A stretch of DNA of 37,308 nt from Candidatus Duberdicusella sinuisediminis (lineage in GTDB: Bacteria > Omnitrophota > Gorgyraeia > Duberdicusellales > Duberdicusellaceae), in the NCBI GenBank assembly GCA_003644445.1, contig QNCG01000004.1, positions 1 to 37,308 on the forward strand, given 5' to 3'. The position numbers and the translations under genes are program-made. Below the pieces are notes generated by a model. It searched no databases. It was not told where the DNA came from and saw nothing but the letters and a program-made list of their open reading frames with translations. Positions 1-37,308 of the stretch are shown piece after piece. Within the stretch, counting starts at the first letter, position 1. Every line of letters begins with the position of its first letter.

Positions 1-2
1 AA

Positions 3-509
3 TTTTCTTCTTCTTTCAAAAAAGGTAAAGTTAATAAAATTTTATCTATAGTTTTCTTAGGGTCAAAGAATATCTTAGCCTTATCTCAATTAGCCCAGAA
101 AGAAAATATTCCCTTAGTTGTATTTATAGATAAAGAGAGTGTAGAGAATAACCGGAAGAGTTTAAGCTATGAATTAGGAGAACCACTCTTAGAAATTGGT
201 CTTTTATCTAAAAAAAATTTAGGAGAGCTTTCTACTTTCCAGATACAGAAAGAAATTTCCCTCTACAAGAGATTTATAGAAGAGTTCTTAGACAAAAAAG
301 TTAAATATATTGCTTTTAACCTGGGCAAACCCAAAAAAGAAATTCTGAAAGCAATAGAAAGTAATGGGTATTTATGTGGATTAAGTTTAGATAAGTCTTT
401 AGGAGGAAGTGTCTTTTCTTTAAGGCCTATAAGAGTAAGTTTTACTGATACAGAAGAAGTTTTAAAAAAGAAACTTTCTGGTTTCTATTATCTTTTTAAA
501 AGAAAATGA
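3..509 (+). CDS. C-terminal fragment of polysaccharide deacetylase-like protein (truncated by window start)
   Basis: Open frame from position 3 to TGA 507-509. The tail ...AIESNGYLCGLSLDKSLGGSVFSLRPIRVSFTD resembles the C-terminal end of NodB/PgaB-type deacetylases. The stop overlaps the next ATG (ATGA). Confidence 0.5.
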   Translation, partial: FSSSFKKGKVNKILSIVFLGSKNILALSQLAQKENIPLVVFIDKESVENNRKSLSYELGEPLLEIGLLSKKNLGELSTFQIQKEISLYKRFIEEFLDKKVKYIAFNLGKPKKEILKAIESNGYLCGLSLDKSLGGSVFSLRPIRVSFTDTEEVLKKKLSGFYYLFKRK

Positions 510-1504
510 AGAGAGTTCTTTTAATTATGCCTAACTGGATAGGAGATTCTCTTTTGGCTTCTCCTTCTTTAAGGGCGGTTAAGGAGAGTGGTAAGGAATT
601 TTTAGCTATCTTGGCTGAAGAAAGAGTCAAAGAGGTTTTTCACAATAACCCCTTCTTAGATGAACTTATAACCTTTAAAGATAGAAGATTTTTTAGGCCC
701 AAAGTTTTAAAAACCCTTATTTTGAGAATTTCTTTGTTAAAGATTGATACAGCAATTTTATTTAAACCTTCTTTTACTAAGTCTCTAATCTGTAAGCTTT
801 CGGGGATAAAAGAGATAATCGGCTATAAGAGCAAAAAGGTTAGTTTTATAAACAGAAAAGTTCCCTCTCCTTCAGGAAATATCCACAAGATGGACTACTA
901 CTTAAATATCTTGGAAGCCATAGGTATAAAAACTAAGAAAACTCCGGAGTTCTTTATAAAGGAGGAATATTTGCAAAAAGCTAAGAAAATCTTAGAAGGG
1001 GTTTCTCCGGAGAGAAAAAAAATAGTTATTCATCCTAAGGCTAACTGGTCCCTGAAGATGTGGCCTAAGAAATATTTTGCTGAACTCGCGGATAGGTTAA
1101 TAGAGGAGCTAAATAGCGAAGTCTTAATAACCGGTTCAGCTGAAGATGAGGATTTAGCCCTTAGTATTTATAGACTGATGAGAAATACCCCCCATATTTT
1201 AGCCGGTAAGACTAGTTTAGGAGAATTAGCTGGTTTATTAAAATTAGTAGATTTATTTATTTCTGCTGATACGGGGATAATGCACTTAGCCGCTGGCTTA
1301 AAAGTTCCTCTTATAGCTTTATTTGGGCCTACCCATCCTTCAATTAGTGGGCCCCGGGGAGAAGGATTTATTGAAGTGATTCATAAAGAAAAAGAGTGTT
1401 CTCTTCCTTGCTATAACCTTAAATGTAAAGATAACCTTTGTATGAAAAAGATAACTCCCCAGGAAGTTTTGGAGAAAGTTAAGAATTTTTTCACTACAAA
1501 GTAA
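506..1504 (+). CDS. waaF: Lipopolysaccharide heptosyltransferase (GT9, WaaF-like)
   Basis: N-terminus MKRVLLIMPNWIGDSLLASPSLRAVKE, C-terminal SADTGIMHLAAGLKVPLIALFGPTHP typical of GT9 heptosyltransferases. Confidence 0.88.
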   Translation: MKRVLLIMPNWIGDSLLASPSLRAVKESGKEFLAILAEERVKEVFHNNPFLDELITFKDRRFFRPKVLKTLILRISLLKIDTAILFKPSFTKSLICKLSGIKEIIGYKSKKVSFINRKVPSPSGNIHKMDYYLNILEAIGIKTKKTPEFFIKEEYLQKAKKILEGVSPERKKIVIHPKANWSLKMWPKKYFAELADRLIEELNSEVLITGSAEDEDLALSIYRLMRNTPHILAGKTSLGELAGLLKLVDLFISADTGIMHLAAGLKVPLIALFGPTHPSISGPRGEGFIEVIHKEKECSLPCYNLKCKDNLCMKKITPQEVLEKVKNFFTTK

Positions 1505-1513
1505 AACTTAGAG

Positions 1514-2443
1514 ATGGTAATAGGAGTTAATTTTCCTACTAATATAGGAGACACAATTCTGGCTTTGCCGGCCTTAGATGCTTTAAAAGAAAATTTTCCT
1601 CAGGCAAAGGTTACAGCTATTGCCTCTCCTAAAACCCGAGATTTATTATTTAGAAATAATTTTATAGACGAAGTTGTATTATTTGATAAGAAGTGGGGCT
1701 GGAGAGAAAAAATGGCTTTTTCTTTCTCATTGAGGAAGAAGTTTGAGTTATTTATAGATTTGAAGAATACTTTTCTCCCCATTGTTTTAGCTCCTAAAAG
1801 GAGGACACCTTTTTTGAGAATTTCTTCTCAAAGCACTCATAAAAAAGATTATTATCTTTCTCTTATTAAAAATTTAACTGAAAGTAGTAATGGCCTTGTG
1901 AAGAGTGAGGTTATTTTAGAGCCTCAGGAAAAAGAAAGATGGGTTAAGCTTTTTTCGGGGAAGGATTATTTATTTATAGCTACTTGTTCAGCTTCTTCTT
2001 TAAAACAGTACCCTTCTTCTTATTTAAAAGAGGTAGTTTATCAATTGAAAAGTAAACTTAAAATAGTCTTGTTAGGGAGAGAAGAAGACAGAAATTGCTA
2101 TAAGGGCCTATTCAGTAAGGATATTATTAATTTAGCAGGCAAGACTAAGATTTGGGAAGTTTTTTTTCTTCTAAAAAATTATGCTAAGATTTTTTTAGGT
2201 GTGGATTCAAGCCTCTTACATATAGCCAGTTACTTAAATATTCCCACAGTAAGTATATTTGGTCCTACTTCTGAAAAATTATACGGACCTTATTCTGAGA
2301 ATTCCTTAATTTTAAAAAGAGAAAATTTGGCTTGCCGTCCTTGTGGTAAAGCCCAATGTAGATTTAAGGCTAAGGAGTGTATGAGGGTGGAACCACAAAA
2401 AATTGTAGAAGCGGTATTAAAAGTTAGTAATGTCCAGCATTAA
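1514..2443 (+). CDS. Glycosyltransferase family 9 (heptosyltransferase-like)
   Basis: FPTNIGDTILALPALDALKENFPQAKVTAIASP and GVDSSLLHIASYLNIPTVSIFGPTSE motifs. Confidence 0.83.
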   Translation: MVIGVNFPTNIGDTILALPALDALKENFPQAKVTAIASPKTRDLLFRNNFIDEVVLFDKKWGWREKMAFSFSLRKKFELFIDLKNTFLPIVLAPKRRTPFLRISSQSTHKKDYYLSLIKNLTESSNGLVKSEVILEPQEKERWVKLFSGKDYLFIATCSASSLKQYPSSYLKEVVYQLKSKLKIVLLGREEDRNCYKGLFSKDIINLAGKTKIWEVFFLLKNYAKIFLGVDSSLLHIASYLNIPTVSIFGPTSEKLYGPYSENSLILKRENLACRPCGKAQCRFKAKECMRVEPQKIVEAVLKVSNVQH

Positions 2444-3479
2444 TCTTCCCAAACCGGAGAAAATTTTAATCGTTCGGACTGATAGAATAGGAGATGTAGT
2501 TTTATCTACGCCGGTTATAAGAAATTTGAGAGAGAATTTTCCTAAAAGTTATATTGCCTTTATGTGTAGACCCTATACTAAAGATATCTTGATAGGTAAT
2601 CCTTACTTGGATGAGGTAATTGTCTATGATAAGTACGGAAAAGATAAAAGCTGGCTTAATTCTATAAGATTTTCTTTCTATTTAAGAAGAAAAAAATTTG
2701 ACTGGGCAATAATTCTTCATCCCACAAACCGAGCTCACTTAATAACTTTCTTTGCCAATATCCCGGTAAGAGTAGGTTGGGATAAGAAGCTGGGTTTTCT
2801 GCTTACTGAGAGAATTCCTCACCAGAAAGATAAGGGAGAGAAGCACGAGTTAGATTATAATTTAGAGCTTTTAAAAATTTTAGGTCTTAAGGTTTACTCT
2901 CGAGAAGTCTTTATTCCCTTATGTAAAGATTCAGAAAAATGGGCAGAAGATTTTTTTAAAAATTATAATTTAGATACTGATAAAGATAAGATTGTAGGAT
3001 TAGGGATTGGAGCGAGTTGTCCTTCTAAGATATGGCCTCCTTCTTATTTTGCTCATTTAGCCAGGCTTTTAAGGGAAGAGTTAGGAGTAAAGATTTTAGT
3101 TATTGCTGAAGAGAGAGAAAGAAACTTAACTGAGGAATTTAAAGAGAATTTTAAAGAGGAATTTATAGACTTGACGGGAAAGTTAGATTTACCCAAAATA
3201 TTTTCTTTATTCCGAAGGCTTTCTCTATTTATAGGAAATGATTCGGGGTTAATCCATATAGGCTGGGGTTTAGGCGTAGGAGTTATTTCTATTTTTGGCA
3301 GGAATGATGCTGGCCTCTCTCCTCAAAGGTGGAAGCCTTTAGGCAGTAATTCTTACTATTTTCATAAAGATTTAGGGTGTAACCCTTGCTTAGCCCATAA
3401 TTGCAAGAAAGATTTTTTGTGTTTAAAGAAAATTTATCCTGAGGAGGTTTTCTCCCTGGCTAAGAAATTGATTTGCTAA
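2430..3479 (+). CDS. Glycosyltransferase family 9 (heptosyltransferase-like)
   Basis: ILIVRTDRIGDVVLSTPVIRNLRENFP and GNDSGLIHIGWGLGVGVISIFGRND motifs; start overlaps the upstream gene. Confidence 0.85.
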   Translation: MSSINLPKPEKILIVRTDRIGDVVLSTPVIRNLRENFPKSYIAFMCRPYTKDILIGNPYLDEVIVYDKYGKDKSWLNSIRFSFYLRRKKFDWAIILHPTNRAHLITFFANIPVRVGWDKKLGFLLTERIPHQKDKGEKHELDYNLELLKILGLKVYSREVFIPLCKDSEKWAEDFFKNYNLDTDKDKIVGLGIGASCPSKIWPPSYFAHLARLLREELGVKILVIAEERERNLTEEFKENFKEEFIDLTGKLDLPKIFSLFRRLSLFIGNDSGLIHIGWGLGVGVISIFGRNDAGLSPQRWKPLGSNSYYFHKDLGCNPCLAHNCKKDFLCLKKIYPEEVFSLAKKLIC

Positions 3480-3501
3480 CTCCTTATTTATATGATAAAA
3501 T
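3468..3501 (+). promoter_or_regulatory. Putative sigma70-type promoter at the end of the upstream GT9 gene
   Basis: TTGATT (3468-3473)-N17-TATGAT (3491-3496). Alternatively an extended -10 TGaTAAAAT (TAAAAT 3496-3501), 9 nt before ATG 3511. Confidence 0.5.
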
Positions 3502-3510
3502 CACTTTTTA

Positions 3511-4413
3511 ATGAAGCCCAAATTATATCCCCTTAACAAGAGAAAGAGTAAAGTAAATATTAAGCAATTTGCTAAATTGGCAAAGATTAAGGATTTTTCT
3601 TGCTTCCTTAATAGTGTTCCTGATATTTTAGCTGGCCAGAACTTAAAACTTCTTGTAAAAAGAATTAAAGAGGCTCAGAAAAAAAGAAAAACAATAATTT
3701 TTACTTATGGTGCTCACTTTATTAAATGCGGGCTTTCACCTCTATTAATAGACCTGATAAAGAGAGGGTTTGTAAGTTGTTTGGCTACTAATGGAGCAGG
3801 GATTATCCATGATTTTGAGATAGCTTTTTGCGGAAAGACCTCTGAAGATGTTGCTGAGAATCTTAAAAAAGGTATGTTTGGTATGGCTGAAGAAACCGGG
3901 TTTTTTATTAACCAGGCTTGCCAGATAGCTTATCAGAATAATTTAGGTTTGGGCAGAGCTTTAGGAGAGTTAATTAGTAAAGAAAGACTTAAATACCGAA
4001 ATTTAAGCCCGGTATACTGGGCTTATAAGAAGAAAATACCTTTTTGTGTCTTTGTGGGGATTGGCACAGATATTACCCACCAGCATCCTCAGGCTGAGGG
4101 GGCAAGTATAGGAGCGAGCTCTTTTAAAGATTTCCATAAGTTTAAAGAAGTAGTAGCTACCTTGGAAGGAGGAGCCATAATAAATTTTGGTTCAGCAGTT
4201 ATAATCCCTGAAGTTTTTCTTAAGGCTTTAAATTTAGCCCGGAATTTAGGGTTTAAGGTTAGGAATTTTACTACAGTTAACTTTGATACTTATACTATGT
4301 ATAGAGCTTATCAGAATATAGTTAATCGGCCTACCGGAGGAAAAGGTTTCTATTTTATTGGCCATCACGAGATAATGTTCCCTCTACTTTATCAATTACT
4401 TATAAGTAGTTAA
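3511..4413 (+). CDS. Conserved unknown protein with deoxyhypusine-synthase-like motifs, in LPS operon
   Basis: TYGAHFIKCGLSPLLIDLIKRGFVSCLATNGAGIIHDFEIAFCGKTSEDV has the layout of the DHS NAD-fold segment (xxSGLxxLIxxLxxxGxVxxxxTTxAGxxHD). Function not determined. Confidence 0.6.
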   Translation: MKPKLYPLNKRKSKVNIKQFAKLAKIKDFSCFLNSVPDILAGQNLKLLVKRIKEAQKKRKTIIFTYGAHFIKCGLSPLLIDLIKRGFVSCLATNGAGIIHDFEIAFCGKTSEDVAENLKKGMFGMAEETGFFINQACQIAYQNNLGLGRALGELISKERLKYRNLSPVYWAYKKKIPFCVFVGIGTDITHQHPQAEGASIGASSFKDFHKFKEVVATLEGGAIINFGSAVIIPEVFLKALNLARNLGFKVRNFTTVNFDTYTMYRAYQNIVNRPTGGKGFYFIGHHEIMFPLLYQLLISS

Positions 4414-4425
4414 AATATTTTTTAG

Positions 4426-5445
4426 ATGAGAAAGCATTTAAATAAAGAAAGACTCCTAAACTTGATAGCTAAGTTTAAAAAAGCCAAACCCTTAGTCATA
4501 GGAGATATAATCTTAGACCATTATATCTGGGGCAGAGCAGAAAGGCTTTCACCAGAAGCTCCTGTTCCGGTAGTCTGGGCTAATCGGGAGAATTATCTTT
4601 TAGGAGGAGCTGGTAATGTAGCTTATAATCTTTCTTCTCTGGGAGCAAAAGCGAGTTTGGCTGGAGTAATAGGAAAGGATTTCTATGGAAGCCAACTTTT
4701 AACTCTTCTTAGGAAAGAGAAAATAAAAAGTGAATCCGTATTTGTTAGTAAAGATAGGCCTACTACTTTAAAGAGCCGGGTTATTGCCCAGCATCAGCAG
4801 GTGGTAAGAATAGACTGGGAGAGCCCTGAAGAAATTTCTTTAAATGTGAGCCGAAAGATAATAAACTTTGTAAAAAAGAATATTGATAATTTTTCCTCTA
4901 TAATCATAGAAGATTACGCTAAAGGGGTGATAAACCCTTATCTTTTAGGAGAGATAGTCTCTTTAGCCAAGAAGAAGAAAAAAATTATTACTGTTGACCC
5001 TAAAGAAGAGCATTTTGATTATTATCAAGAAGTTACTGCCCTTACTCCTAACCTGAAAGAAGCCCAATACGGAGCAAATTTTAAAGTTAAGAAGAAAGAA
5101 GACTTAAATCTTTTAGGAAATATCTTGAGAGAGAAGTTGAACCCTGAGGCTTTATTAATTACCTTAGGAGAGGAAGGGATGAGAATTTTTCTCAGGGAAG
5201 GTGGGGCCTTCCATTTTCCTACTTACGCCTTAGAAGTTTTTGATGTCTCGGGAGCCGGAGACACAGTTATTGCTGTGTTTACTCTGGCTTTGTCCGTGGG
5301 AGCCTCTTTTTTAGAAGCAGGGTTTTTGGCCAATCTTTCAGCCGGGATTGTAGTGGGTAAGTTAGGAGTAGCCGGGGTTTTTGCCTCAGAACTTATTCAG
5401 CGACTCAATAGTTTTCCTAAGGCTAATATTCAGAAGATAGCGTAA
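4426..5445 (+). CDS. rfaE1: D-glycero-beta-D-manno-heptose-7-phosphate kinase (RfaE domain I / HldE N-terminal type)
   Basis: VIGDIILDHYIWGRAERLSPEAPVPVVWANRENYLLGGAGNVAYNLSSLGA; DVSGAGDTVIAVFTLAL (PfkB ribokinase signature). Confidence 0.92.
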   Translation: MRKHLNKERLLNLIAKFKKAKPLVIGDIILDHYIWGRAERLSPEAPVPVVWANRENYLLGGAGNVAYNLSSLGAKASLAGVIGKDFYGSQLLTLLRKEKIKSESVFVSKDRPTTLKSRVIAQHQQVVRIDWESPEEISLNVSRKIINFVKKNIDNFSSIIIEDYAKGVINPYLLGEIVSLAKKKKKIITVDPKEEHFDYYQEVTALTPNLKEAQYGANFKVKKKEDLNLLGNILREKLNPEALLITLGEEGMRIFLREGGAFHFPTYALEVFDVSGAGDTVIAVFTLALSVGASFLEAGFLANLSAGIVVGKLGVAGVFASELIQRLNSFPKANIQKIA

Positions 5446-5455
5446 ATTTAATAAA

Positions 5456-6193
5456 ATGGAAGTATTAGGAGTTATTCCGGCAAGACTTTCTTCTCAGAGG
5501 TTGCCCGGTAAGCTTTTAAGGAAGGTTTTAGGAAAGACTATCTTAGAGTGGACCTGGTCTCAGGCTAAAAAAGCTAAAAACTTAGAAGACTTAATAATTG
5601 CTGTTGATTGTGAAGAATTAAAAAAGGAAGCTGAAAATTTTGGAGCAAAAGTTGTATTGACTTCACCTGAACATTCTTCGGGTACAGAAAGGATTTGTGA
5701 GGCAGTATCATCTATAGATACCCGGATTGTAGTAAATATCCAGGCTGACGAGCCTTTAATTCATCCTTCAGTTATTGATTCTTTAGTAGAGACTATGCTT
5801 TCTGACGAGGAGCTGACTATGGCTACTCCTATAAAGGAGATTGAAGACGAAGAAGAGTTAGCTGACTCCAATATAGTGAAAGTAGTAATAGATAAAGATA
5901 ATTTTGCTTTATATTTTTCCCGGACAGTCATTCCTTTTTTAAGGGATAGAGACTCCAAACCCACTTATTTTAAGCATTTAGGAATCTACGCTTACACTAA
6001 AGATTTTCTCTATGTATTTAAGAATTTACCCCCTTCTTCATTAGAAAAGGCAGAAAAACTTGAACAGCTGAGAGTTTTAGAGGCCGGATTTAAGATTAAG
6101 ACAGTAATTACTAATTTTGATTCTTACGGAGTAGATACCGAAGAAGATTTAGAGAAAGTAGAAAGAGTTTTAATTGAAAAAGGCTATGCTTAA
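5456..6193 (+). CDS. kdsB: 3-deoxy-manno-octulosonate cytidylyltransferase (CMP-Kdo synthetase)
   Basis: VIPARLSSQRLPGKLL, VNIQADEPLIHPSVID, YFKHLGIYAYTKDFL, LEQLRVLEAG. Confidence 0.95.
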   Translation: MEVLGVIPARLSSQRLPGKLLRKVLGKTILEWTWSQAKKAKNLEDLIIAVDCEELKKEAENFGAKVVLTSPEHSSGTERICEAVSSIDTRIVVNIQADEPLIHPSVIDSLVETMLSDEELTMATPIKEIEDEEELADSNIVKVVIDKDNFALYFSRTVIPFLRDRDSKPTYFKHLGIYAYTKDFLYVFKNLPPSSLEKAEKLEQLRVLEAGFKIKTVITNFDSYGVDTEEDLEKVERVLIEKGYA

Positions 6194-6977
6194 AAAAGAA
6201 CAAAAGTTTATCTTAATTGCTGGGCCTTGTGTAATAGAAGATGAGAGGTTAACTTTTAAGATTGCCCAACAACTTAAAGAGATTGCGGCTAATTTTCCTT
6301 TACATTTTATATTCAAAGCCAGTTTTGATAAAGCTAATAGAACAAGACTTAATTCTTTCCGTGGCCCAGGTTTAGACAAAGGACTAACTATTCTTAAAAA
6401 GATAAAAGATAGACTAAAGATACCGGTGCTAAGCGATGTGCATTGTGTCAGTCAGATAAAATTAGTAGAGAAAGTTTTAGATGTTATTCAGATACCTGCT
6501 TTTCTCTGTCGGCAGACAGACCTTATCTTGGAAGCTTCCCGCACTAAAAAAACTATAAATATTAAGAAAGGACAGTTCCTTTCCCCTTACGATGTAAAGT
6601 ATATAATAGAGAAAGTTGAATCTACTCATAATAGAAACATTTTGCTTACTGAAAGGGGGACTTTTTTTGGCTACAATAATTTAGTGGTTGATTTCCGCTC
6701 TTTTGGTATTTTAAAGTCTTTTGGGTATCCGGTGATATTTGATGTTACCCATTCTTTACAACGCCCCTCATCTAATCGGGGGGTTTCTGGCGGAGAAAGA
6801 AAGTTTGTAGTGCCTTTAGGAAGGGCTGCGGTTTCTTTTGGGGTTGATGGCATTTTTTGTGAAGTTCATCCTCAACCTCAGAAAGCTTTATCCGATAAAT
6901 ACACTTCTATTGATTTTAAGACATTAGAAAAACTCCTTAAAGATATTTTTAAAATAAGAAAGGTTATCAGTGGGTAA
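6186..6977 (+). CDS. kdsA: 3-deoxy-8-phosphooctulonate synthase (Kdo-8-P synthase)
   Basis: FILIAGPCVIED...FKASFDKANRTRLNSFRGPGLDKGL...PVIFDVTHSLQRP. ORF track starts at TTG 6174; ATG 6186 seems the likelier start. Confidence 0.94.
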   Translation: MLKKEQKFILIAGPCVIEDERLTFKIAQQLKEIAANFPLHFIFKASFDKANRTRLNSFRGPGLDKGLTILKKIKDRLKIPVLSDVHCVSQIKLVEKVLDVIQIPAFLCRQTDLILEASRTKKTINIKKGQFLSPYDVKYIIEKVESTHNRNILLTERGTFFGYNNLVVDFRSFGILKSFGYPVIFDVTHSLQRPSSNRGVSGGERKFVVPLGRAAVSFGVDGIFCEVHPQPQKALSDKYTSIDFKTLEKLLKDIFKIRKVISG

Positions 6978-7950
6978 TAAAGACAAGAAGATAATAGACT
7001 GGGCAAAAGAGGTTCTTAAGATTGAGGCTGAAGCTATCTTAAGCATTTTAGAAAGATTAAATCAAGAGTTTATCAGAGCTATAGAAATTCTTAAATCTTG
7101 TAAGGGAAAAGTTGTAACTACCGGTATGGGTAAAGCCGGGATAATTGCTCAAAAGTTTTCCGCTACTCTTTCTTCAACCGGAACTACTTCTATCTGGCTG
7201 CATCCTGCTGAAGCAGTTCACGGAGATTTGGGAAGAGTGTTGAAAGAAGATGCAGTGGTTATTTTTTCTTATAGTGGGGAGACTGAAGAGATAAAGGGGC
7301 TTTTGCCTTTTCTCAAAAAAATTGGCTCAAAGATAATCTCTTTTACAGGCAATAAAAACTCCTGTTTAGCTCAATATTCGGATGTAGCCTTAGATGTGAG
7401 GGTAGAGAGGGAGGCTTGTCCTTTGGGGCTTGCTCCCACTACTTCTACCACTGTAATGTTGGCTTTGGCTGATAGTGTGGCTGTAGTCCTTCAGAGGTTA
7501 AAAGGATTTAAGGAGAAAGACTTTGCTTTTTTTCATCCCAAAGGAAGTTTAGGCAGAAAGCTCTTATTGAGAGTGGAAGACTGTATGCGTAAAGGAAAAC
7601 AGAATCCTTTAGTGAGAGAGAATACTCCTGTTTCTAAAGTTTTAGTAGCCATTACTGAGGCTCGGGCTGGAGCAGCTGTAGTTATAGATAAAAATAAAAA
7701 AGTTTTAGGGATTTTTACTGACGGTGATTTGAGAAGGCATTTAGAAAGGGATCCCCATCTTCCTAAAAGGAAGATTCGTCAGGTGATGACTAAGACTCCG
7801 GTAGTAGTCAGTAAAGATATTTTGGCTACTGAAGCTATGAGGATTATGGAGGAGAAAAAGATTGATGAAGTTCCCGTAGTAAATAAAAAGGGAAGGGCCG
7901 TAGGGTTATTAGATGTTCAGGATTTACTGAGAGCAGGAATAGTTTTATAA
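6970..7950 (+). CDS. kdsD: Arabinose-5-phosphate isomerase (SIS domain + two CBS domains)
   Basis: VVTTGMGKAGIIAQKFSATLSSTGTTSIWLHPAEAVHGDLGR, followed by CBS repeats VFTDGDLRRHL and VPVVNKKGRAVGLLDVQDLLRAGI. GTG start. Confidence 0.93.
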   Translation: MGNKDKKIIDWAKEVLKIEAEAILSILERLNQEFIRAIEILKSCKGKVVTTGMGKAGIIAQKFSATLSSTGTTSIWLHPAEAVHGDLGRVLKEDAVVIFSYSGETEEIKGLLPFLKKIGSKIISFTGNKNSCLAQYSDVALDVRVEREACPLGLAPTTSTTVMLALADSVAVVLQRLKGFKEKDFAFFHPKGSLGRKLLLRVEDCMRKGKQNPLVRENTPVSKVLVAITEARAGAAVVIDKNKKVLGIFTDGDLRRHLERDPHLPKRKIRQVMTKTPVVVSKDILATEAMRIMEEKKIDEVPVVNKKGRAVGLLDVQDLLRAGIVL

Positions 7951-7951
7951 T
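7923..7951 (+). promoter_or_regulatory. Putative internal promoter for kdsC
   Basis: TTTACT (7923-7928)-N17-TATAAT (7946-7951). The -10 overlaps the kdsD stop and lies 6 nt upstream of the kdsC ATG (7958). Confidence 0.45.
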
Positions 7952-7957
7952 CAAAAA

Positions 7958-8458
7958 ATGATTAGAGAAGATATTGTAGAGAAGGCAAAAAAGATAAAAC
8001 TTTTGATTTTAGATGTGGATGGGGTTTTAACTGAAGGAAGCATTATTTATGATAACAAAGGCAGAGAGCTTAGAATTTTTAATGTTAAAGATGGGTTAGG
8101 GGTGTTTTTGCTTACTCAAAAAGGGTTTCCAGTGGTTATTTTGAGTGCCAAGAATTCTAAAGTTGTGAAAAGAAGAGCAAAGGATATGGGTATAAATGAT
8201 GTTTTTTCAGGATACCCTAAGGAGAAATTTTTAGATAAGATAATTAAAAAATATAAAGTGGGTTTAGAAGAAGTAGCTTTCATAGGAGATGACCTTATTG
8301 ATATAGAAGTAGCCAAAAGAGTAGGTTTCTCAATTGCAGTTAACGATGCGGTTGAAGACCTTAAGAGAATAGTTGATTTTATAACTGAAAATAAAGGAGG
8401 CAAAGGAGCAGTAAGAGAAGTTGTCGAAATTATTCTTCAGGCTAAAGATTTTAAATAA
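7958..8458 (+). CDS. kdsC: 3-deoxy-D-manno-octulosonate 8-phosphate phosphatase (HAD family)
   Basis: IKLLILDVDGVLTEGSIIYDNKGRELRIFNVKDGLGV...VAFIGDDLIDIEVAKRVGFSIAVNDA. Confidence 0.93.
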   Translation: MIREDIVEKAKKIKLLILDVDGVLTEGSIIYDNKGRELRIFNVKDGLGVFLLTQKGFPVVILSAKNSKVVKRRAKDMGINDVFSGYPKEKFLDKIIKKYKVGLEEVAFIGDDLIDIEVAKRVGFSIAVNDAVEDLKRIVDFITENKGGKGAVREVVEIILQAKDFK

Positions 8459-8494
8459 AACTTAAAAAACTCCTGTTGCTACTCCCTCAAGATA

Positions 8495-8512
8495 TTAGGT
8501 TTTCCAACCTGA
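8495..8512. repeat. Short hairpin (TTAGGTT-TTCC-AACCTGA)
   Basis: Inverted repeat after kdsC with a 7-bp stem (one G-U) and 4-nt loop; no following T-run. Confidence 0.35.
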
Positions 8513-8648
8513 AAATGTTAAAATTCATACTAAGATTTCCTTCTTCTGGGGTATGCTTTCTTTTTCTTCTTTTTATATCAAATTTTCTATCTAAAAGCAG
8601 ATTCATTCGGGCTGAAAACATTTTATTTTAGCAATTATTTTTGATATT

Positions 8649-8663
8649 TTGTTATTGTAACAA
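8649..8663. promoter_or_regulatory. Palindromic operator candidate TTGTTA-N3-TAACAA
   Basis: Perfect 6-bp inverted repeat about 20 bp upstream of the -35 of the por operon promoter. Confidence 0.4.
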
Positions 8664-8681
8664 TATTCGGGAAGATTTTTC

Positions 8682-8710
8682 TTGATTTATTCAACAGGTT
8701 GTGTTATAAA
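8682..8710 (+). promoter_or_regulatory. Putative promoter of the 2-oxoacid:ferredoxin oxidoreductase operon
   Basis: TTGATT (8682-8687)-N17-TATAAA (8705-8710), upstream of ATG 8746. Confidence 0.5.
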
Positions 8711-8745
8711 TATTCTCCTTTTATCTTTTTTAAGTATTTTAAGGT

Positions 8746-9285
8746 ATGAAAGAAGTTAAGATATTTGCTCGGGCCGGGCAAGGTGCGATTACTACTGCAG
8801 CTATATTGGGCGAAGCTCTATTCTACGAAGGAAAGTATACTTATGCCTTTCCTCACTTTGGAGCAGCCAGGATGGGCGCAGCTATGAATGCTTTTTTGAG
8901 GTTTGATGAGAAGCCCATAAGGCTGCGTTCTAAGATTTATGAGCCTGATTATATAATTGTGATTGACCCCACTTTAATAGAGTCGGAGAATGTATTTTCA
9001 GGATTAAAAAGCCAGGCTAAGGCAATTTTAGCGGTGAGAGAGAATACCCCCCAGTATAAAGGAGAAGATTCCCAGGTTTATAGAGTTCCTGCAGAGAAAA
9101 TAGCTTTGGAAGTTATTGGTAAACCTTTTGCTAATACAGTTTTATTAGGAGCTTTCTCTAAAGTAAGCGGGGAAGTTAAATTAGAATCTATCTTGAAGGC
9201 GGTAGAAACAAGATTTAAAGATAAACCTCAGGTTTTAGGAAAGAATTTAGAGGCAGTTAGGAAGGGTTATTCTTCTATAGGGTAG
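8746..9285 (+). CDS. porC: 2-oxoacid (pyruvate-type):ferredoxin oxidoreductase gamma subunit
   Basis: IFARAGQGAITTAAILGEALFYEGKYTYAFPHFGAARMGAAMNAFLRFDEKPIRLRSKIYEPDYIIVIDPTL. Confidence 0.9.
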   Translation: MKEVKIFARAGQGAITTAAILGEALFYEGKYTYAFPHFGAARMGAAMNAFLRFDEKPIRLRSKIYEPDYIIVIDPTLIESENVFSGLKSQAKAILAVRENTPQYKGEDSQVYRVPAEKIALEVIGKPFANTVLLGAFSKVSGEVKLESILKAVETRFKDKPQVLGKNLEAVRKGYSSIG

Positions 9286-9346
9286 TTTAAGATTTTTCCT
9301 CTAAGTTTATGAGAAAACAAAAGCATTAAAGTACTAATGAACTAAA

Positions 9347-9610
9347 ATGTTTAGTATTTTAGTAGCAAAAGCAGGTTCCTCTAAAGATAACAAGACTGGT
9401 TCCTGGCGTTCAGTAAAGAGGCCTAAGTTTTTACAGAAAGATTGTATTGGCTGTGGTTTGTGCAAATTGATATGCCCCGAAGCTTGCATTGAGGGAGAAG
9501 AAAAAAATACTTACCGTCCTGATTACGACTATTGCAAAGGTTGTGGTCTGTGTGCTTATATCTGTCCTAAGAAGGATATTGAAATGATTCTTGAAACTGA
9601 GGAAAAATGA
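9347..9610 (+). CDS. porD: 2-oxoacid:ferredoxin oxidoreductase delta subunit (2x[4Fe-4S])
   Basis: CIGCGLCKLICPEACI and CKGCGLCAYICPKKDIEM within an ~87-aa protein starting with the GSWRSVKRP segment. Confidence 0.9.
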   Translation: MFSILVAKAGSSKDNKTGSWRSVKRPKFLQKDCIGCGLCKLICPEACIEGEEKNTYRPDYDYCKGCGLCAYICPKKDIEMILETEEK

Positions 9611-10794
9611 AGAAATTTCTTGAAGGTTCTCAGGCAGTAGCCAAAGCTGTAAAGTTAGCAAAGCCTGGGGTAATTTCTGCTTATCCTATTACTCCTCAGA
9701 CTCACATTGTAGAAGGATTAGCTCAATTTGTAGCAGACGGGGAGTTAAAATCTGAATTTGTAAATGTAGAGAGTGAGCATTCGGCAGCTTCAGCTGTCTT
9801 AGGGGCAGAAGCCTGCGGGGTGAGGTCTTTTACCGCTACTTCTTCCCAAGGGCTAATTCTGATGAGTGAAGTTCTGTTTAATATTGCCGGGATGAGACTT
9901 CCAGTTATGCTTGTTTGTGCCAATAGGGCTTTATCGGCCCCTATTAATATCTGGAATGACCACCAGGATTCAATTGCTTTAAGAGATTCAGGCTGGATTC
10001 AGTTTTATGCTGAAAACCACCAGGAAGTAGTAGATTTCATACTTCAGGGTTATAAAATTGGAGAAAACCCCAAAATAATGCTTCCGGTTATGGTCTGCAT
10101 GGATGGGTATATCTTAACTCACGGTATGGAAGTCGTAGATATACCTTCTCAAGAGCAAGTAGATAAGTTTTTACCACCTTATAATCCTCCTTATAAGTTA
10201 GATATAGATAATCCTTTGAGTTTGGGTTTATTGGGTGACCCTACAGTATACATGGAGACTCGTTATGCTATTCAGGATACTCTTAATAATGATGTTTTAA
10301 AATTAATCCCTCAGGTTAGTTCAGAATTTGAGAGTATTTTTGGAAGGAGGACTTTAAAGTTAGTAGAAACTTATAAGACTGAAGATGCTGAGGTTATTTT
10401 AGTAGCTATGGGCTCAGTAGCCGGAACCATTAAGGATGTAATTGACGAAGAGAGAAGTAAAGGTAAAAAAGTGGGTTTATTGAAGATAGTAACTTACCGG
10501 CCTTTCCCCAAGGAAGAAGTATTTAATATTTTAAAGCAAGCTTCTCGGGTAGGAGTTATAGAAAAAGCTATTTCCTTAGGTTCTGATGGTCCTTTATATA
10601 CCGAAATTTCAGCTCTTTTCTCAGGAGAAAAAAATTCTCCTCAAATCAGTGGATTTATAGCTGGTTTGGGAGGTAGAGACATTACTGAAAAGACTATTCA
10701 AACTGTCATAGAGTTAGTAAAAGGGAAGAAAACAAGCTGTATTTTTATGGATTTGAATAAAGAATTACTCTGGGAGGATTTTCGTGTTATCTAA
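9607..10794 (+). CDS. porA: 2-oxoacid:ferredoxin oxidoreductase alpha subunit
   Basis: SAYPITPQTHIVEGLAQFVADGELKSEFVNVESEHSAASAVLGAEACGVRSFTATSSQGL...NIWNDHQDS. Confidence 0.93.
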   Translation: MKKFLEGSQAVAKAVKLAKPGVISAYPITPQTHIVEGLAQFVADGELKSEFVNVESEHSAASAVLGAEACGVRSFTATSSQGLILMSEVLFNIAGMRLPVMLVCANRALSAPINIWNDHQDSIALRDSGWIQFYAENHQEVVDFILQGYKIGENPKIMLPVMVCMDGYILTHGMEVVDIPSQEQVDKFLPPYNPPYKLDIDNPLSLGLLGDPTVYMETRYAIQDTLNNDVLKLIPQVSSEFESIFGRRTLKLVETYKTEDAEVILVAMGSVAGTIKDVIDEERSKGKKVGLLKIVTYRPFPKEEVFNILKQASRVGVIEKAISLGSDGPLYTEISALFSGEKNSPQISGFIAGLGGRDITEKTIQTVIELVKGKKTSCIFMDLNKELLWEDFRVI

Positions 10795-11668
10795 ACATTT
10801 TTCTGAGCATAACTTTGTTTCTGGTCATACTGCCTGTGCCGGCTGTGGCCAGGCTTTAGCAGCCAGATTAGTAGTAGATGCAGCAGGCAAGAATACAATT
10901 GCTACTAATGCGACCGGTTGTTTAGAAGTTTTTTCCACTAAGGCTCCTCAGAGCAGTTGGAATATTCCCTGGATACATTCTCTATTTGAAAATTCAGCAG
11001 CAGTAGGGAGTGGGGTAGAATCTGCCTTAAGATACTTGGGAAAGATTGACAAAGTAAGAGTTATTTCTCAGGGAGGAGATGGAGGAACATCTGATATTGG
11101 ACTTCAGGCACTTTCGGGGATGCTGGAGAGAGGCCATGATGTTTTATATGTCTGCTACGATAATGAGGCCTATATGAATACTGGGATTCAAAGAAGTAGC
11201 CTTACTCCCTTTTCTGCTAATACTACTACTTCTCCTCCGGGGAAAGTCTCCACAGGCAACCCTAAATTAAAGAAACCTTTGGTAGAAATATGTTCAGCCC
11301 ACCATATTCCTTATTCAGCCTCAGCTTCTGTAGGTTATCCTCAGGATTTACAAAGAAAGGTTAAGAAGGCTTTATCTATTAGAGGTCCAAAATTTCTTCA
11401 GATTCATTGCCCTTGTCCTTTAGGCTGGAGGTATGAGCCAGGTTTAACTTTAGAGATAGCCAGACTAGCTGTAGGGAGTGGACTTTATCCTTTGATAGAA
11501 TATGAGTATGGAAAATTAACCAAGGTTTTTAAGATACCTAAACCTAAACCAGTTGAGGAGTATTTGAAACTGCAGGGAAGATTCAGGCACATAGTCAATA
11601 GTCAAGAAGAAGTAGCCAAAATTCAGAAGATTGCCGATAAAAATATAGATTATTATCAGCTTAAGTAA
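10784..11668 (+). CDS. porB: 2-oxoacid:ferredoxin oxidoreductase beta subunit (TPP-binding)
   Basis: SGHTACAGCGQALAARL...GGDGGTSDIGLQALSGMLERGHDVLYVCYDNEAYMNTGIQRS. GTG start overlapping porA. Confidence 0.93.
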   Translation: MLSKHFSEHNFVSGHTACAGCGQALAARLVVDAAGKNTIATNATGCLEVFSTKAPQSSWNIPWIHSLFENSAAVGSGVESALRYLGKIDKVRVISQGGDGGTSDIGLQALSGMLERGHDVLYVCYDNEAYMNTGIQRSSLTPFSANTTTSPPGKVSTGNPKLKKPLVEICSAHHIPYSASASVGYPQDLQRKVKKALSIRGPKFLQIHCPCPLGWRYEPGLTLEIARLAVGSGLYPLIEYEYGKLTKVFKIPKPKPVEEYLKLQGRFRHIVNSQEEVAKIQKIADKNIDYYQLK

Positions 11669-11679
11669 GGAGGGGTTTT

Positions 11680-11865
11680 ATGACTAAGATAGTGATTGAT
11701 GAGTCTAAGTGTGTGGGCTGTGGTCTGTGTGTAAATAATTGTCCTGATTGTTTTGAACTTTCTGATGAAGGTATAGCTAAGGTGAAGAATTCTTCCTGTG
11801 AAGATTGTGATTTAAAAGATATAGCTTCTCAGTGCCCCGTAGAGGCTATAACTATTGAAGATTAG
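11680..11865 (+). CDS. Ferredoxin (small, single [4Fe-4S]-type)
   Basis: VIDESKCVGCGLCVNNCPDCFEL...CPVEAITIED; strong SD (taaggagggg). Confidence 0.85.
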   Translation: MTKIVIDESKCVGCGLCVNNCPDCFELSDEGIAKVKNSSCEDCDLKDIASQCPVEAITIED

Positions 11866-13265
11866 AATTTAGAAATAGTAAGTTTACTTTCTTTTATTAG
11901 CTGGATTATAAAATCAGAAAAGACTTCCGCTCTTTTTTCAGTAAGGATTAAATTTTTGTATTTCTCCTTTTCTTCTTTAAATTTTTCCTCATCAATACCT
12001 TTCTTTTCTAAGAGTTGAACTATTACCAAGCCCTTCTTTACTTCTAAGGGCTGAAGATGAATTTCTCCTGCTTGTAAGGAGAAGACAGTGTTTTTAAAGT
12101 TCATATCTAAGCCGATATTCTCTATAAAATCTTTCCTTTTAAAAAATTTGGTTTCCGAGAGAGTAGCCCCGGGATAAGAAGAGACTTCTCTTAAATCTTT
12201 TAATTTCTTTTCTTCTATTTCAGAGATTATTTTAGAAGCTAATTCTTTAGCTTTCTGGTGAACTTTTTCTTCTTTGAATTTTTCTTTAACTTCTGCTTTT
12301 ACTTTACTAAACTCAGGGATGTGAGAAGGTTTTTCGTCAATCTTACTAAAAAAGATAAAACCTTCTTCTGTTTTAAATGGCCCGTAAATTTTATTTTTTT
12401 CAGCTTCCAGAGATTTAATAGCTATTTTCTTCTGCCAGCCTAATCCTTTAATAGGGTCTTCTACAGAGAAGTAATCAGTTTCTACTATTTCTAAATTAAA
12501 CTTCTTAGCTATCTCTTCCAAAGATTTTCCTTTAAATTCTTTCTCTATCTCCTTAAGCCGGTCTTCGTAAGAAGGGCTAATTAAAAGATAATTTATCTTT
12601 ACTTTAGGAGGAATTCTAAATTTTTCCTTATTTTCTTCAAAAAAACTTTTTAATTCTTCTTCAGTGGGGGTTATCTCTTCTTTAAGCTTTTCAAATTCTA
12701 TGAGAATATATTTAGCTTTTGCCTGCTCGGTCTCTCTTTTAAATCTTTCTCTTATTTCCTGTTCAGTAACTTTTACATCTTTTAAAGCTCTCTCTCTTAA
12801 TTTTTCTGCTCTTATCAGGTCTCTTAAGAATTCTTCAAACTGGGCAGGTGTAATCCCCAGTCTCTTAAGGATAGAAAGGTATCTCTTTTTAAGAGAGGAG
12901 GGTTGACTATTTAGGAAAGGAAAACTTTTAATGTAGTTTAAGACTTCCTCATCAGTTACCTCAATATTTTCTCTTTTGGCTTTTTCTATAAGGAGTAATC
13001 TTTGCCAGGCATAGGTTTTTAATTGATTTAGCTGAACCCCCGACAAGGCTTCTCTTCCTGCTTGAAGGAACAAAAGAGCCTGGATATTTTGGAGAAAAGC
13101 TTCAAACTCTTGAGGATAGACCTTCTTCCCATATATCTTTCCCAGGTAAGATGTCCTTGCTCTGATAAAATAGTTTGCTCCCCAGAAGACAAAAGCCGGC
13201 ACAATTACTATAACTAAAAGCCAGAGAACCTTTTTAATATCAGTCTTTCTTATTTTTCTTAACAT
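11862..13265 (-). CDS. PpiD/SurA-like membrane-anchored peptidyl-prolyl isomerase/periplasmic foldase
   Basis: N-terminal TM anchor KVLWLLVIVIVPAFVFWGANYFI, SurA_N-like YPQEFEAFLQNIQALLFLQAGREALSGVQLNQLKTYAWQRLLLIEKAKREN, parvulin-like region with degenerate signature. Confidence 0.8.
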   Translation of the reverse strand: MLRKIRKTDIKKVLWLLVIVIVPAFVFWGANYFIRARTSYLGKIYGKKVYPQEFEAFLQNIQALLFLQAGREALSGVQLNQLKTYAWQRLLLIEKAKRENIEVTDEEVLNYIKSFPFLNSQPSSLKKRYLSILKRLGITPAQFEEFLRDLIRAEKLRERALKDVKVTEQEIRERFKRETEQAKAKYILIEFEKLKEEITPTEEELKSFFEENKEKFRIPPKVKINYLLISPSYEDRLKEIEKEFKGKSLEEIAKKFNLEIVETDYFSVEDPIKGLGWQKKIAIKSLEAEKNKIYGPFKTEEGFIFFSKIDEKPSHIPEFSKVKAEVKEKFKEEKVHQKAKELASKIISEIEEKKLKDLREVSSYPGATLSETKFFKRKDFIENIGLDMNFKNTVFSLQAGEIHLQPLEVKKGLVIVQLLEKKGIDEEKFKEEKEKYKNLILTEKRAEVFSDFIIQLIKESKLTISKF

Positions 13266-13405
13266 TTCTTTTTTAAATTGGCCTTATAGATTATCATATA
13301 AAGTTAGGCCTTACAAGGAGAAATTATAGTCTGGCTAACTTGAAATCTTTTAGTTTAAGGATGTTCTGTATTGAGCCTAAAGAAAGACTGCAAGTTATTT
13401 GGACT

Positions 13406-13433
13406 TGACAGGATTTACCCTTTTAGTAGAATT
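13406..13433 (+). promoter_or_regulatory. Putative promoter of the HDAC-like gene
   Basis: TTGACA (13406-13411)-N16-TAGAAT (13428-13433), ending 8 nt before GTG 13442. Confidence 0.6.
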
Positions 13434-13441
13434 AAATCCAA

Positions 13442-14371
13442 GTGGTATACGTGGCTTTAGATGACAGGCTTTCTTTATACTCTTTTCCCAATCACCCCTT
13501 TAATAACTCCCGATACTTTTCTTTTAAGCAGGCTTTAGAGGGAAGAAAAATACTCTCTCTTTTAGGAAAGATAAATTCCCGCCAGGCAGAGATAGAGGAG
13601 CTGTTACTCTTTCATACTCCTGAATACATAGATTTTGTTAAGAGGGAGGAAGCTGAAGGTGGCTATTTAGATTTTGGAGATACTCCTGCTTTTAAAGGAG
13701 TATTTAAGGGGAGCAGAATTGTTGTAGGTACTACCCTCAATTCTATAGATAAGGCTATAGAGGAGAATACCCGGGTGTTTAATCCTGTAGGTGGTTTACA
13801 CCATGCTTATAGAGATAAAGCAGGAGGTTTCTGTGTATTTAACGACATCGGCGTAGGCATAAATTATTTGAGGAAAAAATACAAGATAAAAAATATACTC
13901 TATTTTGACATTGATGCTCACCATGGTGATGGTGTCTTTTATTCTTTTTTAGAGGATCCCAATTTATACATCGTAGATTTTCATCAACGAGGTATATTCC
14001 CGGGAACAGGAGAAAAAAGAGAAAGAGGGGAAGGAAGAGCCTTAGGGACAAAACTGAATATAGAGCTGAAATCAGGGGCTGAGGACAGAGATTTTTTTAG
14101 GGAATTAAAAGAAGTGAGAGAATTTTTAGATACGAAGAAGATAGATTTTATCCTAATGCAAGCAGGCTGTGATTGTTTAGCCCAAGACCCTCTAACCTTT
14201 TTAAATTTAACTGAAGAAGTACACAGAGAAGTAACTAAGCTTTTACTGGAGATAGCTGAGAAATTCACTAAGGGGAGGATGGTAATATTGGGTGGGGGAG
14301 GATACCTTTTAGAGAATATAAAGAAAGCCTGGCCAGCAGTAATAGAAGAATTACTTTTAAGAGGAGCTTAA
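13442..14371 (+). CDS. Histone deacetylase / acetoin-utilization (AcuC) family Zn-hydrolase
   Basis: GGLHHAYRDKAGGFCVFNDIGVGI, YFDIDAHHGDGVFYSFLEDPNLYIVDFHQRGIFPGTG, QAGCDCLAQDPL motifs. Confidence 0.9.
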   Translation: MVYVALDDRLSLYSFPNHPFNNSRYFSFKQALEGRKILSLLGKINSRQAEIEELLLFHTPEYIDFVKREEAEGGYLDFGDTPAFKGVFKGSRIVVGTTLNSIDKAIEENTRVFNPVGGLHHAYRDKAGGFCVFNDIGVGINYLRKKYKIKNILYFDIDAHHGDGVFYSFLEDPNLYIVDFHQRGIFPGTGEKRERGEGRALGTKLNIELKSGAEDRDFFRELKEVREFLDTKKIDFILMQAGCDCLAQDPLTFLNLTEEVHREVTKLLLEIAEKFTKGRMVILGGGGYLLENIKKAWPAVIEELLLRGA

Positions 14372-14377
14372 TTTTTC

Positions 14378-14406
14378 TTTACAATATATCTTTAAAATTG
14401 TATAAT
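14378..14406 (+). promoter_or_regulatory. Putative promoter for small basic protein / hisG
   Basis: TTTACA (14378-14383)-N17-TATAAT (14401-14406), ending 8 nt before GTG 14415. Confidence 0.6.
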
Positions 14407-14414
14407 TAATTTCT

Positions 14415-14567
14415 GTGCCTAAGCCCAAAAAGGTTAAAATTAGAAAAATCTGGTTGATTAATCCTAAGACCCGAATTAAGGAGAGTAAAAAAATATATAA
14501 AAGAAGTAAAGAAAAGCAAAGGTTTAAGAAAGAGGTTAACAAGTGTCTAAAAGAATCCTCAAGTTAG
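14415..14567 (+). CDS. Small (50 aa) highly basic protein, not in ORF track
   Basis: GTG-initiated frame [50 protein letters not shown], 20/50 Lys/Arg. Near-consensus promoter ends 8 nt upstream; overlaps the hisG start. Confidence 0.55.
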
Positions 14568-15427
14568 GTCTGCCTAAAGGGAGCCTTCAAGAGGCAACTT
14601 TTAAGCTTTTTCAGATGGCTGGGTTTAAAATAAGTTTAAGTTCTGAGCGTTCCTATTTTCCTTCCATAGATGATGAAGAAATTTTTCCTGTTTTAATTAG
14701 AGCTCAGGAGATGTCCCGCTATGTAGAGAAGGGAGATTTAGACTGCGGGATAACCGGAGAAGACTGGATTAGGGAAAACTCCTCTAAAGTTAAGAGGGTA
14801 GCCCAACTCCTTTATGCCAAGAAGACTTTCCGGCCAGTAAGGTGGGTAATAGCAGTAAGAGAAGATTCCAAGATTAAGAATGTAAGAGACTTAAAGGAGA
14901 AGAGAATTGCTACGGAGTTAGTAAATGTAACCAAACAATTTCTCAAAAAGCATAAGGTTAAAGCTTTTGTAGAGTTTAGCTGGGGTGCTACGGAAGTAAA
15001 GGTAAAGAGTGGTTTAGTTGACGCTATAGTTGAACTTACTGAAACCGGGGCCTCTTTGAGAGCTAATAATTTAAGGGAGATAGCCTGTGTTTGTGAGTCT
15101 ACTACCAAGTTTATAGCTAACAATTCTGCTTATAAAGATAGCTGGAAGAGAAAAAAGATAGACTACATAGCCTTGCTTCTTTTAGGAGCAATCCAGGCTC
15201 AGGGGAAAGTGGGGATAAAATTAAATATGAAGAAGAAGGATTTAAATAAAGTCTTAGAAGTTTTGCCGGCTTTGAGAAAGCCAACGATTTCTTCTCTGGC
15301 TAGTAAAGACTGGTTTGCCTTAGAAGTTATAATAGAAGAAGATAAAGTTAAAAAACTCATACCCAGACTTAAAGAATTAGGAGCAGAAGGTATAGTAGAA
15401 TATCCTTTAAATAAGATAATAAATTAA
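14543..15427 (+). CDS. hisG: ATP phosphoribosyltransferase (long form HisG)
   Basis: [70 protein letters not shown], plus C-terminal regulatory domain. Confidence 0.94.
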
Positions 15428-15436
15428 AACAGAACT

Positions 15437-15529
15437 ATGCCTTGCGGGAGAAAAAGAAAATTAAAAAAAGTAAAGAGACACTGGTTTAAAAAGAGAAGGA
15501 AACAGCAGAGACACAAAAAGAAAAAGTAA
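15437..15529 (+). CDS. Tiny (30 aa) basic protein, possible ribosome-associated/AURKAIP1-COX24-like peptide
   Basis: ATG frame MPCGRKRKLKKVKRHWFKKRRKQQRHKKKK*; composition like mini ribosomal proteins. Not in ORF track because of length. Confidence 0.45.
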   Translation: MPCGRKRKLKKVKRHWFKKRRKQQRHKKKK

Positions 15530-15564
15530 AGAGTCCCTCAAAGAGAGTAAATATTAGAGCTACG

Positions 15565-16536
15565 ATGAGAAGGATTTTTTTTCTCAGCTTAGGTGTGTGG
15601 TTTATCTTTTCTGGCTTTAAAATCGGAGATAAGCCTCCTTCTAAAAATATTAATCCTGCTTATAGTTCTTACCTTAAAGGTCTTCTTTCTGAATGCTACG
15701 GGGATTCTCAGAGAGCTTTAGAAGAATACCTAAAAGCAGGTAAGTTTGATGAGGAGTCTGTTTCTCTTCAAATACGAATAGCTGTTCAATATATAAAATT
15801 GAATAAGATTCCCGAGGCCCTAACTATTTTAAAAGAACTTACTCAAAAAGAGCCTGTAAATTTAGATGCTTATCTTCTGTTAATACTTATTTATTCTTCT
15901 CAGAGAAAAGAGAAAGAAGCCACCGATGTCTATGAGGAGATGCTTTCTAAACTTTACAAAGAAAAACCTGGTAATTTAAAGATTGCCGAGAATTTAGCTC
16001 AGTTTAAATTCCAGAAGAAAGATTTTAATTCTGCCTTGAAAATTTATGAGACTATTTTGAAGGCTAATCCTGAGTATAGCGATGCTTATTTTTGGATTGG
16101 CTACATCTACGAGGAAAAAGGCCAGAGACAGAAAGCTATTGAGTTCTGGAAGCAGGGACTCAAATTTAATCCTGAACATTCGGATATTTTGAATTCTTTA
16201 GGTTATATATATGCTGAAGAAGGCATAAACTTAGATGAAGCAGAAGCTTTAATTAAGAGAGCCTTAGAAATGGAGCCCGACTCTCCAGCCTATTTAGATA
16301 GTTTAGGCTGGGTTTATTTTAAGAAAGGAGATTATCCTAAAGCTAAGGAATATATTGAAAAAGCTGCTTCTTTTATGAAGGACCCAGTAATTTTAGAACA
16401 TTTAGGAGATGTCTATTATTGTTCTGGAAGCAGAGAGCAAGCAAAGAAAATTTGGGAAGAAGTCCTAAAGCTTCAGCCCGAAAACAAAGTTCTTGAGCAA
16501 AAACTTAGAGGAGAAAATGAACCCTGCCAAGATTAA
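15565..16536 (+). CDS. TPR-repeat (probable lipoprotein/exported) protein
   Basis: Repeated TPR pattern, e.g. NPEYSDAYFWIGYIYEEKGQRQKAIEFWKQGLKFNPEHSDILNSLGYIYAEEG, with hydrophobic N-terminus. Confidence 0.85.
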   Translation: MRRIFFLSLGVWFIFSGFKIGDKPPSKNINPAYSSYLKGLLSECYGDSQRALEEYLKAGKFDEESVSLQIRIAVQYIKLNKIPEALTILKELTQKEPVNLDAYLLLILIYSSQRKEKEATDVYEEMLSKLYKEKPGNLKIAENLAQFKFQKKDFNSALKIYETILKANPEYSDAYFWIGYIYEEKGQRQKAIEFWKQGLKFNPEHSDILNSLGYIYAEEGINLDEAEALIKRALEMEPDSPAYLDSLGWVYFKKGDYPKAKEYIEKAASFMKDPVILEHLGDVYYCSGSREQAKKIWEEVLKLQPENKVLEQKLRGENEPCQD

Positions 16537-17350
16537 GTTTTTAAAGAAGAAGGCTAATCAGATAAGGAAGTTGATAATAAAGATGCTTTCTCGGGCAGGA
16601 AGTGGGCATCCCGGAGGTTCTTTGTCTTGTGCAGAGATTATTACTTGTTTATATTTTGAGGTAATGCGGCATAATCCTAAAGACCCTAATTGGCCCGAGA
16701 GAGACAGGTTCCATCTCTCTAAAGGCCATGCTTGCCCCGCCTGGTATTCTGCTTTGAGTTTGGCCGGATATTTTGAGGAGAAGCACTTATTTACTTTAAG
16801 AAGATTAGGGTCAATTCTTCAGGGGCATCCTGACCGCAGAACCCCGGGAGTAGAGGTAGCTTCAGGTTCCTTGGGGCAGGGTCTTTCAGTAGCTTTAGGG
16901 ATGAGTTTAGCCTTAAGGTTAGATAAAAGAGATTCTCGAGTTTATTGTCTTATGGGAGACGGTGAGATTCAAGAAGGGAACATCTGGGAGGCAGCTATGG
17001 CTTCGGCTCACTTTAAGGTGGATAATCTCTGTGGAATTGTAGACTACAATAGATTTCAGATAGATGGAAGGATAGAAAAGATTATGAATATCGAGCCTTT
17101 AGTGAATAAGTGGGAAAGTTTTGGCTGGCATGTAGTACAGGCTGATGGTCACAATATAGAAGAACTCTTAGAAGCTTTTGGGGAAGCTAAGCAGATTAAG
17201 GGCAAACCCACAGTAATAATTGCTCATACAGTTAAAGGTAAGGGTGTTTCTTTTATGGAACATGTGGTAGATTTCCACGGAAGAGCTCCCACTAAAGAAG
17301 AAGAAAAAATTGCTCTTAAGGAGCTCGAAGATTTAGAAGGATTTATTTAG
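16517..17350 (+). CDS. tktA: Transketolase, N-terminal subunit
   Basis: MLSRAGSGHPGGSLSCAEI, HLSKGHACPAWYSAL, LMGDGEIQEGNIWEAAMAS. ORF track start 16493; ATG 16517 follows a GAGG SD. Confidence 0.92.
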   Translation: MNPAKIKFLKKKANQIRKLIIKMLSRAGSGHPGGSLSCAEIITCLYFEVMRHNPKDPNWPERDRFHLSKGHACPAWYSALSLAGYFEEKHLFTLRRLGSILQGHPDRRTPGVEVASGSLGQGLSVALGMSLALRLDKRDSRVYCLMGDGEIQEGNIWEAAMASAHFKVDNLCGIVDYNRFQIDGRIEKIMNIEPLVNKWESFGWHVVQADGHNIEELLEAFGEAKQIKGKPTVIIAHTVKGKGVSFMEHVVDFHGRAPTKEEEKIALKELEDLEGFI

Positions 17351-17370
17351 CTAACTGAGATTAGATAAGT

Positions 17371-18306
17371 ATGGCTGAATTATTTTATGCTCGAGATTTT
17401 TATGGTAAGACTCTTGTAGAGTTAGGGAGAAAAGACCCTAATATTGTAGTTTTAGATGCTGATTTGTCTGGCTCTACCCGTACTGCTTTATTTGGGAGAG
17501 AATTCCCAGAGAGATTTTTTAATATGGGAGTAGCTGAGCAGAATATGATGGCTACAGCTTCAGGTTTAGCCAGCTGTGGAAAGGTAGTCTTTGCTTCTAC
17601 CTTTTCTATGTTTGCTTCAGCCAGAGCCTTAGACCAGATAAGGAATACTATTTCTTATAATAACTTTAATGTAAAAATAGTGGCTTCTCACGGAGGTATT
17701 ACTGTGGGTGAGGATGGTTCTTCTCACCAGGCTTTAGAAGATATCTCTTTTATGCGAGTTATCCCTAATATGAAGGTAGTGGTGCCTTGTGATGCTGAGG
17801 AGACCAGAGAAGCAGTAATTTCTGCCTATAAAACCCCAGGGCCTTTCTACATCCGTGTTGGTCGGGCTAAAGTTCCTCAAATTGAAGGAAAGAAACCTTT
17901 TGTGCTGGGCCAAGGTTATATCTTAAACGAAGGAGAGGACTTAGCTATAATTAGTTGTGGCTTTATGGTCTATCAGGCTCTGAGAGCCTTAGAAATTTTA
18001 AAAAAACAGGGCGTAAACCCTTACGTAGTAAATATCCACACTATAAAACCTATAGACGAAAAGTTAATATCAGAATTAGCTGAGAAAGTAAAAGGCTTTG
18101 TAGTTTGTGAGGAACATTCAATAATTGGCGGTTTGGGTTCAACTGTAGCTGAAGTAGTTTCGGAGAGAAAACCTTTGTTAATAAAGAGAATCGGGATAAG
18201 AGATAGTTTTGGCCAATCAGGAACTCCTGGAGAACTTCTTAAGTTTTACGGTTTAGAACCAGAAAATATCACCCAAGCCTGTTTAGAGATTCTCAGAAAT
18301 GCTTGA
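17371..18306 (+). CDS. tktB: Transketolase, C-terminal subunit
   Basis: VVLDADLSGSTRTALFGREFPERFFNMGVAEQNMMATASGLASCGKVVFASTFSMFASARALDQIRN. Confidence 0.92.
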   Translation: MAELFYARDFYGKTLVELGRKDPNIVVLDADLSGSTRTALFGREFPERFFNMGVAEQNMMATASGLASCGKVVFASTFSMFASARALDQIRNTISYNNFNVKIVASHGGITVGEDGSSHQALEDISFMRVIPNMKVVVPCDAEETREAVISAYKTPGPFYIRVGRAKVPQIEGKKPFVLGQGYILNEGEDLAIISCGFMVYQALRALEILKKQGVNPYVVNIHTIKPIDEKLISELAEKVKGFVVCEEHSIIGGLGSTVAEVVSERKPLLIKRIGIRDSFGQSGTPGELLKFYGLEPENITQACLEILRNA

Positions 18307-19177
18307 TTGTATCTATCACAGTTCTTCTAAGAGCGTCTTTCTTAGAACTCCTGCTAAACTGAACCTCTATTTAAATATCTCAGGTAAAAGAAAAGATGGC
18401 TACCATAATATCTGCAGTATAATAGAGAGAATAGCTCTTTTTGACGATTTAAGATTAGTTCTTAACAATACTAAGAAAGTAAGACTGTTCTGTAATATAA
18501 AGGAGTTGAATAATCCTTCTAACTTGGCCTTTAGAGCCTGCGAATTATTTCGCAGAAGTTACAAGATAACTGAAGGGGTAGATATTTTTTTAAACAAGAA
18601 TATCCCTCCGGGCGCAGGTTTAGGAGGAGCTTCTTCTAATTGTGCGGGAGTACTTTTAGGTTTAAGTAAGCTTTTTAAGTTAGAGTTAAGTCTTAATCAG
18701 CTTTACAGGTTAGGCGAAAAATTAGGTTCTGATGTTAATTTTTTCCTAAGAGGAATTAGTTTTGCCTTGGCTTTAGGCAGAGGAGAGAAGATTTATCCTT
18801 TAGAAGGCGGGTTTAAGATTAACCACCTTTTAATTCTGCCTAATTTTTCTTCTTCTACTGCCAAAGTATATAAAGCTTACAACTTAAATTTGACAACTTC
18901 TATTGACAATGCTAAACTAATAATTTATAGTTTGAAGAAGAAAGATAAAGCTTTCTTAGAAAAGTTAATTTTTAATGCTCTAACTAAGCCTTTTTTGAAG
19001 GTATATCCTGAGGGGAGAGAGATTTTTGAAATTATTTCTCGAAGAGAAGATTATTCCTTTTCTTTGACCGGCTCAGGCTCAGCTGTTTTTCTTCTTTATA
19101 AACAAAAATTAGGAGGTAAAATATATAAGAGCTTAAAAAAGTTGGGGGTTAAATTCTTACAGGTTTCTACATTTTAA
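18299..19177 (+). CDS. ispE: 4-diphosphocytidyl-2-C-methyl-D-erythritol kinase
   Basis: FLRTPAKLNLYLNISGKRKDGYHNICSIIERIALFDDL; NKNIPPGAGLGGASSNCAGVL; SLTGSGSAVFLLY (GHMP kinase). Confidence 0.9.
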   Translation: MLDCIYHSSSKSVFLRTPAKLNLYLNISGKRKDGYHNICSIIERIALFDDLRLVLNNTKKVRLFCNIKELNNPSNLAFRACELFRRSYKITEGVDIFLNKNIPPGAGLGGASSNCAGVLLGLSKLFKLELSLNQLYRLGEKLGSDVNFFLRGISFALALGRGEKIYPLEGGFKINHLLILPNFSSSTAKVYKAYNLNLTTSIDNAKLIIYSLKKKDKAFLEKLIFNALTKPFLKVYPEGREIFEIISRREDYSFSLTGSGSAVFLLYKQKLGGKIYKSLKKLGVKFLQVSTF

Positions 19178-19194
19178 CCAAAGGAGGCCAGCTT

Positions 19195-19623
19195 ATGGAG
19201 ATTACCGAAGTTAAGATTTCTCTTCGTGAGGGGGCTAACAAAAAACTTAAAGCCTATGCTACGGTTACCTTTGATGATTGTTTCGTGGTGAGAAACATCA
19301 AGGTAATCGAAGGGAGTTCCGGGCTTTTTGTAGCTATGCCTGCCCGAAAAATGAGACAGTTTTGCCCCCGTTGTGGCAAGAGGATTGAGCTTAAGTCTAA
19401 GTTCTGCAGTCAGTGTGGAGCGCAGCTTCCTCCCCCTCCGCGGGATTTGCAGCAAGAAAAAACTTCTCAGATTCATCAGGATATTGCTCATCCTATTAAT
19501 CAGCAGTTTAGGGATTATCTTCAGAAGAAGATTTTAGACGCTTACCAGGAGGAGAAAAATAAAGTTCAGCAGACAAAAGGGATAAATTCAGGCTCTGCTT
19601 TTACGGGCGAAACATCTTTCTAA
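19195..19623 (+). CDS. spoVG: SpoVG family protein with internal zinc-ribbon insertion
   Basis: SpoVG halves MEITEVKISLREGANKKLKAYATVTFDDCFVVRNIKVIEGSSGLFVAMPARKM and DIAHPINQQFRDYLQKKILDAYQEE flank CPRCGKRIELKSKFCSQCG. SD aaaggagg. Confidence 0.88.
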   Translation: MEITEVKISLREGANKKLKAYATVTFDDCFVVRNIKVIEGSSGLFVAMPARKMRQFCPRCGKRIELKSKFCSQCGAQLPPPPRDLQQEKTSQIHQDIAHPINQQFRDYLQKKILDAYQEEKNKVQQTKGINSGSAFTGETSF

Positions 19624-19629
19624 ATTTTC

Positions 19630-19730
19630 CTGCTGATATCCTAAACCCAACTCTCTTCTGGCGCAGGGTTAAAAACCTGGGCTAGCAGAATTTGCCCTGA
19701 CTTAGAACAAAGTTTAGTTCTAATAAGGGT
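19630..19730 (+). other. Candidate structured intergenic RNA between spoVG and tRNA-Gln
   Basis: Nested complementary segments CTGCT 19630-19634/AGCAG 19684-19688 and AACCC 19644-19648/GGGTT 19666-19670, then a hairpin CCCT-gac-TTAGAAC (19695-19708) / GTTCTAA-ta-AGGG (19717-19729). Confidence 0.3.
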
Positions 19731-19776
19731 GAGGGGTAGTTATTCTGGTTAAGGGTTTTGGTGTTTGAGGGTATAT

Positions 19777-19848
19777 TGCCCGGTGGTGTAACTGGTAACA
19801 CACCAGAATTTGGATCTGGTTTTTGAGGTTCGAATCCTCACCGGGCAG
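19777..19848 (+). tRNA. tRNA-Gln (TTG)
   Basis: Acceptor TGCCCGG/CCGGGCA, anticodon stem CCAGA/TCTGG with loop ATTTGGA (TTG), T-arm TGAGG-TTCGAAT-CCTCA; CCA not encoded. Confidence 0.93.
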
Positions 19849-19884
19849 AGATTTAAGTTCGAAGAAAAGTTGAAGGGGAAATAA

Positions 19885-21159
19885 ATGAGTAAAAGTTTTA
19901 AGTTTATAACTGGGGTGGTATTGGCTGCCGGGAAAGGAGTGAGAATGAATTCTCAACTCCCTAAGGTTCTTCATAAACTTTGTGGGTTGCCTCTTATATA
20001 TTATCCTTTATCTTTACTTTCTTCACTCCACCTAAAGAATATTATTGTAGTTTTAGGCCATAAGAAAGAAGAAGTGAAGGAAGAAATAGTTAAGGAGTTT
20101 AAAGGAATTAATTTTGCCTGTCAGCGAGTTTTAAATGGGAGCGCTAAGGCTTTAGAGTCTGCTTTAAAGTATGTAGACACTCCCTACCTTTTAGTTATGT
20201 GTGCAGATTCTTCTTTTTTAGATAAGAAGGTTTTTCAGAAGGCTATTTCTTTCCATATTTCTAAGAGAAATGCTTGTACGGTCTTGAGTAGAGAGAGTTC
20301 TTCTCCTTCTTCTCTGGGAAGGATTATAAGAGATTCTCGGAATGAAATTCTGGAAATTAGAGAAGAGGTTGATTTAGACCGCAAAAATATGCCTTCTTTA
20401 AAAGAGGTAAATGCCGGTATCTATATATTTAATCGGGAAGAGCTCTCCAAACAGATAAAAAAGGTTAAGCCCCACCCTAAAAAGAAAGAGTACTTTCTTA
20501 CTGACATTATAGAGATTTTCCGGAGGAAAAACTATAAAGTCCGAGCCTTTAAGGTTGGAGAAAGAGAAATTTTTTATTCAGTAAACAGCCTTAAAGACCT
20601 TATTGAGGCAGAAAAGGTTGTCCGAACCTATCTTATTGAGGGGCTTATAGATAAAGGGGTAAGAATCTTAGACCCTCAAACTACTTTTTTAGGTCCTAAG
20701 ACTTTTATAGGAAAAAATTCGGTAATTTATCCCTTTACCTTTTTAGAAAATAATGTTAAAATTGGAAATTCTTGTGGAGTGGGGCCTTTTGTCCACTTAA
20801 GAGAAGGCACAGTTATAGGAGATAATTCCTATATAGGTAATTTTACTGAGTTAGTAAGAACTAAGCTTTCTTCTAGAGTGAAAATGAAGCACTTTGGTTA
20901 TTTAGGAGATACTGAAGTAGGGAGTAAAGTTAATATTGGCGCAGGAGTAGTAACTGCTAACTTTGATGGTAAAAAGAAAAATAAGACTAAGATTTCCGAT
21001 TCAGCCTTTATTGGTTCAGATACAATAATCGTAGCCCCAGTTAAAATAGGAAAATCCGCTTTTACTGGCGCAGGTAGTGTGATAACTAAGGATGTAGAGG
21101 ATAAAACCTTAGTAGTAGGTGTGCCAGCTAAAAAAGTAAGAGAGATAAAAAATGTTTAA
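19885..21159 (+). CDS. glmU: Bifunctional UDP-N-acetylglucosamine pyrophosphorylase / glucosamine-1-P N-acetyltransferase
   Basis: GVVLAAGKGVRMNSQLPKVLHKLCGLPLI; left-handed beta-helix hexapeptides; KMKHFGYLGDTEVGSKVNIGAGVVTANFDGKKKNKT. Confidence 0.93.
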   Translation: MSKSFKFITGVVLAAGKGVRMNSQLPKVLHKLCGLPLIYYPLSLLSSLHLKNIIVVLGHKKEEVKEEIVKEFKGINFACQRVLNGSAKALESALKYVDTPYLLVMCADSSFLDKKVFQKAISFHISKRNACTVLSRESSSPSSLGRIIRDSRNEILEIREEVDLDRKNMPSLKEVNAGIYIFNREELSKQIKKVKPHPKKKEYFLTDIIEIFRRKNYKVRAFKVGEREIFYSVNSLKDLIEAEKVVRTYLIEGLIDKGVRILDPQTTFLGPKTFIGKNSVIYPFTFLENNVKIGNSCGVGPFVHLREGTVIGDNSYIGNFTELVRTKLSSRVKMKHFGYLGDTEVGSKVNIGAGVVTANFDGKKKNKTKISDSAFIGSDTIIVAPVKIGKSAFTGAGSVITKDVEDKTLVVGVPAKKVREIKNV

Positions 21160-22093
21160 CAGAATTTCTATATTTACCGGGAACGCTCACCCTAAATTAG
21201 CTAAGGATATAGCTAAATATTTAGGAGGAAAGATTTCTCCTGCTTTGGTTTCCCGGTTCAGTGACGGAGAGGTAAGAGTAAAGATTGAGGAAAATGTCCG
21301 GGGTAAAGATGTTTTTGTAGTTCAACCTACTTCTCCTCCGGTAAATGAAAACTTAATGGAGCTTTTAATTATGATTGATGCTTTAAAGAGGGCTTCAGCC
21401 CGAAGGATTACTGCAGTTATTCCTTATTTTGGCTATGCCCGTCAGGATAGAAAGGACCAGCCTCGAGTTCCTATTACTGCTAAATTGGTGGCTAATCTCT
21501 TGACTGTAGCTGGCGCTGACCGAGTTCTTACCTTAGATTTACATGCTGGCCAAATTCAGGGATTTTTTGATATACCTTTAGACCATCTTTACGCTATTAA
21601 TGTTTTTGTGGAGTATTTTTCTAAGAAGTTAAAAAATAACTTGGTAGTAGTCTCTCCAGATGTAGGAGGAATAAAAATGGCCCGAGCTTATGCTAAGAGA
21701 TTATCGGCAGGTTTAGCTATTGTAGATAAGAGGAGAAACAGCCCTGATTCTACTTCAGCTATCCACATCTTAGGAGAGGTAGAAGGGAAAAACTGTGTTT
21801 TAGTAGATGATATAATAGCTACGGGAAGTTCTTTAATTGAGGCTGCGAAGGCTTTAAAAAGAGCCAAGAGTAAAGATATTTATGCCGCGGTCACTCACGG
21901 GGTTTTGTCTAAAGATGCAGTTAAAAAAATAGAGAATTCAGATATTAAGCAATTGGTTATTACTGATAGTATACCTCTTCCTCCAGAAAAAAGAAGTCTT
22001 AAGATTAAAGTAGTAAGTGTTGCTTCTTTGTTAGGAGAAGCCATTAAGAGGATTCACGAGGAAAAATCCATAAGTATTCTTTTTGAATTTTAG
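21152..22093 (+). CDS. prs: Ribose-phosphate pyrophosphokinase
   Basis: IFTGNAHPKLAKDIAKYLGG, VIPYFGYARQDRKDQPRVPITAKLVANLL, VLVDDIIATGSSLIEAAKAL. Confidence 0.96.
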   Translation: MFNRISIFTGNAHPKLAKDIAKYLGGKISPALVSRFSDGEVRVKIEENVRGKDVFVVQPTSPPVNENLMELLIMIDALKRASARRITAVIPYFGYARQDRKDQPRVPITAKLVANLLTVAGADRVLTLDLHAGQIQGFFDIPLDHLYAINVFVEYFSKKLKNNLVVVSPDVGGIKMARAYAKRLSAGLAIVDKRRNSPDSTSAIHILGEVEGKNCVLVDDIIATGSSLIEAAKALKRAKSKDIYAAVTHGVLSKDAVKKIENSDIKQLVITDSIPLPPEKRSLKIKVVSVASLLGEAIKRIHEEKSISILFEF

Positions 22094-22103
22094 GAGTTAG
22101 AAT

Positions 22104-22769
22104 ATGGAAGAAATAAAAATAAAAGCTTTAGCAAGGGAAGAGACAGGGACTTCTGAAGCCAAGAAATTAAGGAGAAGTAAATTTATTCCGGGCATAGTCT
22201 ACGGTAAAGATATAAATACCTTAATTAAGATAGAAAAGTCAGAACTTAAATACTTAAAAGCTCACCATTTTTCTGAAAATATCTTAATAAACTTAGAGAT
22301 TAAAAATAAGGAGAACTCCCAGAATATCCCTGTTCTATTAAAAGATTATCAACTCAGTCCTTTAACTGAGGAGATTATCCATTTAGATTTTATAAAAGTC
22401 TCTCTAGAAGAGAAGGTGGCAGTAGAAGTACCCTTAGAGATAAAAGGGGTTCCTAAGGGGGTTAAGACCGGCGGGGTTTTAGAGAGGATTCTCTGGAATT
22501 TAAAAGTAGAGTGTTTACCTAAAGATATTCCTGAGAGTATTGTTGTAGATGTTTCGGAATTAGATATCGGCGATTCTATCCATGTAGAGGATTTAGTTTT
22601 ACCTTCGGGAGTTATAGCTTTGACTGAACCTAAGGAGGTAGTGGTTACAGTTCTTGCCCCGATGAAAGAAGAAGAGGTTGTTCCTGAAGAAGAAGCTGTA
22701 GAAGAACCGGAAGTTATAAAAGAAAAGCCTAAAGAAGAAAAGGAATCTTCTAAGGAAGAGGAGAGTTGA
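22104..22769 (+). CDS. rplY: 50S ribosomal protein L25 (CTC form, acidic tail)
   Basis: AREETGTSEAKKLRRSKFIPGIVYGKDINTLIKI...VPLEIKGVPKGVKTGGVLERILWNLKVECLPKDIPE; acidic Glu-rich C-tail; SD aggag. Confidence 0.92.
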   Translation: MEEIKIKALAREETGTSEAKKLRRSKFIPGIVYGKDINTLIKIEKSELKYLKAHHFSENILINLEIKNKENSQNIPVLLKDYQLSPLTEEIIHLDFIKVSLEEKVAVEVPLEIKGVPKGVKTGGVLERILWNLKVECLPKDIPESIVVDVSELDIGDSIHVEDLVLPSGVIALTEPKEVVVTVLAPMKEEEVVPEEEAVEEPEVIKEKPKEEKESSKEEES

Positions 22770-23311
22770 GACTGGTTGTAGGCTTAGGCAATCCCGGTTT
22801 AAAATTTAAAGAAAGTCGTCATAATTTAGGATTTATGGTTGTTGAAGAATTAGCCAAAAAGTTTAAAGCTTCTTTTAAAAGAAACATTCATTGTAAAGCT
22901 TATGTATCTCTTAATAAAGAGGTAATTTTAGCTAAACCCTATACATTTATGAATCTTTCGGGGTTTTCGGTGAGAAGACTAAAGGAAAAATTTGATATTA
23001 GCCTTAGAGATATTTTAGTAATCTGCGATGACTTTAATTTACCTTTGGGTAAACTCAGATTGAAACCCCAAGGAAGTAGCGGAGGTCACAAAGGTCTTTC
23101 TTCAATTATTCAAGCCTTAGAGAGCGAGGATTTCCCCCGCTTGAGGATAGGTATAGGCAGGCCTTTAGAGGAAGATTTTAGTTCTTTTGTCTTATCTAGA
23201 TTTTCTCAAGAAGAATTATCAATAGTAAAGGAAGCTATTTCTAAAGCTGTAAGTTGTACCCAGGAGTGGATTTATCAGGATATTCAAAGATTGATGGCTA
23301 AATATAATTAG
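22766..23311 (+). CDS. pth: Peptidyl-tRNA hydrolase
   Basis: LVVGLGNPGLKFKESRHNLGFMVVEELAKKF...KPYTFMNLSGFSV...DDFNLPLGKLRLKPQGSSGGHKGLSSI. TTG start overlapping rplY. Confidence 0.94.
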   Translation: MRLVVGLGNPGLKFKESRHNLGFMVVEELAKKFKASFKRNIHCKAYVSLNKEVILAKPYTFMNLSGFSVRRLKEKFDISLRDILVICDDFNLPLGKLRLKPQGSSGGHKGLSSIIQALESEDFPRLRIGIGRPLEEDFSSFVLSRFSQEELSIVKEAISKAVSCTQEWIYQDIQRLMAKYN

Positions 23312-23321
23312 ATTAGAAGAG

Positions 23322-23636
23322 ATGAGAAATTACGAGTTAGTTCTTATATTAAGACCGGACTTAGATAGAAGTTCTTACGAGGGATTAAGAGAAAAAATTT
23401 CTTCTTTACTTTCTAAAGAAGAAGGTAAACTCTCTTCCTGGCAGATTTGGAAAGAAAAACAGAGGTTTTCTTACCCGTTGAGATTGAGGGGGGCAGAGAA
23501 GAAGAAATTTACTGAAGGAACTTACATCCTTTGTAGTTTTTTACTTTTTCCTTCTAAGATGAAAAGTTTAAAATATACCCTGGATTTAGAGGAGAGGATT
23601 ATAAGATATTTAATAGTAAATAAAGAAGCAAGGTAA
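23322..23636 (+). CDS. rpsF: 30S ribosomal protein S6
   Basis: MRNYELVLILRPDLDRSSYEGLREKISSLLSKEEGKL; synteny with ssb, rpsR, rplI. Confidence 0.9.
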   Translation: MRNYELVLILRPDLDRSSYEGLREKISSLLSKEEGKLSSWQIWKEKQRFSYPLRLRGAEKKKFTEGTYILCSFLLFPSKMKSLKYTLDLEERIIRYLIVNKEAR

Positions 23637-23644
23637 GGAGAATT

Positions 23645-24061
23645 ATGGCTAATTTAAATAAAGTATTTCTTATTGGTAATTTGACTAGAGACCCTGAACT
23701 TCGCTATACTCCCCAGGGTAGCCCTGTAACTACTTTAAGGATTGCGGTGAATAGGAATTTTCGTACTAAGGCTGGAGAGAATAAGAGAGAAACTTGTTTT
23801 GTAAATATCATCAGTTGGGGCAATTTAGCTGAAATTTGCAATCAGTATCTTCAAAAGGGGAGAGCTGTTTTTGTAGAGGGTAGACTTCAATCCCGAAGCT
23901 GGCAGGATTCTCAGGGTAAGAACCGTTCAGTAGTAGAGGTAAGGGCTGAAAGAATTCAGTTTTTAGGCCCTAAGACTGAACCGGGGGTAGAAGTAGATTT
24001 AGGTTCTGAGCCGGATTTAGAACTAGGAGAGGAAGATTCTCAGTCTCAGTTAGGAGCTTAA
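23645..24061 (+). CDS. ssb: Single-stranded DNA-binding protein
   Basis: [42 protein letters not shown]...[29 protein letters not shown]. Confidence 0.95.
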
Positions 24062-24062
24062 T

Positions 24063-24296
24063 ATGGCAGTGAAGAGGCAAAGGAAAACAGTAAGATTTAA
24101 AAAGAGATGTATATTCTGCAAAGATAAAACCCCCATAGACTACAAAGACGTAGGCCTGCTCTCTAAATTTATAAATGTAAAGGGAAAGATTACTTCCCGG
24201 AGAGTGAATGGAAACTGTGCTAAACACCAGAGGAAATTGGCTAAAGCTATAAAGAGAGCAAGATTTTTAGCACTTCTGCCTTATTCAGCAAGATGA
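24063..24296 (+). CDS. rpsR: 30S ribosomal protein S18
   Basis: [62 protein letters not shown]. Confidence 0.95.
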
Positions 24297-24736
24297 AAAT
24301 AATCCTCTTAGAAGATATAGAAAAATTAGGCTCAACAGGAGAAATTGTAGAGGTAAAAGATGGATTTGCCCGCAATTATCTTCTCCCCCAGGCTAAAGCC
24401 TTAGAAGCTACCCCTGAAAATATCCTTATTTTCCAAAGAAAGAAGGAGAAAGAAGAGAGAAATAAGGAAAAACAGAGGCAGAAAGCTTTAGAATTTGCTG
24501 AGGAGCTTTCTAAAATTTCTTTAACTGTGGCTTGTCCAGCTAAGGAGAATGAGGAGCTTTTTGGTTCAGTTACCCCTCAGATGATAGTTTCTGCTTTAAA
24601 AGAAGAAGGTTACGAAATTGACAAGGATAAGATTAAGATAGAGGAGCCTATAAAGAAATTAGGCATATATAAGGTGAAGATAGAAATTTACCCTGAAGTT
24701 ATGGCTGAAGTTAAATTGTGGGTAGTGAAGAAGTAG
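24293..24736 (+). CDS. rplI: 50S ribosomal protein L9
   Basis: [40 protein letters not shown]. Confidence 0.95.
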
Positions 24737-24743
24737 GGAAGTT

Positions 24744-26123
24744 ATGCCAGTTCCTGATATAACCTCAGATAAAATCCCCCCTCAGAACATAGAGGCCGAG
24801 CAAGCAGTCTTAGGAGCTATGCTTATAAATGAGAAGATTATCCCTGAGATTTTAGAGATTATTGATGACACCTATTTTTATAAGGAAGCTCATCGCCAGA
24901 TATTTTCAGTGATTGTGGAGTTATTCCACAATAGAAAGAACGTCGATATAGTTACTGTGGCTGAAGTATTGAAGAAAAGGAAAAAATTAGAGGAAGTAGG
25001 TGGGGTAGTCTATCTTACTAACCTGGTGGATAATGTTCCGGTTGCTTCCAATGCAGTAAGTTATGCTAAAATTGTTAAAGAGAAAGGAATTTTGCGGGCT
25101 TTAATAAACTCATCTTTTCAGATTCTTTCTTTATGTTATGAGGCTAAAGAAGATGCTTCTTCTATATTGGATAAGTCAGAGAGGTTAATATTTGAGATAA
25201 GTGATAGACGGATAGAAGGGGGCTATGTCCACATAAAAGAGATTATTAAGAGCAGTATTGAGTTAATTGACAGTCTTTATCAAAAGAAGAGTCATGTTAC
25301 TGGTTTACCTACAGGATTTAAAGAATTTGATATTAAGACCTCAGGTCTTCACCCGGGAGACTTAATAGTTATTGCCGGAAGACCTTCTATGGGTAAGAGT
25401 GCTTTTGTCACTTGTTTAGCTGAATATATAGGCGTAGAGTGTAATATTCCGGTAGGGTTTTTTAGTCTGGAGATGTCTAAGGAACAATTAGTTCAAAGAT
25501 TTCTCTGTTCTTATGCTAAGGTAGATGCTCATAAGTTAAGAACCGGTTTTCTTTCTCCTTCGGATTGGCCTCTTCTTACTTCAGCTGCAGGGAAATTGTC
25601 AGAAGCTCCTTTATTTATTGATGATACCCCTGCTATAAATATTTTTGAGCTGAGGGCAAAAGCCAGGAGAATGCGTTCCCATCATAATATCCAGTTAGTT
25701 ATAGTAGATTATCTTCAACTTATAAGAGGAAGTGGAAGGCCGGAAAGTAGACAGCAGGAAATTTCAGAAGTTTCTCAGGCTCTTAAAGCTTTAGCCAAGG
25801 AGTTAGATGTTCCGGTAGTAGCGGTAAGTCAGCTTTCCCGGGAAGTAGAAAAGCGTGAAGACCATAGACCTCGACTTTCTGACTTGAGAGAATCAGGGGC
25901 TATTGAGCAGGATGCAGATTTAGTAGTCTTACTTTATAGAGATGATTATTATGACCCTGATAGTGAGAAGAAAGGCATAGCTGAAGTAAACATAGCTAAG
26001 CAGAGGAATGGTCCTACAGGAGTAATTGAATTAGGTTTTGTAAGGGAGTATATGAAATTTGTAAATTTGGATTTTGTTCACAGTGAAGAAGAATTGGGAG
26101 AGGAAGGAGAAAAGCTTAATTGA
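24744..26123 (+). CDS. dnaB: Replicative DNA helicase
   Basis: PPQNIEAEQAVLGAMLI, GDLIVIAGRPSMGKSAF, IQLVIVDYLQLIRG, LSDLRESGAIEQDADLVVLLYRDDYY. Confidence 0.96.
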   Translation: MPVPDITSDKIPPQNIEAEQAVLGAMLINEKIIPEILEIIDDTYFYKEAHRQIFSVIVELFHNRKNVDIVTVAEVLKKRKKLEEVGGVVYLTNLVDNVPVASNAVSYAKIVKEKGILRALINSSFQILSLCYEAKEDASSILDKSERLIFEISDRRIEGGYVHIKEIIKSSIELIDSLYQKKSHVTGLPTGFKEFDIKTSGLHPGDLIVIAGRPSMGKSAFVTCLAEYIGVECNIPVGFFSLEMSKEQLVQRFLCSYAKVDAHKLRTGFLSPSDWPLLTSAAGKLSEAPLFIDDTPAINIFELRAKARRMRSHHNIQLVIVDYLQLIRGSGRPESRQQEISEVSQALKALAKELDVPVVAVSQLSREVEKREDHRPRLSDLRESGAIEQDADLVVLLYRDDYYDPDSEKKGIAEVNIAKQRNGPTGVIELGFVREYMKFVNLDFVHSEEELGEEGEKLN

Positions 26124-26147
26124 CTTTCTTAAAGGAATTGGTATAAT
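26120..26147 (+). promoter_or_regulatory. Putative bamA promoter overlapping the dnaB stop codon
   Basis: TTGACT (26120-26125)-N16-TATAAT (26142-26147), ending 8 nt before ATG 26156. Confidence 0.65.
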
Positions 26148-26155
26148 AACTTAAA

Positions 26156-28474
26156 ATGGATAGAAGAAAAGAGATTACTAGCTTAAGAATTATCTTCTGC
26201 TTTTTTATTTTTTTTTATCTTCCTCTTCTGGTTTTTCCCCAGGATAATTCTAAAATAGTCTCTGCTATAGAAATTAGAGGCAATAAAGCCATAAGTAAGG
26301 ATAAAATAGTTACTCAGATAAAAACCCGAATCGGGCAAGTTTATAATGAACACGTAGTAAACGAGGATATAAAGAGGGTATTTTCTTTAGGTTATTTTGA
26401 AGATATTTCTACTGAGATTGAAGAAGAAGATGGAAAAGTAAAACTTATCTTTATAGTAAAAGAGAAACCTATCCTTAAAAAAATAGAGATAAAGGGAGCA
26501 AAGACTATAAAGTCCTTTCATTTACTTAAAGAAATTAAAGAAGTTGGTTTAAAAGAAGGTTCTTTCTTAGATGAGATTAAGATTAAGGAAGCTGAGCAGA
26601 GAATTTTAGATTTATATATTAAGAAGGGATTTTCTAAAACTAAAGTTGAGTATAAAATTTCTAAAAATACCTTAGAAAATACAGCTGATTTAACTTTTCA
26701 GATTAAGGAAAGCAGGCGCTTAAGGGTAAAGAGAATTTTTATAACTGGGAATTTAAGTTTTCCTGATAAGAGAATTATTAAACTTATGAAGACAAGACCT
26801 TCCTGGCTTTTTCGAGCAGGTTTTTTCAAAGAGAAGACTTTTCAGGATGATTTAGAAAGGATAGAAGCTTTTTATAGGAGAGAAGGGTATCAAGATATAG
26901 AAGTAACTCCTCAGATAGAAACAGATGAGAGAAGAGGATTTCTTTATATTACTTTAAATGTAAATGAGGGGAAAAGGTATTTGATAGGAAAGGTCAACTT
27001 AGAAGGAGCGAAAGAGGTTTCTTCTCAAGAAATAAAAAAGGCTCTAACTATAGATACTGGTGACATCTATAGTGAAGAAAAGATTCAGGAACAGGTGGCC
27101 AGAATTCAAGAAGTCTATTTTAATAAAGGTTATATTTTTTCTCAAGTAAAACCTGTATCTTTCGTTAATCCTGAGACTGGTTTTGTAGATGTAACTTTTA
27201 AGATAACTGAAAATACCTTAGTTTATGTGAGGATGATAGAAATTACGGGAAATACTAAGACTAAAGATAAAGTTGTAAGAAGAGAACTTCGGATTAGGCC
27301 GGGAGAAAGGTTTGATGGAGATAAGCTCAAGCGTTCTAAGCAAAATTTAGAAAATTTAGGGTTTTTTGAAGAGGTTAAATTTGATGTAAAGCCTACACCT
27401 CAGTCCAACTATCAAGATTTGGTGGTAGAAGTCAAAGAAGCTAAAACTGGAAGTTTTAGCTTTGGTGGAGGTTATAGCTCTGTGGATGAATTTATTGGCT
27501 TTTTAGAATTAAGGCAAAGGAATTTTGACCTTTTTAACTTTCCTTACTTTACTGGAGCAGGAGAAGATTTAACTCTCTATCTTCAAACCGGTACCACTAC
27601 TGAAGAATATCTTCTCAGTTTTACTGAACCCTGGTTGTTTGATAGGCCTATTTCTTTCGGTATTGATGGTTATCGACGGGAACACCAGAGAGAGAGTGAT
27701 GTAGGTTACGGTTATAATGAAAAAAGAAAAGGAGGAAGACTTAGGTTTGAAAAGCGTTTTACTGATACTTTTCGAGCAGGGGTAAGTTATAACTTTGAGA
27801 CCATTACTATTTCTGATATTTCCCCTGATGCTAGTTCTGAACTCTTTAAAGAGGAAGGAGAAAATGATATAAGTAAATTAGGTTTTTCTTTAACCTGGGA
27901 TAAAAGAGATAATGTTTTTTCTCCCCAGAGAGGTTTTATTTTCTCTAATTCTTTAGAGATAGCCGGAGGAGCTTTTGGAGGAGATAAGGATTTTTTAAAG
28001 TTTTATTCTAGTTTTAGTAAATACTTTCCTTTGTTTAGGGGCTCAGTATTAGAGTGTAGGTTGAGGGCAGGCTTAGCTAAGGAATACGGGGATTCTCAAG
28101 AAGTTCCTATCTATGAAAGATTTTTTGCTGGTGGCGCCTCTACTATCCGGGGTTATCAAGAAAGGAAAGTTGGTCCTATTGACCCGGTGAGTGAAGACCC
28201 GGTGGGAGGAGAATCCCTTTTTATAGCTAACATAGAATATACTTATCCTTTAGGAGATTATTTTAAATTAGCTTGTTTCTTTGATACAGGGAAAGTTTGG
28301 AAGGATTATTCAGATTTTTTAAGCGGGAATTTAATGTCCAGTGTAGGTATTGGGTTGAGAGTCAAAACTCCTTTAGGTCCAGTGAGTGTAGATTACGGTT
28401 ATCCTTTAGATTTAGAACCCGGCGAAGATAAAAAAACAGGGAGGTTTCATTTTAATATAAGCAGGGGATTTTAA
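26156..28474 (+). CDS. bamA: Outer membrane assembly factor BamA (POTRA repeats + beta-barrel)
   Basis: Multiple POTRA-like segments (e.g. EIRGNKAISKDKIVTQIKTRIGQVYNEHVVNEDIKRVFSLGYFEDI) and C-terminal barrel with ERFFAGGASTIRGYQERKVGP...GRFHFNISRGF. Confidence 0.93.
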   Translation: MDRRKEITSLRIIFCFFIFFYLPLLVFPQDNSKIVSAIEIRGNKAISKDKIVTQIKTRIGQVYNEHVVNEDIKRVFSLGYFEDISTEIEEEDGKVKLIFIVKEKPILKKIEIKGAKTIKSFHLLKEIKEVGLKEGSFLDEIKIKEAEQRILDLYIKKGFSKTKVEYKISKNTLENTADLTFQIKESRRLRVKRIFITGNLSFPDKRIIKLMKTRPSWLFRAGFFKEKTFQDDLERIEAFYRREGYQDIEVTPQIETDERRGFLYITLNVNEGKRYLIGKVNLEGAKEVSSQEIKKALTIDTGDIYSEEKIQEQVARIQEVYFNKGYIFSQVKPVSFVNPETGFVDVTFKITENTLVYVRMIEITGNTKTKDKVVRRELRIRPGERFDGDKLKRSKQNLENLGFFEEVKFDVKPTPQSNYQDLVVEVKEAKTGSFSFGGGYSSVDEFIGFLELRQRNFDLFNFPYFTGAGEDLTLYLQTGTTTEEYLLSFTEPWLFDRPISFGIDGYRREHQRESDVGYGYNEKRKGGRLRFEKRFTDTFRAGVSYNFETITISDISPDASSELFKEEGENDISKLGFSLTWDKRDNVFSPQRGFIFSNSLEIAGGAFGGDKDFLKFYSSFSKYFPLFRGSVLECRLRAGLAKEYGDSQEVPIYERFFAGGASTIRGYQERKVGPIDPVSEDPVGGESLFIANIEYTYPLGDYFKLACFFDTGKVWKDYSDFLSGNLMSSVGIGLRVKTPLGPVSVDYGYPLDLEPGEDKKTGRFHFNISRGF

Positions 28475-28484
28475 AGAAAGGGGG

Positions 28485-28997
28485 ATGAATATGGGTAGGT
28501 TATTAAGAGGAGTTATAGTAATGCTGGTGAGTTTAGGATTTTTAGCTTCGAGCCTAGCCTATGCTGAAGATATAATCTGTGTAGATTTGTTTGAGGTTTT
28601 TAGTAAATATAAGAAGACTGAAGATTATGATAAACTCCTAGAAGAAAAACAAAACAAAAAGGAAGAAGAATTAGAGAAAGAGAAAAAAGAACTGGATAAA
28701 CTTAAAGAGCAACTTAAACTTATAAAAGAGAGCGAAAGGGAGGTTAAGAAGAAAGAAATAGAAGAGAAAACATCAGAGTTTAATGACTTAAGAAGGCAGG
28801 CGCTTTTAGACTTGAAGAAAGAGAGAGATACCAGGATGAAAGAGATACTCGAAGATATTCAGGCAGCTATCGAGAAATACGCTGAGAAAAATAAGGTTAA
28901 GATAGTATTAAAAAAATCGGCGGTATCTTTCGTAGACAGCAAGTTAGACAAAACTAAAGATATTATAAATATTATTAATAAGGAGTATAAAAAGTGA
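28485..28997 (+). CDS. skp: OmpH/Skp-family periplasmic chaperone
   Basis: Signal peptide followed by [44 protein letters not shown] coiled coil; located between bamA and lpxD. Confidence 0.85.
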
Positions 28998-30058
28998 AGA
29001 TGACTTTAGATGAGATAGCTCAGTTAATAGAAGGAGAAGTTGTTGGCGACCCTAATATTGTAATTACCGGAATTTCAGGGATTAAAGAGGCTAAACAAGG
29101 AGACATAACTTTTTTAGCTAATCCTAAGTATACTCCCTTATTAAAGACAACTCAGGCTTCAGCAATCATTACTTCTTTTGAGGTAAACAATACTTCTAAA
29201 CCTCTTATAAAGACAGCAAATCCTTCTTTAGCTTTTGCTAAGATAGTCTCTCTGGTAGGTCCTAATAATGTCCGCCACCCTCAAGGCATTCACCCTACCG
29301 CTTTAATTGCTGAGAATGTTAAGTTGGGTAAAGATGTAGCTATTGGAGCCTATGCAATAATTGAAGAAGGGGTAGTAATTGGAGACAATACTATTATCTA
29401 TGGAGGTTGCTTCATTGGTCACGATACTAAAATTGGCAAAGATGTACTTATCTATCCTAATGTTTCTATAAGAGAAAGGATAGAGATTGGTGATAGGGTG
29501 ATAATCCACTCTGGTACAGTTATAGGGTCTGATGGTTTTGGTTTTGCCACGGTTAAGGGAGTTCAGGAGAAGATTCCTCAGATTGGTACAGTAGTTATAG
29601 AAGATGATGTGGAGATTGGAGCAAATGTTACTATTGATAGAGCAAGGTTTGATAAGACTTTAATTGGGAAGGGAACCAAGATAGATAATTTAGTTCAGAT
29701 TGCCCATAATGTTATAATAGGTGAGCATTCTATAATCGTAGCTCAGGCAGGGATTTCCGGGAGTACTGTAGTTGGTAAAGGAGTAATTTTAGCTGGTCAG
29801 GCAGGAGTAGTAGGCCATATCCATATTGGCGATGGAGCAATAGTGGCAGCTCAGGCCGGAGTTACTAAGTCAGTTCCTCCTAATACCAAAGTCTCAGGTT
29901 ATCCAGCAAAACCTCATGAACAAGCTAAGAGAGTAAATGCCTGCGTACAGAGGCTCCCTCTTGCCTATAAGAGGATAAAAGAATTAGAGGAAGAAGTAAA
30001 GAAACTTAAAGAGAAATTAGAAGAGTTGACTTCTAAACTTGAGAGAGGAGTGAAATAG
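28994..30058 (+). CDS. lpxD: UDP-3-O-(3-hydroxyacyl)glucosamine N-acyltransferase
   Basis: [42 protein letters not shown]; hexapeptide repeats; [40 protein letters not shown]. Confidence 0.95.
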
Positions 30059-30062
30059 GTAG

Positions 30063-31379
30063 ATGTCAGGAGTAGCTAAACAGAAGACAATTAAAAAAGA
30101 AGTAAGTTTAGAAGGGGTAGGCCTTCATACCGGTAAAAATGTTAAGTTAAAATTTTTACCAGCCCCTCCTAATAGTGGAATATTATTTTTTAGAGAAGAT
30201 ACTTCTTCTTTAATAAAGGCGGATTTATATTCTGTTCTTTCTCCGGAGAATTTTCCCCGTCGAACTTCTATTGGTAGAGACGGCGTATATATTCATACTG
30301 TCGAGCACCTTATGGCCGCTCTCTCTATATTAGGAATAGATAATATCCAGATAAATATAACTGGAGAAGAAGTTCCTGGAATGGATGGTAGCGCCAGAGA
30401 TTTTATAGAAAATATAAAAAAGGCAGGGATAGTTGAACAACCTGTTCCTAAAGACTATTTAGTGGTGAGAGAACCTATCTGGGTAGATGAAGGAAGTGCT
30501 GGCTTAGTGATTCTTCCTTATCCGGAATTCAGGATTTCTTATACTTTAGATTACAATAATCCCACTATTTCTACAGATTTTCTAGATGTAGTTCTGGGTC
30601 CTGAGAATATAGATTCTTTAGCGATTGCCAGAACATTTTGTTTGGAGGAGGAAGTTGCCCCTCTTTTAAATATGGGTTTAGGTAAAGGCGCTAATTATTC
30701 TAATACTTTGGTAGTTTCTAAAGAAGGGGTCTTGGAGAATAAGTTAAGAGATGAGGAGGAATTTGTAAAACACAAAGTTTTAGATTTAATTGGAGATTTA
30801 TACTTAGCTGGTCCTCTTAAAGGACATGTTATTGCTTTCCGTAGTGGACACTTGTTAAATATAAAACTACTGACAAAACTGCGAGCCTACAAAGAAAAAG
30901 TTACATCTTCAGGGGTAGGGGCAGTGAGCACTTTTATTCCTTCTCAAGATACCTTAGATGCCTCAGAAATTATGAAGATTCTTCCTCACCGCTATCCTTT
31001 TCTCCTGGTGGATAAGATTATTTATTTAGAGAAGGGTAAAAAAGCAATAGGAATTAAGAACGTTACTATAAATGATTACTTTTTTCAGGGCCATTTTCCT
31101 GACCGGCCAATTATGCCCGGGGTTTTGATTATTGAGGTTATGGCTCAGGTGGGAGGGGTATTAATGCTTTCTCCTCAGGAGAACAGAGGAAAACTCGCTT
31201 ATTTTATGGCTGCTAATAATATAAAATTTAGAAGAACAGTTGAACCGGGAGATCAGTTAGTCATAGAAGTTACTGTAGGAAAAGTAAAGAGTAAAACTGG
31301 CCAAGTTCATACTAAAGCTTTTGTAGATAATAAGGTTGTTGCTGAAGCAGATTTAATGTTTGCTTTAGTCAATCGTTAA
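30063..31379 (+). CDS. lpxC-fabZ: LpxC-FabZ fusion: UDP-3-O-acyl-GlcNAc deacetylase / 3-hydroxyacyl-ACP dehydratase
   Basis: LpxC: GVGLHTGKNVKLKFLPAPPNSGI, HTVEHLMAALSILGIDN, KHKVLDLIGDLYL. FabZ: IMKILPHRYPFLLVDKI...QGHFPDRPIMPGVLIIEVMAQVGG. Confidence 0.95.
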   Translation: MSGVAKQKTIKKEVSLEGVGLHTGKNVKLKFLPAPPNSGILFFREDTSSLIKADLYSVLSPENFPRRTSIGRDGVYIHTVEHLMAALSILGIDNIQINITGEEVPGMDGSARDFIENIKKAGIVEQPVPKDYLVVREPIWVDEGSAGLVILPYPEFRISYTLDYNNPTISTDFLDVVLGPENIDSLAIARTFCLEEEVAPLLNMGLGKGANYSNTLVVSKEGVLENKLRDEEEFVKHKVLDLIGDLYLAGPLKGHVIAFRSGHLLNIKLLTKLRAYKEKVTSSGVGAVSTFIPSQDTLDASEIMKILPHRYPFLLVDKIIYLEKGKKAIGIKNVTINDYFFQGHFPDRPIMPGVLIIEVMAQVGGVLMLSPQENRGKLAYFMAANNIKFRRTVEPGDQLVIEVTVGKVKSKTGQVHTKAFVDNKVVAEADLMFALVNR

Positions 31380-31435
31380 TCCTTACATAATCTCTGAACT
31401 TTTCTTTTTAATTTAACAATCTGACAGTAAATATT

Positions 31436-32212
31436 GTGGCGGTTAAAGTTCATCCTCAAGCCATAGTTTCTAAAAAAGCAGAGTTATCTTCGGGTGTAGA
31501 AGTTGGCCCCTTCTCAATAATTGAAGAAGGGGTAAAAATCAAAGAAAATACAAAGATAGGTCCCCATTCTCTTATAACCGGAGCTACAATTCTAGGAAAG
31601 AATTGTAGGGTTTTTAAAGGCGCTGTAATTGGAACCCCTCCTCAAGATTTAAAATATAAAGGAGAAAAAAGTTATTTAGAAATCGGTGAGAATAACACCG
31701 TCCGAGAATTTGTAACTATTAATCCTGGTACAGAAGAGGGTTCTAAGACTGTCGTAGGAAATAATAATCTTATAATGGCTTATTCTCATATTGCTCATAA
31801 CTGTAAAATTGGCAATAATTGTATCTTAGCCAACGGAGCAACTTTAGCTGGATACGTAACTATAGAAGACCGAGTAGTTATAGGAGGCTTAGTAGCAGTC
31901 CATCAGTTTTGTAGAATAGGCAAGTTTTCCATAATTGGAGGTTGTTCAAAAGTAGTTCAGGATATTCCTCCTTATTCTTTAGCTGACGGTCATCCTGCTA
32001 AAGTAAGAGGGATAAACTTGATAGGATTAAAAAGAGCCAACTTCTCTAAAGAAACTATAAACATTCTTCAGCGAGCTTTTAAAATCCTTTTTTTCAAAGG
32101 CCATACCTTAAAGTCTGCCTTAGAGATTGTAGAAAAACAAATTCCCTTAATCCCAGAAGTAGAAGAACTTCTGCAGTTTTTAAAGAATTCTAAAAGAGGC
32201 GTTAGTAGGTGA
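31436..32212 (+). CDS. lpxA: UDP-N-acetylglucosamine O-acyltransferase
   Basis: VHPQAIVSKKAELSSGVEVGPFSIIEEGVKI...IGTPPQDLKYKGEKSYLEIGENNTVREFVTINPGT...VAVHQFCRIGKFSIIGG. GTG start. Confidence 0.95.
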   Translation: MAVKVHPQAIVSKKAELSSGVEVGPFSIIEEGVKIKENTKIGPHSLITGATILGKNCRVFKGAVIGTPPQDLKYKGEKSYLEIGENNTVREFVTINPGTEEGSKTVVGNNNLIMAYSHIAHNCKIGNNCILANGATLAGYVTIEDRVVIGGLVAVHQFCRIGKFSIIGGCSKVVQDIPPYSLADGHPAKVRGINLIGLKRANFSKETINILQRAFKILFFKGHTLKSALEIVEKQIPLIPEVEELLQFLKNSKRGVSR

Positions 32213-33018
32213 AAAAAATAGGGTTAATAGCTGGAAACAGAAATTTCCCTCTTCTTTTTTCTTCCCAGGCAAAATTAAAACAACCTTCCTTAGAAATTAT
32301 AGCAGTAGCTGTAAAAGGAGAAACCCAGAAAAAACTCTCTAAATTTGTGGATAAAATTTTTTGGGTAGACGCAGGAAAAGTAGGCACAGCTTTAGAGATA
32401 TTTCTAAGAGAAAAGGTAGAAAAGATTGTCTTAGTGGGTCAGATTTCTCCTTATCGTATTTTTAAAGATAGAAAACACTGGGATGAACTTATGCGTAAGA
32501 TTTTTAAAAATATTTCTGATTTCCGTCCCCATTCTGTCTTCTCTGAGATTATAAGAGAGTTTGAATTTCAGGGTTTAAGCTTTATAAATTCAATCACCTT
32601 TTTAGAGGATTGCTTAGTTAAAGAAGGCGTAAATAACAATGTTAAAGTAGATAGTAGTTTAGAGGAAGAGATAACTAAGATTCTGCCTTTAGCCAGGAGG
32701 ATTGTAGATTTAGATATAGGCCAGACTATTGTCTTCAAAGATAAGGCAGTAGTAGCAGTGGAAGCTCTAGAAGGGACAGACAACACTATAAAAAGAGCTT
32801 ATAAAATATGTGGGCCAGGATTTTTGGTGGTAAAGTTAGCTAAGAAAAATCAGGATTTAAGATTTGATGTGCCGGTGATAGGTTTTAAGACAATCAAACT
32901 CCTTAAAAATTTAGGGGCTAAAGCCCTGATAGGAGAGAAGAACAAAACCCTCATTTTAGATAAAGAAAAAGTCTTATCTGTTTCTGAAAAAGTTAATATC
33001 CCCCTTATAGGAGTTTAA
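32209..33018 (+). CDS. lpxI: UDP-2,3-diacylglucosamine pyrophosphatase, LpxI family (DUF1009)
   Basis: KIGLIAGNRNFPLLFSSQAK...VDAGKVGTALEIFLREKVEKIVLVGQISPYRIFK...VVAVEALEGTDNTIKRAYKICGPGFLVVKLAKKNQDLRFDVPVIG. Confidence 0.92.
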   Translation: MKKIGLIAGNRNFPLLFSSQAKLKQPSLEIIAVAVKGETQKKLSKFVDKIFWVDAGKVGTALEIFLREKVEKIVLVGQISPYRIFKDRKHWDELMRKIFKNISDFRPHSVFSEIIREFEFQGLSFINSITFLEDCLVKEGVNNNVKVDSSLEEEITKILPLARRIVDLDIGQTIVFKDKAVVAVEALEGTDNTIKRAYKICGPGFLVVKLAKKNQDLRFDVPVIGFKTIKLLKNLGAKALIGEKNKTLILDKEKVLSVSEKVNIPLIGV

Positions 33019-33052
33019 GATTATTTGAATTTTTTATTTCTTTTGCTTTCTT

Positions 33053-33126
33053 GCCCCGGTAGCTCAATTGGATAGAGCTTCTGGCTTCGAACCAGAAGGC
33101 TGCAGGTTCAAATCCTGCCCGGGGCA
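33053..33126 (+). tRNA. tRNA-Arg (TCG)
   Basis: Acceptor GCCCCGG/CCGGGGC, anticodon stem with loop CTTCGAA (TCG), T-arm GCAGG-TTCAAAT-CCTGC; CCA not encoded. Confidence 0.93.
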
Positions 33127-33453
33127 ATGTAACAAAATTGTTTGAATCAGAAATGTAACCGAGGCAGTTTTGTCAAAAATTAAGGTAGCGTTTGATTAAC
33201 TGTTGGCAAAATGAATCTAACTTCTTATTATTCAATATGTTATAATAAGTTATCAAAGTTCACCTTAGATAAAAGGGGTTCGGGAGATGGTAAAATTAAT
33301 TGATAAAATGAGGGCAAAAAGAAAATTAAGGTATGCATAAGTAAGATAGAAGAAAAGATAAGAAGGAATAAAGAAAGATTTAAGAAGGTAATCAGGAAGC
33401 ATTAAAAGCTATGTCTATAGCTAATTTTTCAGGGACCTCTACACAAGATTTTA

Positions 33454-33488
33454 TTGACACTATGCTAAAGGGTGGTTTTTTGACACTA
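33454..33488 (+). repeat. Direct repeat TTGACACTA x2
   Basis: TTGACACTA at 33454-33462 and 33480-33488; the second copy contains the -35 box. Confidence 0.4.
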
Positions 33489-33508
33489 CCTTCTATTTGT
33501 AATATAAT
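33480..33508 (+). promoter_or_regulatory. Perfect consensus sigma70-type promoter
   Basis: TTGACA (33480-33485)-N17-TATAAT (33503-33508), ending 9 nt before ATG 33518. Confidence 0.75.
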
Positions 33509-33517
33509 AAAATAAAA

Positions 33518-33964
33518 ATGTATTCCTTATTTTTAAAAATCTATATCAACCAACCCAAGGCTGAAGACTTATCTTCTATTTGGGAGAATCCTGCTTCTTT
33601 ATTGGAGAAGGCAGATAAGATAAAAACTCTTAAGGTGATTAAGAAAGAGAAAAATAGACTTTACACCCGTTGGGAGGTGGATATAGAAGGAGCTATCCTT
33701 TCTTGGTATGAAGAAGATATTTTAGATAGAGAGAGGGGGCTTATAAATTTTAAGATGCGCAGTGGAGATTTTGGAGATTTTTTTGGTTACTGGAAAATAG
33801 TTCCTACCCGTTGGGGGAAGCTGAGGTTAGAATTCAAAGTAAATTATGATTGGGGCATACCCGTTCTTGAGCCTTATGTAAAAAGAGTTTTAGAGAAGAA
33901 AGCCAGAGTAATGTGGAAAAGTTTTCTCCAGGCTGTAAAGCAAGCTTTAGAAAGTAATGGATAA
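33518..33964 (+). CDS. SRPBCC/START-like (polyketide cyclase / coenzyme Q-binding-like) protein
   Basis: Pattern IWENPASLLEKADKIKTLKVIKKEKNRLYTRWEVDIEGAILSWYEEDILDRERGLINFKMRSGDFGDFFGYWKIVPTRWGKLRLEFKVNYDWGIPVLEPYVKRVLEKKARVMWKSFLQAVK is typical of SRPBCC lipid-binding folds. Confidence 0.7.
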   Translation: MYSLFLKIYINQPKAEDLSSIWENPASLLEKADKIKTLKVIKKEKNRLYTRWEVDIEGAILSWYEEDILDRERGLINFKMRSGDFGDFFGYWKIVPTRWGKLRLEFKVNYDWGIPVLEPYVKRVLEKKARVMWKSFLQAVKQALESNG

Positions 33965-35069
33965 TAAGAAATTAGCAATTCTTATCCATCCTGTAAACCG
34001 GGAGCTTCTCTATTTATATGAACCAGGTATGAGAACTAAATCTATAAGTATAGTAAAGAAGGTTTTGGAATGGATGAGCCCTTTTAAAGCTTCAGATATA
34101 GAAGGGATAAAATCTCAGTATAACGGAAAAGAAGTTAAAGGAGAATTAATAATGTGCCCTTTGCTGGCAGAACAGGTGATTTCTTTAAATCCCCGCAAGA
34201 TATTTTTTAAAGTTAAAAGAGCAGCTAAATTTGCTGAAAGCAGAGGTGCAAATTTGTTAGGTTTAGTTGCTTATACAGCTTTAGTGGGAGAAAAAGGCTT
34301 AAAGCTTAAAGAGCATTTGAATATCCCAATGACTACCGGGCATCATTTAACTATCGCTACTCTACCTGAAGCTGTATTAAGAGCTTTAAGAGAAGCCCAC
34401 TATAATTTAGAAGAAATGATTTTTCTTATTTTTGGTTTAAATCCCCTTTCTTTTTTCTTAGTTTCAAAATTAGGAAATTCTGCAAAGAAGATTTATATAT
34501 ACTCTCAAAATAGAGAAAAATTTAAAAAGATAAAGAGTTTACTTCCTTTAAGATTGAAGAAGAAAGTAGAACCTATTGGCAGTAGATTTAAATATATCCT
34601 TAAGTGGGTCAACTTTATAGCAGTAACTACTAACAGAATTCCTTCTGAGTTTAATTTAGAATATTTGAGAAAGGGCACGATAATTCTTGATACTTCCTAT
34701 CCTCGCAAGATAGTTCCATTAAGAAAAGATGTTTTGGTAATAGATGGCGTAGCCATGAAGCCTCCGGGTGAACCTAAGTTCAATTTTAATTTTGGCCTCC
34801 CTGAGGGTTTGTGTTTTCCTTGTATAGCTGAGCCCCTAACTCTATTTTTAGAAGATAGATTTGAGAGTTATTCTTTAGGTAAAGATTTTTTCTCAGAGAA
34901 GGCTGAGGAGATTTTCCGGTTGTCTTTAAGGCACGGTTTTCAGATAGAAGCCTTAACTAGTAGAGACTATTTAATTCCTCAGGAAAGAATTTTAGAATTT
35001 AAAGAGAGTATCCGCAGAAAAGAAAGAAGTCTCTTTTTCTTAAAAAGATGGTTAGGCCTAAAAAATTAA
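33957..35069 (+). CDS. Acyl-ACP reductase (AAR)-like protein
   Basis: Resembles cyanobacterial AAR: AAKFAESRGANLLGLVAYTALVGEKGLKLKEHLNIPMTTGHHLT; FPCIAEPLTLFLEDRFE (Cys matching the AAR active-site FACFAEAM motif); SLRHGFQIEAL. Overlaps the upstream gene (ATGGATAA). Confidence 0.68.
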   Translation: MDNKKLAILIHPVNRELLYLYEPGMRTKSISIVKKVLEWMSPFKASDIEGIKSQYNGKEVKGELIMCPLLAEQVISLNPRKIFFKVKRAAKFAESRGANLLGLVAYTALVGEKGLKLKEHLNIPMTTGHHLTIATLPEAVLRALREAHYNLEEMIFLIFGLNPLSFFLVSKLGNSAKKIYIYSQNREKFKKIKSLLPLRLKKKVEPIGSRFKYILKWVNFIAVTTNRIPSEFNLEYLRKGTIILDTSYPRKIVPLRKDVLVIDGVAMKPPGEPKFNFNFGLPEGLCFPCIAEPLTLFLEDRFESYSLGKDFFSEKAEEIFRLSLRHGFQIEALTSRDYLIPQERILEFKESIRRKERSLFFLKRWLGLKN

Positions 35070-35710
35070 GAGTTTTAGTTACTGCTGGCCCAACCTGGGT
35101 GAGGATTGACAGAGTAAGAGTTCTTACTAACTTGTTTAGTGGAAGAACAGGGTTTTTGATTGCTAAGTTTTTAAAAGATAAAGGTTTTCCTACTACTTTA
35201 CTTTTAGGCCCCGCCAGATTTATATCTGAAGCTAAGGGATTAAACCTTATAAGGTTTAAGTATTTTGAAGAATTAAGGAGCTTAATTAAGAAGGAATTAA
35301 AAGGTAGAGCTTATAAAGTAGTCATTCATTCAGCAGCGGTCTCTGATTATAAACCTCTTAAGGTTTATAAAGGGAAAATTTCTTCTTCTCAAGATAGGCT
35401 CTTAATAGAACTTAAACCTACTCCCAAGATAATAAAGGAGATAAGGAGGATAAGACCAGATATATATCTTATCCAGTTTAAATTAGAGGTAGGTGAGACA
35501 AAGAATAAGTTAATAGACAAAGCTTATAAGAGCTTGTTAGAGAACAATTCAGATTTAGTTGTAGCTAACGATTTAAAAGATATAAGGGGTTCAGGTCATA
35601 GAGCTTACTTAATCGATAGAGAGAAGAATGTAGAAGTAATAAGGGGAAGAAGAGATTTAGCCCAGAAATTATTTAGAGTAGTAAAAAAATTAGGGAGGGA
35701 AAATGTCTAA
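35048..35710 (+). CDS. coaB: Stand-alone phosphopantothenoylcysteine synthetase-like (CoaB)
   Basis: LRVLVTAGPTWVRIDRVRVLTNLFSGRTGFLIAKFLKDKGF, SAAVSDYKP, SDLVVANDLKDIRGSGHRAYLID. Confidence 0.82.
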   Translation: MVRPKKLRVLVTAGPTWVRIDRVRVLTNLFSGRTGFLIAKFLKDKGFPTTLLLGPARFISEAKGLNLIRFKYFEELRSLIKKELKGRAYKVVIHSAAVSDYKPLKVYKGKISSSQDRLLIELKPTPKIIKEIRRIRPDIYLIQFKLEVGETKNKLIDKAYKSLLENNSDLVVANDLKDIRGSGHRAYLIDREKNVEVIRGRRDLAQKLFRVVKKLGRENV

Positions 35711-36239
35711 GAAGATTATTTTAGGGATTACCGCTTCAGTCAGTATTTATAAGAGTTGTTCTTTAATAAGGATTTTAAAAAAAGAAGCTCATCTCATTAA
35801 AGTGATAATGACTCCTAATTCTACTAAACTTATTTCTTCTCAGCTTTTAGAAAGTCTAACTCAGGATAAGGTCTATGTAGATATGTTTTCTAATTATCAA
35901 TATTCTTTAGAGCATATCTCCTTAGCTAAATGGGCTGAAGTTTCTCTAATAATTCCTGCTTCAGCTAATACTTTGGCTAAATTAGCCTGGGGTTTAGCAG
36001 ACAACCTTTTGACTTCTACTTTCCTGGCTTTACCTTCTTCTCTGCCTAAAATTTTAGCCCCGGCTATGAATACTAATATGTGGAAGAACCCCTTAACTCA
36101 GAGAAATGTCAAAATACTCAAAGAATGTGGGTTTAAAATAATCCCACCTAAAAAAGGAGTTTTGGCTTCAGGAGAGGTAGGAGAAGGAGCCTTGGCTAAC
36201 TTAGAAGATATCTTAAAAACTCTTAAGCCTTATCTTTAA
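35703..36239 (+). CDS. coaC: Stand-alone phosphopantothenoylcysteine decarboxylase-like flavoprotein (CoaC)
   Basis: ILGITASVSIYKSCSLIRILKK, EHISLAKWAEVSLIIPASANTLAKLAWGLADNLLTST, LAPAMNTNMWKNP, ASGEVGEGALA. Confidence 0.88.
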   Translation: MSKKIILGITASVSIYKSCSLIRILKKEAHLIKVIMTPNSTKLISSQLLESLTQDKVYVDMFSNYQYSLEHISLAKWAEVSLIIPASANTLAKLAWGLADNLLTSTFLALPSSLPKILAPAMNTNMWKNPLTQRNVKILKECGFKIIPPKKGVLASGEVGEGALANLEDILKTLKPYL

Positions 36240-36250
36240 TCTTAAATCTT

Positions 36251-37165
36251 ATGGAGAATTTAATTGTTATTCTGTTGATAATAGGAGCATTTATCTTCTT
36301 TATATTTTTCTTTAAATACCTCTTCTCTAAAGAATTGGGCTCTTTAAGGAAGGAGATTACTGAGACAGTTTCTTCTTCTCAAAATAATCTTTTTACTCTC
36401 CAAGAAAGTATTAATAAGAGTTTAGGAGAACTGTATAAGAATTTAGGCAGTATTTACGAAAGTACCCGAGCAGTATTAGAAATAAGCAGGTCTTTTGAAA
36501 GGGTATTCCGAAGCCCTTCTCCCCGGGGAGGCATAGGAGAAACTTTCTTAGAGAATATAATAAAAGAGTTAATGCCTCCTTCCAGCTTTAAATTCCAATA
36601 TTCTTTTAAAGATGGCCGGACAGCCGATGCTGTTTTATTCTTCCCTCAGGGTTTAGTAGCCATAGATTCAAAATTTCCTTTAGAGTCCTTTGAGAACTAT
36701 GTCTTGTCTTCTGAGGAGAGGGAGAAGGAGAGATTGAAGAAAAAATTTTTCTCAGCAGTTCGAGAGAGAATAGACGAGGCTTCTAAATATATTTTACCTC
36801 AACAAAATACTTTTGATTTTTCTTTTATGTATGTGCCTTCAGAAAGTATCTATTATGAGATTGTAAATGACCCCCAAACTTTGGAATATGCTAAATCTAA
36901 AAGAGTTTTTGTAGTGAGCCCTTCTACTCTCTATGCTTACTTAATTACAGCCACTTTAGGTTTTAAAGGTTTAAAAATTGAGAAGGAGGCTAAAAAGATT
37001 TTAGAACATATAAAAGAGTTAGAATTGGATGTAGAGGATTTAGGAAAGAGTTTCTCTATTTTGGGGTCTCATCTTCATAATGCTTTAGCTAAATATAATG
37101 AGGTTTCTCAAAAACTTCAGAGTATTTCTTCCAAGATAGCCTACGAGAAAAAGTGGGAAAAGTAA
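36251..37165 (+). CDS. rmuC: RmuC-family DNA recombination protein
   Basis: N-terminal TM + coiled coil, then GIGETFLENIIKELMPPSSFKFQYSFKDGRTADAVLFFPQGLVAIDSKFPLESFENYV...FMYVPSESIYYEIV...VFVVSPSTLYAYLIT. Confidence 0.9.
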   Translation: MENLIVILLIIGAFIFFIFFFKYLFSKELGSLRKEITETVSSSQNNLFTLQESINKSLGELYKNLGSIYESTRAVLEISRSFERVFRSPSPRGGIGETFLENIIKELMPPSSFKFQYSFKDGRTADAVLFFPQGLVAIDSKFPLESFENYVLSSEEREKERLKKKFFSAVRERIDEASKYILPQQNTFDFSFMYVPSESIYYEIVNDPQTLEYAKSKRVFVVSPSTLYAYLITATLGFKGLKIEKEAKKILEHIKELELDVEDLGKSFSILGSHLHNALAKYNEVSQKLQSISSKIAYEKKWEK

Positions 37166-37308
37166 TAAGAGTAAAAGTTATTACTTCTGCTTCTAAAGAA
37201 AAGATAATAGAGACTAAAGATTTTTTAAAGATATACTTAACCCTTCCTCCTCAAAAAGGAAAAGCTAATAAAAGACTTTTAGAACTTCTCGGTGATTACT
37301 TAAATGTC
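37153..37308 (+). CDS. YggU/DUF167 family protein (truncated by window end)
   Basis: GTG frame MGKVIRVKVITSASKEKIIETKDFLKIYLTLPPQKGKANKRLLELLGDYLNV...; PPxxGKANxxLxxLL signature. Confidence 0.78.
   Translation, partial: MGKVIRVKVITSASKEKIIETKDFLKIYLTLPPQKGKANKRLLELLGDYLNV

Follow-up and report, generated by a model that had tools for sequence, protein, structure and literature searches.

A pair of overlapping genes in Candidatus Duberdicusella sinuisediminis (Omnitrophota), encoding an SRPBCC lipid-binding protein and a protein related to fatty acyl-ACP reductase (AAR) and PigE, probably represents a derived form of a conserved two-protein module that combines an acyl-thioester/aldehyde enzyme with a lipid-holding protein. 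The pair lies in a 37,308-nucleotide stretch of contig QNCG01000004.1, referred to here as the window. Its branch probably captures acyl thioesters, with the hydride step changed or lost. This reading is built on computed evidence, i.e., protein family, predicted fold, a conserved cysteine, loss of a loop, pairing and fusion, gene neighbors and purifying selection. The strongest new facts are a phylum-scale partnership between SRPBCC proteins and thioester reductases, and an NADPH loop that was selectively lost in the window branch.

Nearly all sampled Armatimonadota, and about one fifth of the sampled Omnitrophota genomes, encode an acyl-thioester/aldehyde enzyme together with a lipid-holding partner. 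The pairing points to a lipid, amine or signal yet to be found in these two little-studied phyla. The natural SRPBCC-reductase fusion may be of use in fatty-aldehyde or fatty-amine chemistry, and the window subclade, as a natural experiment, can show what becomes of AAR function once the NADPH loop is lost.

Locus, families and predicted folds

The two genes belong to a run of four on one strand of a 1.2 Mb genome (Table 1), with overlaps of 8 bp (SRPBCC/AAR-like), 22 bp (AAR-like/CoaB) and 8 bp (CoaB/CoaC). The promoter is the only exact match to TTGACA-N17-TATAAT in the window, against 0.01 expected from shuffled sequences. The first-pass annotation had described a perfect promoter followed by four overlapping genes, and the promoter, reading frames and overlaps were all as described. 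The gene order and overlaps, and a promoter with the identical 17-bp spacer, are also found in a genus-mate, Candidatus Omnitrophota AUK132 (G001). In both genomes only about 9 bp separate TATAAT from the ATG (33503-33520 in the window). The message is probably near-leaderless, because transcription would start only a few bases away from the ATG.

In the window (35048-36239), CoaB and CoaC are encoded separately and the CoaB gene precedes that of CoaC, opposite to the order in the usual CoaBC fusion. At 30063-31379, within a run of lipid A genes, a single 438-aa ORF appears to encode LpxC followed by a FabZ-like domain.

Table 1. Features of the four-gene run (window coordinates)
Feature	Position	Strand	Basis or remark
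Sigma-70 consensus promoter, TTGACA-N17-TATAAT	33480..33508	+	12/12 exact; ends 9 bp before ATG
SRPBCC / START-like lipid-binding protein, 148 aa	33518..33964	+	Pfam PF03364, AF2 model
ATGGATAA, stop-start overlap of SRPBCC and AAR-like genes	33957..33964	+	
AAR/PigE-type thioester-reductase-like protein, 370 aa	33957..35069	+	NCBIfam PigE, TIGR04058, AF2 + Foldseek
Degenerate dinucleotide loop, residues 160-166 GLNPLSF (GLN-PLSF)	34434..34454	+	Aligned to SeAAR 162-GATGDIG-168
CFPC, clade-typical CxPC motif; Cys289 = SeAAR catalytic Cys294; extra Cys286	34812..34823	+	Alignment
Stand-alone CoaB (phosphopantothenate-cysteine ligase), 220 aa	35048..35710	+	Pfam DFP 4.7e-38; NCBIfam coaB-type models
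Stand-alone CoaC (phosphopantothenoylcysteine decarboxylase), 178 aa	35703..36239	+	Pfam Flavoprotein 2e-31; TIGR02113 1.3e-58

A search of PHROGs gave no matches. The initial assignment of the first protein to SRPBCC agrees with both its Pfam score and its predicted fold. It matches Polyketide_cyc (PF03364) at 3.5e-10, with 40.6 bits against a gathering score of 23.4. An AlphaFold2 model built from four sequences (pLDDT 84, pTM 0.79) has TTHA0849 (2d4r) as its best PDB match (TM 0.87), followed by polyketide aromatase/cyclases, and 2d4r is the only PDB match of the family profile (2.7e-25).

The AAR-like protein has no Pfam match. It matches NCBIfam PigE at 3.4e-31 and 108 bits (curated cut-off 850) and TIGR04058 (AcACP_reductase) at 2.5e-6 and 27.1 bits, far short of the curated cut-off of 449.7. 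Its AlphaFold2 model (pLDDT 80.9, pTM 0.80; each protein was modeled singly, from sequences of the window and of related loci) has the three-domain AAR fold, with cyanobacterial AAR 6jzy first in Foldseek (E 3.5e-18, TM 0.66/0.71), and the family profile finds PigE 4ppm (1.7e-61) and AAR 6jzq (3.8e-58). The likeness to AAR had first been recognized by eye from conserved motifs; TTGHHLT, CFPCIAE and SLRHGFQ are all present, and NCBIfam, profile and Foldseek searches support the AAR/PigE family and fold.

The first reading had seen no obvious alkane pathway nearby. ADO (PF11266) was detected in 0 of 58 genomes (the window's own and 57 relatives), with S. elongatus positive as control, and an alkane pathway was therefore rejected. 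One clear aldehyde dehydrogenase is present in the window's genome. The dinucleotide loop GATGDIG of AAR is found in fused and Armatimonadota relatives and is absent from the window protein. We do not claim AAR membership for the window protein, because the loop, a score above the cut-off and an ADO partner were all looked for and none was found.

Partnership and gene neighborhoods in two phyla

Single-protein searches of 58 relatives revealed SRPBCC fused to AAR as one protein of about 525 aa in many genomes. A contig scan with a single window protein as query yielded only four loci, and the survey was based on genome searches instead. Among 383 Omnitrophota genomes at least 80% complete, there were 78 strong SRPBCC matches in 77 genomes, of which 59 were fused to an AAR-like domain and 15 directly adjoined one (74 of 78 in all); two of the four unpaired matches run off contig ends. 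AAR was present in 138 of 149 Armatimonadota genomes, and SRPBCC stood beside it in 29 of 30 loci inspected. The dedicated partnership suggested in the first pass is thus conserved in both phyla, often as a fusion in Omnitrophota, and the notion that the adjacency is unique to this genome was rejected. No description of SRPBCC together with an acyl-ACP or thioester reductase was found in the literature searched, with subscription journals mostly outside the search.

At several loci (L097, L107, L108, L120, L127 and L133), a second AAR-like gene that has lost the catalytic Cys (e.g., PASLAE) lies beside SRPBCC-AAR; these are possibly non-catalytic partners. Elsewhere (L049:10652-12256 and L051:9287-10834), the AAR-like domain is preceded by about 150 aa of a different, non-SRPBCC extension.

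In 20 longer Armatimonadota loci, the gene order is class-III aminotransferase, SRPBCC, AAR, a protein of about 306 aa, GreA and often LysS. The aminotransferase, PigE-like in all 20, has PigE as its best family (1.7e-131), and the operon therefore resembles an unfused PigE plus SRPBCC. A PigE-like aminotransferase also adjoins two Omnitrophota AARs; no aminotransferase is found next to the window pair. In PigE, a thioester is reduced and the resulting aldehyde is transaminated (PMC8341465). TamH converts acyl thioesters to amines by means of a thioester reductase and a transaminase (PMC9594044), and KecF is a further thioester reductase-aminotransferase precedent (PMC6498172). In light of the PigE and TamH precedents, the Armatimonadota operon is best read, from its protein families, as a route from acyl thioester through aldehyde to amine. 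The protein of about 306 aa directly follows AAR in 20 of 20 loci (L195:6943-7860, + strand, and homologs) and belongs to no Pfam or NCBIfam family.

The typical Omnitrophota order is a PlsC-like acyltransferase, SRPBCC-AAR, a 7TM-GAF histidine kinase and a response regulator. PlsC lies at most 4 ORFs upstream in 24 of 52 SRPBCC loci. Frequent additional neighbors are ketosynthase, FabG, FabZ, ACP, GMC oxidoreductase, methyltransferase, LuxD-like acyltransferase and a second AAR-like gene. In a sample of 30 genomes picked for carrying the pair, a 7TM histidine kinase was located within 8 kb on the same strand in 25, against 0.2 expected by random placement. The kinase family averages only about three members per genome, so this enrichment is not due to abundance.

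It is conceivable, though we hold the idea only tentatively, that the Omnitrophota module serves lipid cell-cell signaling: its product would be a signal derived from a fatty aldehyde or amine, and the linked 7TM histidine kinase and response regulator would read it. The kinase enrichment favors this, as do a kinase start that often overlaps and neighbors that include the response regulator, acyltransferase, ketosynthase, FabG, FabZ, ACP, methyltransferases, LuxD-like acyltransferase and alpha-oxoamine synthases. However, the kinase likewise resembles PrsK of PEP-CTERM systems and may sense envelope state, and no kinase of this kind lies alongside the pair in the window or in G001.

The only 7TM kinase of this type in the window's genome is on another contig, G000:C13 (L143:8631-13874), in the order HTH_17, ketosynthase, ACP, serine-palmitoyltransferase-like protein (3.4e-143) and 7TM histidine kinase. 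At L145:4361-6499 (- strand), SRPBCC is fused to a LuxD-like acyltransferase plus methyltransferase, and two 7TM histidine kinases follow. A PhcB-like 3-OH-fatty-ester quorum signal was considered and dropped: the recurrent methyltransferase beside the kinases was PhcB-like at first sight, but no NCBIfam or Pfam model agreed.

Altered dinucleotide loop of the window subclade

In the cyanobacterial enzyme SeAAR, the acyl group is taken by C294 and an NADPH step follows; NADPH is held by the loop 162-GATGDIG-168 and three arginines, in a cleft shared with CoA (PMC7089970). The window protein keeps the catalytic cysteine (Cys289), the first loop glycine, TTGxxxT, the tyrosine of YP (SYPR) and RHGFQ. 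Two of the three loop glycines are missing, one loop residue is deleted, and Gln occupies the position of SeAAR R189. This absence of GxxGxxG was missed in the first reading.

Among 74 aligned AAR-like stretches, GxxGx(I/V)G is kept in nearly all fused forms; it is present in 30 of 30 Armatimonadota forms. In an IQ-TREE phylogeny of 78 rows, the window protein groups with those of G001, G007, G177, G090, G163 and G146 on a long stem (support 100/100). The second loop glycine is missing in all seven of these members, and the third is also gone in the window, G001 and G007, as well as in G009, which was seen in a separate alignment; the same four share the one-residue deletion. Loss of both later glycines is confined to this subclade. 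A cysteine at -3, giving CxPC, is present in six of the seven tree members and in G009, and paired cysteines occur elsewhere in one fused row.

Between the window and G001, dN/dS is 0.19 for the AAR-like gene, 0.22 for the SRPBCC gene and 0.16 for the loop region. The AAR-like gene is therefore maintained, and the loop change is a derived state under selection rather than decay. Of the earlier proposal of an acyl-thioester reductase, the AAR/PigE fold and family stand, whereas reduction with NADPH by the window protein does not follow, GxxGxxG being lost in its subclade. Given the loop loss and the new CxPC, "reductase" is unproven for the window copy, and with two loop glycines missing and Gln for R189 its reducing activity may be nil. 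An AAR/PigE-like acyl-enzyme working remains likely. Since the cysteine and fold are under selection despite the missing NADPH loop, the branch probably still captures acyl thioesters, with its hydride step changed or lost.

The window pair might instead still be an ordinary NADPH-dependent acyl-thioester reductase, with GLNPLSF being a sequence that the Rossmann turn tolerates. We regard this as unlikely: the retained first glycine, TTGxxxT, catalytic Cys and SYPR tyrosine, the intact predicted fold and the strong purifying selection would all fit, but every subclade member departs from GxxGxxG, four of them (the window, G001, G007 and G009) have neither of the later glycines and are one residue short, and the window has Gln at the R189 equivalent. 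A broader scheme, which we think doubtful, joins a phylum-wide undescribed lipid signaling cassette, in which the fatty-aldehyde-derived product of the SRPBCC-AAR fusion is sensed by the co-encoded 7TM histidine kinase, with the CoaB-linked window subclade as a side branch where thiol (CxPC) chemistry on the acyl-enzyme took the place of NADPH reduction. A thiol-based step in this subclade is only a guess.

The first-pass annotation had also grouped the pair with CoA synthesis. This holds within the window subclade, where CoaB or CoaC directly follows AAR in five of the seven tree members (window/G001, G177, G163 and G146), and fails for the family as a whole, whose neighbors are instead the 7TM histidine kinase and PlsC (Omnitrophota) and the PigE-like aminotransferase (Armatimonadota). 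A functional link, by which the module depends on or regulates the supply of CoA/4'-phosphopantetheine, seems improbable to us. The arrangement recurs in three Omnitrophota families (window/G001, G177 and G163/G146), mostly with overlapping genes, but it is limited to one subclade, is absent in G007, G009 and G090, was found directly downstream of no AAR outside the subclade, and could be inherited gene order.

It is hardly credible that the AAR-like gene encodes another oxidoreductase, of the glutamyl-tRNA reductase or shikimate dehydrogenase families that the first reading had named for checking, or is a decaying pseudogene, since relatives give only weak Rossmann-level matches to HemA/AroE, structure and profiles put AAR/PigE many orders of magnitude ahead (shikimate dehydrogenase, at 5.5e-6 in Foldseek, trails 6jzy by about twelve), and the low dN/dS and the intact frame in G001 argue against decay; both were rejected.

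A candidate route and its relation to known systems

For the favored reading, a two-protein acyl-thioester/aldehyde module, the features above lead us to infer the substrate, the channeling, the nature of the product (amine or lipid) and a changed chemistry in the window branch. The AAR/PigE-type enzyme would take up acyl groups carried by ACP or CoA, binding them to its cysteine. In most members, NAD(P)H would reduce the acyl-enzyme to an aldehyde. SRPBCC would bind the hydrophobic chain, acyl or aldehyde, and deliver it to whichever enzyme acts next, in the way that ADO receives aldehyde from AAR. In Armatimonadota, the adjacent PigE-like aminotransferase would turn the aldehyde into an amine; in Omnitrophota, lipid-tailoring enzymes encoded beside the 7TM sensor kinase would use it. 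The product could differ between lineages. In the window subclade, thioester capture was probably kept and the hydride step changed or lost.

The SRPBCC protein shares its fold and hydrophobic-pocket architecture with TTHA0849-type SRPBCC proteins and the bacterial aromatase/cyclases ZhuI and TcmN. It differs from these in adjoining a thioester reductase (to which it is fused in relatives), and the window has no polyketide synthase.

Cyanobacterial AAR (TIGR04058; SeAAR, 6jzq/6jzy) has in common with the AAR-like protein the three-domain fold, the catalytic Cys, TTGxxxT, YP and RHGFQ, as well as a partner to which the product would pass. In contrast, the partner here is SRPBCC rather than ADO, the loop is lost in the window subclade, and the score is 27 versus 450 bits.

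PigE, TamH and KecF form the closest sequence family, and both of their activities are represented in the Armatimonadota operon, there as separate genes. The SRPBCC partner is new relative to these enzymes, the window has no adjacent aminotransferase, and the match is 108 bits against a cut-off of 850. The acyl-to-aldehyde logic is also that of the LuxCDE fatty-acid reductase, and G050 has SRPBCC fused to a LuxD-like acyltransferase, which in G182 lies next to an SRPBCC-AAR fusion. No luciferase came to notice, and unlike in LuxCDE, the reductase here is of the AAR/PigE type.
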